A stretch of 64,000 bases of DNA from Patulibacter minatonensis DSM 18081 (GTDB taxonomy: Bacteria > Actinomycetota > Thermoleophilia > Solirubrobacterales > Solirubrobacteraceae). The notes beneath the pieces were generated by a model, which was not told the DNA's origin, did not search any database, and was given only the letters and a program-made list of their open reading frames with translations. Positions 1 to 64,000 of this stretch are shown here, one piece after another (position 1 is the first letter of the stretch; every line of letters starts with the position of its first letter). The position numbers were made by a program, and so were the translations under genes. The DNA lies in NCBI RefSeq assembly GCF_000519325.1, contig NZ_KI912613.1, forward strand, positions 1,651,252-1,715,251. Reading direction: 5' to 3'.

Positions 1-2223
1 GCGCGCGACGCGGAGCGACCCGCCCCGCCGTCCCCCGCCGTCGACGCCCGACCGGCCGCGGCGCCGCCCGCCCCCGCGCTGCCCGTCCCCACGCCGTCCG
101 CCCCCACGCCGCCGTTGCCGCGCGCCCCCGCACCCGCCGCGTCGTCGCCCGACCACGACACCCTCTCGCCCGCCGAGGAGGCGTACCTCGCGTCGCTCGA
201 CGCCCTCGACGGGGACGACGCCGGGCCCGCGCGGTCCGGGGACGACGGGGCGTTCGACCCGGGCTCGTACGACGCGACCCCGAACTTCGACGATCCCGGC
301 TCGTTCGACGACACGCCGGTCTTCGACGACCCGGGCGGGTTCGACAGCACGCCCGTGTTCGACGACCCCGGTGCGTTCGGTGACGCCCCCGGCGGCGGGC
401 GGTCCTCGTTCTCCGCGACCGGCTCCGGGGCGTCCGCCTCCACCGGGTCCCGGTCCACCGCTTCCCCCGCCGGTCCGGCGCCCGACCGCGCTCCCCTCGA
501 TCACGTCGACCCGGACTCGCTGCTGCACCTGCTCGGGCTCGAGTCCTTCCGGCCCGGCCAGCGCGAGGCGGTCGAGGCCGCGCTGCACGGCCGCGACTCG
601 CTGGTCGTCATGCCCACCGGCGGCGGCAAGAGCCTCTGCTACCAGCTGCCCGCGCTCGCCGGCGACGACCTGACGGTGGTCGTCTCGCCGCTGATCGCCC
701 TGATGCGCGACCAGTGCGCGCGGCTGACCGACCTCGGCCACCCGGCGGTGATGCTCGCGTCGGGCGGCGACGGGGCGAGCAACCGGCAGGCGATCGACGA
801 GGTCCGCGACGGCACGGCGAAGGTCTGCTTCGCGGCACCCGAGCGGTTCGCGTCCGGCGTGTTCCGGAACGCGCTCCGGACGAGGGCGATCGCGCTGTTC
901 GTCGTCGACGAGGCGCACTGCGTCAGCGAGTGGGGGCACGACTTCCGGCCCGACTACCTGCGGCTCTCCGCCGTCATCGAGGAGCTCGGCCGGCCGCCCG
1001 TGATGGCGTGCACCGCCACCGCGACGCCGAAGGTCGCGGACGAGATCGTCTCCCGGCTCGAGCTGCGGACGGCGACCCGCGTGCGCTCCGGCTTCGACCG
1101 GCCGAACCTCTCCTTCGACGTGCTGCCGTTCGACGGCCAGGGGTCGGTGGCGAAGAAGAAGGCCACGCTCGTCGCGGGCGTGTCGGACCCGGCCAACCGT
1201 CCCGCGATCGTCTACTGCGGCACCCGCAAGAGCACCGAGGAGGTCTGCGACCTCCTGAACGCGACCGGCGTGACCGCCGTCGGGTACCACGCGGGCATGT
1301 CCGCGGACGTGCGGGCGAGCCGCCAGGACGCGTTCATGCGGGGGCAGGCCGAGGTCGTCGTCGCGACCAACGCGTTCGGGATGGGCGTCGACAAGGCCGA
1401 CGTGCGGTCCGTCTGGCACTGGGCCCTGCCGTCGTCGCTCGAGGCGTACTACCAGGAGGCCGGCCGCGCCGGGCGCGACGGGGCGCTGTCCCGCGCGGTG
1501 CTGCTGGCGTCCAGGTCCGACCTCGGGCGGCTCGTCCGCTTCATCAACGAGGCGGAGGTCACGGTCGAGCAGGTCGGAGGGCTGGTCGGGCGCCTGCGCG
1601 CGCAGGCGGACCAGGACGGCGTGGTCGACGCCGACGCGGGGCAGGACCGCGACCGGATCGCGCTGGCGATCGCCGAGCGCGCGGGAGCGATCGAGCTGGC
1701 GCCGGGGCCGGGCGGCCGCCTCCGGGTCCGCGTCCATCCGGGCGGCCTGGACCACGGGCGCGTCGCCCAGATGTGCCGTGCGGCGAAGGACCGCCGCTGG
1801 CAGGCGTACCGCTCGATCGAGAAGTACGCGGCCGGCGACAACGAGGTCTGCCGGCGCCGGCAGCTGCTCGACCACTTCGGCGATCCCGAGGACGGCGCGC
1901 CGCTCGGCCGCTGCTGCGACGTCCACGACCCCGTCGACTGGCTGCCGCCGATCCAGGTCGCTTCGGGGCGCTCGCGCGGCGGGTCGAGTCAGGCGGAGGA
2001 GACCGGCCGCCCCGTCTCCGACGACGAGCTCGCGCCGCTGAAGGCCTGGCGCCGCGAGCGCGCGGACGGCAAGCCCGCCTACACGGTGGCGACGGACAAG
2101 ACGCTGCGCGAGGTCGTCCGGCAGCAGCCGTCGACCCCGGACGAGCTCGGTGCGATCAGCGGCATCGGTCCGTCGTTCCTGCAGAAGCACGGCGACGCCC
2201 TGCTGGAGCTCCTGCGGGGCTGA
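1..2223 (+). CDS. recQ: ATP-dependent DNA helicase RecQ (5' end beyond window)
   Basis: A 3'-5' superfamily 2 DNA helicase acting in recombination and replication repair. The frame is open from base 1, so the true start lies upstream; a TTG at 115 is the first possible start inside the window but is unlikely to be it. Visible are Walker A (MPTGGGKS near 610), the DEAH box (VVDEAHCVSEW near 900), the conserved RecQ zinc-binding cysteines (CRRRQLLDHF near 1850, then GRCCDVHD) and a C-terminal HRDC-like domain from about 2020. The N-terminal 150 or so residues are a low-complexity Pro/Ala and acidic extension holding FDDPG/FDxTPVFDDPG repeats (about 283-380), not part of the usual RecQ core. Confidence 0.93.
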   Translation, partial: ARDAERPAPPSPAVDARPAAAPPAPALPVPTPSAPTPPLPRAPAPAASSPDHDTLSPAEEAYLASLDALDGDDAGPARSGDDGAFDPGSYDATPNFDDPGSFDDTPVFDDPGGFDSTPVFDDPGAFGDAPGGGRSSFSATGSGASASTGSRSTASPAGPAPDRAPLDHVDPDSLLHLLGLESFRPGQREAVEAALHGRDSLVVMPTGGGKSLCYQLPALAGDDLTVVVSPLIALMRDQCARLTDLGHPAVMLASGGDGASNRQAIDEVRDGTAKVCFAAPERFASGVFRNALRTRAIALFVVDEAHCVSEWGHDFRPDYLRLSAVIEELGRPPVMACTATATPKVADEIVSRLELRTATRVRSGFDRPNLSFDVLPFDGQGSVAKKKATLVAGVSDPANRPAIVYCGTRKSTEEVCDLLNATGVTAVGYHAGMSADVRASRQDAFMRGQAEVVVATNAFGMGVDKADVRSVWHWALPSSLEAYYQEAGRAGRDGALSRAVLLASRSDLGRLVRFINEAEVTVEQVGGLVGRLRAQADQDGVVDADAGQDRDRIALAIAERAGAIELAPGPGGRLRVRVHPGGLDHGRVAQMCRAAKDRRWQAYRSIEKYAAGDNEVCRRRQLLDHFGDPEDGAPLGRCCDVHDPVDWLPPIQVASGRSRGGSSQAEETGRPVSDDELAPLKAWRRERADGKPAYTVATDKTLREVVRQQPSTPDELGAISGIGPSFLQKHGDALLELLRG

Positions 2224-2224
2224 A

Positions 2225-2584
2225 TCACGTCGGGTTCCGGCGCTGGATCGCTTCGGCGATCGCCTTGATCCGTCGCAGTCGGGCGTCCCATCCCGACCCG
2301 ACCAGCGCGAGCTGCGCGGTCGCGTCGGCCATGCGTCGCGGGTCCGCCTCGTACCGTCGCTCCCGGCCGACCGTGGTGCCGTGGACGAGCCCCACGCGGT
2401 CGAGGACCGCCAGGTGCTTCGCCACCGCCTGCCGGGTCACGGGCAGCTGCTCGCTGAGCGTCGTCGCCGTCCCGCCACCGTCGGCGAGCAGCAGGTCGAG
2501 CATGCGCCGCCGGGTCGGGTCCCCGATCGCGGACCACAGGTCGTCGTCGACCTCGTCGGCCACCCGGTCGACCGCGGTGCTCAC
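2225..2584 (-). CDS. ArsR-family winged-helix repressor
   Basis: A 119-residue helix-turn-helix repressor of the type usually paired with SRPBCC (AHSA1/START-like) proteins. The N-terminal half carries IGDPTRRRMLDLL and a recognition helix RQAVAKHLAVL, typical of ArsR proteins that treat the promoter of their own operon as target; no metal-binding ELCVC motif is present, so it is probably not a metal sensor. Its GTG start overlaps the stop of the upstream SRPBCC gene by four bases (GTGA), implying translational coupling. The order, with the SRPBCC gene first, is the reverse of many such pairs. Two matching palindromes precede the operon. Confidence 0.9.
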   Translation of the reverse strand: MSTAVDRVADEVDDDLWSAIGDPTRRRMLDLLLADGGGTATTLSEQLPVTRQAVAKHLAVLDRVGLVHGTTVGRERRYEADPRRMADATAQLALVGSGWDARLRRIKAIAEAIQRRNPT

Positions 2585-3045
2585 GACGCCGTCGCGAGTC
2601 GGCCGGCGTAGTCCGCGACGCTCGGTACGAAGCGGGCCCAGCCCTCCTCGTGGGACGCGTAGGTCGCCTCGAGCTCCTCGACGCTCCAGTCCTTGCCCTG
2701 GTAGCCGGTCTCCGAGAAGCGGATCGTCGTGCCGGAACCGGTCGGGACGAGCTCGAACGTCGCCAGCAGCGAGTTCTCCGCGGTGGCCGGGGCACCGCCG
2801 TCGGCGACCCAGCGGAACGAGAACAGGCGGTGCGGGTCGGCGTCGACGACGGTGAGCGTCTCCACGTGTGGCTCCGGGGACTCACGGCCCCAGGCGATCT
2901 CGGTGACCTGCCCGGGCGTCGCCGACAGCCCGGTCTCGGCGCCGTTCCACCACTCCAGGATGTGCTCCGGGCTCGTGATGACGTCGAAGACGATCTCGGG
3001 GCTCGCGTCGACGTGGATCTCGTGGGTGATGCTCTCGCGGGTCAT
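2581..3045 (-). CDS. SRPBCC (AHSA1-like) domain protein
   Basis: A 154-residue START-like hydrophobic-ligand-binding protein (activator of Hsp90 ATPase homologue 1-like family in bacteria). Seen: the N-terminal HVDASPEIVFDVITSPEHI segment and WWNG motif, then the strand-rich core and a C-terminal helix WARFVPSVADYAG. The ATG at 3045 is chosen because an AAAGGAG Shine-Dalgarno sequence lies seven bases before it; the open frame upstream is antisense to the SDR. It is the first gene of a two-gene operon with the ArsR repressor. Ligand unknown; related proteins are often induced by organic compounds. Confidence 0.88.
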   Translation of the reverse strand: MTRESITHEIHVDASPEIVFDVITSPEHILEWWNGAETGLSATPGQVTEIAWGRESPEPHVETLTVVDADPHRLFSFRWVADGGAPATAENSLLATFELVPTGSGTTIRFSETGYQGKDWSVEELEATYASHEEGWARFVPSVADYAGRLATAS

Positions 3046-3055
3046 GCCTGCTCCT

Positions 3056-3117
3056 TTGTGCAACGTTCGGTTGCGCAAGCGTAGCGATGGTCGGCGAGAT
3101 GTGCAACTGCATGTTGC
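3056..3117. promoter_or_regulatory. Twin ArsR-type operators
   Basis: Two copies of the palindrome GCAAC-N5-GTTGC occur at 3060-3074 and 3103-3117, with centres 43 bases apart (about four helical turns). The first extends to a nearly perfect 9-5-9 repeat (3056-3078) and abuts the Shine-Dalgarno sequence of the SRPBCC gene. Symmetry and position fit autoregulation by the adjacent ArsR repressor; that assignment is inference. Confidence 0.72.
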
Positions 3118-3262
3118 GTCCTGTCGCTGCGGTGCACGCCCCGGCGCTGCGCCGCGGCGTGCGGCCCGCTGTCCGCCGGCGTCGACCGCCCAGCCGGGCC
3201 GGTCCGCGTCCTGCCCGCCCCGCCACCGTGTGCGGGGGTCGTTCACGGGGCAACGGTTGGGT

Positions 3263-3931
3263 ATGACCACCATCGCGATCATCGGTGCCGGACGCGGTCT
3301 CGGGGCGGCCGTTGCCCGCCGCTTCGGCAAGGAGGGCTTCGCCGTCGCCCTGATCTCTCGCAACCAGGACCGCGCGGAGGGCCTCGCCGCCGACCTCCGC
3401 GGCGAGGGCGTCGAGGCGAAGGGCTTCGCGGCCGACGTGCGCGACCCCGACTCGATCGCCGCGGTCCTGGAGTCTGCCACCGAGACCCTCGGCCCGATCG
3501 AGGTCCTCCAGTACAGCCCGCTCCCGCAGAAGGACTTCATGCGCCCGGTGCTCGAGACGACGCCGAAGGACCTCGTCGGCCCGGTCGAATTCTCCATCTA
3601 CGGCCCGGTCGCCGCCGTCCACGCCGTCGTTCCGGGCATGCGTTTCCTACCGGGCGAGAACCGCGGCACGATCCTCTTCGTCAACGGCGGCTCGGCCGTC
3701 AAGCCCGGTCGCAACGTCACCGGCACGAGCGTCGCCTTCGCCGGCCAGGCCGCCTACGCGGAGCTCCTCAACGAGGTCCTCGGCGAGGAGGGCATCCAGG
3801 TCTCGCAGCTGATCATCGGCGGCCGGATCGTCGAGGGCGACGAGGAGAAGGGCCCGGACGTCCTGGCCGAGAAGCTCTGGGACCTGCACGTGAAACGCGA
3901 CCGCTTCCGCGTGCAGGTCTCGAGCGACTGA
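3263..3931 (+). CDS. Atypical short-chain dehydrogenase/reductase
   Basis: A 222-residue single-domain SDR-fold protein. The N-terminal Rossmann motif GAGRGLG (residues 7-13) and the DVRDPDS segment support NAD(P) binding. The usual NNAG motif is replaced around QYSPLPQ, and the catalytic YxxxK is not recognisable: the equivalent stretch reads SVAFAGQAAYAEL. It may therefore be a non-catalytic or altered SDR. ATG at 3263 is the first Met before the Rossmann fold. It faces zwf convergently with only three bases between stops, so no independent terminator is visible. Confidence 0.82.
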   Translation: MTTIAIIGAGRGLGAAVARRFGKEGFAVALISRNQDRAEGLAADLRGEGVEAKGFAADVRDPDSIAAVLESATETLGPIEVLQYSPLPQKDFMRPVLETTPKDLVGPVEFSIYGPVAAVHAVVPGMRFLPGENRGTILFVNGGSAVKPGRNVTGTSVAFAGQAAYAELLNEVLGEEGIQVSQLIIGGRIVEGDEEKGPDVLAEKLWDLHVKRDRFRVQVSSD

Positions 3932-3934
3932 CGC

Positions 3935-5440
3935 TCAGCCGCCGTCGGGCAGCCGCCACCCGCGCGGGTGCGGCAGCGCGACGGCCTCCTCCGGGCCCCA
4001 CGAGCCCTGGGCGTAGGGGAGGGGCGCCGGTCGGTCGTCGCCCTCGAGCACCGGCGCGCAGACCTCCCACAGCCGCTCGATCTCCTCGGCGCGGGTGAAG
4101 AGCATGTGGTCGCCCTTCATCACGTCGTGGAGGAGCCGCTCGTAGGCCTCCAGGCCGTGGCGGTCGTAGAAGTCCTGGTCGATGTCGAGCTTCATCGACA
4201 CGGCGCCCAGGTCCATCGTCGGACCCGGGACCTTCGCGAGCATCTCGATCGAGACCGTCGGGTCCTCCGAGAGCTCGAAGACGATCTCGTTCGGCCGGGC
4301 CCGCTTGTGGCCGTCGAAGTCGTTCACCACCGCGCCGTCCCCGTCGTGGTCGACGTCGCGGTGCAGGGGGAACATCCGCATCGGCGGCTCGTGGAAGCCG
4401 ACCGTGACGACGCGGCGGCCGTCGGCGAGGGCCTTGCCGGTGCGCAGGAAGAACGGCACGCCCTTCCAGCGCCAGTTGTCGACGTGGGCCTCGAGCGCGA
4501 CGAACGTCTCGACGTCGGAGTCGTCGGCGACGTCGTCCTCGTCGCGGTAGCCCTCGTACTGCCCGAGGACGGTGCGCTCCGGATCGAGCGGACGCAGCGA
4601 CTGGAAGACCTTCGTGCGCTCGGCGTGCAGCGCGTCGGCGTTGAGCGCGACCGGCGGCTCGAGCGCGACGAACCCGAGCAGCTGCAGCAGGTGCGTCGTG
4701 ATCATGTCGCGGAACGCGCCGGTGCCCTCGTAGAACGCGGCGCGGCCCTCGATCGTGAGCTTCTCCGGCACGTCGATCTGGACGTAGGCGATGTGGTCGC
4801 GGTTCCAGATCGGCTCGAAGAGGCCGTTGGCGAACCGGAAGGCGAGGATGTTCTGCGCGGCCTCCTTCCCGAGGAAGTGGTCGATGCGGAAGATCTGCTC
4901 CTCGCGGAGCGTCTCGTGCAGCGCGGCGTTGAGCGCCTTCGCGCTCGCGACGTCGTGGCCGAACGGCTTCTCGATGACGAGCGCGGCGTCCTTCGCGATC
5001 CCGGTCTCGCCGAGCATCCCGACCATCGACTCCATCGCGGACGGCGGGACCGACAGGTAGACGAGCCGGGAGCCCGTCGCCCCGATCTCGTCCTCGGCGT
5101 CCTTCACGGCCTTCGCGAGGTCCTCGCCGTCGTCGGCGGAGGAGACGACGAACGAGAGCCGCTCCGAGAACGCCTCCCACGTCTCGTCGGTGAGCTCCTT
5201 GCGCCCGAACTCGGAGAGCGCGTCGTGGATCCGCTCCCGGAACTCCTCGTCGGTGCCGGGGGAGTGCCGGCCCGAGCCGATGATGCGGAAGTCCTCCGGC
5301 ATCAGGCCGGCGAGCATCAGGTGGAAGAAGCCGGGATAGAGCTTGCGCTTGGCGAGGTCGCCCGTCGCGCCGAACAGGACCAGCACCCGGTTCTCGGGGC
5401 GCTGCGCCCTGGTGGTCTTCGCGTCGCGCTGGTCGGGCAT
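3935..5440 (-). CDS. zwf: Glucose-6-phosphate 1-dehydrogenase
   Basis: Oxidises glucose 6-phosphate to 6-phosphogluconolactone with NADP+, the entry step of the oxidative pentose phosphate pathway; cytoplasmic. At 501 residues it has the normal family length. Seen: nucleotide-binding GATGDLAKRK (about residues 24-33), the signature RIDHFLGKE (about 180-188) with substrate- and catalysis-linked His and Lys, and FANGLFEPIWN just after it. No opcA, tal or gnd neighbour is present in the window, so it appears to be a stand-alone zwf. The ATG is followed by a short basic N-terminus before the Rossmann strand. Confidence 0.97.
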   Translation of the reverse strand: MPDQRDAKTTRAQRPENRVLVLFGATGDLAKRKLYPGFFHLMLAGLMPEDFRIIGSGRHSPGTDEEFRERIHDALSEFGRKELTDETWEAFSERLSFVVSSADDGEDLAKAVKDAEDEIGATGSRLVYLSVPPSAMESMVGMLGETGIAKDAALVIEKPFGHDVASAKALNAALHETLREEQIFRIDHFLGKEAAQNILAFRFANGLFEPIWNRDHIAYVQIDVPEKLTIEGRAAFYEGTGAFRDMITTHLLQLLGFVALEPPVALNADALHAERTKVFQSLRPLDPERTVLGQYEGYRDEDDVADDSDVETFVALEAHVDNWRWKGVPFFLRTGKALADGRRVVTVGFHEPPMRMFPLHRDVDHDGDGAVVNDFDGHKRARPNEIVFELSEDPTVSIEMLAKVPGPTMDLGAVSMKLDIDQDFYDRHGLEAYERLLHDVMKGDHMLFTRAEEIERLWEVCAPVLEGDDRPAPLPYAQGSWGPEEAVALPHPRGWRLPDGG

Positions 5441-5529
5441 CGGTGTCCATGTTCCCGATCGGGGCGCGCGCGACGCAGGGGACGGGCGATCGGCGGGGCG
5501 CGGGCGTCAGGTCGCGGAGCCTGCTCGCG

Positions 5530-5562
5530 TCCGGTGCGGCTCCGGTGCGGTTCCGGTGCGGC
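5530..5562. repeat. Three tandem 11-bp repeats
   Basis: TCCGGTGCGGC/T occurs three times head to tail (5530, 5541, 5552) in the roughly 200-base gap between divergent zwf and the thioesterase gene. The 11-base period places each copy on about the same face of DNA. It could be a binding array for a regulator or simple low-complexity expansion. Confidence 0.55.
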
Positions 5563-5642
5563 GTGCGCCTGTCGATCCCGACGACCCCGCGCGACGTCGT
5601 GCCGGGCGTCCCGCCGCCGGCGAGGTAGCGTCCCGGGAACGT

Positions 5643-6095
5643 ATGGACGATGCAACCTTGCGGGCCCTCGCGGAGCACAACCCGTACTGCCTGGGCTGCG
5701 GGAGCGACACCCCGGCCGGCGTCGGGTTCCGGATGATCGGGCTCGAGCCGGGGAGCCTGCGCGGGACGGTGTCGTTCTCGCGGATCCACGAGGGCGCGCA
5801 GGGCCGGACGCACGGCGGGGCGATCGCGACGGCCCTCGACGAGACGGTCGGCCAGCTCGCGCAGATCGAGTTCGAGGGCGGGTGCGCGACGGGCGAGCTG
5901 ACCGTCCGGTACCACCGGCCCACGCCGGCGGACGGCAGCGTCTACGACGTGACCGCGCGGGTCACCGGTCGCGAGGGGCGGAAGATCTTCATGGCCGCCG
6001 AGCTCCTGCTGGGCGACGAGGTGCTGGCGTCCGCCTCGGCGGTCATGTTCTCGATGACGGGCGCGGGGGCCGGCGAGGGCGCCCCGGTCGCCTGA
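5643..6095 (+). CDS. PaaI-type hotdog-fold thioesterase
   Basis: A 150-residue single hotdog domain, the length of PaaI/YbgC-class acyl-CoA thioesterases that hydrolyse acyl- or aryl-CoA esters. The diagnostic THGGAIATALDE motif (about residues 57-68) provides the substrate-facing helix. The N-terminus carries HNPYCLGCGSD, a Cys-containing start seen in many uncharacterised members. A TAGCGT box at 5626-5631 would place transcription start about five bases before the ATG. Substrate cannot be told from sequence. Confidence 0.87.
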   Translation: MDDATLRALAEHNPYCLGCGSDTPAGVGFRMIGLEPGSLRGTVSFSRIHEGAQGRTHGGAIATALDETVGQLAQIEFEGGCATGELTVRYHRPTPADGSVYDVTARVTGREGRKIFMAAELLLGDEVLASASAVMFSMTGAGAGEGAPVA

Positions 6096-6193
6096 TCCGC
6101 CCATCACGGGCGCCGGGCGGTCCGCCGGTCGGCCGGCCGGCGCCGGCCCCCCGCACCTGGCGCCCCGCCGCTCGCGCTGGCAGCATCACGGCG

Positions 6194-7261
6194 GTGAGCC
6201 CCGGCCCCGTTCCCCCGACCGCGCTGGAGCGCCGCACGCTGGCCGCGGCCAAGGGCGGCGACGAGCACGCCTACCAGCGGCTCGTCGCACCGTTCGAGAA
6301 GGAGCTCCACGCGCACTGCTACCGGATGCTCGGCTCGGTCCACGACGCCGACGACGCGCGGCAGGACGCGCTGCTGCGGGCGTGGCGGTCGCTCGGGCGG
6401 TTCGAGGGCCGCAGCTCGCTGAAGTCGTGGCTCTACCGGATCCACACGAACACCTGCCTGGACGTGCTCGCGAAGCGGAAGAAGCACCGCGTGATGCCCG
6501 CCGAGCACGGACCCGCCGGCAGCGCGGTGCCTGGTCCGGGGACGCCGCTGGCCGAGTCGGTCTGGATCGAGCCGTACCCCGACGAGCGCTACGTCGACGA
6601 GGACGCGCTCGCCGGTCCGGACGCGCGGATCGAGCAGCGCGAGGGCGTCGAGCTCGCGTTCGTCGCGGCGCTCCAGCACCTGCCGGCCCGCCAGCGCGCG
6701 GTGCTGATCCAGCGCGAGGTCCTCGGCTTCTCCGCCAAGGAGGTCGCCGCGTCGATCGAGACCACCGTGCCGGCCGTCAACAGCGCGCTGCAGCGGGCCC
6801 GGGCGACGCTCGACGACCTGCTCCCCGAGCGCACGCAGCAGGCGACCCTGCGCTCGCTCGGCGACGACGAGCTCGAGCGGATGGTCGGCGACTACGTGAC
6901 GGCGTGGGAGCAGGGCGACGTCGAGGGGATCGTCCGGATGCTGTCCGAGGATGCGACGCTCGCGATGCCGCCGATGCCCACCTGGTACCGCGGCGAGGAC
7001 GTCGTGATCTTCCTCCGCGACTGGGCGTTCTCCGGTCGCGCGTACGACGCCGAGGGTCGGCGGCGCGTGAAGGTCCTGCCGACCCGCGCCAACGGCCAGC
7101 CCGCGTTCGGGACGTACAGCTGGGCCGTCGACCGCGGCGTCCACCTGCCGACGGTGCTCCAGGTGATCAGCCTCGACGGCGACCGGATCAGCGAGATCAT
7201 GGGCTTCGTCAGCCCCGCGCTGTTCCCGCACTTCGGGCTGCCCGAGTCCCTGCCCGCGTAG
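6194..7261 (+). CDS. ECF-type sigma factor with C-terminal SnoaL domain
   Basis: A 355-residue sigma-70-family regulator. Region 2 is visible as YRMLGSVHDADDARQDALLR and region 4 as LPARQRAVLIQREVLGF followed by the helix-turn-helix AKEVAASIETTVPAVNSA. After residue 215 a SnoaL/NTF2-like domain follows (ELERMVGDYVTAWEQGDV to the end). Fusion of a C-terminal SnoaL-like domain is typical of ECF groups that lack a separate anti-sigma factor, the extension modulating activity; no anti-sigma gene lies next to it here. GTG at 6194 starts just before the first conserved helix. Regulon unknown. Confidence 0.9.
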   Translation: MSPGPVPPTALERRTLAAAKGGDEHAYQRLVAPFEKELHAHCYRMLGSVHDADDARQDALLRAWRSLGRFEGRSSLKSWLYRIHTNTCLDVLAKRKKHRVMPAEHGPAGSAVPGPGTPLAESVWIEPYPDERYVDEDALAGPDARIEQREGVELAFVAALQHLPARQRAVLIQREVLGFSAKEVAASIETTVPAVNSALQRARATLDDLLPERTQQATLRSLGDDELERMVGDYVTAWEQGDVEGIVRMLSEDATLAMPPMPTWYRGEDVVIFLRDWAFSGRAYDAEGRRRVKVLPTRANGQPAFGTYSWAVDRGVHLPTVLQVISLDGDRISEIMGFVSPALFPHFGLPESLPA

Positions 7262-7312
7262 GGCGCGCACCCGGCGGATCGAACACCGCGACGACCCGGG
7301 GCAGGCGGTCGC

Positions 7313-7783
7313 TCACGCGCGCTCCAGGGTGCGCAGGCCGCGGTCGGGCGTCCACGAGGTGATCACGACCGCGGTCCCGTCCGCGTTCGCGACGACGGTC
7401 GACGCCTCGCGGACGTCCAGGCAGAACAGGTGCGTCGGCCCGAGGTCGGCGATCTCGCCGTTGATCTCGCGGACCCGCACCGGATCGGTGATCTCCTCGA
7501 CCACGCCCGCGACCTTCGTGTCGCCGGCCCAGTCCGGCGGGTCGATCGAGCCCGAGTGCAGCGCGTACCGCGGGTCCCGGCGCAGGTCGAGCGCCTTGCG
7601 GGCCTCCCACATCGAGCCGATCCAGAGCTCCCCGTCGACGACCCGCGCCTCCGTCCCGCTGATCCGGGGCGACCCGTCCTTCCGGATCGTGGCGATCGTC
7701 TTGTGGACGTGCGCGTCGAGCAGCGCGCGCACCTGCGCGGCGAGCTCGGGGGCGGCGGACTGGAAGGCGGACCACGACGGCAT
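7313..7783 (-). CDS. Pyridoxamine 5'-phosphate oxidase-like (split-barrel) flavoprotein
   Basis: A 156-residue split beta-barrel protein of the PNPOx-like superfamily, which bind FMN or F420 and reduce or bind varied small molecules. Typical elements are the opening helix, HKTIATIRKDGSPRISG, and LWIGSMWEARKALDLRRDPR. It lacks the C-terminal dimerisation region of true PdxH, so a role in vitamin B6 synthesis is unlikely. It is divergently transcribed from the AraC-DinB gene with about 66 bases between starts, suggesting a shared control region. Confidence 0.82.
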   Translation of the reverse strand: MPSWSAFQSAAPELAAQVRALLDAHVHKTIATIRKDGSPRISGTEARVVDGELWIGSMWEARKALDLRRDPRYALHSGSIDPPDWAGDTKVAGVVEEITDPVRVREINGEIADLGPTHLFCLDVREASTVVANADGTAVVITSWTPDRGLRTLERA

Positions 7784-7849
7784 GGCCGGACCATCGCGCG
7801 CCGGCGGCGGCGGGGCGAGCGACGTGTCGAGGACGATCAAGCGGCGGGT

Positions 7850-8980
7850 GTGGCGATCAAGCGCGAGGATGTCGCCGTGGCCGACCGCCTCCGCGACCTG
7901 ATCGACCTCGTCGCCGGGTCCCTCGACGATCCCGAGGGGGACGGCGCGACGCTCGCGCGCGCCGCCGGGTTCTCGCGCGACCACCTCGACCGGCTGCTGT
8001 CGGCGGCGACGGGGGAGACGCCGGTCGCGCTGCGCCGGCGACTGCTGCTCGAGCGTGCCGCGTGGCGGCTGCGGGACGGGGCGTCGGCGTCGGAGGCCGG
8101 GACCGAGGCGGGCTACGGGTCGCTCGCCGCGTTCTCCCGCGCGTTCACGCGCGCCCACGGGGTCGCCCCGAGCACCTTCGCCGCGTCGGGTCGGCCGGTC
8201 GAGCTCGACGCGCCCAACGGCGTCCACGTCCTCGGGCCCGCCGGCCTCACGGTGCCGGGACCGCGGCGCGGTGGCGCGGCGCCGCGCCCGTCGGCCGGAC
8301 CCGGCGCGCCCGGCCCACCGACCGGGTCCTCCTCGCGGGCCGTTCCCGCCCCGTCGGCCGTGCTTCGCCGACCCGCCCCCGCACCCCGCGACCTGACCGA
8401 GCGGATGGTCCTGCACCACCTCGCCCGCGTCGGGGAGCTGCTCGACGCCGCCGCCCCGCTGAGCCGGGAGGACCTGGCCCGGCCGCTGCGCCCCGGGTTC
8501 GTGGCCTGCGGGTTCGAGGGCGAGGAGGCGAGCGCCGGGCTGATGGCCGAGCGGCTCGTCTTCACGCTCGAGGTCTGGGTCGCGGCGATCCTCGGCGAGC
8601 CGGCGCCCGAGCCCGGCCCGTCCCCGTCGCCCGCGGACGCGACCGCGGCCGCCGCGATCGCCGGCCGGGCCGCGTCGGGCCCGGGCGCTCTGCTCGCCGA
8701 CCGCTCGGTCCCGGACCACGCCGAGCTCCGCGCCCGGTTCGACCGCGCCGGGCGCGCCTTCTCCGCGATCGCCCGCCGGGTCCGCGACGAGGACGCGTGG
8801 GACGACGGGTTCGTCGACGCGCTCTGCGAGCCGCCGCAGGCGTTCACGCTCGGCGGGGTGCTCTCGCACGTCCTGACGTACGGGGCGGTCCGCCGCGAGA
8901 TGCTCGCCTCGGTCCTGCGAGAGCTCGGCGCCGAGGTCCCGTCGTCCGGGGACCCGATCGAGTGGGAGGCGGGGAGGTAG
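7850..8980 (+). CDS. AraC-type HTH fused to DinB-like domain
   Basis: About 376 residues in two parts. The first 110 hold an AraC-type double helix-turn-helix (ATLARAAGFSRDHLDRLL and the second helix pair EAGYGSLAAFSRAFTRAHG), with no sensory domain before it. A Pro/Ala linker follows, then a DinB/MDMPI-type four-helix bundle from about residue 180 (MVLHHLARVGELLDAA, FTLGGVLSHVLTYGAVRR) with the histidines that usually bind a metal. Related fusions are annotated as transcriptional regulators whose DinB domain may act on or sense thiol adducts. GTG 7850 or GTG 7877 could be the start. Confidence 0.8.
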   Translation: MAIKREDVAVADRLRDLIDLVAGSLDDPEGDGATLARAAGFSRDHLDRLLSAATGETPVALRRRLLLERAAWRLRDGASASEAGTEAGYGSLAAFSRAFTRAHGVAPSTFAASGRPVELDAPNGVHVLGPAGLTVPGPRRGGAAPRPSAGPGAPGPPTGSSSRAVPAPSAVLRRPAPAPRDLTERMVLHHLARVGELLDAAAPLSREDLARPLRPGFVACGFEGEEASAGLMAERLVFTLEVWVAAILGEPAPEPGPSPSPADATAAAAIAGRAASGPGALLADRSVPDHAELRARFDRAGRAFSAIARRVRDEDAWDDGFVDALCEPPQAFTLGGVLSHVLTYGAVRREMLASVLRELGAEVPSSGDPIEWEAGR

Positions 8981-9034
8981 CCGTCGGACCCCGGGCCCCG
9001 ACCGGCGCGTTGCCCCGCGCGGGCGTCCCGCGAC

Positions 9035-10189
9035 TCAGGCCACCGCGTGCGGGTACTCCGCCGCGCGCCCCTGGAAGGACAGGATCCGCGGGTTCCGGAT
9101 CACGCCGTCGCGGATCTCGATCGCGCGGCGGATCGTCTCGCTGCGGTCCCACGCGTCCGGCCCGCCCATGACGACGGGGAGGTACTCGAGGAGGGCCTCG
9201 CTGTTCTCCCACGTCGCGCTGTCCCACAGGAACGACGGGCTGTGGTCGACCGCGTAGTGGTGGACGCCGTCGCCGACCTCGTACATCGGGTCCGCGAATG
9301 ATGTCGGCCGCGCCCACGAGAAGCCCATGCCCTCGTCGCACGAGACGTCCACGATCAGGGTGCCCGGCCGGAACAGCGGCAGGTCGGCGTCGGTCGCGAA
9401 CATCAGCGGGTCGTCGGTGTCCTGGAGGATGCAGTTGACGACGATGTCGTAGCCGGCGAGCTCCTCGGCCAGGGGCCGCGGGCCCGACGGGTGCAGCAGG
9501 ACCATGCCGCCGGGGCCGGTCCCGGCGACCTCCTCGCCGCGCGCGAACTTCTCCATGCGCACCGAGGCGAACGGCGACGCGACCGCGTTGCTGCTGCGCT
9601 GGGTGAGCACCGTGACGTCGGAGACGCCGAGTGCGGAGAGCCCGCGGACCGCCCCGCGGGCGGTCGCGCCGAAGCTGATGACCGCCGCCCGCAGGCGCCG
9701 GCCGTAGTCGCCCGTCGCCCCGCGCAGCTGCATGGCGTGCAGCACCGAGCAGTAGCCCGCGAGCTCGTTGTTCTTGTGGAAGACGTGGACGCTGAAGGAG
9801 CCCTCCTTCGTCCAGTGGTTCATCGCCTCCCAGGCGATCAACGTGGCGCCACGGTCGATCGCGAGCTGCGTCAGCGCGGTGTCCTGGACGCAGTGCGGCC
9901 ACCCCCACACGACCTGGCCGGGACGCAGGGTCTCGAGGTCGGCCGCCAGCGGCTTCGGCAGCAGGACGATGTCGCTCTGCGCGAACAGCTCCTCGCGGGT
10001 CCGCAGGCCGGCGACCAGCGGGGCGATCTCGGCGTCGGGACGACCGAAGCGCTCCCCGTACCCGTGCTCGACGAGCATGCGCGCGCGGAGCCGCTCGTCG
10101 ATCCGCTCGAGGTGCGCGGGGTGGATCGCCACCCGGTGCTCGTCGGCCTTTCGGGAGGAACCGACGACACCGATTGAGAGTTGTGGCAC
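9035..10189 (-). CDS. Alanine dehydrogenase/N5-(carboxyethyl)ornithine synthase-like enzyme
   Basis: A 384-residue member of the alanine dehydrogenase/PNT family. It opens with the typical GVVGSSRKADEHRVAIHPAH segment, shares LLPKP and WEAMNHW, and has a Rossmann region AVISFGATARGAVRGLSALG. HKNNELAGYCSVLHA resembles N5-(carboxyethyl)ornithine synthases, which reductively condense pyruvate with the ornithine side chain; that substrate is a family-based guess. The GTG start at 10189 is supported by a TAGACT box exactly six bases upstream and the absence of a Shine-Dalgarno sequence. It stands alone, convergent with the AraC-DinB gene. Confidence 0.78.
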   Translation of the reverse strand: MPQLSIGVVGSSRKADEHRVAIHPAHLERIDERLRARMLVEHGYGERFGRPDAEIAPLVAGLRTREELFAQSDIVLLPKPLAADLETLRPGQVVWGWPHCVQDTALTQLAIDRGATLIAWEAMNHWTKEGSFSVHVFHKNNELAGYCSVLHAMQLRGATGDYGRRLRAAVISFGATARGAVRGLSALGVSDVTVLTQRSSNAVASPFASVRMEKFARGEEVAGTGPGGMVLLHPSGPRPLAEELAGYDIVVNCILQDTDDPLMFATDADLPLFRPGTLIVDVSCDEGMGFSWARPTSFADPMYEVGDGVHHYAVDHSPSFLWDSATWENSEALLEYLPVVMGGPDAWDRSETIRRAIEIRDGVIRNPRILSFQGRAAEYPHAVA

Positions 10190-10195
10190 CCGACG

Positions 10196-10201
10196 AGTCT
10201 A
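10196..10201 (-). promoter_or_regulatory. -10-like box for leaderless start at 10189
   Basis: Read on the minus strand, TAGACT lies six bases before the GTG at 10189 and no Shine-Dalgarno sequence is present, consistent with a leaderless transcript. Confidence 0.6.
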
Positions 10202-10225
10202 CGGGCGCCGCGTGGCGACCCTCCC

Positions 10226-10331
10226 GCGTACGGCGGAAAGCGACGGGTGTACGGCGGATCGCGTCGAGGGACGTTGTACACGGACGGTCCTGTTGTACAG
10301 CGGGCCTCCCGGGTGTCCTCCGGACTTGTAC
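10226..10331. promoter_or_regulatory. Cluster of GTAC-containing repeats
   Basis: Within a 333-base gap between divergent genes, GTACGGCGGA is repeated at 10228 and 10249 (21 bases apart), GTTGTACA at 10273 and 10292 (19 bases apart), and TTGTAC again at 10326. The near-helical spacing suggests a multi-site operator controlling either the beta-helix/carboxypeptidase operon or the divergent dehydrogenase. No regulator gene is adjacent. Confidence 0.45.
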
Positions 10332-10455
10332 GAGGTGGCGCCCGGACGAGCTTATGCCCGCATTAGCTTGCTCCTCGGCGCTTGTCGCGCGTCTGCACCG
10401 GAGCCTCACCGGTGGCGCGACGCGGCGTCCTCCGCGCGTCACCGCACGTCGACCT

Positions 10456-10478
10456 CGCGCGCCCCGACGGGGCGCGCG
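10456..10478 (+). promoter_or_regulatory. Perfect 10-bp hairpin in 5' leader
   Basis: CGCGCGCCCC-GAC-GGGGCGCGCG forms a perfect 10-base stem with a 3-base loop, ending 44 bases before the GTG of the beta-helix gene. No T-tract follows, so it is more likely a leader structure (attenuation, stability or translation control) than a classical terminator. Confidence 0.55.
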
Positions 10479-10522
10479 GCGTCGTCGTGCGCATCCGAAC
10501 CACCGACGAGGGACCTCGTTTC

Positions 10523-12889
10523 GTGAACACCAATCCCCTGCGGCCATGCGTCGCACTGATGGCGGTCGCCGGGAGCCTCGCGCTCGCGTCATCGGCCGGA
10601 GCGGCGACGCTCGCGGTCGACGACGACGGCAGGGACTGCCCCGCCGCGACCTACTCCTCGATCCAGGCGGCCGTCGACGCGGCGGCCCCGGGCGACACGG
10701 TCTCCGTGTGCGCCGGCGCCTACGCCGAGGGCACCGGCGAGGTCGGCACCAACGCCCTGACGATCGCCAAGGACCTGACGATCAAGGGTGCCGGCGCGGA
10801 CCTCGTCACGATCTCCCCGAAGGCGTCCTCGCCCTCCGGCGGCCGGATCATGGAGACCACGCCGGACCTCCGCAACGGCCTGGGCGACGTCGTCGCGGTC
10901 GTCGGCGCGCCGACGAAGCCGATCGACGTCGCGATCAGCGGCGTCACGGTCGACGGCTTCGCGCCCGGCGACAAGCCGGTCGTCGTCGAGGCCGGCGTCG
11001 TGTACCTCGACGCGAAGGGCTCGATCGTGAAGAGCCGCGTCACGAACACGGTGACCTCCGAGGGCGACGCCGCGTACACGAAGCCCGGCGGCTACCGCCA
11101 CCCCGACGCGATCGGCATCGGCATCGCGCAGACGTCGCAGACGCTGATCCAGCCCGTCGACGGCACGCGCACGCTGACCATCGAGCTGACGCGCGTCGAC
11201 AAGTACAACAAGTACGGCGTCCTGATCGACGGCGCCACGAACGACGCCCCGCCGTTCACCGCGTCCGGCGTCATCGACCGCGGCGTCCTGTCGGCGTCGA
11301 CGATCGTCGGCCGCACGCAGTGCAGCAACTTCGCCGGCTCGGGCAACTGCTCCGTCGTCGGTCCCGTGACCACCGGCCCGCTCTTCGGCCAGGACGGCGT
11401 CCGCGTCACCGCCGGCGCCCGCGCCCAGATCGCGGACTCGCAGATCACGCAGAACCTCGTCAACGGCACCGGCGCCCCGACCCGCGGCAACGGCACCACG
11501 ACGGGCACGAACAACCAGAACCTGAACCTCGCCGCGGGCATCCGCCTGATCGGCGCCCGCATGACGACGGCTCCGGTGTCCACCGGCCTGCCGCGGACCT
11601 ACAACACGTCGGTCACGCGCTCGAACATCGTCGACAACGGCTACGGCGCGATCAACGTCGCGGCGGACGGGGTGACGCCGAACACCGGCGTCGCGAACGT
11701 CTTCCTCGCCGAGAACAACTGGTGGGGCCTGCGCATCGCCGCCGGCGCGACCACGAACCCCGGGCCGCTCGTCTCGCCGACGATCAACCCGCCGTGGCCG
11801 GAGAACCCGGTCAACGGCACGGTCGCCGCGGACGCCACGGTGCCGACCCAGAACACCTCCTCGGCCGTCGACTACTACCCGTTCCGCAACGGCGTGCAGT
11901 CCGACCCCGACGCCGGCATGTACACGATCGCCGACGCGCCGCTGCCGATCGCCGACGCCGCACCGACCGACGTGACGATCGCGCCCGACGCGAGCACCGT
12001 CGCCCCGGGCGGCACGGTCACCCTGACGGCCGGCGCGACCGACGACTTCGGCGTCGCCCGCGTCCGGATCTACGACGGCGGCACGCTCGTCGGCGACCTG
12101 GCGAAGCCGTCCTACGTCCAGGCCGTGACGCTGCCCGCCGACGCCACCTGCGGCGCGACGCACAGCTACACCGCGCTGGCGAGCGACTCGCTCGGCCAGA
12201 CCACCCGCAGCGCGCCGGTCGTCGTGACCGTCGCCTGCCCGGTCCCGCCGGTGACGACGCCGACCACGCCCACGACCCCGACCACGCCGGCCCCGCCGGT
12301 GACGCCCGCGCCCGCCGCTCCGACCGTCGCGTTCAGCGGCAAGCCGGTCACGATCTCGGGCTCGTCGAAGGTCCGCCTGACGGTCAACGCCGCAGCGGGC
12401 GTGCAGCGCGTGACGGTCCGCCTCGGCGACCGCCTCGTCTGCACCCAGGTCAAGGCGCCGTACGCCTGCACGGTGAAGGTCACCGGTGCGGACGTGGGCA
12501 AGCAGGCCCTGACCGCCACCGCCACCGTCACCGACGCCGCCGGCTCGACCGCCGTCACGTCGACCACGGTCACGGTCGACAAGTTCAGGCCGACGCTCGG
12601 GCTGAAGGTCAGCACGAAGCGCACGGGCAGCCGGACGACCCGCACGATCCGGGGCACGCTGAAGCTGCCCACGGGCGTGACGAAGGCGCAGGGCTGCAAG
12701 GGGACCGTGACCGTCGTCATCAGGCGCGCGGGCCAGTCGGTCCTCAACCAGCAGGTGAAGCTCGGGAAGGGCTGCACGTTCAGCCGCTCCGTCACCGCGC
12801 CCAGGTCCAAGCAGAGGTTCACGGTGAGCGCGCGCTACGGCGGGTCCGCCGTGCTGCGCTCCAACTCGATCAGCCGGAGGTTCTCGTGA
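10523..12889 (+). CDS. Secreted right-handed beta-helix protein with Ig-like C-terminus
   Basis: About 788 residues, exported. A signal peptide (CVALMAVAGSLALASSAGAA) follows the GTG chosen at 10523; the frame upstream lacks export features. Residues 30 to about 460 have parallel beta-helix character: SSIQAAVDAAAPGDTVSVC is the usual first rung of pectate-lyase-like folds, followed by Asn-rich turns (NNQNLNLAAGIR, ENNWWG). A bacterial Ig-like domain, a Thr-Pro linker (near 12250-12310) and two more basic beta-sandwich segments close the protein. Catalytic residues are not identifiable; it may bind or cut surface polysaccharide. It overlaps the following carboxypeptidase gene by GTGA, so the two are probably co-expressed. 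Confidence 0.83.
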   Translation: MNTNPLRPCVALMAVAGSLALASSAGAATLAVDDDGRDCPAATYSSIQAAVDAAAPGDTVSVCAGAYAEGTGEVGTNALTIAKDLTIKGAGADLVTISPKASSPSGGRIMETTPDLRNGLGDVVAVVGAPTKPIDVAISGVTVDGFAPGDKPVVVEAGVVYLDAKGSIVKSRVTNTVTSEGDAAYTKPGGYRHPDAIGIGIAQTSQTLIQPVDGTRTLTIELTRVDKYNKYGVLIDGATNDAPPFTASGVIDRGVLSASTIVGRTQCSNFAGSGNCSVVGPVTTGPLFGQDGVRVTAGARAQIADSQITQNLVNGTGAPTRGNGTTTGTNNQNLNLAAGIRLIGARMTTAPVSTGLPRTYNTSVTRSNIVDNGYGAINVAADGVTPNTGVANVFLAENNWWGLRIAAGATTNPGPLVSPTINPPWPENPVNGTVAADATVPTQNTSSAVDYYPFRNGVQSDPDAGMYTIADAPLPIADAAPTDVTIAPDASTVAPGGTVTLTAGATDDFGVARVRIYDGGTLVGDLAKPSYVQAVTLPADATCGATHSYTALASDSLGQTTRSAPVVVTVACPVPPVTTPTTPTTPTTPAPPVTPAPAAPTVAFSGKPVTISGSSKVRLTVNAAAGVQRVTVRLGDRLVCTQVKAPYACTVKVTGADVGKQALTATATVTDAAGSTAVTSTTVTVDKFRPTLGLKVSTKRTGSRTTRTIRGTLKLPTGVTKAQGCKGTVTVVIRRAGQSVLNQQVKLGKGCTFSRSVTAPRSKQRFTVSARYGGSAVLRSNSISRRFS

Positions 12890-15800
12890 AGACCCGTCGA
12901 TCCCAGGTCGCGCGGGGCATCCTCGCGACGGCCGCGACCGTGACCGCGCTCTTCGGCGCGGCCGCGATGCCGGCCGGCGCGCTGGCGGCGGACGATCCCG
13001 CCGCGCAGTGCTCCGCCGGCGTCGCCTACGACCCGACCGTCCTCTCGTGGGACGCCTTCTGGACCGCCGTGAAGGCCGGCAACGCGCCGGCCGGCACCCC
13101 GGCCGCCGACGTCGCGCTGGCGTCGAAGGCCGTCGTGCCGCTCGGCTTCGGCGCGGCCACGGCCGGCGGCGGCGCGACCGCCGGCGGCGTCGGCTCCGAT
13201 CCCGCCAACCCGCAGGGCCGCAACCAGAGCGACGTGCTCCTCGCCTACGGCGACTACCTCGTCCGCGCGACCGCGCTGAACCCGCGCGTGCGCGTCGTCC
13301 CGAAGGAGATCGGGACCTCGTCGCTCGGCAAGCGGATGGCGTTCTACGCCGTCGGCACCCCGGTCAACATGGGCAACCTCGACGGCCCGTCGGGCGACGC
13401 GGCCTACTGGCGTGGCGTCCGCGCCGGCGACATCCCGGAGGCGGACGGCCTCGAGGCCGCGATCACCCGGCCCGCGTTCGGCTGGATCACCGCCACCCCG
13501 CACGGCGGCGAGTCCGCGGCCGGCGAGTCGATCGCCCGCGAGCTCTACGAGCTGGCGGCGCGCACCGACTGCGGCAACCTGCAACGCATCGGGACGATGG
13601 ACCTGTTCCTCCAGCTCGTCCGCAACCCGGACGGCCGCGACGCGGTCACCCGCACGACGGCGTTCGCGTTCGACCCGAACCGCGACTTCGGCACGCGGAA
13701 CTACGTCGAGAACGGCGACTTCATCCCGAAGATGAACGAGTACCCGGGCCTGTTCTTCATCGACGCCCACCAGCAGGGCGGCTCGGCGTACTTCTTCCCG
13801 CCGAACGAGGACCCGGTCCACCACGAGATCTCGAGCTTCTCGCTCGACACGATCCAGAACAAGATCGGCCCGGCGCTCCAGAACGCGTTCAACGACACCT
13901 CGACGCTCTACCAGAACTACAACCAGTACGACCTGTTCACGCCCGAGTACGGGGACACCGTCCCGTCGCTGATCATGGGCGCGGCCGGGATGACGTACGA
14001 GAAGGGCAACGCGGAGGCCTACTCGAAGCAGGTCTACGACCACTTCCTGGCGATCGACCAGACGATCAACACGATCGCGAAGGACAAGATCGCGACGACC
14101 CGCGACTGGGTCCGCCAGTGGAAGCAGGCCGTCGACCAGGGCCAGGCGTGCACGCTCCAGCCGAACAAGCTGGTCTCGCCGCTCCACGACGAGCTGACCC
14201 CGGTCCCGGCCGACAAGCGCGTCTGCGGCTACTTCTTCCGGCCCGGCGCGCACGCCGGTGACGTGGCGAAGCTGCTGACGGAGATGCAGGAGGTCGGCGT
14301 CAAGGTGTTCCGCCTGAACTCCGACACGGCGCTCAAGGGCGTCCGGGAGTACGGCAAGGACGCGTCGTCGACGACGCTGCCCGCCGGCACGCTCTACATC
14401 CCGATGAACCAGGGGATGAAGCACTGGATCCAGGCCGTGATGGGCGAGAACCCGTTCATCCCGTACCCCTTCTACTACGACGTCGTGACGTGGTCCTACG
14501 GGCTGCAGCGCGGCCTCGCGGGCGACGGCTTCCTGACGGACTCGACCTCGGTCCCGACGGACCTGACGCAGATCGGGACCCCGGACCTGGGCGGCGCGCC
14601 GAGCGCGACGTCCGCGGTCTACGCGTTCAACACCGACTCGGTCAAGGGCCTCGCGCTGACGGCCGACCTCCTGGACAAGGGCGTCGACGTCTCCCGCGCG
14701 ACGACGGCGTTCACGTCGGGCGGCACGAAGTACTACACCGGCGCGGCGCTCGTGAACGGCCCGTCGCTGGCCTCGGCCGGCGTCGACCTGAACGCGCTGG
14801 CGAAGAAGCGGCAGACCCCGGTCGCCGGCCTCGACCGCTACCCCGTCGCCCGCAAGCGGATGACGACCCCGAAGATCGGCCTCTACACCGGCGGCACGGG
14901 CATCCCGTCCAACCCGCTGAACGTGTCGGGTCCGAACGTGACGGGGCCGGCGTCGACGCCGGGGACCCCGGGCGTGCCCGGCCACTGCGCCCTGGTGACG
15001 CAGTCCGGCGCCGCGTCGTTCTGCGAGGCGTACTTCACGCTCCGCGAGAAGGACGAGCTGCCCGCGTCGGTGGTCGTCCCGATCACGTCGACCGAGGTCG
15101 CCGCGGGTGACCTCGCGTCGAAGGGCTTCACGGCGATCGTGAACCCGGGCACGACGATCACGGGCGCCACGGCCGACGCCGTCAAGGCGTTCGTCAACGG
15201 TGGCGGCCGCTACGTCGGCTACGGCACGAACGGCGCCGCGACGGGCCGCAACGCCGGGCTGACGAACCTGAACGTCACCGCGGTGCCCTCGTCGATGAAG
15301 ACGCCGGGCTCCACGTACGACGCGACGTTCGACACGACCGACCCGGTCGCGTGGGGCTTCGACCTCGGCGGCTGGATCTACCGCTCGTCGAGCACGGACC
15401 CGATGTTCGATCCGGCGACGCTCCCGGGTGCGGGCGCGGTGCCGGCCTCGAAGGCGGCGGTCAGCTACGCCGACGACCTGAACTCCGCGAAGTCGCTGAA
15501 CGGGCAGAAGTACGGCCTGTCGGTCAACGCGACCGGCCCCGGGCTGCTCGACGGCCGTCCGGCGGTCGTGAGCTCGGACCTCGGCGCCGGTCACTCGACG
15601 GTGTTCGGCTTCAACCCGTTCTTCCGGGCCTGGAAGGACCAGGACGAGCGGCTGGTGCTGAACGCGGCGATGTACCCGACGACGGCCGACATCCCCGCCG
15701 ACGCCGCGCCGGCGCCGAAGGTGACGCCCGCGACGGTCGCGGCCGCCCCGGACGCGCTGACGGCGCGGACGACCACGGAGGAGACCCCGGCCCTGCTGGC

Positions 15801-16107
15801 CAAGAAGCTCCCGGTCGTGAAGAAGAAGACGGCGCCGAAGGCGGTCCACGACGTCACGAAGGACCTGGTCGTCGTCGTCAAGGCCCGGTACGGCACGAAG
15901 CTCAAGCTGGCCGTCAAGGCGGCGAAGCTGCCCAAGGCGGTGCGCAGGAAGGTCACCTTCAAGACCTCGGGCAAGAAGGTCAAGCTCGTCACCCTGACGA
16001 TCAGGAACGCCCGCACGGACGACTTCCACGACCGGCAGGAGTGGGTCTCGAGCCTGATGCAGCAGGTGGAGAAGCGGAAGATCAAGGTGAAGCTCGGGCA
16101 GATGTAG
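12886..16107 (+). CDS. Secreted M14-family zinc carboxypeptidase
   Basis: A 1073-residue exported metallopeptidase. A signal peptide (AAMPAGALAADDPA) follows GTG 12886. Zinc ligands are H206 and E209 in TPHGGESAAGES and H295 in FIDAHQQG; NPDGRDA and DPNRDFG provide the substrate-binding Asn/Arg of M14 enzymes, and E372 in GMTYEKGN fits the catalytic glutamate. The remaining 650 or so residues contain a beta-rich region with a glutamine-amidotransferase-like flavour (GGGRYVGYG) and a strongly basic Lys-rich tail that may hold the protein at the envelope. It is far longer than digestive carboxypeptidases (about 300 residues). A strong terminator follows. Confidence 0.9.
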   Translation: MKTRRSQVARGILATAATVTALFGAAAMPAGALAADDPAAQCSAGVAYDPTVLSWDAFWTAVKAGNAPAGTPAADVALASKAVVPLGFGAATAGGGATAGGVGSDPANPQGRNQSDVLLAYGDYLVRATALNPRVRVVPKEIGTSSLGKRMAFYAVGTPVNMGNLDGPSGDAAYWRGVRAGDIPEADGLEAAITRPAFGWITATPHGGESAAGESIARELYELAARTDCGNLQRIGTMDLFLQLVRNPDGRDAVTRTTAFAFDPNRDFGTRNYVENGDFIPKMNEYPGLFFIDAHQQGGSAYFFPPNEDPVHHEISSFSLDTIQNKIGPALQNAFNDTSTLYQNYNQYDLFTPEYGDTVPSLIMGAAGMTYEKGNAEAYSKQVYDHFLAIDQTINTIAKDKIATTRDWVRQWKQAVDQGQACTLQPNKLVSPLHDELTPVPADKRVCGYFFRPGAHAGDVAKLLTEMQEVGVKVFRLNSDTALKGVREYGKDASSTTLPAGTLYIPMNQGMKHWIQAVMGENPFIPYPFYYDVVTWSYGLQRGLAGDGFLTDSTSVPTDLTQIGTPDLGGAPSATSAVYAFNTDSVKGLALTADLLDKGVDVSRATTAFTSGGTKYYTGAALVNGPSLASAGVDLNALAKKRQTPVAGLDRYPVARKRMTTPKIGLYTGGTGIPSNPLNVSGPNVTGPASTPGTPGVPGHCALVTQSGAASFCEAYFTLREKDELPASVVVPITSTEVAAGDLASKGFTAIVNPGTTITGATADAVKAFVNGGGRYVGYGTNGAATGRNAGLTNLNVTAVPSSMKTPGSTYDATFDTTDPVAWGFDLGGWIYRSSSTDPMFDPATLPGAGAVPASKAAVSYADDLNSAKSLNGQKYGLSVNATGPGLLDGRPAVVSSDLGAGHSTVFGFNPFFRAWKDQDERLVLNAAMYPTTADIPADAAPAPKVTPATVAAAPDALTARTTTEETPALLAKKLPVVKKKTAPKAVHDVTKDLVVVVKARYGTKLKLAVKAAKLPKAVRRKVTFKTSGKKVKLVTLTIRNARTDDFHDRQEWVSSLMQQVEKRKIKVKLGQM

Positions 16108-16146
16108 CCCGCACCCGGGCGCAGGTCGCCCGGCACCACGCAGCAC

Positions 16147-16185
16147 CCGACGCCCCCGGCCGCCCCGCGCGACCGGGGGCGTCGG
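16147..16185 (+). terminator. 13-bp stem terminator
   Basis: CCGACGCCCCCGG (16147-16159) pairs perfectly with CCGGGGGCGTCGG (16173-16185) across a 13-base loop, 40 bases after the carboxypeptidase stop. There is no T-run, as is usual in very GC-rich genomes. Confidence 0.75.
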
Positions 16186-16342
16186 CGTCCCGGCCGCGCC
16201 GCAACCACACACACCCCGCGCGCACCATTCCCAGCCCTCGTACATACGCGATCCAGAAATACGCGCGCAGAACCAACGCGATCCCCCCGCGCTGATACGA
16301 ACCCGATCGAACCACGGTCCCGACCTGATCCACGACCGCCGC

Positions 16343-16507
16343 ATGATCCATCACATGGTCATCGCGCTCGTCCTCCTCACCGCCTGGGTCGTCCTGAACG
16401 TCGCCCTCCTCGGTGCCGTGGCCGCCGCCCACCACCGCGGCACCAAGAACGCCCAGCAGACCACCCCCGCCCGCCGCACCCCCGTCTTCGCCGCCACCAC
16501 CGCCTGA
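16343..16507 (+). CDS. Small single-pass membrane protein
   Basis: A 54-residue frame starting MIHHMVIALVLLTAWVVLN, with one convincing transmembrane helix (residues 5-24) and a basic Thr/Arg-rich tail. It lies in a locally less GC-rich stretch between the carboxypeptidase terminator and the next gene and has no recognisable family. ATG 16343 or ATG 16355 could be used. Support is the hydrophobic helix and codon pattern only. Confidence 0.5.
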   Translation: MIHHMVIALVLLTAWVVLNVALLGAVAAAHHRGTKNAQQTTPARRTPVFAATTA

Positions 16508-16566
16508 GGCCCGGGCCGCCGCACTCCGCCCGCCCGCCGCACACCGCCGCACACCCGGATCCGCCC

Positions 16567-16908
16567 ATGTTCCACGCACCGCACGACCCCGCCCAGCACG
16601 ACGCCGCGATGGCGCACTACGGGTCGCGCGTCGCCCGGGCGCTCCTGCGCGACGAGCCCGGCGACGCCGAGGGCGGCTCCGGCTGGCGCGGACACCTCCA
16701 GATCGCCGCGGACCGCAGCGGACAGGACGCGGGGATCCTCCAGATCGCCGACGACGTCTACGCCGCCTCCACCCGCCTCGCCGGCCAGGGCGTCCTCCGC
16801 GCCTACGGCGAGGTCGCGCTGATGACCGTCGGGACCGTCGCCGGCGAGTCCTTCCTCCGCGGCCTGCTGCACCGCGCCGGCGTCGTCGGGCACGAGTTCA
16901 CCCGCTGA
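16567..16908 (+). CDS. Hypothetical protein, 113 residues
   Basis: I do not recognise a family. The N-terminus is His/Asp-rich (MFHAPHDPAQHDAAMAHYGS), the middle and C-terminus appear alpha-helical (YAASTRLAGQGVLRAYGEVALM). No signal peptide and no clear membrane segment. It follows the micro membrane protein by about 60 bases and may share its transcript. Third-position G+C is high as in neighbours, supporting a real gene. The following 150 bases to the convergent hydrolase are GC-rich with nothing clear. Confidence 0.55.
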   Translation: MFHAPHDPAQHDAAMAHYGSRVARALLRDEPGDAEGGSGWRGHLQIAADRSGQDAGILQIADDVYAASTRLAGQGVLRAYGEVALMTVGTVAGESFLRGLLHRAGVVGHEFTR

Positions 16909-17059
16909 GTCCGGCGGGCGCCGCTCCGGCCGCCGCCGCCACCGCCGTCGACCGCCGGTCGCCCGCGCTGGGCCCGCGCCGGGCCGCGGTCGCCCGCGTC
17001 GTGCCGCGCTCGCCCGAGCCGGGGTCCGCCCGGCCCGCGTCGAACCGCCCGCCCCGCCC

Positions 17060-18544
17060 TCAGGCGCCCTGGTCCGTCAGCCAGCGGTCCATCGCCCGGC
17101 GGAACGCCTCGTGCGTCCGGCCGAGCGTCACCGCGTGGCCGGTGTCCGGGAGCTCGACCGACGAGACCTCGCGCGACCGGGGGTAGGCCGTCGACGCCTG
17201 GATCCGGTTCGTCGGCGGGGAGAACAGCGCGTCGTCGGCGCCCGAGATCACCAGGACCGGCGCGGTGATCGACGTGCGGGTCGCGACCTGGTCGACCGCC
17301 AGGGCCTGGAGCGCCGAGAGCAGATCGCCGCACGGATCGAGGTTGTGCCGGCGGAGGACGTCGCGCGCGACGACGGGATCGATGTCGTGGAAGTGCCCCG
17401 CGGCGAAGTCGGCGTCCGTCCGGCCGAAGGCCGCGTACCCCGGGGCACCCGTCGCGCCGTGCGACCGCTGCGGGTTCAGCGCACAATCCGCACCGGCGTT
17501 CGCGAACGTCCCGAGCGCCAGGCCCGAGGGCACGTCCGTGTAGCCGATCACGGCGAGCGCGTCGCCGCTCCCGAAGCTGTACTGCGCCACCTGCGCGATG
17601 AAGCCGCCGAGGGAGTGCCCGGCGAGGACGACCTTCTTGAAGCGCGGCGTCTCCGGGATCCCGGAGACCCGCCCCGTCCGGAGGCCCCGGACGACCTGGT
17701 CGACCATGTCCGCCTGCGCCGGGATGCACGTCGCGTTCCCGTCGGGCAGGTCGTCGTGCGCCGGGTTGCCGAGCCGGTCGAGGACCACGGATGCGTGCCC
17801 GGCGCGCGCCTGCGACAGCCCGTAGTCGTACCCGGGGACGTCGCCGAACCGGAAGAAGAAGGACGAGTACCCGAGGCCGTGCACGTAGACCGAGACCGCC
17901 GGGTTGCCGGCGGTCAGCGCGCTCCGCGGGGCGACGACGCTGCCGCGCACCGTGTACGTCTTCCCGTCCGGCGCGCCGAGGCACGGGATCGCCGTGCGGT
18001 TCTGGTTGACGACCTTCACGGAGATCGGCACGTCGACGATCTCGCCGACGCCGATCCGGGCGTAGACCGGGGTGCCGGTGCGCCCGGCCTTCGTCCGCGA
18101 GCGGACCCGCAGGTCGCCGGTCGCCTCGGTGCCGGTGACGATCCCCGCCGACAGCGCGCGCCTCCGGGCCCCGAGCGTGATCGTCCGCAGCGGCTTCCAG
18201 ACGCCGTTCTCGCACCGGTCGACGACGACCGCCGATCCCTTGCGGGCCGTCCGCGCGGCACGCGACCGCGCCGCCGGGGCGACGAGGCGGAGCGCGCCGC
18301 CGGTGTCGACGCGGTGCACCGGTGCGGTCCGCCCGCAGACGGGGAGCGACGCGACGGTGCCGCCGTCGAGGGTCACGCGCGGGGCCGCGCCGGCCGTCGG
18401 GACCACGACGCCCGCGGCCGTGAGCGGCAGGAGCAGCGCGGCGGCGCGTCCGGCGAGGCGCGGTCGCACGGCGCGGCGCGCGGTCGTGACGGCCACGCCC
18501 CGGCGGACGGGCAGGGCGCGGAGGACGGACGACGGGCGGCGCAC
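17060..18544 (-). CDS. Secreted alpha/beta-hydrolase (lipase/esterase-like)
   Basis: A 494-residue exported hydrolase. After an Arg-rich N-terminus a hydrophobic segment (AALLLPLTAAGVVVPTAGAA) ends near residue 54. Residues 60-190 are a beta-rich prodomain-like region; the alpha/beta-hydrolase fold follows with VYVHGLGYSS (oxyanion-loop HG), nucleophile elbow GHSLGG (Ser about 310), acid in ISGADDALF (about 436) and base in DTGHAVTLG (about 470). Several Cys may form disulfides outside the cell. GTG 18544 is preceded by TAGGGT exactly six bases away, suggesting leaderless expression. Substrate unknown. Confidence 0.87.
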   Translation of the reverse strand: MRRPSSVLRALPVRRGVAVTTARRAVRPRLAGRAAALLLPLTAAGVVVPTAGAAPRVTLDGGTVASLPVCGRTAPVHRVDTGGALRLVAPAARSRAARTARKGSAVVVDRCENGVWKPLRTITLGARRRALSAGIVTGTEATGDLRVRSRTKAGRTGTPVYARIGVGEIVDVPISVKVVNQNRTAIPCLGAPDGKTYTVRGSVVAPRSALTAGNPAVSVYVHGLGYSSFFFRFGDVPGYDYGLSQARAGHASVVLDRLGNPAHDDLPDGNATCIPAQADMVDQVVRGLRTGRVSGIPETPRFKKVVLAGHSLGGFIAQVAQYSFGSGDALAVIGYTDVPSGLALGTFANAGADCALNPQRSHGATGAPGYAAFGRTDADFAAGHFHDIDPVVARDVLRRHNLDPCGDLLSALQALAVDQVATRTSITAPVLVISGADDALFSPPTNRIQASTAYPRSREVSSVELPDTGHAVTLGRTHEAFRRAMDRWLTDQGA

Positions 18545-18550
18545 CGGACG

Positions 18551-18556
18551 ACCCTA
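18551..18556 (-). promoter_or_regulatory. -10-like box for leaderless start at 18544
   Basis: Minus-strand TAGGGT lies six bases before the GTG of the hydrolase gene; no Shine-Dalgarno sequence is seen. Confidence 0.6.
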
Positions 18557-18580
18557 CGCCGCGCGCTTACCCGGGACGGT

Positions 18581-18595
18581 GTGTCGGGGCGACAC
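18581..18595. promoter_or_regulatory. Palindrome upstream of hydrolase promoter
   Basis: GTGTCG-GGG-CGACAC is a perfect 6-3-6 palindrome lying about 25 bases upstream of the -10-like box of the hydrolase gene and just after the PRC-barrel stop. It could be an operator or a short terminator for the upstream gene. Confidence 0.45.
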
Positions 18596-18609
18596 GCGCC
18601 GGCCGGCGG

Positions 18610-19209
18610 TCAGTCCTGGACGCCCGAGGGGATGGAGGCGCGGGTCTCGGGGACCTTCGCCGCGTCGGCCTTCGAGCGCAGGTCGCGGGCGTGGGCGGCG
18701 GCGTCGACGCTGCGCTGCTTCGCGGCCTCCGCCTCGGCGATCGCGGCCTCGGCGCGGTCGGCGGCCTCGGTCGCCGCGACGGCCTGCGCCTCGGCGTCCT
18801 GCTCGGCCTTGTCGGCTGCGGCCCGGGCCTCGCGGGCCGCCCGGATCCGCGCCTGCCGGGCGTCGCCGGACTCGAGCTCGGCGTCCTGCGCGCCGTCGAC
18901 GTCGACCCCGTAGTACGCGATCACGGCGGCGAGCTCGTCGGCGGAGAGCCGCGCGTCGTCGTCGTTCTGCGGGGCCCCGGAGACCTGGTCCTCGGTGAAC
19001 GCGACGCGCACGAAGGACCGGGTGACCGTGGAGCCCTGCAGCGGGACCAGGTGCCGCTTGCGCCCCAGGAGCCCGCTCTTGACCGAGATCAGGACCGGGT
19101 CGGCGGCGTCGGCGCGGAACCAGACGTCCTCGAGCTTGCCGACCTTCTGCTCGGCCACGTCGACGACGTCCTGGCCCTTCCAGTCCTCGATGGCCTCGAT
19201 CTCTTGCAT
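18610..19209 (-). CDS. PRC-barrel domain protein with helical tail
   Basis: A 199-residue protein. Residues 1-95 form a PRC-barrel (MQEIEAIEDWKGQDVVD, GKLEDVWFR, VPLQGSTVTRSFVRVAF), a fold found in photosynthetic reaction-centre H subunits, RimM and many stress proteins. Residues 115-190 are an Ala/Glu/Arg-rich coiled coil (RAAREARAAADKAEQDAEAQ). Function unknown; it is probably a cytoplasmic structural or scaffold protein. The ATG at 19209 is immediately before the barrel; a TACAGA box six bases upstream fits the leaderless pattern, less closely than others. Confidence 0.8.
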   Translation of the reverse strand: MQEIEAIEDWKGQDVVDVAEQKVGKLEDVWFRADAADPVLISVKSGLLGRKRHLVPLQGSTVTRSFVRVAFTEDQVSGAPQNDDDARLSADELAAVIAYYGVDVDGAQDAELESGDARQARIRAAREARAAADKAEQDAEAQAVAATEAADRAEAAIAEAEAAKQRSVDAAAHARDLRSKADAAKVPETRASIPSGVQD

Positions 19210-19238
19210 GCCGCGTCTGTACCCCGTGACGGGAGGCC

Positions 19239-20684
19239 TCACCCCCGGTGACGGCGCAATCCCAGCGCGAGGAGCCCGACCAGCACGGACTGGCCGACGA
19301 GGCACCAGGAGGCGACCGCGAAGGCGTGGGCGACGTCGCCGCCGGTGCCCAGCGCGCCGTAGAAGACGATCGCCAGGAGCGCCACGCCGACCGCGCCGCC
19401 GATCTCCTGGACGGTGGTGATGACGCCGGAGGCCTCGCCGGAGCGTCCGCCGTCGGTCTCGGCCAGGGCCAGGCTGACCGACGGCGCGAAGACCATGCCC
19501 ATGCCGATCCCGGCGACGACGAGGCCTGGGATCAGCGCGGCGGCCGAGCCTCCGGCGTGCACCTCGCCGGCGGTCAGCGCCAGGGCGGCCTCGCCGACGG
19601 CCGACACGGCCGCCCCGCCGAGCAGGATCCCGCGACCCCAGCGCGCCTGCAGCGCCGGCGCCGCCATCGACGAGGCGACGTACCCGACCGCGAGCGTCGT
19701 GAAGACCAGCCCGGACTCGAGCGGGTCGAGGCCCAGGCCGCCCTGCAGCGCCAGCGCGAGCACGAAGAACGACGACGCGATGCCGGTCTGCACGACGAAG
19801 CAGACGACCGTCCCGACCCCGAAGGTGCGGTCGCGGAGCATGGCGAGGTCGACGAGCGGGTCGACGGCGCCGCCACGGGCGAGCGACCGCTGCCGCAGCG
19901 CGAAGTCGAGGAGTAGCACCACGCCGGCGACCATCGCGACGACGCACCAGAGCGGCCAGCCGCGCTCGCGGCCCTCGGCCAGCGGCAGGACGACGAGGCC
20001 GAGACCGAGGGCGAGCATCGCGACGCTCGACGGGTCGATCGACAGGCGGCGGGCCGCGCGGGTCTCGGGCACCGCGCGGCCGGCGAGGACGAGCGCGACG
20101 ATCCCGACCGGCACGTTGACGAGGAAGCACGCGCGCCAGCCGAGCCCGAACAGGTCGACGTCCAGGAGCACGCCGCCGAGGAGCTGGCCCGAGACGGCGG
20201 CGAGGCCGGCGGTCAGGCCGTAGATCGTGAGGACGCGGACCCGCGCCTCGCCCTCGGTCGTCGCCGTCAGCGTGCCGAGCACCTGGGGCGTCAGCAGCGC
20301 GGCGCCGAGACCCTGGGCGATCCGCGCGACCGAGAGGGTCGTCGGATCGGGTGCGGCGCCGCACGCCGCCGACGCGAGGGTGAACGTGGCGAGGCCCCAC
20401 AGGAACATCCGGCGTCGTCCGAGCCGGTCGCCGAGGCGCGCCCCGAGGACGAGGAAGGCGCCGAGCGCGATCGCGTACCCGGCGACCCACACGGTCAGCG
20501 CGCCGCTGCCGGCGGTGAGGTCCGCCTGCATCGACGGGAGCGCCACGTTGACGATGAAGAAGTCGAGCGTGACGACGAAGAACGCAGCCAGCAGGACGAC
20601 GAGCCCGAGGCCGGTCGTGGCGTCGGGCACGGGGCCGCTGCGGGCGACGCCGGCGATCTCGCGGGTGGGTGCGGTGGTGCTCAT
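19239..20684 (-). CDS. MFS drug-export transporter (EmrB/QacA type)
   Basis: A 481-residue integral membrane protein with about 14 hydrophobic helices, the DHA2 (EmrB/QacA) layout. Typical motifs: LDFFIVNVALPSMQ in helix 1 (motif D1), GARLGDRLGRRRMF (motif A) and RIAQGLGAALLTPQ. DHA2 proteins expel drugs and cationic or amphipathic compounds by proton antiport. An ATG at 20684 is preceded by a GAGGAG Shine-Dalgarno sequence. The 88-base upstream gap contains paired palindromes that look like repressor sites, although no TetR/MarR gene is adjacent. Confidence 0.92.
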   Translation of the reverse strand: MSTTAPTREIAGVARSGPVPDATTGLGLVVLLAAFFVVTLDFFIVNVALPSMQADLTAGSGALTVWVAGYAIALGAFLVLGARLGDRLGRRRMFLWGLATFTLASAACGAAPDPTTLSVARIAQGLGAALLTPQVLGTLTATTEGEARVRVLTIYGLTAGLAAVSGQLLGGVLLDVDLFGLGWRACFLVNVPVGIVALVLAGRAVPETRAARRLSIDPSSVAMLALGLGLVVLPLAEGRERGWPLWCVVAMVAGVVLLLDFALRQRSLARGGAVDPLVDLAMLRDRTFGVGTVVCFVVQTGIASSFFVLALALQGGLGLDPLESGLVFTTLAVGYVASSMAAPALQARWGRGILLGGAAVSAVGEAALALTAGEVHAGGSAAALIPGLVVAGIGMGMVFAPSVSLALAETDGGRSGEASGVITTVQEIGGAVGVALLAIVFYGALGTGGDVAHAFAVASWCLVGQSVLVGLLALGLRRHRG

Positions 20685-20699
20685 GCGGGGCTCCTCGAT

Positions 20700-20752
20700 G
20701 GGTCGGTGACCCGAGGGACCCTGCTCCGCGGAGCGCTCCGGGTCGATGACCC
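20700..20752. promoter_or_regulatory. Paired palindromic operators upstream of MFS gene
   Basis: GGGTC-N3-GACCC occurs twice, at 20700-20712 and 20740-20752 (centres 40 bases apart), flanking a perfect 12-base palindrome GCTCCGCGGAGC at 20723-20734. All lie 16-68 bases upstream of the MFS start. The arrangement suggests repression by a dimeric regulator encoded elsewhere. Confidence 0.6.
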
Positions 20753-20772
20753 GTGGGGTAATGCTCCCGCCG

Positions 20773-21141
20773 TCAGATGGCGCCGAACTCGGCCGTCGCG
20801 CCGATGCGCTTGAGCTGCGCCTGCAGGTCGTACTCGACCCGCTTGCGGCTCGTGAAAAGCAGGCCCAGCTTGGCCGTGAACGTCTCGGCCGTCCGCGACT
20901 TCGAGGCCCGGATCAGCGTGCCGGCGCCCTCGGGCTCCAGCGTCAGCTCGAGGCCGTCCTCGAACCGCACGTACGTGTACGCGCGGTCCTCGACGACCTC
21001 GCCGTGCTTCTCCCAGCGGTCGCGCCACTGTCCCTGCTGCGCGGGGTCGGCGAGCATCTCGAAGATGTCCCACGGGGTCGCCGCGATCACGTGCTCCGCG
21101 GCGTAGGTGCGCGTGTACGGCTTGCTCTCGGCGTCGGCCAT
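20773..21141 (-). CDS. SRPBCC-like (polyketide cyclase/START-fold) protein
   Basis: A 122-residue START-fold protein beginning TRTYAAEHVIAATPWDIFEMLADPAQQGQW, the usual first strand and helix of SRPBCC proteins. It lacks the AHSA1 WWNG motif and resembles uncharacterised actinobacterial lipid-binding members. Its start is divergent from the next gene by 35 bases; a minus-strand TATGCT box (plus 21153-21158) would give a leader of only a few bases. Ligand unknown. Confidence 0.75.
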   Translation of the reverse strand: MADAESKPYTRTYAAEHVIAATPWDIFEMLADPAQQGQWRDRWEKHGEVVEDRAYTYVRFEDGLELTLEPEGAGTLIRASKSRTAETFTAKLGLLFTSRKRVEYDLQAQLKRIGATAEFGAI

Positions 21142-21164
21142 GCGGTACGCCGAGCATAGACGGG

Positions 21165-21170
21165 TACGGT
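21165..21170 (+). promoter_or_regulatory. -10-like box for leaderless start at 21177
   Basis: TACGGT lies exactly six bases before ATG 21177. There is no Shine-Dalgarno sequence, and only 35 bases separate the divergent starts. Confidence 0.6.
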
Positions 21171-21176
21171 TGACGC

Positions 21177-21668
21177 ATGGCTTCCCTCGACCCGGCGCTG
21201 ACCCCGATCCTGATCCGCATCGCGGACGCGGACGGCGGGGCCGGACACCGCTTCGCGCCGATGTTCATCGCGACCAACCCCGGCCCGATCGCGATCGCGC
21301 CGTACGTGCAGGACCCGCAGGACCTGCTGCCCAAGCCGATGCAGGCGCTCGCCGGGCTCGGCTACCTCGCGCTCGAGGAGCCCGCCCCCGGCAAGGGCGG
21401 CTACGGCCCGTTCCAGCTGACCGACGCCGGGCGGCAGGCCGCGAAGGAGGCCGCCGCCGCCGAGGCCGCGGGCCAGACGGCGGAGCAGCGGGCGGCCGAC
21501 GAGCGCACGCTGCGGCGGTTCCTCACCGCGCTCGGCGCGGCGGCGGAGGCCACCGGCGACGCGGGGGACCAGGCGCGCCTGCAGCGGATCGCGGAGTCCG
21601 CGGAGGGCGTCGCCCCGTCGGTCATCGCCGACGTGATCCGCGACGCCGTGGCGGCGTCGAAGGGCTGA
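21177..21668 (+). CDS. Hypothetical protein, 163 residues
   Basis: No family recognised. Residues 1-65 are mixed alpha/beta (LIRIADADGGAGHRFAPMF). The segment GLGYLALEEPAPGKGGYGPFQLTDAGRQAA resembles the wing and last helix of winged-helix proteins (LTDAGR is common in MarR/PadR-type folds). An Ala-rich helix and a C-terminal helical region follow. Its stop is five bases from that of the convergent glycosidase-like gene. It might be a small DNA-binding protein, but the recognition helix is not convincing. Confidence 0.65.
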   Translation: MASLDPALTPILIRIADADGGAGHRFAPMFIATNPGPIAIAPYVQDPQDLLPKPMQALAGLGYLALEEPAPGKGGYGPFQLTDAGRQAAKEAAAAEAAGQTAEQRAADERTLRRFLTALGAAAEATGDAGDQARLQRIAESAEGVAPSVIADVIRDAVAASKG

Positions 21669-21672
21669 GGCC

Positions 21673-24150
21673 TCAGCGCCCGCGGCGCCGCGCGTAGGTC
21701 GCCTGCAGCGCGGACCGCACGCTCGCGGCGTCCGGTGCGTGGCGGACCGCGGCGCCGGTCCGCCACCGCATCCGGAGCGTGCCCGACCGGGCCTTCAGGA
21801 CGACCTCGCGCCGGCCCGTCGGCACGCCCGGGATCCGCACCGCGGTCGTCCCGGCGGGGGCGCGGAACCGGAGCGGCACGCTGCTCGGCACGTGCGCGTT
21901 CCAGCGCAGCGTCGCGCCGGTCCGGGTCGCACGCAGCTCGGCGTCGACGCTGCCCTGCTCGACCCGCGCGCCCCGCACCTTCGCGACCTTCCCGGGCCGG
22001 AGCCACGAGCGCGGGACGGCGTCGAACAGCCGGACGGCGTCGCCGTCCTCGCGGACGAGCACGTCGTGCACGAGCGACAGGAGGTCCGCCGCCGCCCAGG
22101 CGTGCGGGCCGAGCGCGCGGTAGACCTCGCGCGACCCGTTCGGCGACGACGCCTGCTCCCAGGTGCCGCCCGTCGACGTCAGGTGCGCGAGGGTCGCGTA
22201 GAGCCCGTCGACGACGTCGTCGCGATGGCCCGCAAGGAGCTCGGTGTGCAGGCGGCGGAGGCCGAGGTACAGGTGCAGTCGGCCGCCCCAGAGCGCGAGG
22301 CCCTCGCGCTCGGCGACCTTCGCCGCGGCCATCGTGGCCCGCACGAGCGGGTCGTGCGGGGAGTACAGCCGCGTCGGCCACGCGATCCACTGGTCGCCCC
22401 AGCGTCGGCCGGCGGGGTTGTCGAGGACGGGCGGCACGACGCCCGCGACCGCGGCCTCGGAGATCCGGGCCTTCGCGACCGCCGCGACCCGGTCGGCGAG
22501 CTGCGACCAGCGGGCCGCGCGCTCCGGGTCGTCGAGCAGCCGGGCGATCGAGCCGATCCGCCGCGTGCCGCCGGCCAGCCACGCCAGGTCGCCCGCGGCG
22601 TGGCCGGGTGCGTGCTCCTGGTCGTCCTTCGGGTCCGACGGCGGCATGATCCACCGCGGGTCGGCCTCCAGGCGCTCGGCGACCCACCGCATCGCGGCGT
22701 CGGCCGCGGGCAGCAGCCGCTCGGCGAGCGCGCGGTCGTGGCTGCGGGCGACGTGGTCGCCGAACGACCACAGCGCCTGGCCCATCCCGTCGCCCTGACC
22801 CGCGCGGGACTCGAGCAGCCCGCTGCCGTCCTGCCACCGGGTGAGGAACTCGACGTCCTCGCCGGCCTCCTGCCGGAACCCGAGGAGGTCCAGGGAGTGG
22901 GCGATCATCGCGGTGTCGCGGATCCACGACGCCTGGTACTGGAACTTGTTCGCGGTCTGCACCCAGCGTCCGTCGGGCAGTCGGTACCGCGAGACGAGCA
23001 TCGTGAGGATCCCCGACCGCACCGCGGTGTCGAGGTCCGGGTCGGGGGTGCTGACGCGCATCCCGCGGCGCAGGACCGGGCGCCACGTGGCGGTCAGGCG
23101 CCGCAGCCCGGCCTCGAACGTGTCGCGCAGCGCGGGGTGGTCCGCGGCGACCGTGCGCAGCGGGACGACCAGGTCGATCGTCCGTCGTGCCCCGGGCGCG
23201 AGCGTGCCGCGGATCCGCACGGCGCCGGTCGGGGCGTCGGGGGTGGTGGTCGGGGCGGCCGTGCGCAGGACGGTGACGCGTGTCCCGGTCGACCCGGGGG
23301 CCCTGGCGGCCGGGCCCGGTCCCAGGCGCGCCGAGAGCAGCGGCGAGCCCGAGCGCAGCAGGACGTTGCCGGTCCAGCTCGTCGACCACGTGGGGTCGAA
23401 CGGCTCGCCCGGCTGCTCGAGCAGGCCGACGCCCTGGCTGGGGATGCCCCGCGGGAACCGGAACGGGGCGCGCAGCAGCCCGGCCTTGGGCGTCTCGGCG
23501 AGCCCCCTGCCGAGCCAGCCGACGTCGAGCCCGACGCCGAACGGCAGCGCCTTCCGGGTCGGGTTGCGGACCGCGAGCCGGACCTGCACGGTGGGGACAC
23601 CGGAGGAGGCGACGGCGAAGGCGGTGGCGCGCACCGCGACCCCGCGGACGTCGCCCTCCCAGCGGTAGACCGGGAGCCCGCCGTCGTCGAGGCGCCGCGG
23701 GCCGCCGGTCCATGGCTTCATCGCCGTGCCGACGCGGAACGCCGCCTCGAGCCGGCCGGTGAAGAGGCTGCCGTTGGGCGTCAGCTCGCCGGTCTCGATG
23801 TCGCCCGGGACGCCCAGCTGGTCGGTCGGGTAGCGCAGGAACCACGGCCCGCCGTCGGTGTACGGCGACGGCGCGCCGGCGGGCGGCGGGGTCGGGGCGG
23901 TGGTCCCGGGGACGGCGGGCGTGGTGGTCGTCGGCACCGCCGGGGAGGTCGCCGTCGGCTCGGCGGGCGTGGTGCCCGGTGCGACCGTCGTGGGCGGGGT
24001 CGCGGGGACCGGTGGGTCCGCGGCGCGGGCGCCGGCGGGGACCGCGAGCAGCAGCGCGACGAGCGGCAGCGCCAGTCCGGGGACGACGGTGCGGGGGGCA
24101 GGACGACGGCCGGATGCCGATGGCCGGGGGACGGGGGACACCACGGCCAT
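21673..24150 (-). CDS. Secreted alpha/alpha-toroid glycoside hydrolase-like protein
   Basis: 825 residues, exported: a signal peptide (ALPLVALLLAVPAGARAAD) follows ATG 24150, then a Thr/Pro-rich linker. Residues 90-400 are a beta-sandwich of the kind that precedes glucoamylase-type catalytic domains. From about residue 400 an (alpha/alpha)6-barrel pattern appears (QTANKFQYQASWIRDTAMI, SLDLLGFRQEAGEDVEFL, WSFGDHVARSHDRALAERLL, RLHLYLGLRRLHTELLAGH). GH15/GH63/GH65-like enzymes share this layout. I could not fix the acid/base pair, so the activity (trehalase, glucoamylase or other) is open. A C-terminal beta domain follows. Confidence 0.75.
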   Translation of the reverse strand: MAVVSPVPRPSASGRRPAPRTVVPGLALPLVALLLAVPAGARAADPPVPATPPTTVAPGTTPAEPTATSPAVPTTTTPAVPGTTAPTPPPAGAPSPYTDGGPWFLRYPTDQLGVPGDIETGELTPNGSLFTGRLEAAFRVGTAMKPWTGGPRRLDDGGLPVYRWEGDVRGVAVRATAFAVASSGVPTVQVRLAVRNPTRKALPFGVGLDVGWLGRGLAETPKAGLLRAPFRFPRGIPSQGVGLLEQPGEPFDPTWSTSWTGNVLLRSGSPLLSARLGPGPAARAPGSTGTRVTVLRTAAPTTTPDAPTGAVRIRGTLAPGARRTIDLVVPLRTVAADHPALRDTFEAGLRRLTATWRPVLRRGMRVSTPDPDLDTAVRSGILTMLVSRYRLPDGRWVQTANKFQYQASWIRDTAMIAHSLDLLGFRQEAGEDVEFLTRWQDGSGLLESRAGQGDGMGQALWSFGDHVARSHDRALAERLLPAADAAMRWVAERLEADPRWIMPPSDPKDDQEHAPGHAAGDLAWLAGGTRRIGSIARLLDDPERAARWSQLADRVAAVAKARISEAAVAGVVPPVLDNPAGRRWGDQWIAWPTRLYSPHDPLVRATMAAAKVAEREGLALWGGRLHLYLGLRRLHTELLAGHRDDVVDGLYATLAHLTSTGGTWEQASSPNGSREVYRALGPHAWAAADLLSLVHDVLVREDGDAVRLFDAVPRSWLRPGKVAKVRGARVEQGSVDAELRATRTGATLRWNAHVPSSVPLRFRAPAGTTAVRIPGVPTGRREVVLKARSGTLRMRWRTGAAVRHAPDAASVRSALQATYARRRGR

Positions 24151-24217
24151 GCAAGCAGGTCCGTCCGCACGACGAGCCGGACGGGCGGGAGGGGCCACGC
24201 GGACCGGTCCGGCGGCG

Positions 24218-24223
24218 TAGTGT
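24218..24223 (+). promoter_or_regulatory. -10-like box for leaderless start at 24230
   Basis: TAGTGT is followed by six bases and ATG 24230, with no Shine-Dalgarno sequence. Confidence 0.6.
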
Positions 24224-24229
24224 GGGCGG

Positions 24230-25459
24230 ATGATGCGCGAGGTCGCGACCACGGACGAGGACTGGAGCGTCAGCGCCGAGCCGATCCGCGACGTCGAGTT
24301 CCGGAGCGCCGTCGAGGACCTCGCGACGCGGAGCGCCGAGCTCCTGCGGGAGGACGCCCCGGGCGGTGCGGTGGCCCTCGACGTCGTCGGCGCGGCGGAG
24401 TTCCTCGAGGCCGCCGGCGCACGGCTCACGGCGACGCTGCGGACCGGCCGGTCCGGCGAGCGGGCGCGCGGCTCGAGCCGGGACGACGTCGTCGACCTCC
24501 TCGACGAGCTCCGCGACGCCACCGGCCGGCTGCGCGGGCTGCAGGAGGCCGCGCGGATGTCGGCGTTCTCGAGGGTGCGCGAGGCGATGGGCCTGCTGCG
24601 CGGCGTGTCGACGGTCGAGCAGATGCTGGCGCGGGCCCCCGTCGCCGCGGCCCGCCTGGGGTTCGACCGGACGTTCGTGTCCGCCATCGAGGACTCGTAC
24701 TTCGTGCCCCGCACGTGCTTCATCGACGGGGACACCGAGTGGGAGCAGGCGGTCGTCCGCGCCGGGCGCGAGAAGCCCCGGCGCCTGGATCGCGACCTCC
24801 TCGAGACCGAGATGCTCCGTCGGCGGCGACCGATCCGCGTCCTCGACGCGCAGAACGACCCGCGCGTGCACAAGGAGATCGCCGAGGTCTCGATGTCCCG
24901 GTCCTACGTGGCCGCGCCGGTGATCGTGCAGGACAAGGTGATCGGCTTCATCCACGCCGACTACTTCGGGCAGCGCAAGCTCGTCGGCCCGATGGACGCC
25001 GACGTCCTCTGGATGTTCGCCGAGGCGTTCGGCTTCGCGTTCGAGCGGATCGCGTACGGCGAGCGGATCACGTCGCTGCGCTCGTCGTTCTTCCAGACCA
25101 TGGCGCTCGCCGAGGAGCAGTTCGCGCGCGCGACCGACGGCGAGATCTCGTTCGACATGGGGAGCGCCTCGGCGACGGTGCCCGACGGGCCGGTCGTCCC
25201 GCGGCGGGCGCCGATGCCGGTCGCGTCGATCGGGCACGGCCGCTCCGAGCTCGCGGACCTCCTGACGAAGCGCGAGCTCGAGGTCCTGCGCCTGATGGCC
25301 GCCGGCGCCACGAACGAGGGCATCGCCTCGCGCCTCGTGATCTCGCACGGCACCGCGAAGACGCACGTCAAGCACATCCTGCGGAAGCTCCGCGCGGCCA
25401 ACCGCGCCGAGGCCGTGTCGCGCTGGTTCCAGCTCGAGCGCGGGGCCGGCGGCGCCTGA
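24230..25459 (+). CDS. GAF-domain LuxR-family transcriptional regulator
   Basis: A 409-residue cytoplasmic regulator. An N-terminal helical region (about 1-115) is followed by a GAF-like sensor (SYVAAPVIVQDKVIGFIHADYFG is the characteristic strand pair and helix, about residues 220-245) and a C-terminal LuxR/NarL helix-turn-helix: LTKRELEVLRLMAAGATNEG then TAKTHVKHILRKLRAANRAE (about 346-395). Similar proteins in actinobacteria control secondary metabolism or catabolic genes. It is divergent from the secreted glycosidase-like gene and convergent with an MFS transporter; which it regulates is not clear. A strong hairpin follows the stop. Confidence 0.85.
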   Translation: MMREVATTDEDWSVSAEPIRDVEFRSAVEDLATRSAELLREDAPGGAVALDVVGAAEFLEAAGARLTATLRTGRSGERARGSSRDDVVDLLDELRDATGRLRGLQEAARMSAFSRVREAMGLLRGVSTVEQMLARAPVAAARLGFDRTFVSAIEDSYFVPRTCFIDGDTEWEQAVVRAGREKPRRLDRDLLETEMLRRRRPIRVLDAQNDPRVHKEIAEVSMSRSYVAAPVIVQDKVIGFIHADYFGQRKLVGPMDADVLWMFAEAFGFAFERIAYGERITSLRSSFFQTMALAEEQFARATDGEISFDMGSASATVPDGPVVPRRAPMPVASIGHGRSELADLLTKRELEVLRLMAAGATNEGIASRLVISHGTAKTHVKHILRKLRAANRAEAVSRWFQLERGAGGA

Positions 25460-25461
25460 GC

Positions 25462-25487
25462 CCGCGCGCGCCCGGCGGCGCGCGCGG
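25462..25487. terminator. Bidirectional 11-bp stem terminator
   Basis: CCGCGCGCGCC (25462-25472) and GGCGCGCGCGG (25477-25487) form a perfect 11-base stem with a CGGC loop between the convergent LuxR and MFS genes, serving both directions. Confidence 0.75.
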
Positions 25488-25500
25488 CCTCCCGGTGCGG

Positions 25501-27090
25501 TCAGTCCCCGGAGCCGACCGGCGTCGGGCGACGATCGACCGAGGAGCCCGGGTAGTCCGAATGGCCCTTCGGGTCGTTCGGCAGCCCGCGGATCGCCGCG
25601 GCCAGCGCGGGGGAGTCGAACGCCGGCTCCTCGCCGCCGAGCCAGCGGTCGATGTTCGGGTGGTGCGGCTTCGCGCGCGCCAGGACGAACAGGTAGACGG
25701 CGACGAACGCCCCGCCGACGGCCAGGCCGAGGCAGATCCAGATCGCCGTCCGCGTGCCCGTCGCCGGATCCCCGCCGGTCGTCAGGGCGACGTGCGCGAG
25801 GATCGGCGCGACGCTGAACGCCGCGACCGCGCGCAGCAGCTCGATCAGGGCGAAGATCTGCGGCACGTTGTTCGACGGCAGGGAGAAGCCGGCGATGAAC
25901 AGCGCGGGGGCGACCGAGGCGCCGACGCCGAAGCCGAGGAGCCCGGAGCCGACCCACACGAGGCCCTCGCCGCCGTTGGAGACGCCGGTGAGGATCGCGG
26001 CGGCGCCGGCGACGCAGACGAGGCCGGAGAGCGCGATCACCTTCGTCCACTTCGTGTGGAAGAGGACGCCGAAGAGGCCGGCGGCGACGACGGCGCCCAC
26101 GAACTGCGGCCAGAACAGCGTGCCGACGTGCCCGGGGTCGGTGCCCTTCGCGAGCAGCGCGCTCTGCGTCAGCTCGATCACCGCGACCGACGACGCGCCG
26201 GCCGTGATCGCGACGATGATGCCGACCACCGGGAACGTGCTCGACAGCTCGCGCACCGGCATCAGGGGGCGTTTCGCGTGGTACTGCTGGAGCACCAGGA
26301 GGACGATCAGCGAGATGCCGAGGATCAGCGGCAGCAGGACCCAGGTGCTGACGAACGCGTGCGACGTCAGCTCGGCCGAGCCGAAGAACGTCGCGCCGCA
26401 TCCGGCCGCGGCGAGCAGCAGCGCACCGGGCGCCCACGGCGCCTGTGGGTTGGCGGGGTCCTGGTCGTGGAAGGTCAGCAGGGTCAGCAGGAACGCGCCG
26501 AGCCCGAAGCCCGCGACGATCCAGAACAGCGGGCGCCACGCGTGCTCGCCCGCGCCGGCGACGGTGCCGCCGATCACCGGGCCGAGGGCCACGGCGCCGA
26601 AGATCCCCATGTTCATGACCATCGCCGTCGACGTCAGGCGGGCCGGCGGCCAGCCGATCACGAGCGGCGGGACGGCGGCGATCAGCATCAGGCCGGTCGT
26701 CGCGCCCTGCAGGATGCGCCCGAGGACGAACAGCCCGGAGGTCGGGGCCCATGCGGCGAGCACGGACCCGATGACGAACGTCGCCGCGTAGGTGACGAGC
26801 AGCCGGCGGCCGCGGAGATGGACCGTCAGCTGCAGCGCGACGACGGCGCCCACGGCGTAGGCGGCGTTGCTCATCCCGTTGGTCAGGGACATCGCCTGCT
26901 CGCCGAGCCCGACGTCGCGGCCGATCGAGGCGCCGACGGCGCCGACGGTCGTCGAGAGCACGAGGTACGGCACGAGGGCCAGGACGACGAGGATGGCGGC
27001 CGACCAGTAGCTGTCGGCGAGGAAGCCCCGGACCTGCCAGCCGGTGGAGTGGTGGCGGTCGGGTGGGGAGGGCATCGTGGCGGTGCTCAT
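25501..27090 (-). CDS. MFS transporter, 14-TM type
   Basis: A 529-residue polytopic membrane protein with about 14 helices. Seen: GSVLAAWAPTSGLFVLGRIL and LQGATTGLMLIAAVPPLVIG in the first half, and a GPVIGGTVAGAG motif C-like stretch typical of exporters (DHA2-like). The motif-A loop is shortened (HLRGRRLLVTYAA). The C-terminal tail is hydrophilic with PNIDRWLGGEEPAFDS. It overlaps the 3' end of the upstream small membrane protein gene by four bases (ATGA), so they form an operon and may work together. Substrate unknown. Confidence 0.85.
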   Translation of the reverse strand: MSTATMPSPPDRHHSTGWQVRGFLADSYWSAAILVVLALVPYLVLSTTVGAVGASIGRDVGLGEQAMSLTNGMSNAAYAVGAVVALQLTVHLRGRRLLVTYAATFVIGSVLAAWAPTSGLFVLGRILQGATTGLMLIAAVPPLVIGWPPARLTSTAMVMNMGIFGAVALGPVIGGTVAGAGEHAWRPLFWIVAGFGLGAFLLTLLTFHDQDPANPQAPWAPGALLLAAAGCGATFFGSAELTSHAFVSTWVLLPLILGISLIVLLVLQQYHAKRPLMPVRELSSTFPVVGIIVAITAGASSVAVIELTQSALLAKGTDPGHVGTLFWPQFVGAVVAAGLFGVLFHTKWTKVIALSGLVCVAGAAAILTGVSNGGEGLVWVGSGLLGFGVGASVAPALFIAGFSLPSNNVPQIFALIELLRAVAAFSVAPILAHVALTTGGDPATGTRTAIWICLGLAVGGAFVAVYLFVLARAKPHHPNIDRWLGGEEPAFDSPALAAAIRGLPNDPKGHSDYPGSSVDRRPTPVGSGD

Positions 27091-27524
27091 GCGGCGACTC
27101 CCGGGTTCGGCACGGCCGAGCGGGCGCCCGTGCCGTTGCGGTGCTGGTCGGCGCGGGGGTCCGCGGCGGCGATGAGGGCGGCGAGCCGCGCTTCGCGGTC
27201 GCGCTCGTGGAGGATCAGGCCGAGGGCGGCGAGGACGACGAAGGCCCCGCCGGACCCGAACGAGAGCCAGCGCAGCGTCTCGCCGTCGAACACGCGGGAC
27301 TCGACGACGGTCCAGGCGCCGACGACGGCGGTGAGGGCGTCGAGGCGGCGCTGGGCGGACCCGCGGGTCAGACCGGGGAACCCGACGGCGGCGATCGCGA
27401 AGGCGACGGCGCCCGCGCCGAGGGCGATCCACGACGCGTTCGCGAGGCCGAACGTGAGCGCGGCCGTCAGGAGCAGGCCGCCGACGACGGCCAGGAGGAG
27501 GTTCGTGGTGAAACGTGCGTGCAT
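27087..27524 (-). CDS. Small four-helix membrane protein
   Basis: A 145-residue protein with four hydrophobic segments (LLLAVVGGLLLTAALTFGLA, WIALGAGAVAFAIAAVGFPG, LDALTAVVGAWTVVESRV, GAFVVLAALGLILHE) and a basic cytoplasmic tail. The arrangement resembles SPW-repeat or other small actinobacterial membrane proteins, but I cannot assign it. It is the first gene of an operon with the MFS transporter (ATGA overlap), suggesting an accessory or stability partner. A GGAGACC Shine-Dalgarno-like sequence precedes the ATG. Confidence 0.75.
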   Translation of the reverse strand: MHARFTTNLLLAVVGGLLLTAALTFGLANASWIALGAGAVAFAIAAVGFPGLTRGSAQRRLDALTAVVGAWTVVESRVFDGETLRWLSFGSGGAFVVLAALGLILHERDREARLAALIAAADPRADQHRNGTGARSAVPNPGVAA

Positions 27525-27853
27525 GCAGGTCTCCGGTCGGGGTCGTTCACGCGGGGGCGACGGGGGAGGAGGAGCGGAGGAGCGACCTCCGATTACTGGT
27601 TGTACCCCACATGCACCCTGGGCACGCGTGAGACGGCGCTCACGACGGGTCGTCCGGCGGCGTCCGCGTCGGGGAAGGTGGCGCGCAGGAGCGAAGTTGG
27701 CGTCACGGCGGCCGCGTGCGGTGTCCGCGTCGACGTTCGGGCCCGCGGCGACGGGTGCCGCGCGGCGGAGGCCGTCTGGACGCCTGGCGACGGTCGGTCT
27801 CGGCGGACGGTCGAGGCGTGGTGCGAATCCCCCGCGCGTCCGGGCGGTCGACG
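27525..27853. promoter_or_regulatory. Divergent intergenic region with inverted repeat
   Basis: This 329-base gap separates the divergent MFS operon and PAS-GGDEF gene. It contains GGTACAAC on the minus strand (27599-27606) as a possible -10 region and the inverted repeat CGTGAG-N6-CTCACG at 27627-27644. I see no convincing gene in it. Confidence 0.4.
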
Positions 27854-29146
27854 ATGATGTCGGTCCGCCCGATGTCCGCCGCCGACTCCCCGATCGGACC
27901 CCTTCCCGGATCGACCGCCGACGACGTCATCGCGTCGACGCTCCTCCTGATCCCCGATGCGGCGCTGTGGATCGCCGCCGACGGTCGGGTTCGCGCGGCC
28001 AACGCGCGCGCCGCGGCGATGTTCCGCGGCGACGTCGTCGGGACCGCCTACGCGGAGCTCGTCGGGCCGGCGGGTGGCGACGGTGGCGACGGTGGCGCGG
28101 GTCACGTGGACGGCACCGGTCACGGCACGCCGGGGCGGACGGCCGGCGGCGGAGCGCGGGACGGCGCGACGCCCGGGGGCGAGATCGCGGGACGTGGCGT
28201 CGGGGTCCGGCTCGACGGCATCCCGTTCGCGGTCGACGCCCGCATCGGCGACGCACCGGGCGGGGCGCTCTGCACGTTGCGCGAACCACCGCCCGACACC
28301 GTCCTCCGGTTGGCGGAGCAGCACTTCGACGTGGCGTTCGACTCCGCCCCGATCGGCATGGCGCTGTTCAACCCGGACGGCGAGTACATCCGGGCCAACG
28401 CGGCGCTCGGCGCGCTGCTCGGCGAGGAGCCGGGCGCGCTCCTCGGCCGTCGCGACCAGGAGTTCACGCACCCCGACGACCGCGCCGCCGACGTCGCCGC
28501 CGCGTGGGAGATCCTGCGCGGCGAGCGCAGCACCCACCAGTGCGAGAAGCGCTTCGTCCGTGGCGACGGGACCGTCGTCTGGGTGATCGCGAACATGGCG
28601 TTCCTCCGCGACGAGCTGGGCCGGCCGATCAGCTGGGTCGGGCAGTTCCAGGACATCACGGAGCGCCACCGCGCGGCGGAGGACCTGCAGGAGATGGCGG
28701 ACCGCGATCCGCTCACCGGGCTCCTGAACCGCCGGGCGTTCGACCGCGAGCTGCACCGGCACCTCGGCGCCGACCCCGACGGCGTCAGCGGCCTGCTGGT
28801 CCTCGACCTCGACGGGTTCAAGGCGATCAACGACGCGCACGGTCACCGCGCCGGCGACGACGTCCTCGTCCGGTGCGCGGAGGGCCTGCGCGAGGCCACG
28901 CGGTCGGGCGACCTCGTCGCGCGACTGGGCGGCGACGAGTTCTCGATCTTCGTGCCGGGCGTCGACGGCCCGGGGCTCGCGGCGCTCTGCTCGCGGGTCG
29001 AGGACGCGGTTCGGCAGGCGTCCGGTGCGCTCGCCGTGACCGCGTCGATCGGCGCCGCGAGCACGTCGGAGGTCGGGGCCTGCGCGGACTCCCTCCTGGC
29101 CGAGGCGGACCGCCGGATGTACGCGGTCAAGGCGTCGGGGCGCTGA
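27854..29146 (+). CDS. PAS-GGDEF diguanylate cyclase
   Basis: About 430 residues, no membrane segment, so a soluble c-di-GMP synthase. The N-terminal PAS-like domain (STLLLIPDAALWIAADGRVR) is interrupted by a Gly/Asp-rich linker with a tandem GGTGGCGAC DNA repeat. A second, complete PAS domain follows (FDSAPIGMALFNPDGEYIRA to WVGQFQDITERHRAAE). The cyclase domain has DRDPLTGLLNRRAF, an intact GGDEF motif (residues 359-363) and an RSGD inhibitory I-site (350-353), so it should be active and feedback-inhibited. No EAL domain. ATG 27854 or 27857 could start. Confidence 0.92.
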   Translation: MMSVRPMSAADSPIGPLPGSTADDVIASTLLLIPDAALWIAADGRVRAANARAAAMFRGDVVGTAYAELVGPAGGDGGDGGAGHVDGTGHGTPGRTAGGGARDGATPGGEIAGRGVGVRLDGIPFAVDARIGDAPGGALCTLREPPPDTVLRLAEQHFDVAFDSAPIGMALFNPDGEYIRANAALGALLGEEPGALLGRRDQEFTHPDDRAADVAAAWEILRGERSTHQCEKRFVRGDGTVVWVIANMAFLRDELGRPISWVGQFQDITERHRAAEDLQEMADRDPLTGLLNRRAFDRELHRHLGADPDGVSGLLVLDLDGFKAINDAHGHRAGDDVLVRCAEGLREATRSGDLVARLGGDEFSIFVPGVDGPGLAALCSRVEDAVRQASGALAVTASIGAASTSEVGACADSLLAEADRRMYAVKASGR

Positions 29147-29250
29147 GGGCGCGCGTCGATGGACGGTGCACACGCGCGACCTGGACGGACGGCCGATGTC
29201 GTCCCGGGGTACCGACGCAAGCGCACGTTCGGGCGGGTACAACATCGCGC

Positions 29251-30537
29251 ATGTCGCGTGTGACACCACCGTCCCGTCAAACCCTCCGTCGCCGGGTCGG
29301 GTCCGTCGCGGTCGCCGGATGCGCGGCGGCCGTGATCGTGCCGCTCGGCATCTCGTCGGCCGCCGAGCCGGCCGGATCCGCCGCCCCGCCGGCGTCCGCG
29401 TCCGTCGTCGACCAGTCGCTCCTGCGCGGCAAGTCCGGTCGCTGTGCCAAGTCCTACTCGAGCGGCCGCAACCTCCAGGCGAAGCAGCGCATGATCGCCC
29501 GCACCCCCACCGGTGGGGTCCCGGACGGTGTCGCCTCGGAGCCCGTGTTCTCCCGCGACAGCCGCCGCAACAAGTTCGTCGCGTACACGTCGACGACCAC
29601 GAGCACCGCCGGCATCGTCACCCCCGGCAAGCGCAACGTCTACACGGTCGAGCGCACGGGCAAGATGACCCGCTTGGCGAACAACTGGAAGGTCGGGCGG
29701 CAGCACCTGCTCTCTGACGGCCTCGGCGGCGCGCCGGCCAACGGCGACTCGTACTCGCCGTCGATCTCCGGCTTCACCGGCCGCAACGACCGCCCGAGGG
29801 GCCCGCGCCAGGTCGCGTTCCTGTCGAACGCGACGAACCTCGTCGGCGCCGGCAACCCGACCGGCACGAGCGCGTTCGTCACGGGGACGCGCGGCGGCAA
29901 GACGCGCCGCGTCGACGTCCCGGGCGCCGCGCAGAGCGTCGCGATCTCGGGCGACTCGAAGGTCGTCTACGTCGCCACCGATCGCGGGCTCTACCGCGAG
30001 GACGAGGGCAAGGTCAAGCGCCTGGTCCTCGCGCCCGGGATCACGAACGTCACGACGACGCTGAACGGCGTGCAGGCCGCCTACGAGCGGGGCGGCTACA
30101 TCTACGTCGTGAACATCGGCGGCGGCGTCAAGGGCGTCGTCGCGGGCCACGAGCCGCGTGCCGACGGCGGCGTGCCGAACGGCGGCCCGCGTCTGGGCTT
30201 CATCCGCGCGATCGCCTACCAGGCGGGCAACGGGGCCTTCCGCGCCGCGCTCGACGGCAAGAAGCGCAACATCCAGCGGATGGGCACCTCGACCGGCACG
30301 TCGGTGGCGACGAACGTCGGCGGCAACGGCGTCGTCTTCGGCAACAAGGGCTACCTCTGCCTCGAGGTCAGCCTGCTGGACTCCACGCACCGCCGTGGCG
30401 GCTACAACATCCCGCAGGGTGCGTGCCCGGCCGGGCAGGGGAACGTCGCCGACGTGACGGTCTCCAGCCGCTACAACTACACCGCCTTCAGCTGCACCGG
30501 CGGCGGCCTGTTCCTGCACTACGTCGGGCCGAAGTAG
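29251..30537 (+). CDS. Secreted beta-propeller-like protein
   Basis: A 428-residue exported protein: Arg-rich start, hydrophobic segment VGSVAVAGCAAAVIVPLGIS ending in SSAAEPA. The body shows repeated short beta segments with VAFLSNATNLV, FVTGTRGGKTRRV and VAISGDSKVVYVAT, the pattern of WD40/TolB-like propellers that begin with NNKFVAYTS-type strands. Cys residues are few and could form extracytoplasmic disulfides. Related hypothetical proteins are common in Solirubrobacterales. GGTACAAC ends seven bases before the ATG, a possible leaderless promoter. Function unknown. Confidence 0.75.
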   Translation: MSRVTPPSRQTLRRRVGSVAVAGCAAAVIVPLGISSAAEPAGSAAPPASASVVDQSLLRGKSGRCAKSYSSGRNLQAKQRMIARTPTGGVPDGVASEPVFSRDSRRNKFVAYTSTTTSTAGIVTPGKRNVYTVERTGKMTRLANNWKVGRQHLLSDGLGGAPANGDSYSPSISGFTGRNDRPRGPRQVAFLSNATNLVGAGNPTGTSAFVTGTRGGKTRRVDVPGAAQSVAISGDSKVVYVATDRGLYREDEGKVKRLVLAPGITNVTTTLNGVQAAYERGGYIYVVNIGGGVKGVVAGHEPRADGGVPNGGPRLGFIRAIAYQAGNGAFRAALDGKKRNIQRMGTSTGTSVATNVGGNGVVFGNKGYLCLEVSLLDSTHRRGGYNIPQGACPAGQGNVADVTVSSRYNYTAFSCTGGGLFLHYVGPK

Positions 30538-30546
30538 GCGGCGGCT

Positions 30547-30566
30547 CCGGGCCGGCGACGGCCCGG
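30547..30566. terminator. Bidirectional hairpin
   Basis: CCGGGCC-N6-GGCCCGG lies between the convergent propeller and isochorismatase-like genes and could terminate both. Confidence 0.55.
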
Positions 30567-30592
30567 GCCTCGGCCGTCTCCCGCGGCGGACG

Positions 30593-31135
30593 TCAGCCCG
30601 CCAGCACCGCGTCCGCGTCGACCACCGTCGCGTAGGCGCTGCCGAGCGCGCCCAGGAACGCGGCCTGGACGTCGGCGGCGGCGACCTTGCGTCCCGCGTG
30701 CTCGAGCGCGGGGCAGGCGCAGGCATCGGCGACGACCGTGACGTCGTACCCGAGGTCCGCGGCGGTGCGGACGCTCGCGTCGACGCACATGCTGGTCATC
30801 ATCCCGGCGACCACGAGCTCGCGGACGCCGTCGTGCCGCAGCCGGGCGTCGAGGTCGGTGTTCAGGAAGGAGTTCGGCGCCTCCTTCACGACGACCTCCT
30901 CGTCCTCGGTCGGCGCGACCGACGGGTGGATCTCGGCGCCCGGGGTGTCCTTCACGAGGAAGCCGCCGGACGCGTCGCCGGCGTGCCGCACGTGGAAGAC
31001 CGGGTCGCCGGCGTCGCGGAACGCCGCGAGCAGCCGGGCGGCGTTCGCCGCGGCCGCGTCCGGGCCCTCCAGCGGCAGCGCACCGCCCGGGAAGTAGTCC
31101 TGCTGGATGTCGATCAGGAGCAGCGCGCGGGTCAT
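30593..31135 (-). CDS. Isochorismatase-like cysteine hydrolase
   Basis: A 180-residue member of the cysteine hydrolase family that includes nicotinamidases, N-carbamoylsarcosine amidohydrolases and ureidoacrylate hydrolases. The triad is visible: D9 in LLLIDIQQDY, Lys in EVVVKEAPNSF, and Cys in GMMTSMCVDAS. It lacks the metal-binding DxHxxxH of nicotinamidases (HPSVAPTEDE occupies the region), so it is more like the CSHase/YcaC-type branch. The ATG is preceded by TAGGCT at six bases, a leaderless signature. No obvious pathway partner. Confidence 0.88.
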   Translation of the reverse strand: MTRALLLIDIQQDYFPGGALPLEGPDAAAANAARLLAAFRDAGDPVFHVRHAGDASGGFLVKDTPGAEIHPSVAPTEDEEVVVKEAPNSFLNTDLDARLRHDGVRELVVAGMMTSMCVDASVRTAADLGYDVTVVADACACPALEHAGRKVAAADVQAAFLGALGSAYATVVDADAVLAG

Positions 31136-31141
31136 GCGGGC

Positions 31142-31147
31142 AGCCTA
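31142..31147 (-). promoter_or_regulatory. -10-like box for leaderless start at 31135
   Basis: Minus-strand TAGGCT is six bases before ATG 31135. Confidence 0.6.
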
Positions 31148-31224
31148 TGTGGGCGCGCGGGCCGGGCGCTCCCGGCGCCGGGTGCGACCCGGGCGGCGTC
31201 CGCCCCGAACTACGCGGATCGCTA

Positions 31225-31277
31225 AATGTGTAAATACGGATCAAATATTTGCACATTGAGACGTCCGGCGCTATGGT
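31225..31277 (+). promoter_or_regulatory. AT-rich promoter with overlapping operator
   Basis: A sharply AT-rich island. AATGTGTAAATA (31225-31236) and TATTTGCACATT (31246-31257) form an inverted repeat with one mismatch. TTGCAC (31249-31254), a 17-base spacer and TATGGT (31272-31277) resemble a sigma-70 promoter, so the repeat covers the -35 region. No long gene follows for about 900 bases. Confidence 0.6.
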
Positions 31278-31284
31278 TCTCGCC

Positions 31285-31380
31285 GTGGTCCGCTCCCCCG
31301 ACACCCGACCGACGTGTGCGCTGCGGTGGCCGACGTGCGGTGGAGCGGGCCACGCTCCTCGATGTCGGTGCGCCGCGTAG
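31285..31380 (+). CDS. Possible 31-residue Cys-rich peptide
   Basis: A GTG seven bases after the TATGGT box opens a 31-codon frame containing four Cys (residues 11, 18, 26, 28) and several Arg/Pro. The position relative to the promoter fits a leaderless start. Nothing else supports translation; the transcript could instead be a leader or non-coding RNA. The next 260 bases to 31641 hold no gene I can defend. Confidence 0.25.
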   Translation: MVRSPDTRPTCALRWPTCGGAGHAPRCRCAA

Positions 31381-31641
31381 GAGTCGGCCGCAGGGCCGGG
31401 GGATCGAGCGCGGCGTGTCGTGAGGGGCGCGCCGCCGTCTGCACCCCGACCTCCTCGGCCCCCGGCCGTCCTCCTTCACCCCGCGTGCTCCACGGTGCCG
31501 GACGCCGAGGTCACCGCCCACCGAGACCGCCCCGACGGGTACTCCGCCGCGGCGGTGGCGGGCGGCCCACGGCGACCGCGCCGGGGGCCCGCACGCCCGG
31601 CGTCCGCCGGGCCGCACCCACGCCCACAGGAGACGAACGAC

Positions 31642-31692
31642 ATGCACACCGCAGTGCCGCCCACCGACCACCGATTCCCCGCCGACCGATGA
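31642..31692 (+). CDS. Possible 16-residue leader peptide
   Basis: An AGGAG Shine-Dalgarno sequence (31628-31632) precedes ATG 31642. The 16-codon frame ends in a TGA that overlaps the next ATG (ATGA), a layout suggesting translational coupling to the 84-residue frame downstream. No sequence family. Confidence 0.3.
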   Translation: MHTAVPPTDHRFPADR

Positions 31693-31943
31693 GCCAGGGC
31701 CGCCGTCCCCGCGGAGCGTGGCTCGGCGGGGTCCGCGACGGCGACGACCTCGTCGCCGGCCGCCCCCTCCGTGACCGGCCGGACCGGACGACCGGCCGGT
31801 ACTTCGACGACGACGAGCCGGCGGAGTCCGTCGTCCGGGCCTCGCGCTCACGCCGCGAGGGCTGGAACCGCCACGTGCCCTCCGGCCCCGCGGTCCGCGC
31901 CACCCCGCGCGGGCGGGCCCGCAGGGCCAGAGCCGCCGACTGA
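31689..31943 (+). CDS. Hypothetical basic protein, 84 residues
   Basis: A small Arg/Asp-rich frame starting MSQGRRPRGAWLGGVRDGDD and ending in an Arg/Ala tail. It has no hydrophobic segment and no family I recognise. Its start overlaps a 16-codon frame with a good Shine-Dalgarno sequence. Support is context and codon bias only; the 248 bases after it contain no further gene. Confidence 0.4.
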   Translation: MSQGRRPRGAWLGGVRDGDDLVAGRPLRDRPDRTTGRYFDDDEPAESVVRASRSRREGWNRHVPSGPAVRATPRGRARRARAAD

Positions 31944-32191
31944 CCGCCTGCGGCGCGAGCGCCGCGACCGAGCGTCCCGGCCCGTCGTCCCCCGGACGGG
32001 ACGGGACGCTCGTGCGGACCACGGCGACCGCACGGGTCCGAGCCCCACCGGTCGCCGTGGGTGCACGTCCCGGCGCCGCCACGGAGCCGGAGGTGGGCGA
32101 CGACGCCCCGTCACGCGTCGATGGCGGGAGCAGGTGGTCCGATGGCCTCCCTCGCGGGTTAGGGGTCGTGTCGTCCCGACCAGGAGCTCCC

Positions 32192-33460
32192 GTGCACCCA
32201 GACCAACGTCCGAGGACCCGCCGTCGGAGGACGGTCGTCCTGTCGCTCGCCATCGCGCCGGTCGTCGCCGCGTCGGCGGTCGGCGAGGCCTCCGCAGCGT
32301 CGCTGTCGAGCTGGTCGGCGTCGCCGGCGACGTTCTTCCAGGACTCCTTCGAGGCGTCCACGACGACCGTGGCGAACGGCCGCGTGTGGCAGGTCTCGTT
32401 CGACCGGCTGACGAAGCCGGTGCTGCGCTCGCGGCGCCTGGCGGACGGCCGGGCCGCGGCGGTGCCGGTGCGGATCCCGCGCCCTGCCGGCGGCGAGCTG
32501 GTCTCGGCCGGCGACTCCCTGCTCGAGGACGAGGCGGACGGGCGGGACACGACCCTGTTCGTGGCCGGCCGTCGGGGCTTCGTGGCCGGCGACTGGTGCA
32601 CCGCCCAGAACGACGACGGCGACTGCGAGGCCTCGCGCGGGTTCGAGGTCCAGTTCGACGTCCGGACCGGGAAGGTCCTGCGGTCGTCCCGGCCACGCAG
32701 GTCCCCGGTCCTCGTCGGGGGGACCCGCGTCTCGTACCTCGAGGTCCCGAAGGCCGGATCGATGCTGCTCCGCGACGCCGTCACGCGGCGCGTGGTGCGC
32801 CGCCTCCCGCGGCAGGCACGGGAGGTCCAGGGCGCGGGGCCGTTCGTCTCCTGGAAGGACCCCGACGCCTACGAGCGCGAGAACGGGCGGCGGGGCGAGG
32901 TCGACATCGGGCCCGGTTGGAGCGCGATCCACGTCCGCAGGCGGGCCACCGGGCGCGTCGTCTACGACCTGCGCGAGAGCACCGTCATGAACGCGATCCA
33001 GCGCCGCGGCGCGGGCGGTCAGGACGCGGACCTGCGGCCCGACGGGTCGCTCCGGCTCGCGATCGACCTGGACTTCGAGCGTCCGTTCCGCCCGGTCGTC
33101 GTCGACGGGCGGGGTCGCGTCCTGCGGGTCTCGGAACGGCCGATGCGGAAGCCCGGGCAGTTCTGGTCGGAGATCCGAGGCGGTCGCGTGTCGCTCCAGG
33201 TCTCGACGAACTTCGGGACGTGCGGGCCCGAGGCGGGCTGGCTCACCGACGTCGGTGGTCATCACGGGACGATCTTCCGGGACCTGCCCCACAGCGGCGG
33301 CTACGTGATCTCCTCCGCACCGGAGCTCCTGACGCCCACGACGATGGCCTGGGGCGAGCGGCCGACCGACCCGGAGATCCCCCGGGCGCGCTCCCGCGTC
33401 CGCGTCGGCCGCGACCTCCGTACGCTGCCGTTGACCACGAAGGACCGCCCGCGCTGCTGA
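32192..33460 (+). CDS. Secreted hypothetical protein, 422 residues
   Basis: Starts at GTG 32192 behind a CAGGAG Shine-Dalgarno sequence, followed by an Arg-rich n-region and hydrophobic signal peptide (TVVLSLAIAPVVAASAVGEA). The mature protein is beta-rich with repeated VRxVRRLP and GRVWQVSFDR strands, reminiscent of propeller-type surface proteins; paired Cys (GDWCTAQNDDGDCEA and FGTCGPEAG) may form disulfides. I do not recognise a family. It resembles in style the other secreted propeller protein in this window but without clear similarity. Confidence 0.75.
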   Translation: MHPDQRPRTRRRRTVVLSLAIAPVVAASAVGEASAASLSSWSASPATFFQDSFEASTTTVANGRVWQVSFDRLTKPVLRSRRLADGRAAAVPVRIPRPAGGELVSAGDSLLEDEADGRDTTLFVAGRRGFVAGDWCTAQNDDGDCEASRGFEVQFDVRTGKVLRSSRPRRSPVLVGGTRVSYLEVPKAGSMLLRDAVTRRVVRRLPRQAREVQGAGPFVSWKDPDAYERENGRRGEVDIGPGWSAIHVRRRATGRVVYDLRESTVMNAIQRRGAGGQDADLRPDGSLRLAIDLDFERPFRPVVVDGRGRVLRVSERPMRKPGQFWSEIRGGRVSLQVSTNFGTCGPEAGWLTDVGGHHGTIFRDLPHSGGYVISSAPELLTPTTMAWGERPTDPEIPRARSRVRVGRDLRTLPLTTKDRPRC

Positions 33461-33530
33461 CGGGCCCGTGACGTCGGGGCGGTGTCCCGCTCGTCGCGGC
33501 CGACCGTCACGCCCGGCTCGGCGCCGGCGG

Positions 33531-33716
33531 CAGAAGGCGCTCTGCGCCGCCACCGGGTGGACGCAGAGCCGGATGTCGAACCACGGGGGGCGCATGGAGC
33601 GCCGCGAGCTCGTCGTGCGCGACGTGGACCTCGAGACCGGCGACCTGCGCATCCGCGTCACGGACGAGGGGCACCGGCTGCTCTCGCTGGCCGTCGGACG
33701 ACGCGCCCGCGTCCGC
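33531..33716 (+). pseudogene. Remnant of a MarR-family regulator
   Basis: The frame reads KALCAATGWTQSRMSNHGGR, then MERRELVVRD and VTDEGHRLL: the recognition helix, wing and following helix of a MarR protein. It matches the intact MarR at 41778-42215 (WTQSRTSNHLSRMERRGLVV) very closely, but has no N-terminal dimerisation helix, no start, and runs straight into antisense metQ without the C-terminal helices. It is therefore a decayed fragment in the 256 bases between the secreted protein and metQ. Confidence 0.75.
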
Positions 33717-34565
33717 TCAGAACGAGGGGATCACGGACCCCTGGTACTTGTCCTCGATGAACGTCCGGACCTCGGGCGAGTGCAGGAGCTGCTCGAGCTT
33801 CACGACGCGCGGGTCGTTCCGGTTCTCGTCCTTGACGACCACGAGGTTGGCGTTCGGGTTGCCGTCGGCCTTCTCGAGCACGAGCGCGTCCTTGGCGGGC
33901 GTGAGCTTCGCCTCGATCGCGTAGTTGCCGTTGATCACCGACAGGTCGGTGTCGTCGAGCGTGCGCGGCAGGTTCGCCGGCGCGATCGTCGTGAACTTCA
34001 GCTTCTTCGCGTTCGTCTCGATGTCACGCGGGGTGGCGTTGTCGGGGGCGTCGGCCTTCAGCGTGATGAGGCCGGCCTGCTGCAGGAGCTTCAGGCCGCG
34101 GGCCTCGTTGGCCGGGTCGTTCGACAGCGTCACGGACGCACCGTTCGGGACGGCCGCGATGTCCTTGATCTTCTTCGAGTAGATGCCGAGCGGCTCGAGG
34201 TGGACCGGCTGCAGCGACACGAGGTCGGAGTACGACGGGTTGTCCTTCTTCTGGGCGTCCAGGTACGGGACGGTCTGGAAGTAGTTCGCGTCGAGCTTGC
34301 CCTCCTGGAGGGCGACGTTCGGCTGGATGTAGTCGTCGTAGGTCTTGATCTCGAGCTGCAGGCCGGCCTTCGGGGCCAGGTCCTTCTTCACGTACTCGAG
34401 GATCTCGGCGTGGGGGACGGGGCTGGCGCCGACGACCAGGGGCTTGGACGCGTCTGCCGTGCCGGAGGACGAGTCCTTGTCGTCGTCGCTGCCGCAGGCC
34501 GTCAGCCCGAGGCCGAGGACGACGGCGGCGATGAGCGCGAGGAACGCGCGAAGACGTGCGGACAT
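33717..34565 (-). CDS. metQ: Methionine ABC transporter substrate-binding lipoprotein
   Basis: A 282-residue NlpA/MetQ lipoprotein that delivers methionine (or related S-compounds) to MetI/MetN. The lipobox LTACGS at the end of the signal peptide marks lipid attachment at Cys. Family landmarks: PVPHAEILEYV, KTYDDYIQPNVAL, DANYFQTVPYL, SNDPANEARGLKLLQ and VVVKDENRNDP. ATG 34565 is chosen over an upstream ATG because a GAGAGG Shine-Dalgarno sequence precedes it. It is the third gene of metN-metI-metQ, 20 bases after metI. Confidence 0.95.
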   Translation of the reverse strand: MSARLRAFLALIAAVVLGLGLTACGSDDDKDSSSGTADASKPLVVGASPVPHAEILEYVKKDLAPKAGLQLEIKTYDDYIQPNVALQEGKLDANYFQTVPYLDAQKKDNPSYSDLVSLQPVHLEPLGIYSKKIKDIAAVPNGASVTLSNDPANEARGLKLLQQAGLITLKADAPDNATPRDIETNAKKLKFTTIAPANLPRTLDDTDLSVINGNYAIEAKLTPAKDALVLEKADGNPNANLVVVKDENRNDPRVVKLEQLLHSPEVRTFIEDKYQGSVIPSF

Positions 34566-34585
34566 GTGGGACCTCTCTGTGGTGT

Positions 34586-35266
34586 TCATCGGTGCGAGAT
34601 GCGGCGGACCAGGAGGTCGCCGACGAGCTGGAAGAGCTGGACGATCACGACGAGCAGCACGACGGTCGCGAGCATCACGTTGCCGTCGTAGCGGTTGTAG
34701 CCGTAGTCGATGGCGAGGGCCCCGAGGCCTCCGCCGCCGACGGTGCCGGCCATCGCGGAGAAGCCGACGATGGCGACGAGCGTGATCGTCAGGCCGCCGA
34801 CGAGGCCGGGCGCGGCCTCGGGCAGGACGACCTTGCGGACGGTCTGGGTGCGGGACGCGCCGGCGGCGCGCGCCATCTCGACGAGGCCGCGGGGGACCTC
34901 GCGCAGGGCCTGCTCGACGACCCGCGCGTAGAACGGCGTCATGCCGACGACGAGCGGCACGATCACGGCGCTCGTGCCCAGCGACGTGCCGACGACGAGG
35001 CGCGTGAACGGGATGATCGCGGCGAGCAGGACGATGAACGGCACGGACCGGCCGATGCCGACGACGAGGCCGAGCAGGGCGTTGACCGGCGGCAGCGGCC
35101 GCAGGCCGTCGCGGCCGGTGGTGTGGAGCAGGACGCCGAGCAGCAGGCCCAGGAGCCCGGTGATCGCGGTCGAGATCACGACCATCTGCAGGGTCTGGCC
35201 GAGGGCGGGCTCCAGGAGCTCCCAGATCTCGTCCCAGGGCGTCGCGTCGGCGAGGGGGAGGGTCAT
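34586..35266 (-). CDS. metI: Methionine ABC transporter permease
   Basis: A 226-residue inner-membrane permease with five or six helices. LGQTLQMVVISTAITGLLG and the EAA loop EMARAAGASRTQTVRKVVLPEA, which contacts the ATPase, are characteristic of MetI. FIVLLAAIIPFTRLVVGTS and GGGGLGALAIDYGYNRYD also match the family. It overlaps metN by four bases (ATGA). Confidence 0.95.
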   Translation of the reverse strand: MTLPLADATPWDEIWELLEPALGQTLQMVVISTAITGLLGLLLGVLLHTTGRDGLRPLPPVNALLGLVVGIGRSVPFIVLLAAIIPFTRLVVGTSLGTSAVIVPLVVGMTPFYARVVEQALREVPRGLVEMARAAGASRTQTVRKVVLPEAAPGLVGGLTITLVAIVGFSAMAGTVGGGGLGALAIDYGYNRYDGNVMLATVVLLVVIVQLFQLVGDLLVRRISHR

Positions 35267-36420
35267 GCGCGCTCCTCGGTCGGGGTGGGGGCCGCCGGCA
35301 GGTCCGTCGCCTCGGCCGGATCGCCCGCGGGCTCGCCGGTCGGGTCGCGGTCGGTGGCTGCGACCGCCCCGGGGTCCTCGCCCGCAGCCGGCGGGGCGGC
35401 GACGAGGTCCGCGACCGCCGCCGGCGGGGCGTCGGCTGCGGTCTCGTCCAGCCGGGCCGCGTGGAGTCCACGGCCGCGGAGGCGCTCCGCGAGGTCGATC
35501 GTCGGGTCGTCGAGGGCGACGGTGACGTGGCCCGCGGGCCGGCCGTCCACGGCCTCGACGCTCGCGCCGAGCAGCGCGACCCGCGTGCCGAGCTCGTGCT
35601 CGAGGCGCCCGATCCACGCGGGGTCGACGTCGTCGGCCGTGTACGTCACGCGCCACGACTGCCCGCCGCCGGGGGCCACGGCCACCGGTCGCGCCGGCAC
35701 CAGTCCTCGGCCGAGCGCGGAGTCCGGGTCGGTCACGAGCGCGCCGACGTCGCCCTGCTCGACGATCCGGCCGTCGCGCAGCAGGGCGACCTGGTCGCAG
35801 ACGTCGCGGACGACCTCCATCTCGTGGGTGATCAGCAGGATCGTCAGCCCGAGGTCGTCGCGCAGGCCGCGCAGCAGCGCGAGGATCGAGCGCGTCGTGT
35901 CGGGGTCGAGGCCCGAGGTCGCCTCGTCGGACAGCAGCACGTCGGGGCGCAGCGCGAGCGCCCGGGCGATCCCGACGCGCTGGCGCTGGCCGCCCGAGAG
36001 CTGCGCCGGGTGGGTCCGGGCGTGGTCCTCCAGCCCGACCCGGGCGACGAGCTCGGCGACGCGCGTCCGCCGCTCGGCGCGGGGGACGCCGGCGATCTCG
36101 AGCGGCAGCGACACGTTGCCCGCGACCGTCCGCGACGACAGCAGGTTCGCCGCCTGGAAGATCGTGCCGATCCGCCGGCGTGCGGCCTGCAGCTCGCGGT
36201 CGCGCAGCGCGGTCAGGTCCTGCCCCCCGACGACGACCCGGCCGGACGTCGGGCGCTCGAGCAGGTTGACGCACCGGGCGAGGGTGCTCTTCCCCGCGCC
36301 GCTCGGCCCGATCACCCCGGCGATCCGTCCCGCGTCCACGCGGAGCGACACGGCGTCCAGCACGACGTGGTCCCGGCCGTTGCGACGGAACGCCTTGGTG
36401 AGGGTGTCGACCTCGATCAT
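35263..36420 (-). CDS. metN: Methionine ABC transporter ATP-binding protein
   Basis: A 385-residue ATPase. Walker A GPSGAGKST, signature LSGGQRQRVG, Walker B VLLSDEATSGLD and switch LITHEMEVV are intact. A C-terminal NIL-type regulatory domain (SWRVTYTADDVDPAWIGRL onward), which in the E. coli protein binds methionine to shut down transport, is followed by an unusual 60-residue Ala/Pro/Asp/Glu-rich tail with no family counterpart. It is the first gene of the operon. The upstream gap carries a TTTAC-C-GTAAA palindrome over the likely -10 region. Confidence 0.95.
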   Translation of the reverse strand: MIEVDTLTKAFRRNGRDHVVLDAVSLRVDAGRIAGVIGPSGAGKSTLARCVNLLERPTSGRVVVGGQDLTALRDRELQAARRRIGTIFQAANLLSSRTVAGNVSLPLEIAGVPRAERRTRVAELVARVGLEDHARTHPAQLSGGQRQRVGIARALALRPDVLLSDEATSGLDPDTTRSILALLRGLRDDLGLTILLITHEMEVVRDVCDQVALLRDGRIVEQGDVGALVTDPDSALGRGLVPARPVAVAPGGGQSWRVTYTADDVDPAWIGRLEHELGTRVALLGASVEAVDGRPAGHVTVALDDPTIDLAERLRGRGLHAARLDETAADAPPAAVADLVAAPPAAGEDPGAVAATDRDPTGEPAGDPAEATDLPAAPTPTEERA

Positions 36421-36431
36421 CCGCCACGCAA

Positions 36432-36442
36432 TTTACCGTAAA
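36432..36442. promoter_or_regulatory. Palindrome in metN promoter
   Basis: TTTAC-C-GTAAA lies 11-22 bases before the metN ATG in an AT-rich patch. The minus-strand TACGGT within it could be the -10 element, so a regulator binding here would block transcription. No SAM riboswitch is recognisable in the short leader. Confidence 0.5.
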
Positions 36443-36553
36443 GCGGATCCGAATTTGATTCCGGGCTCGCGGAGGGGTACGTTCGGCCTCGCACGCCGCC
36501 CGTCCGCCTCGCACGCGGACCGGCGCGCCCCACCCCGTCCGGAGACCGCGCCG

Positions 36554-37084
36554 ATGACCCGACCCACGCCGCCCGCAGCCCCGCTCGACGTCTCCGACGC
36601 CCTCCCTCGGCGCACCGCGCCGGTCGATCCGTTCGCGACGACGCCGCTGACGAACGCGGAACGCCGCGCCCGCCGCCTGGCACGCAACGTGCATCGGGGG
36701 CAGCTCGACGAGCGGGGCCGGCCGCTGATCGAGCACGTCGAGCGGGTCGCGGCCGACGTCCCGCCGAGCGCGCGGACGGTCGCGTTCGTCCACGACGTCT
36801 GCGCGCGGTCCGGTGCCTCGGCCGCGCAGGTCGCCCGGGTCCTCGACCTCGACGAGGACGAGCGCGAGGCCCTGGTGCTGCTCACGCGGCGCGGCCGCGA
36901 GCCCCTGACGCGTCACGTCCGCCGGGTCGTGCGCGCCCTGCCCGATCCGGCACGCGAGCTCGCGCTCGTCGTCCTCCGGGCCGACGTCGAGGACCTCGCC
37001 GCCCGGGCCGCCGACGGCGACGGCCCCTACGGCCCGGCGCTCGAGGCCCTCGACGAGGCGGGCTCCCCGCTGGCGGTGCGGTGA
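36554..37084 (+). CDS. Degenerate RelA/SpoT-type HD domain protein
   Basis: A 176-residue protein. ARNVHRGQLDERGRPLIEHV followed by RTVAFVHDVCARSG aligns with the HxGQ...G.P...H and LHDVVED metal-binding motifs of (p)ppGpp hydrolases (MESH1/SpoT HD domain), but the ED pair after HDV is replaced by AR and the last Asp region is weak. It may be a non-catalytic nucleotide-binding relative. It overlaps the next small gene at GTGATG, so the two are co-translated. It is divergent from metN. Confidence 0.65.
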   Translation: MTRPTPPAAPLDVSDALPRRTAPVDPFATTPLTNAERRARRLARNVHRGQLDERGRPLIEHVERVAADVPPSARTVAFVHDVCARSGASAAQVARVLDLDEDEREALVLLTRRGREPLTRHVRRVVRALPDPARELALVVLRADVEDLAARAADGDGPYGPALEALDEAGSPLAVR

Positions 37085-37344
37085 TGTCCGGGTGCGGCTG
37101 CGGGCCGGACGACGGGCCGCGGGGCGTCGATGCCCGCGACCGGGGTGACGCGGACGACCCCGGCACCGGCCTCGTGGACGACGGCGCGGCGGACTGTCGC
37201 AGCGACGGCGGGCGCCGCGCCGACGACGCGCGAGGTGCCGCCGACCCGCCGCCCCGCGACCCGGACGCGCCCGCGTGGCCGCCGCTCGTCCGGGCGGCCG
37301 GCTGTGACCGGGAGGCGCTCCTGCGCCGGATCGTCGGCGGCTGA
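37081..37344 (+). CDS. Hypothetical protein, 87 residues
   Basis: A small acidic, Asp/Arg/Pro-rich protein beginning MMSGCGCGPDD; the C-terminus GCDREALLRRIVGG is helical. Start is GTG 37081 or ATG 37084, overlapping the stop of the HD-like gene, which supports coupling. No family, no membrane segment. The CGCG cysteines near the N-terminus could bind metal. Confidence 0.5.
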   Translation: MMSGCGCGPDDGPRGVDARDRGDADDPGTGLVDDGAADCRSDGGRRADDARGAADPPPRDPDAPAWPPLVRAAGCDREALLRRIVGG

Positions 37345-37385
37345 CCGCCGGTGGTCCGCGTCGCGGTCGGCCCGCGCCGGACCGC

Positions 37386-38405
37386 TCAGGCCGCCGCGAG
37401 CGCGAAGACCCGCGACAGCCGCGCGACGGCCGCGCGACGCTCGACGGGGTCGGGCGTGTTCGAGATCGAGATCACCTCGTCGGCGCCGGACGCGGCGACC
37501 GCGGCCTCGAGGCCCGCCCGCACCGTCTCCGGGTCGCCGACGACGTCGGCGCGCGTGTCGATGTGCTGCTCCTCGGCCGCGCGCTCCTCCGCGGTCCAGC
37601 GGTGCGCGAGAGCGTCCTCCACCGACATCAGCGCGGCGTGGTGGCCGAGCCGTGCCTGCGCCATCCCCAGGTGCATCGGGGCGGCCAGCGCGCGGGCGTG
37701 CTCGTCGTCCTCGCCGACCATCACCTTGACCGCGAGCATCGCGTGCGGACGGTCCCCGGGGCGCGCCGGGACGAAGTTCTCGCGGTACGCCCGCAGCGCG
37801 TCGGCGGCGCCCTGCGTGTTCGTGTGCGCCGCGAACCCGTAGCGGAGGCCCTTGCGCGCGGCGGTCGCGGCGGAGCCCGCGCTGGACCCGAGCAGCGTCA
37901 CGGGCGGCAGCGGCACGTCGGTCGGTGCGGCGCGGGCGGTCGCCAGCGGGTGGCCCTCGGGCCACGGGTGGACCTCGCCGAACGCCAGGAGCTCGTCGAG
38001 CTGCTCCTCGAACCCCGCGCCGTGCGCGTTGTCGACGGGACGCCCGAACGCCCGGACGATCGCGTCGTCGATCGCGCCCTCCGAGCGCCCGATGCCCAGG
38101 TCGATCCGGCCGGGGAACAGCGCCTCGAGCGACCGGAACTGCTCGACCACGTGGATCGGCCGGTGGTTCGGCAGCAGCATCCCGCCGGAGCCGACGCGGA
38201 TGCGGCTCGTCGCGCCGGCGAGCGTCCCGAGCAGGACCTCCGGCGCCGAGATCGCGACGCTGCCGATCGCGTGGTGCTCGGCGACCCAGAAGCGGTGGAA
38301 GCCGAGCTCGTCGGCGGCGCGGGCCAGGGCGATCGCGTCGTGGAACGCGTGGCCGGGGGCTCCGCCGCGTCGCGTCGGGGCCTGGTCGAGGATCGAGAGG
38401 AGCAT
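37386..38405 (-). CDS. Luciferase-like flavin monooxygenase (MsnO8-type)
   Basis: A 339-residue single-component of the bacterial luciferase-like (LLM) superfamily using reduced FMN or F420. Features of the MsnO8 branch: LSILDQAPTRRG at the N-terminus, FHRFWVAEHHAIGSVA, RIRVGSGGMLLPNHRPIHV and GRIDLGIGRSEG. Members oxidise diverse small molecules; a nearby methionine-type transporter and two further LLM enzymes suggest organosulfur or sulfonate substrates, which is inference. It is divergent from the next LLM gene across a region with two palindromes. Confidence 0.9.
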   Translation of the reverse strand: MLLSILDQAPTRRGGAPGHAFHDAIALARAADELGFHRFWVAEHHAIGSVAISAPEVLLGTLAGATSRIRVGSGGMLLPNHRPIHVVEQFRSLEALFPGRIDLGIGRSEGAIDDAIVRAFGRPVDNAHGAGFEEQLDELLAFGEVHPWPEGHPLATARAAPTDVPLPPVTLLGSSAGSAATAARKGLRYGFAAHTNTQGAADALRAYRENFVPARPGDRPHAMLAVKVMVGEDDEHARALAAPMHLGMAQARLGHHAALMSVEDALAHRWTAEERAAEEQHIDTRADVVGDPETVRAGLEAAVAASGADEVISISNTPDPVERRAAVARLSRVFALAAA

Positions 38406-38474
38406 GTGGAGGTCGGTCGTGGACGGGCCGGGGTCCCGCCGCCGGAGGGCCGCGAAGCCCCGTGGTGGCGGAAA

Positions 38475-38504
38475 CCCGATCGGGATTCCCTACGGTCACC
38501 GTAG
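38475..38504. promoter_or_regulatory. Palindromes between divergent LLM genes
   Basis: CCCGATCGGG (38475-38484) and CTACGG-TCA-CCGTAG (38490-38504) sit centrally in the 125-base gap between divergent monooxygenase genes, suited to joint control by one regulator. The nearby MarR (41778) is a candidate. Confidence 0.6.
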
Positions 38505-38530
38505 AGCAGTCCGATCCCCGCCCCGTACCC

Positions 38531-39478
38531 ATGAGCCATCGCCCCCTCCTCCTCGCCGCCGCACTCGCCGACCGCCGGCCGCTCCCCGACCGCGGCGCGC
38601 TCGTCGACCGGGCCCGGACCGCCGAGGCCGCCGGACTCGAGCTCGTCACGATCGAGCCCGGACCGTTCGACCCGCTCCTCGTCGCCGCGCACCTCGCCGC
38701 CAGGACGTCCCGCATCGGCATCGCGCCGGTCGTGTCGACCACGACGACGGAGCCGTTCCACGTCTCGACCGCGCTCGCGACGATCGACGTCGTCGCGCAC
38801 GGCCGCGGCGGCTGGGTCGCGCAGGTCGACGATCCCGCCGACGTGGACGGCACGGTCACCTGGGACGTCACGGCCGACGCCGCGGGCGACGCGGCCGAGC
38901 ACCTCGAGGCGGTCCGCGCGCTCTGGGACAGCTGGGAGGACGGCGCCGAGATCCGCGACGTCGCGACCGCGCGCTTCATCGACCGCGACCGCGTCCACCA
39001 CGTCGACCTCGTCGGCGAGCACCTGTCCGTCCGCGGGCCGTCGATCACCCCGCGCCCGCCGCAGGGGCACCCGGTGGTGCTCGCGCGGGCGGACGGTCCG
39101 GCGGCGGAGCGGCTCGTCGCGGCCGGGGTCGACGTCCTCGTGGCAGCGGAGGGCGCTCCGTCCGCCGCCCCGCGCCGCTTCGTCGACGTCGTCGTCGCGG
39201 CGGACGCGCACGACGGACTCGCCGCACGCCTGATCGCCCTCCACGCCGACGGCGCCGACGGCGTCGTGCTCCACGCGGAGGACCTCGCCGGGGCGCTGGC
39301 CGCCGTCCTGCCGGAGCTCGAGCGCGCCGGGGTCCGCCCGGCGGCCGACGACCGGGACGGCCCGCCGCCCGGCGGTCCCGCCGACCCCGAGGACCCGGCC
39401 GGACCGGCTGCCCCGCCCACCCTCCGCGAGCGCCTCGGCCTGGCGCCCGCCGTCAACCGCTTCGAGGCCCGCGCATGA
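38531..39478 (+). CDS. Luciferase-like flavin monooxygenase, divergent
   Basis: A 315-residue LLM-type TIM-barrel protein: RTAEAAGLELVTIEPGPFDP, HLAARTSRIGIAPVVSTTTT, FHVSTALATIDVVAHGRGGW and VRALWDSWEDG match the barrel strands of the NtaA/SnaA/DszA group, but the protein is shorter (about 440 usual) and its last third degenerates into a Pro/Asp/Gly linker before the conserved LRERLGLAPAVNRFEA tail. It may be a partner of the full-length homologue that follows. Stop overlaps a 13-codon frame (ATGA) that in turn overlaps the next gene. Confidence 0.85.
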   Translation: MSHRPLLLAAALADRRPLPDRGALVDRARTAEAAGLELVTIEPGPFDPLLVAAHLAARTSRIGIAPVVSTTTTEPFHVSTALATIDVVAHGRGGWVAQVDDPADVDGTVTWDVTADAAGDAAEHLEAVRALWDSWEDGAEIRDVATARFIDRDRVHHVDLVGEHLSVRGPSITPRPPQGHPVVLARADGPAAERLVAAGVDVLVAAEGAPSAAPRRFVDVVVAADAHDGLAARLIALHADGADGVVLHAEDLAGALAAVLPELERAGVRPAADDRDGPPPGGPADPEDPAGPAAPPTLRERLGLAPAVNRFEARA

Positions 39479-39516
39479 CGCCGCCGACGACGCCCCGGGA
39501 GGGGACCCGCGCATGA
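39475..39516 (+). CDS. Possible 13-residue coupling peptide
   Basis: ATG 39475 overlaps the upstream stop and its own TGA overlaps the next ATG (ATGA at both ends). The frame encodes MTPPTTPREGTRA and contains the GGGAGGGG Shine-Dalgarno sequence of the next gene. It could keep ribosomes on the message between the two monooxygenase genes, or be chance. Confidence 0.3.
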   Translation: MTPPTTPREGTRA

Positions 39517-40832
39517 CCGCCCCCCGCAAGCAGGTCCGCCTGGCCGCCCACTTCCCGGGCGTGAACAACACGACGGTCTGGGGCGACCCCGCCTCGGGCA
39601 GTCACATCGACTTCGCCGGGTTCGCGCACCTCGCGCGGACGGCCGAGCGGGCGATGTTCGACCTGTTCTTCCTCGCCGAGGGCCTCAGCCTCCGCGAGCA
39701 CGCCGGGCACCTCCACGACCTCGACGTCGTCGGCCGCCCGGACGCGATGACCGTCCTCTCGGCACTGGCGGCGGTCACCGAGCGGATCGGCCTCGCGGCG
39801 ACGCTGACGACGACCTACCACGAGCCGCTCGAGGTCGCCCGGCAGCTCGCGACCCTCGACCACCTCTCCGACGGGCGCGCGGCCTGGAACCTCGTGACGT
39901 CCACCGACGCGGTGTCGGGCGCCAACTTCCGCCGCGGCGCGTACCTGCCCTACGACGGGCGCTACGACCGGGCGGGCGAGCTGCTCGGGCTGGCCGACCG
40001 CCTGTGGCGCGACGGCCCCGGTCCGTTCCGGGCGGAGGGCCGCCAGGTCGACCTGCACGGCGAGTGGGACCTCGCGTCCCCGCCGCAGGGCCGCCCCGTG
40101 ATCCTCCAGGCCGGCGACTCCGACGCCGGCCGCGAGTTCGCCGCCCAGCGCGCCGACGCCGTCTTCACCCGGCACGCGAGCGTCCCCGAGGGCCAGGCCT
40201 TCGTCCGCGACGTGAAGGGCCGGCTCGCGAGGTACGGCCGCCGGCCCGAGGACCTGCTCGTCCTCCCGGGCGCGACGTTCGTCCTCGGCGACACCGACGA
40301 GGACGCGCGGGAGCAGGCCGCCCACGTTCGTCGCCAGCAGGTCTCCGGGCCCACGGCGATCGTCTTCGCGGAGCAGCTCTGGAACCGCGACCTCTCCGCC
40401 TACGACCCCGACGGCCCGCTCCCCGACGTCGACCCCGTCGAGGGCGAGATCACGATCGCGCCGGGCAGCATCCCGGCCCGCGCCTTCGCCGGGAAGCGCC
40501 ACGAGACCGTCGAGCAGCTGCGCGCGCTGGCGGCGAGGGACGACCTGTCGCTCCGGGACGTGATGGTCGAGACCCGCGCGCGGCACTCGTTCGTCGGCTC
40601 GCCCGAGACCGTCGCCGACGAGATCGACCGCCACGTCCAGCTCGACGCCTGCGACGGCTTCATCCTCGTCCCGCACATCACGCCGGGCGGGCTCGACGCG
40701 TTCGCCGATCGCGTCGTGCCGCTGCTGCAGGAGCGCGGGTCGCTGCGCACCGCGTGGGAGGGCGGCACGCTGCGCGACCGGCTCGGCCTGCCGCGCTGGT
40801 CCCCGGCGGAGTCCGCGGTCCGCGCGGACTGA
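39513..40832 (+). CDS. NtaA/SnaA/DszA-family flavin monooxygenase
   Basis: A 439-residue FMNH2-dependent monooxygenase of the nitrilotriacetate/dibenzothiophene-sulfone/pristinamycin monooxygenase family. Diagnostic motifs: FDLFFLAEGL, YHEPLEVARQLATLDHLSDG, RAAWNLVTSTD, NFRRGAYLPYDGRYDRA and PVILQAGDSDAGREFAA. Family members cleave C-N or C-S bonds and need a separate flavin reductase, which I do not see here. A GGGAGGGG Shine-Dalgarno sequence precedes the ATG. Together with metNIQ it suggests scavenging of sulfur from organic compounds. Confidence 0.93.
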   Translation: MTAPRKQVRLAAHFPGVNNTTVWGDPASGSHIDFAGFAHLARTAERAMFDLFFLAEGLSLREHAGHLHDLDVVGRPDAMTVLSALAAVTERIGLAATLTTTYHEPLEVARQLATLDHLSDGRAAWNLVTSTDAVSGANFRRGAYLPYDGRYDRAGELLGLADRLWRDGPGPFRAEGRQVDLHGEWDLASPPQGRPVILQAGDSDAGREFAAQRADAVFTRHASVPEGQAFVRDVKGRLARYGRRPEDLLVLPGATFVLGDTDEDAREQAAHVRRQQVSGPTAIVFAEQLWNRDLSAYDPDGPLPDVDPVEGEITIAPGSIPARAFAGKRHETVEQLRALAARDDLSLRDVMVETRARHSFVGSPETVADEIDRHVQLDACDGFILVPHITPGGLDAFADRVVPLLQERGSLRTAWEGGTLRDRLGLPRWSPAESAVRAD

Positions 40833-40857
40833 CCACCCCGCGCCGGCACCCGCGACG

Positions 40858-40863
40858 TAGGCT
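40858..40863 (+). promoter_or_regulatory. -10-like box for leaderless start at 40870
   Basis: TAGGCT is exactly six bases before GTG 40870; no Shine-Dalgarno sequence, so the SDR probably has its own leaderless promoter. Confidence 0.6.
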
Positions 40864-40869
40864 GGCCGC

Positions 40870-41631
40870 GTGAGCATCAACGAGCTGTTCTCCCTCGAGG
40901 GCAAGGTCGCGATCGTCACGGGGGCCTCCGCGGGCCTCGGCGTGGCGTGCGCGAAGGGCCTCGCCGAAGCCGGCGCCGACGTCGTCGTGGCCGCCCGCCG
41001 CGCCGAGGCGCTGCGCGAGACCGCCGCGCTGGTCGAGGCGAGGGGGCGACGGGCCCTGGCCGTCCCCACCGACGTCAGCGACCCCGATGCCTGCGCGGCG
41101 CTCGTCGCCGCGGCCGTCGCCGAGTTCGGCCGGGTCGACGTCCTCGTCAACAACGCGGGGGTCGGGACGGCGGTCCCGGCGCTGAAGGAGACGCCGGACC
41201 AGTTCCGCCAGGTCATCGACCTGAACCTCAACGGCTGCTACTGGATGGCCCAGGAGGCCGCCCGGGCGATGACGGACGGCGGCAGCATCATCAACATCTC
41301 GAGCGTGCTCGCGCTCACGACGGCCGGGCTCCCGCAGGCCGCCTACACGGCCAGCAAGGCCGGGCTGCTCGGCCTCACCCGCGACCTCGCCCAGCAGTGG
41401 TCGCGCCGGAAGGACATCCGCGTCAACGCGATCTGCCCGGGCTTCTTCCCGTCGGAGATGACCGAGCAGTACCAGGACGGCTACCTGGACGGCATGACCG
41501 AGCGCGCGCCGATGGGTCGCGGCGGGAAGCCGGAGGAGCTGGCCGCCACGGTCGTCTTCCTCGCGGGCGCCGGGGCCGGGTACATCACGGGCGCGACGGT
41601 GGTCGTCGACGGCGGGATCGCGATCACCTGA
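40870..41631 (+). CDS. Short-chain dehydrogenase/reductase
   Basis: A 253-residue classical SDR. All landmarks are present: VTGASAGLG cofactor motif near residue 17, NNAGVGT, the catalytic Ser in NISSVLA, YTASK (Tyr and Lys), and NAICPGFFPSEMT after the active site. GYITGATVVVDGG is the usual C-terminal signature. Substrate is likely an alcohol or 3-oxoacyl compound. It follows the monooxygenase by 37 bases but has its own leaderless-type promoter. Confidence 0.92.
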   Translation: MSINELFSLEGKVAIVTGASAGLGVACAKGLAEAGADVVVAARRAEALRETAALVEARGRRALAVPTDVSDPDACAALVAAAVAEFGRVDVLVNNAGVGTAVPALKETPDQFRQVIDLNLNGCYWMAQEAARAMTDGGSIINISSVLALTTAGLPQAAYTASKAGLLGLTRDLAQQWSRRKDIRVNAICPGFFPSEMTEQYQDGYLDGMTERAPMGRGGKPEELAATVVFLAGAGAGYITGATVVVDGGIAIT

Positions 41632-41663
41632 GATCCCCGGGGCACCGGCCCGGATCGTAATAC

Positions 41664-41711
41664 CGGATATCGGATAGGAAATATGCGGTCCGGCGGGGAT
41701 TCCGGTACCGT
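41664..41711 (+). promoter_or_regulatory. AT-rich region with CGGATA repeats before MarR gene
   Basis: CGGATA is repeated at 41664 and 41671 in a patch much richer in A/T than its surroundings, followed by a TACCGT box at 41706-41711. This would give a leader of about 60 bases for the MarR gene at 41778. Likely promoter; operator role is a guess. Confidence 0.4.
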
Positions 41712-41777
41712 GGCGGGGGTGCGTCCTGCCCCGTACACCGCGCTGCGACCAGCGATCCGCCCGACGGGGGTCCGGTC

Positions 41778-42215
41778 GTGAGCAGCTCGCTGGGCCCCGA
41801 GGAGCTTGCCCGCTGGGAGGCGTGGAAGCGCTCCAGCGACGCCGTCATCGAGCGCGTCCGCCGCGAGGTCCGCACCGCGACGGGGCTGTCGAACGCCGAC
41901 TTCGGCGTCCTGAAGATCGTCGCCGCCGCGGGCGGGACGGTCCGGCAGCAGGCGCTGTGCGACGGGCTCGAGTGGACCCAGAGCCGGACCTCGAACCACC
42001 TGTCGCGGATGGAGCGCCGCGGGCTCGTCGTCCGCGAGACCCTCGAGGGGGGCGGCGTCGAGATCACGGCGACCGCGCGCGGCGCCGAGCTGATCGGACG
42101 GGCCGTCCCGGTCCACGCCGCCGCGGTCCGCGAGCACCTGCTCGAGCGCCTCGACGACACCGCGCACGGCGCGATCGCGGAGCTCGCGGCCGACCTGACG
42201 ACGTCCCCGGGCTGA
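41778..42215 (+). CDS. MarR-family transcriptional regulator
   Basis: A 145-residue winged-helix dimer. Residues 1-40 form the dimerisation helix (EELARWEAWKRSSDAVIERV), the recognition helix is WTQSRTSNHLSRMERRGLV, the wing TLEGGGVEITATARGA, and a C-terminal helix pair closes the dimer. MarR repressors usually bind palindromes in divergent promoters and are released by aromatic or oxidised ligands. Its target may be the LLM gene region upstream, which is inference. A closely related decayed copy lies at 33531-33716. Confidence 0.9.
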   Translation: MSSSLGPEELARWEAWKRSSDAVIERVRREVRTATGLSNADFGVLKIVAAAGGTVRQQALCDGLEWTQSRTSNHLSRMERRGLVVRETLEGGGVEITATARGAELIGRAVPVHAAAVREHLLERLDDTAHGAIAELAADLTTSPG

Positions 42216-42444
42216 CCGACCCCCGCACGCGCCCGTCGCACCGGACCGGGGCGCGGGGAGCAGGACCGGTGTCGTCCGGGCGTCCGCGTGCGGGCCCCGG
42301 ACGACGTCCCGGGATCGCGTACCGTGGTGGTGTCCGCCGCAACAACGGCCGTTGTCGCGGGTTTCAGACGTCATACCCCGTAGTGCTTCGACGCGGCCGG
42401 CCCGGCCGCGACCCCTACGGATGTCCCTCGGAGAACGCACCCCG

Positions 42445-43959
42445 ATGACCCCTCGCCTCCTGCGCACGGCCCTCGTCGCCGCCACCCTCGCGGTCCTCGC
42501 GGTGCCATCCGCGGCATCGGCGGCGAACAGCCTCGAGGTCGGGATCGCCGACGAGAACGTGCTCAACGGCAACACCCCGGGTGGCGCCGACGCGACGGTC
42601 GCCCAGTGGAAGGCCTCCGGCGTCCAGGACGTCCGGATCTTCGCCCAGTGGGACAAGCTCGTCCCGCAGGACACGAAGGACGACACGAAGGCACCGGCGG
42701 GCTTCAACGCCGAGGACCCCGCGTCCTACGACTTCGCGAACCTGGACGCGAAGATCGACGTGGTCGCCAAGTACGGGCTCAACGTCACGCTCGTGGTCAC
42801 CGGACCCGGGCCCGTGTGGGGCTCGTCCGAGCCCGCGCGGAAGAACGGCACGTGGAAGCCGGACCCCGCGCAGTTCGCGAAGTTCGCGGCGGCGATCACG
42901 AAGAACGTCGGCCCGAAGGTCGCGCGCTACATCGTCTGGAACGAGCCCAACCAGGGCTACTGGCTCCAGCCGCAGTACTCGTGCGTCGCGCGGAAGACCA
43001 CGATCCCGCCCTTCAAGTGCACCTCGGTCGCCCCGCACCTCTACCGCGAGCTGGCCCGGGCGGGCTACGACGCCATCCACGCCAACGACCCCGATGCGCG
43101 GGTGGCCGTCGGCGCGACCTCGTCCACCGGCATCAAGCTCCCCGACCGCGCCAACTCGACGACCGCGCCGCTCACGTTCCTGCGGAACATGGCCTGCGTC
43201 AACTCGAAGTACCGGAGCGTGCGCAGCGGCGACTGCAAGGGGTTCAAGGCCGTCACCGGCGACGCGCTGGCGTACCACCCGCACTCGACGACGAAGTCCC
43301 CCGGCCAGGCCGACCCCGTCTCGGGCAACGCGCGGATGGCCGACCTCCCCCGGCTGATCAAGGTCATCGACAAGCTGACCGCCCGCAAGCGCCTGAAGGT
43401 CTCCGGGGCCAAGCGGCTGCCGCTGTGGCTCGACGAGTACGGCTACCAGACGAATCCGCCCGACAAGCGGGACGGTCACCAGTCGCCGGCCGTCGCCGCC
43501 GCGTACCTGCAGTGGGGCTGGTCGCTCGCGGCGCGCAACCCGCGCGTCGAGACGCTCACGCAGTACGAGTGGTTCGACGAGGAGCTCGGCGAGGACAAGA
43601 ACGGCGACCAGACGTTCAACAAGTGGCAGTCGGGCCTGTTCACCGTCGACGGCAAGCCGAAGGCCCTGGCCGCGGTCTTCGCGAACCCGATCTTCGGCTG
43701 GTACACGAAGTCCAGCGGCTACATCTGGGGTCAGGTGCGTCCGGGGGACGCGGCGACGACCGTCCGCCTGCAGCAGGGCGGGAAGGCGTCGTCGTCGTTC
43801 AAGGACTACAAGACGATCACGACCGACAAGTACGGGATCTTCCAGGTCAAGGTGCCGAGGTCGACGACGACCCGGTACCGGTTCGTCTACACCGACCCGA
43901 ACACGCAGGCCGAGGTCACGAGCGCGGCCGTGCCGCTGCGCAGGCCCACCGGGAAGTGA
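42445..43959 (+). CDS. Secreted clan GH-A glycoside hydrolase
   Basis: A 504-residue exported TIM-barrel glycosidase (GH5/GH39-like). Signal peptide LLRTALVAATLAVLAVPSAASAAN follows ATG 42445, which has GGAG upstream; ATG 42421 in frame is an alternative. Catalytic acid/base E167 in IVWNEPNQGYW and nucleophile E331 in LWLDEYGYQT fit the retaining clan GH-A pattern, with AYHPHS before the nucleophile strand. A C-terminal beta-sandwich (TTVRLQQGG to the end) probably binds carbohydrate or the wall. Substrate may be a plant or microbial polysaccharide. Gap before it (229 bases) holds no gene. Confidence 0.88.
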   Translation: MTPRLLRTALVAATLAVLAVPSAASAANSLEVGIADENVLNGNTPGGADATVAQWKASGVQDVRIFAQWDKLVPQDTKDDTKAPAGFNAEDPASYDFANLDAKIDVVAKYGLNVTLVVTGPGPVWGSSEPARKNGTWKPDPAQFAKFAAAITKNVGPKVARYIVWNEPNQGYWLQPQYSCVARKTTIPPFKCTSVAPHLYRELARAGYDAIHANDPDARVAVGATSSTGIKLPDRANSTTAPLTFLRNMACVNSKYRSVRSGDCKGFKAVTGDALAYHPHSTTKSPGQADPVSGNARMADLPRLIKVIDKLTARKRLKVSGAKRLPLWLDEYGYQTNPPDKRDGHQSPAVAAAYLQWGWSLAARNPRVETLTQYEWFDEELGEDKNGDQTFNKWQSGLFTVDGKPKALAAVFANPIFGWYTKSSGYIWGQVRPGDAATTVRLQQGGKASSSFKDYKTITTDKYGIFQVKVPRSTTTRYRFVYTDPNTQAEVTSAAVPLRRPTGK

Positions 43960-43982
43960 GGCGGCGGCCGGGCGCTTCCCGG

Positions 43983-45587
43983 TCAGTCCTGCATCGCGGC
44001 GAGGCGCGCGCGGATCGCCGCGGCGCGCGGGTCGTCCGCGGGCAGCAGGCCGAGGAGCCGGTCGTGCGCGCCCGGGTCCTCCCGCCCGGCGGCGGTGCGG
44101 GTCCAGGCCAGCAGGGTGGCGGCGTCCGTCGCGATCGCGGCGCCCGCCCGCATCGCGCGGTCGAGCTCCTCCCGCAGTGCGACGACGGCCGGTGCGCCGG
44201 ATCGCGGCAGGAGCGGCGCCGGGCAGCGGTGCATCGCCTCGGCGAGCCGCCCGCGGCGGGCGGCGTCGAGGCCGCGGGCGAGGTCCGTGTCGACGGTCGC
44301 CGCGAGGCGGTAGGGCCGCGTGCGCAGGTGCGGTCCGAGCAGCCGCCGGAGCCGCGACAGCTCCGCCCGGACGGTGACCGGGTTCCCCTCGGGCCCGTAG
44401 AGATCGCGCGCGAGCTCGTCGCCCGTGCGTCCACCGGGATGCGCCGCGAGGACGGCGAGGATCTCGGCGTGCCGGAGGCTCAGGTCGTGCCGCTCGCCGG
44501 GGCGCCGGAGTCCCGGGGTCGCACCGTCGGGGACGAGCTCGATCGAGAGGCGGTCGACCGCGGGCGTGCCCGTGGGGTCGTCTCCGGCGAGGAGCGCGGC
44601 CGGGACGCGCGGGGCGACGCCTGCGCTCGCGGACGCCCCGTGCGGGAGGCGGTCGTCGGTGCCGCCGCGTGGGGCGACGTCCGCGGCGCGGACGAGGTGG
44701 CCGGCGCCGTCGGCGACGACGTCGGCCCGGGCGGTCGAACCGTCCGGCAGCGCGACGACGCCGTCGACCGGCGGATCGATGCGTCCCGTCAGCCAGCCGT
44801 GCGGCCAACAGGCGACGACGCGCCCGGACGGGCCGATGACCGCGGTGCGCGCGTGGCTGCGGTGCTCGAGGTCGGCGAGCAGCGCCTCGTGGAGCACGCG
44901 GTCGCGGCGGTGCACCCGCTCCGCCAGCAGGTGCTCGGCCATCCGGGCGGCGGAGGTGACGAAGCCGAGGATCATCGGGTGCGCCGTCCGGAGCGGCCCG
45001 CTGAGGTCGATCACGCCGAGGGGCGCGCCGGTCTCCGGGTCGTGGATCGGGGCGCCCGAGCAGACCCACGGGTGGTGCGTGCGGACGAAGTGCTCGCCGG
45101 AGAAGATCTGGACGGGGTGGTCGATCGCCAGCGCGGTGCCGATCGCGTTGGTGCCCACGGCGTCCTCGCTCCAGCGCGCGCCCTCGAAGAAGCCCAGGTC
45201 CGCCGCGGCCGCCTTGATCGCGCTGTGCCCCTCGGCCCACAGGAGCGTGCCCGTCGCGTCGGTGACGACGAGCAGATGGCCGGCGTCCTGCGCCACCCGG
45301 CCGACGGCCTGGTGGATCGCCGGGAGCGCGGCGGCCAGCGGGTGGGCCTGCCGGGCGTCGTCGATGTCGGACTCGCCGATGACCACGGGAGCGCGCTGGT
45401 CGTCGGGTGTGAGGCCCGCGCGGGTCGTGCGCCGCCACGAGTCGAGCACCACGCGGCGGACCTCGGACGGCACGCGGCCGTCGTGCTCGACGACCGTGCT
45501 GTGCGCGACCTGCAGCCGGCGGGCGAGGTCGAGCGGATCGGCCGAGGCGTCGAGGGCCACCCACGGGTTCCTGCGCGTCGTCTGCAT
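43983..45587 (-). CDS. GAF-domain transcriptional regulator (AcoR-like sensor, winged-helix output)
   Basis: A 534-residue regulator. The first 300 residues match the sensor half of AcoR/AcoK-type activators: SEVRRVVLDSWRRTTRAGL, HLLVVTDATGTLLWAEG, and the GAF signature WSEDAVGTNAIGTALAIDHP. The AAA+ sigma-54 domain and Fis helix are absent; instead a winged helix (LSLRHAEILAVLAAHPGGRT then NPVTVRAELSRLRRLLG) provides DNA binding. Such proteins often control alcohol, aldehyde or monooxygenase genes next door. It lies downstream of the flavin monooxygenase gene on the same strand. A possible TAGACT promoter box (plus 45673-45678) precedes it. Confidence 0.88.
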   Translation of the reverse strand: MQTTRRNPWVALDASADPLDLARRLQVAHSTVVEHDGRVPSEVRRVVLDSWRRTTRAGLTPDDQRAPVVIGESDIDDARQAHPLAAALPAIHQAVGRVAQDAGHLLVVTDATGTLLWAEGHSAIKAAAADLGFFEGARWSEDAVGTNAIGTALAIDHPVQIFSGEHFVRTHHPWVCSGAPIHDPETGAPLGVIDLSGPLRTAHPMILGFVTSAARMAEHLLAERVHRRDRVLHEALLADLEHRSHARTAVIGPSGRVVACWPHGWLTGRIDPPVDGVVALPDGSTARADVVADGAGHLVRAADVAPRGGTDDRLPHGASASAGVAPRVPAALLAGDDPTGTPAVDRLSIELVPDGATPGLRRPGERHDLSLRHAEILAVLAAHPGGRTGDELARDLYGPEGNPVTVRAELSRLRRLLGPHLRTRPYRLAATVDTDLARGLDAARRGRLAEAMHRCPAPLLPRSGAPAVVALREELDRAMRAGAAIATDAATLLAWTRTAAGREDPGAHDRLLGLLPADDPRAAAIRARLAAMQD

Positions 45588-45755
45588 CGCCGCGGGCCGT
45601 GCGCCGGGCGCCGTCGGTGGCGCCGCGGGCGGGCGCCGGCGATCCGGCGGGGGCCCGTCCTCCTCTCGACCCGAGTCTAGGAACGGGCTCGGGTGAGGGG
45701 TGGTGGATGCGACGGACGTGGCGCGTTGCCGCTCGGTGGGGGTAACGGCGAGGGC

Positions 45756-47573
45756 CTACGACAGGTGGTGGACCTCCTGCGGCGCGTAGACCGGGGTGTC
45801 GATGCCCTCGTAGCGGGCCTTGAGCTGGAGCGCCAGGTAGAGCGAGTAGTGGCGCGACTGGTGGAGGTTGCCGCCGTGGAACCAGAGGCCCGGCTGCTGG
45901 GTCGGCTTCCACATGTTGCGCTGCTCGCCCTCCCACGGGCCCGGGTCCTTCGTGGTCTCCGAGCCGAGGCCCCAGACCTTGCCCACGCGGTCGGCGACCT
46001 CCTGCGAGATGAGGTCCGCCGCCCAGCCGTTCATCGACCCGTAGCCGGTGGCGTAGACGACGAGGTCCGCGGGCAGCTCGGTGCCGTCGGCGAGGACGAC
46101 CGCGTCCTCCGTCAGGCGCTCGACCTGGCCGTGCGCGAGCTTGACCTCGCCGTCGGCGACCAGCTCGGCCGAGCCCACGTCGATGTAGTAGCCCGACCCG
46201 CGGCGCAGGTACTTCATGAAGAGGCCGGAGCCGTCGTCGCCCCAGTCGTGGTCGAAGCCCGCGGCCTCCAGGCGCGCGTAGAAGTCCTTGTCGCGCTCGG
46301 CCATCTGCTCGTACAGCGGGATCTGGAACTCGTGCATGATCCGGTACGGCAGCGACGCGAAGATCAGGTCGGCCTTCTCCGTCGTCACCCCGTTCGCGAG
46401 CGCCTCCTCGGAGTACAGGGCGCCCAGGCCGATCTCCATCAGCGACGCCGACTTCACGATGTGGGTCGACGAGCGCTGCACCATCGTCACGTCGGCGCCC
46501 GACTCCCAGAGCGCGCCGCAGATGTCGAAGCTCGAGTTGTTCGAGCCGATCACGACGCACCGCTTGCCCGCGTAGGCGTCCGGACCGGGGTGCGCCGAGG
46601 AGTGGTGCTGGTCGCCGCGGAAGACGTCCTGGCCGGGGATCGTCGGCACGTTCGGCTTGCCGGACATGCCGGTGGCGAGGACGAGCTGCTTCGGGCGCAG
46701 CGTCAGCGGGACGCCGCCCTGCTCGAGCTGCACGGTCCACTCGCCGCGCGCCTCGTCGTACTGCGCGCTCGTGACGGCGGTGGAGCTCCAGTAGTCGAGC
46801 TCCATGACCCGCGTGTACATCTCGAGCCAGTCGGCGACCTTGTCCTTCGGCGCGAAGACCGGCCAGTTCTCGGGGAACTTGATGTAGGGCAGGTGGTCGT
46901 ACCAGACGGGGTCGTGCAGGCAGAGCGACTTGTAGCGGCTGCGCCACTGGTCGCCCGGCCGCGGGTGCTTGTCGACGATCAGGGTCGGCACGCCCAGCTG
47001 CTTCAGCCGCGCGCCGAGCGCGATCCCGCCCTGTCCGCCGCCGACGACGAGGATCTCGGGCTGCGTCTCGTAGCCGAGCTCGCGGGCCTCGCGCTCGCGC
47101 TTCTCGGTCCACGTCTCGCGACCCGGGGTCGCGCCGTGCTCCGCACCCATCGGCCGGGCCGTGCCACGGGGCTCTTCGTGCCCCTTCAGCTCCTGCAGCG
47201 TCGTCAGGAGCGTCCACGCCCGGCCGTCCTTCAGCCGCAGGTGCCCGCCCCCGCGACCGGTCGCGGTCTCGAAGGCGATCCACGCCTCGGTGACGCCGTC
47301 GGCCGACGCGGCCGGCTCGGTCGTGCGGAAGCCCCGCGGTCGCGCGGTGGCGAGCGTCGCCTCGAGCAGCTCCTGCACGCCCTCCCGGCCCTCGACGGTC
47401 TTCAGGTTCCACGTCAGCGCGACGAGGTCCCGCCAGAAGCAGGTCTCCACGAAGAGCCCGGCGGCCGCGGCGGCGTCGCCCTGCTCGAGCGCGTCGTTGA
47501 AGGCGTCCAACCAGCGGCCGACCTCCTGGTCGGCGGTGGTGCTCTCGGGGCGGATCTCGGTCTCGGGCGTCAT
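45756..47573 (-). CDS. Flavin-containing monooxygenase with N-terminal NTF2/SnoaL domain
   Basis: A 605-residue fusion. Residues 1-135 form an NTF2/SnoaL-like cone (WLDAFNDALEQGDAAAAAGL and WRDLVALTWNLKTVEG). Residues 170-605 are a class B flavin monooxygenase/TrkA-type NAD(P)/FAD oxidoreductase: FAD motif VVGGGQGGIALGARL (about 175), DQWRSRYKSLCLHDPVWYDH, and the second Rossmann motif VVIGSNNSSFDICGAL (about 339). The FxGxxxHxxxW signature is replaced by FRGDQHHSSAHPG, so oxygenation specificity differs from Baeyer-Villiger enzymes. ATG with GAGGAG upstream. Substrate unknown. Confidence 0.9.
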   Translation of the reverse strand: MTPETEIRPESTTADQEVGRWLDAFNDALEQGDAAAAAGLFVETCFWRDLVALTWNLKTVEGREGVQELLEATLATARPRGFRTTEPAASADGVTEAWIAFETATGRGGGHLRLKDGRAWTLLTTLQELKGHEEPRGTARPMGAEHGATPGRETWTEKREREARELGYETQPEILVVGGGQGGIALGARLKQLGVPTLIVDKHPRPGDQWRSRYKSLCLHDPVWYDHLPYIKFPENWPVFAPKDKVADWLEMYTRVMELDYWSSTAVTSAQYDEARGEWTVQLEQGGVPLTLRPKQLVLATGMSGKPNVPTIPGQDVFRGDQHHSSAHPGPDAYAGKRCVVIGSNNSSFDICGALWESGADVTMVQRSSTHIVKSASLMEIGLGALYSEEALANGVTTEKADLIFASLPYRIMHEFQIPLYEQMAERDKDFYARLEAAGFDHDWGDDGSGLFMKYLRRGSGYYIDVGSAELVADGEVKLAHGQVERLTEDAVVLADGTELPADLVVYATGYGSMNGWAADLISQEVADRVGKVWGLGSETTKDPGPWEGEQRNMWKPTQQPGLWFHGGNLHQSRHYSLYLALQLKARYEGIDTPVYAPQEVHHLS

Positions 47574-47663
47574 GGTGCTCCTCGGAGGACGGTGGAACTC
47601 GATCCTGGTCCGCCGCGGAGGGCGCTGCCGACGGCGCCGTGCAACGTCGGTGCAACGCGGCCG

Positions 47664-47840
47664 CTACAGCCCCTGTCCCACCGTGGGCGTCACCTTGAAG
47701 CGCTCCTCCGGGTACATCGCGTGGATCTGCTTCCAGAACGCCGACGGGGAGGCCGCCTCGACCGACGTGGTCGTCGTCCCGCGCGCGATCCACGGCTTGC
47801 CCGGCTCGTACTCGGTGACGTCGAACGTGTAGGTCTCCAT
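47664..47840 (-). CDS. Small conserved-looking protein, 58 residues
   Basis: A 58-residue frame starting METYTFDVTEYEPGKPWIAR with alternating charged and hydrophobic residues; a short alpha/beta fold seems likely. It lies 90 bases upstream of the monooxygenase on the same strand and might be an accessory. No Shine-Dalgarno sequence; GTG 47870 is an alternative start. No family recognised, but SFWKQIHAMYPEERFKV looks like a real protein surface helix. Confidence 0.55.
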   Translation of the reverse strand: METYTFDVTEYEPGKPWIARGTTTTSVEAASPSAFWKQIHAMYPEERFKVTPTVGQGL

Positions 47841-47892
47841 CGGAGGACCATCGCAGCGCGCGGGGTCCACCGGGTGACGGTTCCGGTCGCGG

Positions 47893-50800
47893 TCAGTGCC
47901 AGAGCGTCCGACGGCTCGTCACGTAGGCCGCGTCCGCCGATGCGGCGGCGGTCAGCGCGTCGCGGCCCGTCGCGCCGGTGCGCCCGGCGAACCGGAGCTC
48001 GCCCGGGCCCACGTGGGCCTCCCACGACCGGTGGTAGACCGTCGCGCGGTCCTTGTGCGTACCGAGGTCGGAGGGCACCGCGTGCCACGCGACCTCGAGC
48101 GGCGGCCGGCCGGTCAGGGCCCGCCACGCGACGCTGCGTCGGCGGCGGTCCGGCGGCCACACCGGCCGGCCGAGGACCCAGCGCTGACCTGCCGCGGGGG
48201 AGAGCGCCTCGTCCAGCGCGTCGGCGAAGCGGCGGTTCTCGTCGGCGTCGCCGGCCGCCAGGGCGCAGCGCACGAGCCCGCCGGGGCGCGGGGCGATCAC
48301 GAGCGAGTCGGCCGCGGTCGGCGACAGCTCGCCCAGCTCGCGGTAGGCGTCGACCACGGCCCGCGCGACGCGGTCCAGCGGCAGCACGGCCGGGTACGCG
48401 GTCCGCAGCGACCCCGCGAGGAACAGGGACCGGGACCTCGTGATGCGCGGCGGCGGGCCGTCGGGCGTGGCGTCGGGCAGCAGCGCCTCCGCCCCGAGGG
48501 GGCGCCCGACGGCGGTGCTCGGCCGGACGGCGCCGGTGGATCCTCGGGGCGCGCCGGCGGTCCCGACACCGCCTCCGAGCCGGGCGCCGGCACCGGACGC
48601 ACCCCCGACCGACGACCCCGGCCCGGCCGCCCCGGGCTCGAGCAGCCGCGTCGCGCCCGCCCCGGTCCGCCCGGCAGCGGCGCCGACGAGCAGCACCGGG
48701 ACGTCCTCGCCGACGTACGGCTCGCCGACCCGCCAGCGCTCACGCGCGGCGTGGTGGTCGGCGGTGCGCGCGGCGGCGGAGGCGTTCAGCGCGGCGTGGT
48801 CCTCGTCGGCGGGCGGCAGGTACGGGGACAGCGTCGGGTGGACGTGCGAGACGCCCGACTCGATCGACCCGTCCTCGCACGGTGCGCGCAGGTGCGCATG
48901 TCGGCGGACGAAGCGGTCGTGGTCGGCGGTGCCGCGCGCGAGGTCCGCGGCGATGCAGACGACGTCCCAGTTGGACGAGATCTTCCCGTCGTCGGCGGGG
49001 TCCAGGCGCAGCGTGCGTCCGCGCATCTGCCGGACGGAGACGTCGGCGGCGACGCTCGTGAGGTCGAGGAGGACGTTCAGGACCGGCGCGTCCCAGCCCT
49101 CGCCGAGCAGCCCGCGGGTGCCGATCAAGCACTGCGTCGTCCCGTCGGCGAGCGCCCGCCCGGCGGCGGCGACCCACGCGCGGCTGTCCCACCCCGGGGC
49201 GCCGAGGACGACGAGCCCGTCCTCCTCGCGGCGCTCCGTCGCACCGAGCGCGGCGGCGAACCGTTCGGCGTCGTCCGGCAGGCAGGCCACGGTCCGCCCG
49301 GTCACGAGCAGCGGCCGCAGCGCGGCGGTCCGGACGTCGTCGGCGAAGGTGCGCAGGACGGCCCGCGCGCCGCCGCTGAGCGCGAGCGCCGCGTCCTCGC
49401 CCGACGACGGCGGGTGCTCGGTGTCGCAGAGGACCGCCGCGCGCAGGGCGTCCCCGCGGGTCTCGGCCTCGACGCCCAGGACTTCGATCGCGGCGAGCGG
49501 CTTGGCGGCGCTCTGGAGCAGGACGCGGTCGACGTCGGACGCGGCCCGCCGGACGCCGCCGCGGGTGAGCCCGAAGCCGAGGTCGCGCAGGCCGACGCCG
49601 AGCTCGTCGAGCCGGCGCTCGGCCGCGTCGCCGGGGTGCGCGCGCAGGCAGCCGACCGCGTAGTCGCCGATCAGGACGAGCCAGTCGTCGAGGGTCGGCG
49701 GCTCGCGCCAGCCCTCGCCCCGGGGCGCGTCGTCGGGGAGCTCCAGACCGGACGACGCCAGGTAGCGCAGGCCTGCGCGGGCGAGGTCGGGCCGGCGGGC
49801 GGCGAGCGTCGAGAACGGGATCCGGGCCGTGCCGTCGCCGGTGTCGCGGTGCCGGATCCGGCCGATCACCCAGGGGCCGAACGCGAGGTCCTCCTCCTCG
49901 GCGACCGCCGGCTCGTGCAGGCGGTCCAGGAGCTCCGCGAACCGGACGTGGCGCTCGGCGAGCCACGCGCGCTCGCCCGGCAGCGGCGTCGTGAACCACG
50001 CGAGCTCCTGGTACGGCGCGAGGTGCCCGTCACGGACGACCGCGGGGGTGGAGACCTCGAAGTCCACCGGCCCGAGCAGCCCGGCGTAGAGGTCGGCCTC
50101 GTCGCCGCGCAGGTCGGCCGGCGACGTCGCCGTCAGCGCGACCACGTGGACGTCGTCGCCGAGCGAGCGGACGAGCGCCCGCACGAGGTACCCCCACATC
50201 GACGCGAGGTGGTGGCACTCGTCGAGGACCAGCGTGCGGACGCCGGCGGCACGCAGGATCCGCAGCCGCTCGCGGGCCTCGGGGGCGATCAACGCGTCGA
50301 GGGCGGCCTCGGCGTCGCGGGCGGCGGGGCCGGTGGTCGACGTCGGGTCGCCGTCGGCTGCGGCAGACGCGTCCGAGTCGACGGTCCCGCCACGCGCGAT
50401 CGTCTTCTTCAGCCGCGCGACCTCGGCCCGGACCTCGCGGTCGTGCCGTCTTCGCGCCGCGCCGGTGAAGGCGTCGGCCGTCGCCCGCGCCTCGGCGATC
50501 GTGACCGCGGTCGCGCGGGCGCGCTCCTCCGCGAGCCGGGCCTCGGCGGCCTCGCGGAGCGTCTCCCCGGGGTCGCCGGTGCGACAGACCGCCTGGTAGG
50601 TCAGGACGTGCAGCGGGCCGGCCGGCGCGAGCGTCGCGGCCGGATCCGCACCGAACAGCGACAGCTTCTCGGCCCACTGCGCCTGGATCGTCGCGGTCGG
50701 CGCGAGCACCAGCGCGGGCCGGCCGAGCCGCCGCACGATCTCCATGCCGACGACCGTCTTGCCCGACCCCGGCGGCGCGACGATGTGCGTCTCGGTGCGC

Positions 50801-50907
50801 CCGGCGTCGCGGTCGGCCTCGAACGCGTCGAGGGCCCGCCGCTGGTACGGGCGCAGGGGGCTCGACAGGGCCAACGCGGCGAACGGGTCGGCGGCTGGTC
50901 CGGGCAC
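47893..50907 (-). CDS. Large SF2 DEAD/DEAH-type helicase
   Basis: A 1004-residue superfamily 2 helicase. Motif Q/I region RPYQRRALDAF and APPGSGKTVVG (Walker A, about residue 45), motif II as LDECHH, motif III LTATSPA, motif VI VRQMRGRTLRL. Between motif Ib and II a charged coiled-coil insert (about residues 120-210) replaces the usual short linker, and about 350 residues follow motif VI including a Gly/Ala-rich linker and a mixed alpha/beta domain of unknown type. No methylase, nuclease or defence partner lies adjacent. GTG 50907 has TAGGCT six bases upstream. Role in repair or defence is open. Confidence 0.85.
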   Translation of the reverse strand: MPGPAADPFAALALSSPLRPYQRRALDAFEADRDAGRTETHIVAPPGSGKTVVGMEIVRRLGRPALVLAPTATIQAQWAEKLSLFGADPAATLAPAGPLHVLTYQAVCRTGDPGETLREAAEARLAEERARATAVTIAEARATADAFTGAARRRHDREVRAEVARLKKTIARGGTVDSDASAAADGDPTSTTGPAARDAEAALDALIAPEARERLRILRAAGVRTLVLDECHHLASMWGYLVRALVRSLGDDVHVVALTATSPADLRGDEADLYAGLLGPVDFEVSTPAVVRDGHLAPYQELAWFTTPLPGERAWLAERHVRFAELLDRLHEPAVAEEEDLAFGPWVIGRIRHRDTGDGTARIPFSTLAARRPDLARAGLRYLASSGLELPDDAPRGEGWREPPTLDDWLVLIGDYAVGCLRAHPGDAAERRLDELGVGLRDLGFGLTRGGVRRAASDVDRVLLQSAAKPLAAIEVLGVEAETRGDALRAAVLCDTEHPPSSGEDAALALSGGARAVLRTFADDVRTAALRPLLVTGRTVACLPDDAERFAAALGATERREEDGLVVLGAPGWDSRAWVAAAGRALADGTTQCLIGTRGLLGEGWDAPVLNVLLDLTSVAADVSVRQMRGRTLRLDPADDGKISSNWDVVCIAADLARGTADHDRFVRRHAHLRAPCEDGSIESGVSHVHPTLSPYLPPADEDHAALNASAAARTADHHAARERWRVGEPYVGEDVPVLLVGAAAGRTGAGATRLLEPGAAGPGSSVGGASGAGARLGGGVGTAGAPRGSTGAVRPSTAVGRPLGAEALLPDATPDGPPPRITRSRSLFLAGSLRTAYPAVLPLDRVARAVVDAYRELGELSPTAADSLVIAPRPGGLVRCALAAGDADENRRFADALDEALSPAAGQRWVLGRPVWPPDRRRRSVAWRALTGRPPLEVAWHAVPSDLGTHKDRATVYHRSWEAHVGPGELRFAGRTGATGRDALTAAASADAAYVTSRRTLWH

Positions 50908-50913
50908 CGGGCC

Positions 50914-50919
50914 AGCCTA
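50914..50919 (-). promoter_or_regulatory. -10-like box for leaderless start at 50907
   Basis: Minus-strand TAGGCT precedes GTG 50907 by six bases without a Shine-Dalgarno sequence. Confidence 0.6.
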
Positions 50920-51060
50920 GACGGGCCGGGCGGGGATCCTCGGAGAGGGTCGGACGGTGCCCGACGCGACGCGCGTGCCGTCGACCGCACGGCCATCCCC
51001 TCCCGCACGAGGTTCCACGAGTGCTTAGATGACGCAGCCGTCACCGATGCCCGAGGACTC

Positions 51061-52263
51061 ATGAAGCGCGACATCTACACCGACGACCACGACATGTTCC
51101 GCGAGGCGGTGGTCCAGTTCGTCGCCCGCGAGATCACGCCGCGGGCCGAGGAGATCCGCGAAACCCGGCGGATCCCCAAGGAGGTCTGGCTCAAGGCCGG
51201 CGAGGCCGGGTTCCTCGGCATCGGCGTGCCGGAGGAGTACGGCGGTGCCGGGCTCGAGGACTTCCGCTTCAACGCGGTCATCCAGGAGGAGCTCGCGAAG
51301 GTCGGGATGGCCTACGGGTCGAGCTTCGGCATCCACGCCGACGTCGTCGCGCCGTACCTCGTCGAGCTGTCGACGCCGGCGCAGAAGGAGCGGTGGCTCC
51401 CGCGCTTCTGCACCGGTGAGCTCCTCACCGCGATCGGCATGACGGAGCCCGGCGCGGGCTCCGACCTCGCCGCGCTGCGCACGAACGCGAAGCGGCAGGA
51501 CGACGGCACCTGGCTGCTGAACGGCTCGAAGACGTTCATCACGAACGGCCTGCACGCCGAGCTCGTCGTGGTCGCCGCCCGCACGTCCCCCGGCCCGTCG
51601 CGCAGCGCGATCTCGCTGTTCGTCCTCGAGGAGGGCATGGAGGGCTTCGTCCGCGGCCGCAAGCTCGACAAGGTCGGCCAGCCCGAGGCCGACACCGCCG
51701 AGCTGTTCTTCGAGAACGTCCGCGTGCCCGCCGAGAACCTGCTCGGCGAGGAGGGCCGCGGGTTCCCGTACATGATGGAGCGGCTCGCGCAGGAGCGCCT
51801 GAGCGCGGCGTGCGTGAACATCGCCCACGCCGACATCGCCGTCGAGCGCACCCTGGAGTACGTGAAGGAGCGCCAGGCGTTCGGTCGGCCGATCGGCACG
51901 TTCCAGAACAGCCGCTTCAAGCTCGCGTCGATGGTCACCGAGATCGAGGTCACCCAGGCCTACGTCGACCGCTGCCTGAAGGCGCACCTCGACGGCGAGC
52001 TGACCGCCGTCGACGCCGCGAAGGCGAAGTACTGGACGGCCGAGGTCCAGAACCGCGTGATCGACGACTGCGTCCAGCTCTACGGCGGCTACGGCTACAT
52101 GAACGAGTACGAGGTCGCCCGCGCCTGGACCGACGCCCGCGTCACCCGGATCTGGGCCGGCTCCAACGAGATCATGCAGGAGCTGATCGGCCGCGACCTG
52201 GGCCTCGGCGACCCGCGCCCGGCGAAGCCCGAGACCCGGCCGGTGGCGGCGAACCCGGCGTAG
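51061..52263 (+). CDS. Acyl-CoA dehydrogenase (long-chain/isovaleryl type)
   Basis: A 400-residue FAD enzyme that introduces the trans-2 double bond into acyl-CoA in beta-oxidation. Signatures: GIGVPEEYGGAGLEDFRF, the flavin-contacting AIGMTEPGAGSDLAAL, SKTFITNG, and VQLYGGYGYMNEYEVARAW. The position of the medium-chain catalytic Glu is occupied by A366 (RIWAGSNEI), while E245 in the AQERL segment matches the alternative base used by long-chain and isovaleryl-CoA dehydrogenases. No ETF gene in the window. It is divergent from the helicase. Confidence 0.95.
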   Translation: MKRDIYTDDHDMFREAVVQFVAREITPRAEEIRETRRIPKEVWLKAGEAGFLGIGVPEEYGGAGLEDFRFNAVIQEELAKVGMAYGSSFGIHADVVAPYLVELSTPAQKERWLPRFCTGELLTAIGMTEPGAGSDLAALRTNAKRQDDGTWLLNGSKTFITNGLHAELVVVAARTSPGPSRSAISLFVLEEGMEGFVRGRKLDKVGQPEADTAELFFENVRVPAENLLGEEGRGFPYMMERLAQERLSAACVNIAHADIAVERTLEYVKERQAFGRPIGTFQNSRFKLASMVTEIEVTQAYVDRCLKAHLDGELTAVDAAKAKYWTAEVQNRVIDDCVQLYGGYGYMNEYEVARAWTDARVTRIWAGSNEIMQELIGRDLGLGDPRPAKPETRPVAANPA

Positions 52264-52332
52264 GACGGACGCTCGGCGCACGACCGGGATGCCCGTTCGG
52301 CCAGCCCGGTTGCCGGTCGACGGACGGAGGCC

Positions 52333-52338
52333 TACGTT
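52333..52338 (+). promoter_or_regulatory. -10-like box for leaderless start at 52345
   Basis: TACGTT is six bases upstream of GTG 52345. Confidence 0.58.
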
Positions 52339-52344
52339 CGCGGG

Positions 52345-52686
52345 GTGAGCCACCATCCACCCCGCTTCCTGTGGGACGAGATGCGTGACGGCCCGGAGAA
52401 GGACGGTCGTCGCGTCGTCGCCGTCCCGGTCGACGTGACGGCGCTCGACGCCCGGGCCGTGGCGCTGCTCCAGGCCCGCCTCGTGACGCGGTGCGCCGCG
52501 ACCGAGACCCGCCTGGAGGGCGGCGAGCGGACGGCGATGACCTTCGTCGGGCCGCCCGCGATGGAGCCCGGGGCGGACTTCCGCCGGGCGGCCGACGAGG
52601 CGATCGCCTCCGTCTCCGCGGACAGCCACGCCGGGTGGACGGCCGCGGACGAGATCGAGCGCACGCGCCCGTTCCGCTGGGAGTGA
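52345..52686 (+). CDS. Hypothetical protein, 113 residues
   Basis: Unrecognised small cytoplasmic protein starting SHHPPRFLWDEMRDGPEKDG; a mixed alpha/beta body (VVAVPVDVTALDARAVALLQ) and a Trp-containing C-terminus (IERTRPFRWE). It has its own leaderless-type promoter and overlaps the next frame by GTGA. High third-position G+C supports coding. No partner indicates a role. Confidence 0.6.
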   Translation: MSHHPPRFLWDEMRDGPEKDGRRVVAVPVDVTALDARAVALLQARLVTRCAATETRLEGGERTAMTFVGPPAMEPGADFRRAADEAIASVSADSHAGWTAADEIERTRPFRWE

Positions 52687-53027
52687 CGCGGCCGGTGCCG
52701 ACGCTCCGATCCGCGGTGGGCCTCGGCCGGAGGGGGAGGCTCGGGCGGATGCAGCGCCCGGACGAATCGCTGCCCCACGCCGACCGGATCCGGGCGCTCG
52801 CCCGCGCCCGGGAGGAGCGCGGCGTCGCGCGGGCGGTGCCGGAGGACGCCGACGAGGGCCCGACGGACCGCCGTCGCCCGGCGGGACCGCTGCCGCCGGG
52901 ACTCGCCGCGCACGTCCGGGGCTCGGGCGGCGGCGCGGACGGTGACGCCCCCGACGCTCCCGATCGAGCGGACGACGGGACCGGGACCGGAGCCGCCGAG
53001 GACCCGACGGACGTCGCCGGACCCTGA
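52683..53027 (+). CDS. Hypothetical disordered protein
   Basis: GTG 52683 overlaps the upstream stop (GTGA); ATG 52749 is an alternative giving 92 residues. The product is Asp/Pro/Arg/Gly-rich and probably disordered (ALARAREERGVARAVPED, then an acidic Gly-rich tail). No family. It is only 20 bases from the convergent nitronate monooxygenase. Support is the overlap and codon pattern, so moderate at best. Confidence 0.45.
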   Translation: MTRPVPTLRSAVGLGRRGRLGRMQRPDESLPHADRIRALARAREERGVARAVPEDADEGPTDRRRPAGPLPPGLAAHVRGSGGGADGDAPDAPDRADDGTGTGAAEDPTDVAGP

Positions 53028-53046
53028 CGCGCGGCGCCTGTGCGCG

Positions 53047-55303
<2,257 letters not shown>

Positions 55304-55355
55304 GTCCGGCCCCGGACCTTCGTCGAATCGGCGGTGCGCTCACCCCGTTACGGGC

Positions 55356-55361
55356 TAGGCT
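55356..55361 (+). promoter_or_regulatory. -10-like box before a 22-codon frame
   Basis: TAGGCT is followed by seven bases and GTG 55369, the start of a short frame coupled to the 2-TM protein gene. Confidence 0.5.
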
Positions 55362-55368
55362 CCGCCAC

Positions 55369-55437
55369 GTGAGCGGCCCCCACCGCACGCCGCCGGTCCC
55401 GGCGGCCTCCCATCGTTCCCCCGCGCCCTGCCGATGA
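55369..55437 (+). CDS. Possible 22-residue leader peptide
   Basis: GTG 55369 opens a 22-codon Pro/His/Arg-rich frame that ends in a TGA overlapping ATG 55434 (ATGA). With the TAGGCT box upstream it looks like a leaderless leader peptide whose translation would deliver ribosomes to the downstream gene, which has no Shine-Dalgarno sequence of its own. Confidence 0.4.
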   Translation: MSGPHRTPPVPAASHRSPAPCR

Positions 55438-55628
55438 CGACGTTCGCCGCCCTGCTCGTGCTCCTGATCGGGCTCGCCCTCCTGGGCGGAGCCGGCGAGC
55501 TCGGCACCTGGTACCGCCGGCACCGGATCCCGGGCGAGGTGATCACGCCGTACGTGCGGTTCTCGCAGGCCGTCGGCGTCGCGCTGATCGCCATCGGCGC
55601 CCTCGGGCTCGCCGGCGCCGGGCTCTGA
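55434..55628 (+). CDS. Two-helix small membrane protein
   Basis: A 64-residue protein with hydrophobic helices at residues 5-22 (ALLVLLIGLALLGGAGEL) and 46-63 (AVGVALIAIGALGLAGAG) joined by a charged loop WYRRHRIPGEVITPYVRF. It sits between a sensor kinase gene and a response regulator gene and could be an accessory of that signalling pair. No family recognised. Confidence 0.6.
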   Translation: MTTFAALLVLLIGLALLGGAGELGTWYRRHRIPGEVITPYVRFSQAVGVALIAIGALGLAGAGL

Positions 55629-55650
55629 GCCCCGGCGCACCAGGGGACCG

Positions 55651-56307
55651 CTACCCGGCGCGCAGCCAGGTCAGGACGGCCATGACCCGGCGGTGCTCCG
55701 TCGGCTCGGTCCCCAGGCCCAGCTTCTGGAAGATCCGCGTGGCGTGCTTCTCGACCGCCGGCCCGCCGACGCCCAGCGCCTCGGCGATCCCCCGGTTCGA
55801 GTTGCCCTCCGCCATCAGGCCGAGCACGTCGCGCTCCCGGGGCGTCAGCCCGCCGAGCGGATCACCCGGCCGGCGCCGGCCGACCATCCGGGCGACGACC
55901 TCCGGATCGAGCACCGACCCGCCCGCCGCGACACGCCGCACGGCCCCGACGAACGCCTCGACGTCGATCACCCGGTCCTTCAGCAGGTACCCGACGCCGC
56001 GCGGGTCGTCCGCGACGAGGTCCAGGGCGTAGCGCTCCTCGAGGAACTGCGAGAGCACGAGGATCCCGAGGTCGGGCAGCTCGCCGCGCAGCAGGACCGC
56101 GGCGCGGAGCCCGTCGTCGGTGTGGTCCGGCGGCATCTGGACGTCGACGATCGCGACGTCCGGCCGGTGCGCCCGCGCCTTGCGCACCAGGTCCTCGGCG
56201 TCCCCGGCCTCGGCGACGACCACGATCCCGGCGTCCCCGAGCAGCCGCGCGATGCCCGAGCGCAGCAGGACCTGGTCCTCCGCGATCAGTGCGCGCAACG
56301 GCTCCAT
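55651..56307 (-). CDS. NarL/FixJ-type response regulator
   Basis: A 218-residue two-domain regulator. Receiver: acidic pocket E10 D11, phospho-accepting D55 in AIVDVQMPPDH, switch region LVLSQFLEERYAL, and Lys in YLLKDRV. Output: LuxR helix-turn-helix LTPRERDVLGLMAEGNSNRG then GPAVEKHATRIFQKLGL. ATG 56307 has TACCGT seven bases before it. It lies 22 bases from the convergent 2-TM gene and is the likely partner of the PAS kinase at 54197. Target genes unknown. Confidence 0.93.
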   Translation of the reverse strand: MEPLRALIAEDQVLLRSGIARLLGDAGIVVVAEAGDAEDLVRKARAHRPDVAIVDVQMPPDHTDDGLRAAVLLRGELPDLGILVLSQFLEERYALDLVADDPRGVGYLLKDRVIDVEAFVGAVRRVAAGGSVLDPEVVARMVGRRRPGDPLGGLTPRERDVLGLMAEGNSNRGIAEALGVGGPAVEKHATRIFQKLGLGTEPTEHRRVMAVLTWLRAG

Positions 56308-56314
56308 GGCGGGA

Positions 56315-56320
56315 ACGGTA
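56315..56320 (-). promoter_or_regulatory. -10-like box for start at 56307
   Basis: Minus-strand TACCGT precedes the regulator ATG by seven bases, near-leaderless spacing. Confidence 0.5.
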
Positions 56321-56362
56321 GCCGAGGCCGGGCTCCCGTCACGGGGGTATTTTGACCGCCTC

Positions 56363-57280
56363 ATGCGCCGTCCATCGACCGTCCTCCCATCCGCGGTCCT
56401 GGCCGGTCTCGCCGGCGCCGCGCTCCTCGCCCCCGGCAGCGCGTCGGCGGCCACGAACTGCCCCGACGCGGACGCCTCCGCCCCGGCCGTCGGCGCGGCG
56501 CGCACGACCGCCGCGCTGGGCTGCCTCGTGAACCACGAGCGCGGTCAGGTGGGCCTGGCCGCGCTGAAGACCGCGCCGGCGGCCGCGCGATCCGCGCAGG
56601 CGTACGCGGACGACATGGTCACCCGTGGGTTCTTCGACCACGTCTCCCCGGAGGGCGCGACGCCGGCCGACCGCCTCACCGCCGCCGGGTACCGGTGGTC
56701 GATCGTCGGGGAGGACCTCGCGCGCGGGCAGGAGACGCCGCGGCAGGTCGTGCAGTCGTGGCTCGCCAGCCCGCCGCACTGCGAGAACCTGATGTCCCGC
56801 GAGTACACCGACACCGGGTTCGGGATGACGGTCTCGTCGACCGAGGGCCCGTACTGGGTGGAGGTCTTCGCCCGGCCGCTGACGACGCCGCTCCCCGCCG
56901 GCAGCGACCGCTCGTGCCCGCGGTCGCCGTCCGCCGTGCAGCCGACGGGCGACCCGGGGACGGATACCGACCCGGGCACCGACCCGGGGACGGATCCCGG
57001 CACGGGCACCGACCCGGGCGCCACCACGCCGCCGACCGTCACCGCGACCCGGAAGGGGCGCCGCGTGACGGTCCGCGTGCGGCTCGCCCGGCGGACGGCG
57101 ACGGGCAGGGTGACCGTCGTGCTGCGGGTGCGTCAGGCCGGGCGGACCGTCCGCACGGTCCGCGTCCGTCGAGCCCCCGGCCGGGCGCACCGGATCACGA
57201 TCACCGTGCCCCGGGCGGTCGCCGGGCTGGTCCGCACGACGGCCGGGAGGGCGAAGGCGGTCACGACCCGCTTCCGCTGA
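56363..57280 (+). CDS. Secreted CAP/SCP-domain protein with basic tail
   Basis: A 305-residue exported protein. Signal peptide: VLAGLAGAALLAPGSASAAT. The CAP domain (about residues 50-180) shows CLVNHERGQVGLAAL, YADDMVTRGFFDHVSPEGAT (conserved His), VGEDLARGQ (conserved Glu) and WLASPPHCENLMS. An Asp/Gly/Pro/Thr repeat linker (DNA repeats at about 56945-57020) leads to a strongly basic beta-rich C-terminus (RKGRRVTVRVRLARR). CAP proteins in bacteria bind lipids or have lytic or adhesive roles; none proven here. TATTTT at 56348-56353 may be the -10, giving a leader of two or three bases. Confidence 0.9.
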   Translation: MRRPSTVLPSAVLAGLAGAALLAPGSASAATNCPDADASAPAVGAARTTAALGCLVNHERGQVGLAALKTAPAAARSAQAYADDMVTRGFFDHVSPEGATPADRLTAAGYRWSIVGEDLARGQETPRQVVQSWLASPPHCENLMSREYTDTGFGMTVSSTEGPYWVEVFARPLTTPLPAGSDRSCPRSPSAVQPTGDPGTDTDPGTDPGTDPGTGTDPGATTPPTVTATRKGRRVTVRVRLARRTATGRVTVVLRVRQAGRTVRTVRVRRAPGRAHRITITVPRAVAGLVRTTAGRAKAVTTRFR

Positions 57281-57303
57281 CCCCGGTCAGGGACCGACCT
57301 CCG

Positions 57304-57750
57304 TCAGGAGGTCTCGACGATCAGGACCGAGCAGGGCGCGTGGTGACTGATCTTGTCCGGCACGGCGCCGAGCAGGAACCGCTTGCCGCCGGCCATGCCC
57401 TTGTTGCCGATGACGATGAGGTCGACGCCGAGCTCCTCGGCGACGTCCAGGATCCCGCTCGCGGGGTCGCCGTCGCGGGCGGAGGTCCAGACGTCCGAGA
57501 CGCCGACGGTCCTCGCCGACGCCTTCGCGGCCTCGAGCGTCGCGTCGACGTCCTCGCGGTCGTTGACGGCCCACGCGACGTCCGATGGCGCCTGACGCCC
57601 CTCGGCCCGCAGTCGGCTCTTCGAGACCGGGGCGAACGCCGAGACGATGGTCAGGCGGCACTGCATCGCGGCCGCCAGCTCGGCGGCGGCGCGGACCGCC
57701 TGCTCGGCGGTGTCGGAACCATCGGTCCCGACGAGAATCGACCTGTACAC
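57304..57750 (-). CDS. Universal stress protein (UspA family)
   Basis: A 148-residue single Usp domain. The N-terminus YRSILVGTDGSDTAEQAVRA is typical. The ATP-binding loop reads GNKGMAGGKRFLLGAV: the G-x2-G-x9-G pattern is present but the final Ser/Thr is Ala, so nucleotide binding may be altered. GTG 57750 is preceded by a good AAGGAG Shine-Dalgarno sequence. It lies beside the Asp23 stress operon on the same strand but 118 bases downstream of it; co-transcription is possible. Confidence 0.9.
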   Translation of the reverse strand: MYRSILVGTDGSDTAEQAVRAAAELAAAMQCRLTIVSAFAPVSKSRLRAEGRQAPSDVAWAVNDREDVDATLEAAKASARTVGVSDVWTSARDGDPASGILDVAEELGVDLIVIGNKGMAGGKRFLLGAVPDKISHHAPCSVLIVETS

Positions 57751-57868
57751 CGGACTCCTTGGATTGCTGTGCGACGCGGTGGGCGGTGCCCGGCGTCCTG
57801 CGACGCGAGCATACGGCCGTGAACCGCCCGCGGGAAGTGCGTCCCGCGGTCCGTCCACCGCAGGGGTC

Positions 57869-58114
57869 TCACGTCACGCGGCGCCCCGGCGTGCCGCCGC
57901 TCCCGCGGGACGGGTCCGCGAAGCCCGAGCGCGCGGCCTCGGCGCGCTCCTGCAGCTCCGCGAGCGACAGCGTGCCCGTGAGCAGCCCGTGGCCGACGTG
58001 GAACGCGCCCGCGCCGAGCAGGCACAGCAGCGCGATCCAGAGGGACTGGGAGAACGCCACCGCCACGAACGCGAAACCGAGGGCGGTGGGGAGGAACGAA
58101 CGGGTGGGGGTCAT
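57869..58114 (-). CDS. Small two-helix membrane protein of Asp23 operon
   Basis: An 81-residue protein with two hydrophobic helices (LGFAFVAVAFSQSLWIALLC and the following GAGAFHVGHGLLTG) and a charged tail. In Gram-positive Asp23 operons a DUF2273-like small membrane protein occupies this place, but I cannot confirm homology. ATGA overlap with the upstream gene shows coupling. Last gene of the operon. Confidence 0.65.
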   Translation of the reverse strand: MTPTRSFLPTALGFAFVAVAFSQSLWIALLCLLGAGAFHVGHGLLTGTLSLAELQERAEAARSGFADPSRGSGGTPGRRVT

Positions 58115-58722
58115 CGGAGCTGCTCCCGGGCGGAAGGGGCGGTGAAGCGGGTCACGACGACCCGCACGGACTGCTGGGGGACGCCACCCTCGACGAGGGC
58201 GGCGGTGGCGCGGCGCTGGACGCCGCGCAGGAGCTCGGGGAGCACGTCGGCCCCCCGCGCGTGGACGGTGATCGTGAGCTCGTCGTCGCCGAGGCGGGCC
58301 CGGACGGCGTGCAGCCCGGGCTCCCGGCGGGCGGCGACCTCGGCCGCGCGCTCGATCGCGCGCGGACTGACGGTCGTCCGCCCTTCGGGCCGGTCGGCGA
58401 GCACGACGTCGGTGCGGGCCAGGTGCGGGGTCAGGCGCTGCGCCCAGCCGAGCACGAGCAGCGCGACGGCGAGGACGACGGTGCCGACGGCGATCGCCAG
58501 GGCGGTGCCGTCCGGCCAGTTCGCGGGCCCGAACCCGCCGATCTCGCGTTGCACGGTCCGGTAGCCCGTCCATGCGTCGACGTCCCGGGGCGCGGCGCCG
58601 GCCGCGAGGGCCAGGACCACGCCGCCGCCCCAGACCAGGGCGAGGCCGAGCAGCACCATGAGCTTCTGGCCGATCGTGGTGAGGATCCCGTGGGGGAGCC
58701 CCAAGCGCTGGCGCGGCATCAT
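58111..58722 (-). CDS. Membrane-anchor protein of Asp23 operon (AmaP-like)
   Basis: A 203-residue protein with two N-terminal helices (KLMVLLGLALVWGGGVVLAL and ALAIAVGTVVLAVALLVLG) followed by a cytoplasmic Asp23/Gls24-like alpha/beta domain (TTVSPRAIERAAEVAARREP, LHAVRARLGDDELTITVHAR). This matches the layout of AmaP, which tethers Asp23 to the membrane in Gram-positive bacteria. Overlaps genes on both sides by ATGA. Confidence 0.75.
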   Translation of the reverse strand: MMPRQRLGLPHGILTTIGQKLMVLLGLALVWGGGVVLALAAGAAPRDVDAWTGYRTVQREIGGFGPANWPDGTALAIAVGTVVLAVALLVLGWAQRLTPHLARTDVVLADRPEGRTTVSPRAIERAAEVAARREPGLHAVRARLGDDELTITVHARGADVLPELLRGVQRRATAALVEGGVPQQSVRVVVTRFTAPSAREQLR

Positions 58723-59300
58723 TCGGTCCTCGCCCGGCGGCTGCGGCCGACGGCGGTCCGGACCTTCGTGCGCAGCGCGAACGCGCCGGCCAGCGGTCCG
58801 AGGCGCTCGTCGAGCGTGGCGCGGATCGCGTCGGGGTCGGCCCGCGGGGTGCGGGTGACCTGCACGACGAGCCGGCCCCCGGCGCGTCGGCGTCGCGGAC
58901 GCAGGCGGACCTTCGCGCCCGTGGTGCCCAGGACGCGGCCGGTCAGCGACTGCAGCGCACCGCGCAGGGCCCGTCGGCGGATGCGGAGGTCCGCGCCGTC
59001 GGCGAGCGGTACCTCGCGCTCGCGGGACGGGGCGAGCGCCCCGATCAGGAGCACGATGCCGAGCAGCACCGCCCCGATCGCCGCGAGGACCGCGGCGGTG
59101 TCGCCCGACGGCGCGGTGCGGTCCAGGAACGGCCCGACCTCGCGCCAGGCGTCCGTCAGGCCGCTCTGGTCGGCGAGCTTCCGCGACTGGTTCTCGCCGA
59201 CCGTCGCGGCGACCGCGACGAGCACGGCGACGACCGCCAGGACCGGCAGGGCGACGAACGCGACGACGCGCGTCACGGCGCGGGAGACGAAGACGATCAT
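58719..59300 (-). CDS. Membrane protein with Asp23-like/DUF6286-type domain
   Basis: A 193-residue protein: two transmembrane helices (VVAFVALPVLAVVAVLVAVA and AAVLAAIGAVLLGIVLLIGA) and a cytoplasmic basic domain (LRIRRRALRGALQSLTGRVL, then GGRLVVQVTRTPRADPDAIR). It resembles actinobacterial DUF6286 members of alkaline-shock operons. Overlaps neighbours by ATGA on both sides. Confidence 0.72.
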   Translation of the reverse strand: MIVFVSRAVTRVVAFVALPVLAVVAVLVAVAATVGENQSRKLADQSGLTDAWREVGPFLDRTAPSGDTAAVLAAIGAVLLGIVLLIGALAPSREREVPLADGADLRIRRRALRGALQSLTGRVLGTTGAKVRLRPRRRRAGGRLVVQVTRTPRADPDAIRATLDERLGPLAGAFALRTKVRTAVGRSRRARTE

Positions 59301-59674
59301 GCGTCCTCCCCGTCGAGGGCGATGTCGGTGATGACGACGCGGACCCGGCCGAGGGCGTCGGCCAGCCCGTGCTCGCGGGTCTCCCGCTCGACCGCGAGGC
59401 GGACCCCGTCGGCGAGCGCGTGGAGCTCGACCAGGCGCGCCCGGACGTGGACCGTCACGGCGTGCCGGCCGGGCTCGCCGTCGGCGGCGACGAGCACGCC
59501 GGGGATCAGGTCCACGGACGTGCGGGTGCTCAGGCGGTCGTCGCGGCCGGGGTCGAGCGCGGCCACGCCGGTACAGCGCAGCGTGGCGGCGGCGACGACC
59601 CGGGCGAGCCGCACGCGAGGGGTCTCGCGCGTGGCCTCCACGGGCTGTCCGCTGCCGTCGGCGGGGGTCCGCAT
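59297..59674 (-). CDS. Asp23-like protein without membrane segment
   Basis: A 125-residue soluble protein. RLARVVAAATLRCTGVAALD, DLIPGVLVAADGEPGRHAVT and VTVHVRARLVELHALADGVR show the alternating strand-helix pattern of Asp23/Gls24 domains. It lacks the Asp23 C-terminal NINVTD-type motif. Located between Asp23 and the membrane proteins, with an ATGA overlap downstream. Confidence 0.7.
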   Translation of the reverse strand: MRTPADGSGQPVEATRETPRVRLARVVAAATLRCTGVAALDPGRDDRLSTRTSVDLIPGVLVAADGEPGRHAVTVHVRARLVELHALADGVRLAVERETREHGLADALGRVRVVITDIALDGEDA

Positions 59675-59677
59675 CGA

Positions 59678-60142
59678 CTACTGGACCCGGGCGCCCTCGT
59701 CGTTGTCGTCCCCGGCGAAGTGCAGGTCGGTGACGTTGATGTTGACCTCGGTCACCGTCAGCCCGGTGATGCCGGTGATGCGCGACACGACGTTGCGACG
59801 GACGGCCTCGGTGACCTGGGGGATGCTCTCGCCGTACTCGATGACGACCTTCAGGTCGACGGCCGCCTCGCGGGTGCCGACCTCGACCGACACGCCCTGG
59901 GCGAGCTGGTCGCCGAGGCCGACGCGCTGCTGCACGCTGCCGACGACGCGGGCCGCGCCGCCGCCGAGGTCGTGGATGCCGGGGACCTCGCGGGTCGCCA
60001 GGCCGGCGACCTTGGAGACGACGCCGTCGGCGATCGTCGTGTTGCCGGTGTCGGTGACCAGCGGACCGGCGCTCGTGAGGTCGGTGCTCGTGCTCGTGCC
60101 GCCCTCGCTCGCCGTCGTCGTGCGGGTCTTCGTCTCGGCCAT
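59678..60142 (-). CDS. Asp23/Gls24 family envelope stress protein
   Basis: A 154-residue protein with the canonical Asp23 domain: ADGVVSKVAGLATREVPGIH, then KVVIEYGESIPQVTEAVRRN and VTEVNINVTDLHF. Asp23 in staphylococci is a membrane-tethered, alkali-inducible protein involved in envelope homeostasis. Thr/Ser-rich N-terminus. ATG 60142 has an AGGAG Shine-Dalgarno sequence six bases upstream. A hairpin lies in the 94-base gap separating it from the anti-sigma-like gene. Confidence 0.88.
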   Translation of the reverse strand: MAETKTRTTTASEGGTSTSTDLTSAGPLVTDTGNTTIADGVVSKVAGLATREVPGIHDLGGGAARVVGSVQQRVGLGDQLAQGVSVEVGTREAAVDLKVVIEYGESIPQVTEAVRRNVVSRITGITGLTVTEVNINVTDLHFAGDDNDEGARVQ

Positions 60143-60167
60143 CTCGTGCTCCTGTTCGGGGGTATCC

Positions 60168-60186
60168 GCCCCGGGAGGACCGGGGC
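60168..60186. promoter_or_regulatory. Hairpin between anti-sigma and Asp23 genes
   Basis: GCCCCGG-N5-CCGGGGC sits 26-44 bases before the Asp23 start, within the only sizeable gap in the operon. It could partially terminate transcription or stabilise the downstream message. Confidence 0.5.
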
Positions 60187-60236
60187 ACTGCACGTTGGAC
60201 CGGGGACCCGCGGAAAAGTTCCGCACGGATCTCGAT

Positions 60237-60773
60237 TCAGGCGACGACGTCGTCGAACACGACGTCGACCCGGGTGACCGCGACGCCCGCGAGGCGGGCC
60301 ACCCGGTCGGTCACGACGTCGCGGATCTCCGTTGCGACGGGCCCGAGCGCGGGGCCGAGGTCGGCGGTGACGTGGAGGACCAGGTGGACGCCGCCGTCCT
60401 GCTCCTGGGTGGTCCGCACGGACACGAAGCGGACGGGCGGGAGCTCCATCGCGGCGCGGCTGGCGATCTGGGCGACGATGACGTCGGTGACGGTGTCCCG
60501 GCCGTCCCGGCCGGCGGCGACGAGGATCCGGCCGCGCTCGCGCCGGAGCTGCTCGAGCACCCGCGCCGACAGGCCGCGCGGGGGCCGGACGTCCTCGGAC
60601 GCGAGCGCCCGGAGGTCGGCGGCCGAGCCGTCCAGGCGCGCGAGCGCCTCCCGGCAGTACGGGCACTCCGCCTGGTGCGCGGGGTCGGCGGGCGGCGTGC
60701 GGTCGGCGACCTGTGCGACGAGCTCGAGCAGCGGGACGCCGCACTCCAGGCGGGGGTCGTCGGGCGTGCTCAT
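60237..60773 (-). CDS. Zinc-finger anti-sigma fused to Asp23-like domain
   Basis: A 178-residue protein. The N-terminus holds a ZAS-type anti-sigma motif: H33-x3-C37-x2-C40 (AHQAECPYC) with C11 a likely fourth ligand. Residues 75-178 form an Asp23-like domain (TDVIVAQIASRAAMELPPVR, VHLVLHVTADLGPALGPVAT, VTRVDVVFDDVV). No transmembrane helix. It overlaps the upstream sigma factor gene by four bases (ATGA), the standard sigma/anti-sigma arrangement. I read it as a cytoplasmic sensor that links Asp23 status to sigma activity; that function is inference. Confidence 0.78.
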   Translation of the reverse strand: MSTPDDPRLECGVPLLELVAQVADRTPPADPAHQAECPYCREALARLDGSAADLRALASEDVRPPRGLSARVLEQLRRERGRILVAAGRDGRDTVTDVIVAQIASRAAMELPPVRFVSVRTTQEQDGGVHLVLHVTADLGPALGPVATEIRDVVTDRVARLAGVAVTRVDVVFDDVVA

Positions 60774-61309
60774 CGCCAGCCCTCCAGGTCCTGCGCGACC
60801 GCCAGCCGCGCCCGGTGGATCCGCCCCTTGACGGCCGCGAGCGAGACGTCGAGCACCTCGGCGACCTCGTCGTACGAGAGCCCCTCGAACTCGCGCAGCA
60901 CGAGCGCCGCCCGCTGCTCGCCCGGCAGTCGGGTGATCGACGCGGTCAGGGCGCTCATGCGCTCCCGCTCCTCGAGCCGCACGGCCGGGTCGTCGCGCCG
61001 GGTGCCGGTCCGGGACTCCTCGAGCTCGTCTGTGGGGCGGCGTGCGGCGATGAGGTTCAGGCAGCGGTTGGTGGCGATGCGGTACAGCCAGGTCCCGAAC
61101 GCGCTGGACTCGCGGAACCGCGGGAGCGCGCGCCACGCCTGGAGGAACGCGTCCTGGGCGGCGTCCTCCGCATCGATGCGGGTGCCCAGCATACGAAGGG
61201 CCAACCGGAAGATCGGCTGCTCGTGCCGGCGGACGAGCTCGCCGAAGGCGTCCAGGTCGCCGCGCTTCGCGGCCCGGACGAGCAGCGCCTCGGGGACGGC
61301 TGACGTCAT
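60770..61309 (-). CDS. ECF RNA polymerase sigma factor
   Basis: A 179-residue two-domain sigma factor. Region 2: PIFRLALRMLGTRIDAEDAA followed by QDAFLQAWRALPRF; region 4: LPGEQRAALVLREFEGLSYD and the recognition helix DVSLAAVKGRIHRAR. First gene of the Asp23 operon and overlapping its anti-sigma. Probably autoregulates the operon; the upstream gap has GGTTG-N6-CAACC and CACATGTG repeats. ATG 61309. Confidence 0.93.
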   Translation of the reverse strand: MTSAVPEALLVRAAKRGDLDAFGELVRRHEQPIFRLALRMLGTRIDAEDAAQDAFLQAWRALPRFRESSAFGTWLYRIATNRCLNLIAARRPTDELEESRTGTRRDDPAVRLEERERMSALTASITRLPGEQRAALVLREFEGLSYDEVAEVLDVSLAAVKGRIHRARLAVAQDLEGWR

Positions 61310-61332
61310 CGCGCGGGACTCACGATGCGAGT

Positions 61333-61366
61333 GGTTGCGTCCACAACCTCAATGTTCACACATGTG
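61333..61366. promoter_or_regulatory. Candidate control region of Asp23 operon
   Basis: The 83-base gap upstream of the sigma gene is less GC-rich and contains the inverted repeat GGTTG-N6-CAACC (61333-61348) and the palindrome CACATGTG (61359-61366). A sigma-dependent promoter should lie here; exact -35/-10 boxes are not certain. Confidence 0.45.
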
Positions 61367-61392
61367 CACCGATGCGTGCGCCGACGCCGGGA

Positions 61393-63000
61393 TCAGGCGG
61401 CGGCACCGCCGAGGTGGAACCCCTCGTACCCGTCTGCTGCGACGCGCTCGATGATGCGCCGGTACTGCCGGATGCCGCCGGGATAGAGCATGAACACGCG
61501 CGGCTTCCCCTCGACCTCGTCGCCCATGTAGTACGACCGCGCCTTCGGGTAGAGCGTCTCGTCCGCGCGCTCGAGCAGGTGGGCGGTCCAGCGCTCCTGG
61601 GCGTCCCGGTCGGCCTCGACCACGGCGTGGCCCTCGTCGCGCATGCGGGTGAGCAGGCCGGCGATCCAGTCCACGTGCTGCTCGATGCCGAGCAGCACGT
61701 TCGCGAGGAGCGCCGGGCTGCCGGGACCGGTGATCGCGAACAGGTTCGGGAAGCCCGCCACCCCGAGCCCGAGGTACGTGACGGGCCCGTCCCGCCACGC
61801 CTCGGCGAGCGTCACCCCGTCGCGTCCGGTGATCGTCGGCTTCAGCAGCGAGCCGGTGATCGCGTCGAAGCCGGTGGCGAGGACGAGCACGTCGAGGTCG
61901 TGGTCGCCCGACGCCGTCCGCAGCCCGGTTGCCGTGAGGCGCTCGATCGGGTCGGCGCGCACGTCGACCAGCGCGACGTTCTCGCGGTTGAAGGTCTCGT
62001 AGTAGCCGCTGTCGACGCAGGGGCGCTTGGCGCCCATCGGGTAGTCCGTGGGCAGCAGCTTCTCCCGCGTCCCCGGGTCCTCGACGATCGCGGAGATCTT
62101 CGCCCGGCAGAAGTCGGCGGCGGTGTCGTTCGCGGCCTGGTCGAGCAGGAGGTCATGGTAGGCGAGGACGAACCCGAAGCCGTCGCCGTCCCAGGCGCGC
62201 TCGAAGACGGCGTCGCGCTCCTCGGGCGTGTCGTCGAGCGCCGAGCGGCGGTTGGGGACGAACCCGAGCCCGCTGGGGGAGCTCGCGGCGCGGGCGCGAC
62301 GTGCGGCGTAGTCCGCCTTGATCGCGGCGTCCTGCTCGTCCGACACCGGTGCGTGGCGGGCGGGCACGCTGAACGCCGGCGTCCGCTGGAAGACCGTCAC
62401 GTGCTCCGCCTCGCGGCTGATCACCGGGATCGACTGGATGCCGGAGGACCCGGTGCCGACCACGCCGACCCGCCTGCCGGCGAACGCGACGGGCGTCGTC
62501 GGCCACTCGGCGGTGTGGAGGATCTCGCCGCCGAACGCGTCCTCACCGGGGAACGCCGGGCGCTTCGTCGTCGACAGGTTGCCCACGGCCATGATCAGGA
62601 ACCGGCCGGCCCACGTGTCGCCGTCCTCGGTGCGCGCGGTCCAGCGCGCGCCGTCGTCGTCCCAGTCCGCCGCGACGACGCGGCGGTGCAGGTGGACGTC
62701 GCGGTGCAGGTCGAAGCGGTCCGCGACGTGCTCGACGTACCGCAGGATCTCCGGCTGGGTCGCGTAGCGCTCGCTCCACCGCCACTCCTGCTCGAGGTCG
62801 TCGGAGAAGCCGTACGAGTAGTCGTAGCTCTCGATGTCGCACCGGGCGCCGGGGTAGCGGTTCCAGCGCCAGACCCCGCCGACGCCGTCGCCGGACTCGA
62901 GCACCGCGACCCGCAGGCCCGCCCCGCGCAGCGTGTGGAGCGCGCGCAGCCCGGCGAACCCCGCCCCGACCACCACGACGTCGACCTCGTGCCCCGTCAT
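61393..63000 (-). CDS. Baeyer-Villiger flavin monooxygenase
   Basis: A 535-residue FAD/NADPH enzyme inserting oxygen next to a ketone carbonyl. FAD motif GAGFAGLRALHTL, GVWRWNRYPGARCDIES, the Baeyer-Villiger fingerprint FGGEILHTAEWP (FxGxxxHxxxW[PD], about residue 153) and the NADPH Rossmann motif GVVGTGSSGIQSIP are all intact. ATG 63000. A TetR gene is divergent and a 6-3-6 palindrome lies 17 bases upstream, an organisation like ethA/ethR. Steroids, cyclic ketones or other lipophilic ketones are possible substrates. Confidence 0.95.
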   Translation of the reverse strand: MTGHEVDVVVVGAGFAGLRALHTLRGAGLRVAVLESGDGVGGVWRWNRYPGARCDIESYDYSYGFSDDLEQEWRWSERYATQPEILRYVEHVADRFDLHRDVHLHRRVVAADWDDDGARWTARTEDGDTWAGRFLIMAVGNLSTTKRPAFPGEDAFGGEILHTAEWPTTPVAFAGRRVGVVGTGSSGIQSIPVISREAEHVTVFQRTPAFSVPARHAPVSDEQDAAIKADYAARRARAASSPSGLGFVPNRRSALDDTPEERDAVFERAWDGDGFGFVLAYHDLLLDQAANDTAADFCRAKISAIVEDPGTREKLLPTDYPMGAKRPCVDSGYYETFNRENVALVDVRADPIERLTATGLRTASGDHDLDVLVLATGFDAITGSLLKPTITGRDGVTLAEAWRDGPVTYLGLGVAGFPNLFAITGPGSPALLANVLLGIEQHVDWIAGLLTRMRDEGHAVVEADRDAQERWTAHLLERADETLYPKARSYYMGDEVEGKPRVFMLYPGGIRQYRRIIERVAADGYEGFHLGGAAA

Positions 63001-63016
63001 CCCGCCCTCCGAAGGA

Positions 63017-63031
63017 TCAAACCACGTTTGA
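63017..63031. promoter_or_regulatory. Palindromic TetR-type operator
   Basis: TCAAAC-CAC-GTTTGA is a perfect 6-3-6 palindrome 17 bases before the monooxygenase ATG, in an AT-enriched patch; a good operator for the divergent TetR protein. Confidence 0.65.
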
Positions 63032-63177
63032 ACGACCGTACGGCGCGTCTTGCCACGTGTCAACGCGAGGGTCCCCGGTCGGCGGTGGGCCGTCCCGTGC
63101 CCGACCGGACCGCCGGGTCCCGTGCGCCGACCCGCATGACGCGTCCCGCGCTCCGACGGCCGCGTCGTGTGCGTCAA

Positions 63178-63199
63178 GACACGTGATAGGTGGAGTGTC
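63178..63199. promoter_or_regulatory. Second inverted repeat near TetR start
   Basis: GACAC-N12-GTGTC lies just upstream of the TetR -10-like box, with CACGTG at 63180 and again at 63054. It may serve TetR autoregulation. Confidence 0.4.
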
Positions 63200-63211
63200 A
63201 GGACCGGGCCG

Positions 63212-63217
63212 TAGACT
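63212..63217 (+). promoter_or_regulatory. -10-like box for leaderless start at 63224
   Basis: TAGACT is six bases before ATG 63224. Confidence 0.6.
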
Positions 63218-63223
63218 GCCGGA

Positions 63224-63850
63224 ATGGCCGCGACCCGCCCCGTCAGCGACGTCCCCCGCCGGACGCGGGGCCGCCGGCGCCCGGCGCCGCAGTCGCACGG
63301 CGCGGTCCTCGAGGCGGTCCGCGAGCTCCTGAAGGTCCGGCGGCTCGACGAGCTGACGGTCGCGGAGATCGTCGAGCGGGCGGGCATCTCGCGCCCGACG
63401 TTCTACGCGAGCTTCGACACGAAGTACGCGGTCGTCGCGACCCTGATCGCCGGTGTCGGCGAGGGCATCTACGACATCTGGCAGCCGTTCTTCTCGGGAG
63501 AGGGGCCGATCGACGAGGCCGCCGTCCGCGAGCCCACGATCGCCACCGTCGAGCGGTGGCGCCGGCAGGGCGCGTTGTTCACCGCCACGGTGGAGGGCTG
63601 GCACTCGGACCCCGAGATCCACGAGGTCTGGAACGAGATCCTCCAGCGCTTCGAGCGCGAGGTCCTGGCACGGTTGCACCGGTCCCGCGCCCCGCGTGCC
63701 GGCGACGACATGCTCGCGGCCGCCATGGTCTCGATGTTCGAGCGCTGCCTGTACCTCGCGGTGAGCGACCCGGACGGGCCGTTCGGGTCGTCCGACGAGC
63801 AGCTCGCGGACACCCTCTCGGCGGTCTGGGCGCGGTCGCTCGGGGGCTGA
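63224..63850 (+). CDS. TetR/AcrR-family repressor
   Basis: A 208-residue regulator. The N-terminal helix-turn-helix is AVLEAVRELLKVRRLDELTV then AEIVERAGISRPTFYASFDT, with the usual TFYASFDTKY end. The C-terminal helical ligand pocket (about residues 90-200) is rich in Trp/Phe (IWQPFF, VEGWHSDPEIHEVWNEI), suiting bulky hydrophobic ligands. Divergent from the Baeyer-Villiger monooxygenase, as EthR is from EthA in mycobacteria. Likely represses that gene; ligand unknown. Confidence 0.92.
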   Translation: MAATRPVSDVPRRTRGRRRPAPQSHGAVLEAVRELLKVRRLDELTVAEIVERAGISRPTFYASFDTKYAVVATLIAGVGEGIYDIWQPFFSGEGPIDEAAVREPTIATVERWRRQGALFTATVEGWHSDPEIHEVWNEILQRFEREVLARLHRSRAPRAGDDMLAAAMVSMFERCLYLAVSDPDGPFGSSDEQLADTLSAVWARSLGG

Positions 63851-63901
63851 GTCCCGCGCCCGACGGGGCCCGTCCGTCCGCCGCGGCCGAAAACCATACT
63901 G

Positions 63902-63927
63902 GTAGTCCTTACATGTGTTAGGACTAC
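63902..63927. promoter_or_regulatory. 8-10-8 inverted repeat before gene at window end
   Basis: GTAGTCCT-N10-AGGACTAC lies about 70 bases before an ATG at 63998 in a locally AT-rich stretch; spacer contains ACATGTG. Likely operator/promoter of the next gene. Confidence 0.55.
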
Positions 63928-63997
63928 ATGGGCCGATGCCGCCCGCGCCTGAGACGCCCGAGTCCACGTGCTCCGGAGGGTGACCGGGAGGACCACG

Positions 63998-64000
63998 ATG
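63998..64000 (+). CDS. Start codon of a gene continuing beyond the window
   Basis: The last three bases are ATG, preceded by GGGAGG at seven-base spacing. Together with the upstream operator-like repeat this suggests a gene begins here; its identity lies outside the window. Confidence 0.5.

What the first reader, a model, noticed from the sequence alone, without database searches (positions are those of the whole stretch)
31225..31943. Regulated AT-rich promoter with no conventional gene behind it
A 33-base inverted repeat (12-9-12, one mismatch) overlaps TTGCAC-N17-TATGGT, one of the best promoter-like arrangements seen in the window, in a G+C trough. Downstream are only a 31-codon four-Cys frame at leaderless distance, a 16-codon frame with a good Shine-Dalgarno sequence and ATGA overlap to an 84-codon frame. 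It may drive a small RNA, a peptide, or a coupled leader-peptide gene.
Basis: partly seen in the sequence, partly recalled or inferred. Interest (0 to 1): 0.6.

Follow-up and report, generated by a model that had tools for sequence, protein, structure and literature searches.

The report
Sulfur-regulated leader with cysteine mini-gene
A soil bacterium seems to use a sulfur-controlled switch to make an RNA that starts with a tiny cysteine-containing reading frame folded into a hairpin, probably a cysteine-sensing control element of a known general kind that has not been tested here.

Summary
In detail: the 33-base inverted repeat, the promoter-like hexamers, the 31-codon four-Cys frame at leaderless distance and the 16- and 84-codon frames are all present. 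The genome is a Patulibacter. The repeat is centred on a palindrome (about AAAnCGGATCCGnTTT) that also lies upstream of metN, sfnB, cysJ, metY and peroxiredoxin genes in this genus; with the uORF site left out of the matrix it scores second in 64 kb, behind metN, and above every shuffle. So this is very probably a sulfur-regulon promoter. The likely regulator is a CymR-like Rrf2 protein encoded just upstream of cysK. The 3' three quarters of the 31-codon frame is conserved at 81% in one other Patulibacter, with the same hairpin (20 of 20 pairs) and both end Cys codons; there a sulfite-dehydrogenase gene and metNIQ follow. It is found in 2 of 8 Patulibacter genomes and convincingly in no other of 146 family genomes. 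Best reading: a sulfur-regulated leaderless Cys leader/attenuator in front of the 84-codon gene. A sulfur-regulated small RNA is the main rival. The attenuation step is inferred, not shown.

The parts
31225..31257 (.). 33-base A+T-rich inverted repeat (12-9-12), the extended operator
31233..31248 (.). 16-bp core palindrome AATACGGATCAAATAT, sulfur-regulon site
   Evidence: 24.65 bits with a matrix that does not contain it
31249..31254 (+). -35-like TTGCAC, inside the right arm of the repeat
   Evidence: consensus match only (scan did not list it)
31272..31277 (+). -10-like TATGGT, 7 bases before the GTG
   Evidence: consensus match only
31285..31380 (+). leaderless-type uORF, 31 codons, four Cys (codons 11, 18, 27, 29); first and last Cys codons shared with the relative
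31311..31381 (+). conserved element: 3' part of the uORF including its stop
   Evidence: (55 of 68 aligned bases identical in G007)
31323..31376 (+). long hairpin inside the uORF, 20 pairs
   Evidence: (z -3.55 and -2.73 in the two species)
31381..31641 (+). G+C-rich stretch between uORF and next start; no conservation above shuffled control
31628..31632 (+). Shine-Dalgarno-like AGGAG
31642..31692 (+). 16-codon frame, overlaps the next frame by ATGA
31689..31943 (+). 84-codon frame, probable protein-coding gene without known relatives

Best explanation
This is the 5' end of a sulfur-regulated transcription unit. Step 1 (well supported): the inverted repeat is an extended operator of the Patulibacter sulfur regulon. 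Step 2 (inferred): a CymR-like Rrf2 repressor, encoded directly upstream of cysK, binds it when cysteine is plentiful and covers the -35 element. Step 3 (inferred from spacing, same arrangement in the relative): on derepression RNA polymerase starts at or next to the GTG at 31285, giving a leaderless mRNA whose first 31 codons are the uORF. Step 4 (structure supported, function inferred): between the first conserved Cys codon and the end of the frame the RNA forms a long hairpin; ribosomes slowed at the Cys codons when Cys-tRNA is short would keep the hairpin open in a different way from ribosomes that finish at the UAG, and so tune expression of what follows. That is the 84-codon gene here and a SorA-like sulfite dehydrogenase gene in the relative. 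It would work like the mycobacterial cysteine-responsive leaderless attenuators, with a transcriptional layer added.
For: Operator: a matrix built from nine sites without the uORF site ranks it second in 64 kb (24.65 bits; metN promoter 26.06; MsnO8/LLM divergent promoter 17.5; maximum of 20 shuffled windows 16.7). Of 24 places found by the palindrome in 8 Patulibacter genomes, 8 lie upstream of metN, sfnB, cysJ or metY, 2 upstream of peroxiredoxin, 1 is this promoter. The region is a sulfur-acquisition cluster: MetNIQ, MsnO8, NtaA/DmoA. Regulator candidate: Rrf2 gene followed by cysK and a cysE-like frame, full-length match to the CymR model at 6.9e-23. Element: 81% identity over 68 aligned bases in G007 (E 3.7e-9 in that genome), start and stop kept, both indels in the frame (9 and 3) multiples of three while those in the following 260 bases are not; hairpin with all 20 pairs kept and 5 one-sided pair-preserving changes. 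In G007 the downstream genes are SorA-like, metN, metI, metQ. Precedent: cysteine-responsive leaderless short ORFs in mycobacteria (passages read in PMC9031893; PMC4633059).
Against: No expression data. Only 2 of 8 genus genomes carry the element, and the gene behind it differs between the two. The Cys codons are not contiguous, and only two of four are shared; G007's two Cys are not more than chance (P 0.18). The stretch beyond the uORF is no more alike than shuffled sequence (60% against 59%), so no antiterminator or anti-SD is conserved. In-silico occupancy folds gave opposite-looking or unclear effects on the start region in the two species. The orthologous promoter in G007 has only a weak site, and the cymR-like gene's own promoter has none. 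Other members of the regulon lack such a uORF. The CymR model's curated cut-off is not reached (81 against 195 bits).
Confidence: 0.5

Rival explanations
1. A sulfur-regulated small RNA. The conserved product is the roughly 100-nucleotide hairpin RNA itself, acting in trans; the overlapping reading frame is incidental and the genes behind it are whatever happens to be there.
For: Conservation stops at the end of the hairpin/uORF; downstream genes differ between the two species; substitutions are spread over codon positions (5, 4, 4, counted by hand from the alignment); hairpin z-scores -3.55 and -2.73.
Against: In-frame GTG at leaderless distance, stop codon and frame-keeping indels in both species; no terminator-like site found there; no Rfam family.
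Confidence: 0.25
2. A plain sulfur-regulated promoter for the 84-codon gene (or, divergently, for the isochorismatase-family gene at 30593-31135), with no regulatory role for the uORF or hairpin.
For: Strong operator; 84-codon frame has a coding-like GC pattern; isochorismatase start lies only about 90 bases from the repeat on the other side; other regulon members have simple short leaders.
Against: It leaves the 81% conserved uORF/hairpin segment unexplained, in a stretch whose surroundings have diverged to chance level.
Confidence: 0.17
3. A functional four-Cys micropeptide (for example metal- or thiol-binding).
For: Four Cys in 31 codons (P 0.005).
Against: Only two Cys are shared with the relative, and amino-acid positions are no better kept than silent ones.
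Confidence: 0.04
4. Chance arrangement with no function.
For: 2 of 8 genus genomes only.
Against: Operator score above all shuffles, conserved segment E 3.7e-9.
Confidence: 0.04

Closest known systems
Cysteine-responsive leaderless short ORFs (polycysteine uORFs) of mycobacteria, Canestrari et al. 2020 (paper not held; seen only through passages in PMC9031893, PMC4633059 and PMC9094748)
   Same: Leaderless-type start, short frame with Cys codons near its end, in front of sulfur-related genes in one of the two species, low third-position G+C bias of the frame
   Different: Cys codons not contiguous; long hairpin lies inside the frame; gene behind it not conserved; much narrower distribution; combined with a palindromic sulfur operator
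CymR-CysK cysteine repressor system of Bacillus and Staphylococcus (PMC2869319 passages)
   Same: Rrf2 regulator whose translation holds no Cys, encoded next to cysK; targets are sulfur-acquisition genes; site covers the promoter
   Different: Distant sequence (below the curated CymR cut-off); its site was not compared base by base with CymR's; no binding data
RsrR, Rrf2 regulator of Streptomyces (PMC5015018 passages)
   Same: CGGAT half-sites in an inverted repeat
   Different: 11-3-11 spacing with CGGAT...TCCG far apart; ours has overlapping halves around GATC; RsrR has a 2Fe-2S cluster

Membership tests
Mycobacterial cysteine-responsive leaderless attenuators | Transcript starts at the start codon of the short ORF | tested here: inconclusive
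   GTG 7 (window) and 6 (G007) bases after a TANNNT hexamer; no 5'-end data
Mycobacterial cysteine-responsive leaderless attenuators | Contiguous Cys codons | tested here: not met
   CRC in the window, isolated Cys in G007; feature taken from passage
Mycobacterial cysteine-responsive leaderless attenuators | Located upstream of sulfur/cysteine genes | tested here: inconclusive
   G007: SorA-like and metNIQ; window: 84-codon gene of unknown function
Mycobacterial cysteine-responsive leaderless attenuators | Downstream expression responds to cysteine through the ORF | not testable with these tools
   needs reporter fusions
CymR-type sulfur regulon | Rrf2-family regulator linked to cysK | tested here: met
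   PF02082 E 6.1e-28, cysK directly behind it, cysE-like frame next
CymR-type sulfur regulon | Regulator reaches the curated CymR equivalog cut-off | tested here: not met
   81 bits against 195
CymR-type sulfur regulon | Shared site upstream of sulfur genes | tested here: met
   8 of 24 places upstream of metN, sfnB, cysJ, metY
CymR-type sulfur regulon | Regulator binds the site | not testable with these tools
   no binding data; own promoter has no strong site
Known riboswitch or RNA family | Rfam match | tested here: not met
   0 at gathering score in 64 kb; only chance-level matches in the region

The most novel reading that the evidence does not exclude
A two-layer cysteine switch in Patulibacter: a CymR-like operator decides whether the transcript is made, and a leaderless Cys uORF whose own codons form the controlling hairpin decides how far it is used; the module is portable, sitting before different genes in different species.
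Probability: 0.33. Interest if true: 0.58.

Novelty: new variant of a known kind. Interest (0 to 1): 0.45.

Why it matters
If right, cysteine-sensing leaderless uORFs reach beyond mycobacteria into a distant actinobacterial genus, do not need contiguous Cys codons, and are combined with a transcriptional cysteine repressor. It also gives a first outline of a sulfur regulon, with site and candidate regulator, in a genus where my searches of the open-licence library listed no paper on the subject.

Tried and rejected
Homology of the whole 350-base leader: I first took it as conserved (early reading), but a shuffle control gave 59% mean identity against 60% observed, so I dropped it. BLAST hits of the uORF segment in G014, G015 and G019: the G015 and G019 hits lie in desaturase-like coding frames (named by my reading of the translations, no family search), and in G014 only 42 bases align, with no promoter or uORF around them. 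Tail-motif hits elsewhere in the genus: those that keep the last 14 bases have no uORF context. Covariance-model hits in 22 other family genomes (E 0.0017 or worse): contexts read for 11 loci, none with promoter or uORF; of the other weak rows, G015 and G019 are the desaturase hits and the rest were not read; the weak rows were not read either. Alternative-structure modelling with ribosomes blocking parts of the leader: SD more hidden with a late-stalled ribosome in the window, no clear effect in G007; too unstable to use. Cys uORFs in front of other regulon genes: none comparable in 10 leaders (for the three cysJ leaders a fixed 130 bases was read). SUOX paralogue of this genome at 4.08 Mb: no second copy of the element in this genome.

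Full report
What was checked. The inverted repeat is not a chance product of base composition: it is the only 12-base-arm, at most one-mismatch repeat with at least 7 A/T in its left arm (spacer 3 to 15) in the window, and none appears in 20 Markov-shuffled windows. The promoter hexamers are modest by the sigma-70 consensus; the scan tool listed none in 25-40 kb.

Where it lies. The window is part of a 5.52-Mb single-contig genome. A relative in the same genus carries the shared element, and its contig is labelled Patulibacter, so the window is from Patulibacter. Around the finding is a sulfur-acquisition cluster: metNIQ on the minus strand (metN 35263-36420), an MsnO8-family monooxygenase (37386-38405) and an NtaA/DmoA-family monooxygenase (39513-40832) (metI and metQ are named by reading, without a family search).

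The operator. Comparing the uORF promoter with the metN promoters of the window and of G007 suggested a shared CGGATC core. Searching this genome for AAWWCGGATYNNNT gave four places and no control matches: the uORF promoter, the metN promoter, a site in front of an SfnB-like gene, and one inside a coding sequence. A palindromic version, AAAWYKGATCMRMTTT with up to 2 mismatches, gave 36 rows at 24 places in 8 Patulibacter genomes, against 7 control rows. I read the context of 18 of the 24. Three sites lie before metN (G000, G005, G007), three before cysJ (G000, G007, G003), one before sfnB, one before metY, two before peroxiredoxin genes, and one is this promoter; one lies before a cytochrome oxidase gene and the other six read lie near unrelated or unnamed genes, one of them on an A+T-rich contig of G002 that looks foreign. 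The six not read are all on G002 contigs.

To test the uORF site itself I built a weight matrix from ten other sites (metN four times, sfnB, cysJ twice, metY, peroxiredoxin twice; the identical cysJ site of G007 was left out and one metN site, of G001, was taken by eye), then left out the window's metN site as well. The three best places in the 64-kb window are the metN promoter (26.06 bits), the uORF promoter (24.65) and the divergent promoter of MsnO8 and a second monooxygenase-like frame (17.5). The best place in any of 20 shuffled windows is 16.7. A mild circularity remains, because the search pattern was loosened with the uORF site in view; the cysJ, metY and peroxiredoxin sites were not known when it was written. 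It covers the -35 element, which suits a repressor.

The regulator. This genome has two Rrf2 genes above the Pfam cut-off. One is followed by cysK and a serine-acetyltransferase-like frame (the latter named by reading). Its protein matches the CymR model over its full length (E 6.9e-23) but well below the curated cut-off (81 against 195 bits), and cysK is confirmed; CymR of Bacillus (2y75, organism recalled) and of Staphylococcus are among its solved relatives. In those species CymR acts with CysK to repress cysteine genes (PMC2869319 passages). That this protein binds the palindrome is inference; its own promoter has no good site.

The leaderless frame and its hairpin. BLAST in 41 genomes found one convincing relative of the segment, in G007 (E 3.7e-9). 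There too a GTG stands 6 bases after a TANNNT hexamer, and the frame ends in the same RCAA-stop. Over 31311-31381, 55 of 68 aligned bases are identical; over 31285-31380 it is 69 of 93. From -35 to the start it is only 16 of 35, so promoter letters beyond the hexamers are not conserved. The two indels inside the frame are 9 and 3 bases long; the seven in the next 260 bases are 7, 2, 1, 2, 4, 1 and 4. Thirteen substitutions in the 3' part fall on codon positions 1, 2 and 3 about equally (5, 4, 4; counted by hand), so the peptide sequence as such is not what is kept. What is kept is the pair of outer Cys codons, the stop, and a long hairpin between them: z -3.55 in the window and -2.73 in G007 for the 61-base stretch, though folding a longer 117-base piece gave no excess stability in either (z -1.10 and -0.32) and other partners in the window. 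All 20 pairs form in both, five of them with a pair-preserving change on one side and none with a double change. With two sequences this cannot prove a structure. A covariance model finds only these two in 8 Patulibacter genomes and no convincing further copy in 146 family genomes (stricter filters). A stricter pattern scan of one genome for each of 84,980 species found only the G007 record (the window's own record may be hidden there).

What follows it. In G007 the same strand carries a SorA-like sulfite dehydrogenase gene, then metN, metI and metQ, metN with its own site. In the window the same strand carries the 16- and 84-codon frames and then a secreted-protein-like frame (32192-33460), while metNIQ is turned round. 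The 84-codon frame has GC by codon position 0.80/0.68/0.93 and a codon score of 0.23 bits per codon, positive but below known neighbours (0.69 to 1.10, which trained the score). It has no relative in Pfam or NCBIfam, in 120 other family genomes or among plasmids. The stretch from the uORF to it is no more like G007 than shuffled sequence.

Reading. A sulfur-regulon promoter is the firm part. That it makes a leaderless mRNA beginning with a Cys leader frame is likely. That ribosome speed on its Cys codons controls the next gene is the best functional guess, by likeness to the mycobacterial leaderless polycysteine frames (passages; the primary paper is not held). It differs in having separate Cys codons, a hairpin within the frame, and no fixed gene behind it. 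The last point, and the end of conservation at the end of the hairpin, keep a sulfur-regulated small RNA alive as the main rival. Literature listings showed nothing on such an element in Patulibacter; the library holds open-licence papers only.

Noticed in passing
window 38472-38487: Third-best operator-like palindrome in the window (17.5 bits), in the divergent promoter of the MsnO8 gene and a second monooxygenase-like frame; a probable further member of the sulfur regulon.
   Followed up: partly
window 36420-36455: The metN operator lies 19 bases before the start codon, so metN itself may be a leaderless mRNA.
   Followed up: no
window 41667-41682: Weaker operator-like match (about 11 bits, below the best of shuffled windows) between an SDR gene and a MarR-family gene.
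   Followed up: no
G000:C1:4430878 (L133): Rrf2 (CymR-like)-cysK-cysE-like gene order; candidate master regulator of sulfur genes in Patulibacter.
   Followed up: partly
G000:C1:4081918-4082985 (L066, L079): Sulfite-dehydrogenase gene 67% identical to the one behind the element in G007, at a different place in the window's genome.
   Followed up: partly
G002 contig C390 (L099), and probably C340, C381 and C521: C390 is A+T-rich sequence in an otherwise G+C-rich Patulibacter bin; the matches on C340, C381 and C521 look alike, but those contigs were not read; probably contamination.
   Followed up: no
window 30593-31135: Isochorismatase-family gene divergent from the finding; it could share the operator.
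   Followed up: no

What the first reader, a model, noticed from the sequence alone, without database searches (positions are those of the whole stretch)
57869..61309. Asp23 operon led by a sigma factor and an anti-sigma/Asp23-like fusion
Seven genes on one strand: ECF sigma, a zinc anti-sigma (H33-x3-C37-x2-C40) whose C-terminus is itself Asp23-like, Asp23, a second Asp23-like protein, two membrane proteins with cytoplasmic domains and a small 2-TM protein. Most junctions overlap by ATGA. The fusion suggests the anti-sigma may exchange with Asp23 polymers at the membrane and release sigma when Asp23 is disturbed, a sensing mode I do not know to be described.
Basis: partly seen in the sequence, partly recalled or inferred. 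Interest (0 to 1): 0.65.

Follow-up and report, generated by a model that had tools for sequence, protein, structure and literature searches.

The report
Sigma switch wired to Asp23 scaffold
In a soil actinobacterium (a Patulibacter relative) a stress-response gene switch is held off by a protein that carries a copy of the membrane-coat protein Asp23, and the switch appears to turn on the genes for that same coat, which makes a long-puzzling protein's role directly testable.

Summary
Seven genes lie on the minus strand at 57869-61309: an ECF sigma factor, a soluble zinc anti-sigma fused to an Asp23 domain, Asp23, a diverged Asp23-like protein, two AmaP/DUF6286-like membrane proteins and a small hydrophobic protein. 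The fusion is real: invariant C11/H33/C37/C40, profile match to Asp23 (98.4%, E 6.5e-15), modelled Asp23-like fold, and homologues with clearer Asp23 domains. It recurs across Actinomycetota.

New here: an ECF-type promoter (GAACTTT-N14-RTCNAA) lies between the anti-sigma and asp23 genes (60195-60221). In 201 genomes of the order it occurs in all 7 that carry the sigma/anti-sigma pair (12 hits) and at background in the other 194 (15 hits). It also precedes a csbD-family gene in three Patulibacter genomes, including this one. The pair therefore probably controls asp23 and csbD. Asp23 modules without the pair lack the motif.

Prior art: ECF286/ECF292 are already listed as next to Asp23-family proteins predicted to be anti-sigmas, with no experiments. 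This is probably a member of, or near, that kind. Exchange of the anti-sigma with Asp23 polymers is plausible but not shown.

The parts
60770..61309 (-). ECF sigma factor, 179 aa
   Evidence: Sigma70_r2 4e-21, r4_2 1.5e-16; groups with other Asp23-locus sigmas apart from 24 ECF paralogues of the same genome
60237..60773 (-). Soluble zinc anti-sigma (C11, H33-x3-C37-x2-C40) fused to a C-terminal Asp23 domain (about residues 87-176)
   Evidence: 4-nt overlap with sigma; invariant ligands; hhalign to Asp23 98.4%, E 6.5e-15; AF2 model with C-terminal H97-109 E114-123 E129-137 H140-162 E166-176; no TM
60195..60221 (-). ECF-type promoter GAACTTT-N14-GTCCAA in front of asp23
   Evidence: exact matches in all 7 genomes of the order found with the sigma/anti-sigma pair; the only exact match in the window
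59678..60142 (-). Asp23, 154 aa
   Evidence: PF03780 5.5e-27
59297..59674 (-). Second, diverged Asp23-like protein, 125 aa, predicted soluble
   Evidence: AF2 pLDDT 86.8, alpha/beta fold; hhalign to fusion Asp23 domain E 8.9e-6; conserved in the related Solirubrobacterales modules
58719..59300 (-). AmaP/DUF6286-like membrane protein, 2 TM plus soluble domain
   Evidence: DUF6286 3.7e-8, AmaP 7.6e-6, both below curated cut-off; TM 1-38, 65-93
58111..58722 (-). Second AmaP-like membrane protein, 2 TM plus soluble domain
   Evidence: AmaP 2.3e-6, below cut-off; TM
57869..58114 (-). Small hydrophobic protein, 81 aa, probable 2 TM
   Evidence: conserved last gene of the asp23 module

Best explanation
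This is a self-contained envelope-homeostasis circuit. The ECF sigma is held inactive by a soluble class I zinc anti-sigma. Free sigma transcribes the asp23 - asp23-like - amaP-like x2 - small membrane protein module from its own promoter inside the cluster, and at least one csbD-family stress gene elsewhere. The anti-sigma's C-terminal Asp23 domain is the sensing part: it docks on the Asp23/AmaP assembly at the membrane, so the state or amount of that assembly sets how much sigma is free. The likeliest sign is negative feedback: an intact assembly keeps the anti-sigma active, and loss or disturbance of it frees sigma and rebuilds the coat. Shown by computation: the gene pair, the domain fusion, the promoter and its co-occurrence with the pair. 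Inferred: sigma binding, sigma-promoter recognition, Asp23-domain docking, sign of feedback.
For: Overlapping sigma/anti-sigma genes with a canonical Hx3Cx2C motif. The Asp23 domain in the anti-sigma recurs in Thermoleophilia, Streptomyces, Pseudonocardia and other families. Sigma and anti-sigma move as a pair: upstream of asp23 (window, L045-L047), downstream of the module (L068, L069, L162), divergent (Streptomyces-type L053, L074, L167, L168), or about 9 kb away (L043). The five-gene module also occurs without the pair (L155, L156, L158-L161, L163, L165, L166). GAACTTT-N14-RTCNAA lies before asp23 in the pair-bearing Solirubrobacterales loci that contain asp23 and in none of the 9 pair-less control loci. 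Genome-wide: 12 hits in 7 pair-bearing genomes against 15 in 194 others, with the reversed-pattern control at the same background. The motif also sits 64-65 nt before csbD in all 3 pair-bearing Patulibacter genomes and before none of 13 other csbD-like genes checked (CsbD 1.9e-12). In Streptomyces-type loci a second motif, CGTNAC-N15-GTGTC, precedes both sigma and asp23. Two sigma relatives whose zinc anti-sigma lacks the Asp23 domain (L049, L050) have no asp23 nearby and a MscS-type channel gene next door. In S. aureus loss of Asp23 or AmaP strongly induces the cell-wall stress response, and Asp23 polymerises (PMC6954212).
Against: No binding, zinc or expression data exist here. The motif was derived from six of the seven pair-bearing genomes, so only the csbD hits, the hits in G002 and the absence elsewhere are independent. 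GGAAC-like -35 boxes are common to many ECFs. The motif was not seen in L048 (another family). Some relatives keep an Asp23-like partner without the zinc motif (L071, L169-L172), so sigma binding does not always use zinc. Sigma monophyly is only moderately supported (93/81 in one tree, 76/69 in the larger). One genome with a zinc anti-sigma lacking the Asp23 domain (G186) still has an asp23 elsewhere.
Confidence: 0.55

Rival explanations
1. The zinc site is the sensor (RsrA/ChrR-like): oxidation or zinc loss frees sigma, and the Asp23 domain only anchors or stabilises the anti-sigma.
For: Four invariant candidate ligands C11/H33/C37/C40. Soluble class I anti-sigmas are enriched in zinc motifs and often redox-sensing (PMC7406223).
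Against: Zinc motif degenerate in S. longhuiensis (L074) and absent in the Tsukamurella/L169-L172 type, while the Asp23-like part stays. No thiol-redox gene found among the predicted targets. In RsiW the zinc motif is structural (PMC7406223).
Confidence: 0.2
2. The Asp23 domain senses something other than the Asp23 assembly (a lipid, pH or a fatty-acid-synthesis cue), and its likeness to Asp23 is shared ancestry only.
For: The Asp23 domain of the window protein is diverged (sub-threshold in Pfam). B. subtilis YqhY, an Asp23 protein, is tied to acetyl-CoA carboxylase (PMC8144471).
Against: Co-location with and promoter control of asp23 across several families.
Confidence: 0.2
3. Ordinary neighbourhood: sigma and asp23 genes are adjacent by chance and unlinked in function.
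For: Five-gene asp23 modules exist without the sigma.
Against: Fusion, repeated co-location in different arrangements and families, and the promoter co-occurrence.
Confidence: 0.03

Closest known systems
ECF286 / ECF292 sigma groups with soluble Asp23-family putative anti-sigmas (Casas-Pastor classification, as cited in PMC8999054)
   Same: ECF sigma next to a soluble Asp23-family protein; Actinomycetota; Streptomyces and Mycobacteriales loci examined here match that description and their sigmas group with the window sigma
   Different: The review does not mention a zinc anti-sigma domain in these Asp23 proteins, nor targets. Group HMMs were not available, so formal membership is untested. The window pair heads the asp23 cluster on the same strand, whereas the Streptomyces pair is divergent from it.
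ChrR (zinc anti-sigma plus cupin sensor) and RsrA-type soluble zinc anti-sigmas
   Same: N-terminal Hx3Cx2C class I anti-sigma domain, soluble, next to the sigma gene
   Different: The C-terminal domain is Asp23, not cupin; redox sensing not supported by the predicted targets
S. aureus asp23-amaP cluster
   Same: Asp23 with a membrane protein of AmaP type in one operon
   Different: In S. aureus asp23 belongs to the SigB regulon with no fused anti-sigma (own knowledge); here two AmaP-like proteins (both below the AmaP cut-off), an extra Asp23-like protein and a dedicated ECF pair
P. aeruginosa SigX-CfrX-CmpX mechanosensing complex (PMC8999054)
   Same: Relatives L049, L050, L157, L164 pair a similar sigma and a small partner with a MscS-type channel gene, and L157 and L164 sit beside an asp23 module
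   Different: No channel gene in the window cluster

Membership tests
Class I zinc anti-sigma (ZAS) | Hx3Cx2C motif in an N-terminal helical domain | tested here: met
   H33-x3-C37-x2-C40 plus C11 invariant; helices 15-23, 31-36, 38-58, 68-79 in the AF2 model
Class I zinc anti-sigma (ZAS) | Encoded directly after its ECF sigma | tested here: met
   ATGA overlap in the window; adjacent in the relatives listed, except an orphan second copy in L043
Class I zinc anti-sigma (ZAS) | Sequence similarity to a solved anti-sigma | tested here: inconclusive
   Best PDB hit RsiW 5wuq, E 0.018, residues 31-83
Class I zinc anti-sigma (ZAS) | Binds and inhibits sigma; binds zinc | not testable with these tools
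   needs biochemistry
Asp23 family (PF03780), C-terminus of anti-sigma | Pfam score above curated cut-off | tested here: not met
   Window protein 22.8 bits vs 28; relatives above it, e.g. 49.0 (L007) and 40.5 bits (Pseudonocardia)
Asp23 family (PF03780), C-terminus of anti-sigma | Profile-level homology and fold | tested here: met
   hhalign 98.4%, E 6.5e-15; alpha-beta-beta-alpha-beta. No Asp23 sequence relative in the PDB to compare with
ECF286/ECF292 | Sigma next to a soluble Asp23-family protein | tested here: met
ECF286/ECF292 | Match to the group's sigma HMM | not testable with these tools
   models and type sequences not held; the classification paper is not in the library
AmaP (NF033218) | Score above curated cut-off | tested here: not met
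   25.8 and 27.5 bits vs 55; 2 TM plus soluble domain agree
SigX-CfrX-CmpX mechanosensing system | Adjacent MscS-type channel | tested here: not met
   none in the window cluster; present in L049, L050, L157, L164

The most novel reading that the evidence does not exclude
The Asp23 coat under the membrane is itself the signal: the anti-sigma co-assembles with Asp23 through its own Asp23 domain, so sigma activity reports coat integrity and controls coat synthesis, a homeostatic loop in which a scaffold protein measures itself.
Probability: 0.4. Interest if true: 0.75.

Novelty: new member of a known kind. Interest (0 to 1): 0.52.

Why it matters
Asp23 proteins are widespread in Gram-positive bacteria, yet their molecular function is unclear (PMC6954212). 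A regulator that carries an Asp23 domain and appears to control asp23 offers a genetic handle: perturb the coat and read a reporter. It also gives ECF286/292-like sigmas, listed as uncharacterised, a predicted promoter, targets and a testable mechanism.

Tried and rejected
Foldseek against the PDB gave only generic alpha/beta hits (CDF C-terminal domains, adenylate-forming enzymes), uninformative since no Asp23 relative was found in the PDB by sequence. The one-mismatch promoter search was at background and was not used to extend the regulon. The hit at G000:C1:4519820 has no convincing gene downstream and is taken as chance. The universal stress protein gene downstream (57304-57750) was considered as an eighth gene and rejected: it was not found in the related loci. 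A sigma assigned to L054 was a weak, unlinked hit and was dropped. No sigma/anti-sigma or anti-sigma/Asp23 complex could be modelled.

Full report
What is there. The minus strand of 57869-61309 holds, in order of transcription, an ECF sigma (61309-60770), a soluble anti-sigma (60773-60237), Asp23 (60142-59678), a diverged Asp23-like protein (59674-59297), two membrane proteins with a soluble domain (59300-58719, 58722-58111) and a small hydrophobic protein (58114-57869). Sigma and Asp23 are unambiguous in Pfam; the membrane proteins match DUF6286/AmaP below the curated cut-offs. Nearest named relatives are Patulibacter and other Solirubrobacterales. The genome has one Asp23 gene above cut-off and many other ECF paralogues.

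The fusion. Across homologues the N-terminus keeps C11, H33, C37 and C40, the Hx3Cx2C signature used to call zinc class I anti-sigmas (PMC7406223); its profile's best PDB hit is RsiW, weakly (E 0.018). The C-terminus aligns over the Asp23 domain with 98.4% probability (E 6.5e-15), is modelled as alpha-beta-beta-alpha-beta at pLDDT mostly above 80, and an order-level relative (L007) scores 49 bits to PF03780.

Distribution. The five-gene asp23 module occurs without the pair in nine Solirubrobacterales loci. The sigma/anti-sigma pair is an add-on found upstream, downstream, divergent or at a distance, nearly always together. Zinc anti-sigmas with an Asp23-like C-terminus are found in Streptomyces-type, Pseudonocardia and further genomes. 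NCBI names such proteins simply Asp23/Gls24 family. Asp23-locus sigmas group apart from the ECF paralogues of the window genome, with moderate support (93/81; 76/69 in a larger set).

Promoter and targets. Reading upstream regions showed GAACTTT-N14-RTCNAA before asp23 in the pair-bearing loci of the order, and not in nine control loci. In 201 genomes of the order the exact pattern occurs 12 times in the 7 genomes with the pair and 15 times in the other 194; the reversed control pattern is at the same background. Presence 7/7 against 14/194 gives Fisher p 5e-8, but six of the seven genomes supplied the motif, so this figure is optimistic. Independent support: the motif stands 64-65 nt before an orthologous csbD gene in the window genome (C1:4898753-4898908) and two congeners, and before none of 13 other csbD-like genes checked. 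That csbD orthologue is itself seen only in the three pair-bearing Patulibacter genomes. A 69-aa protein with two hydrophobic stretches shares the motif in two genomes. In Streptomyces-type loci another motif, CGTNAC-N15-GTGTC, lies before both sigma and asp23 in four loci and before asp23 in a fifth. No such motif was seen before the window's own sigma gene.

Mechanism. Shown by computation: pair, fusion, promoter and co-occurrence. Inferred: the anti-sigma binds sigma; sigma reads the promoter; the Asp23 domain docks on the Asp23/AmaP assembly. In S. aureus Asp23 binds the membrane through AmaP, polymerises, and loss of either protein induces the cell-wall stress response (PMC6954212), which suits a loop in which a disturbed coat frees sigma. 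The sign cannot be settled from sequence. A further hint at membrane sensing: in L049 and L050 a related sigma has a zinc anti-sigma without the Asp23 domain and a MscS-type channel gene, and in L157 and L164 a related sigma, a small protein and such a channel gene sit beside an asp23 module, recalling SigX-CfrX-CmpX.

Novelty. The review PMC8999054 already lists ECF286 and ECF292 as next to soluble Asp23-family proteins predicted to be anti-sigmas, without experiments; the classification paper was not held. This system most likely belongs there. The zinc domain of these proteins and the predicted targets are, as far as I could read, not described in the papers available here.

Noticed in passing
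L043 5068-6155 and 15201-18179: A Patulibacter MAG has sigma plus fused anti-sigma at one place and, about 9 kb away, a second fused anti-sigma without a sigma leading an asp23 module.
   Followed up: partly
L049 6396-7995, L050 70-2947, L157 4725-6465, L164 4951-7263: Related sigmas followed by a short zinc anti-sigma or an 80-aa protein and a MscS-type channel gene; in L157 and L164 this set sits beside an asp23 module.
   Followed up: partly
L074 2332-3039; L071 3645-4166; L056, L057, L169-L172: Asp23-like anti-sigma candidates with a degenerate or absent zinc motif.
   Followed up: partly
L051, L052, L053, L074, L168: Motif CGTNAC-N15-GTGTC before both sigma and asp23 (asp23 only in L053).
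   Followed up: partly
L071 7312-7521: The Tsukamurella plasmid asp23 cluster ends with an annotated CsbD family gene, echoing the csbD target in Patulibacter.
   Followed up: no
L177, L178: A 69-aa protein with two hydrophobic stretches and no Pfam match follows the promoter motif in two Patulibacter genomes.
   Followed up: no
57304-57750: Universal stress protein gene 118 nt after the cluster on the same strand; not found in related loci.
   Followed up: partly
6233-6811: Another sigma-70 family coding region on the plus strand of the window (sigma paralogue hits).
   Followed up: no
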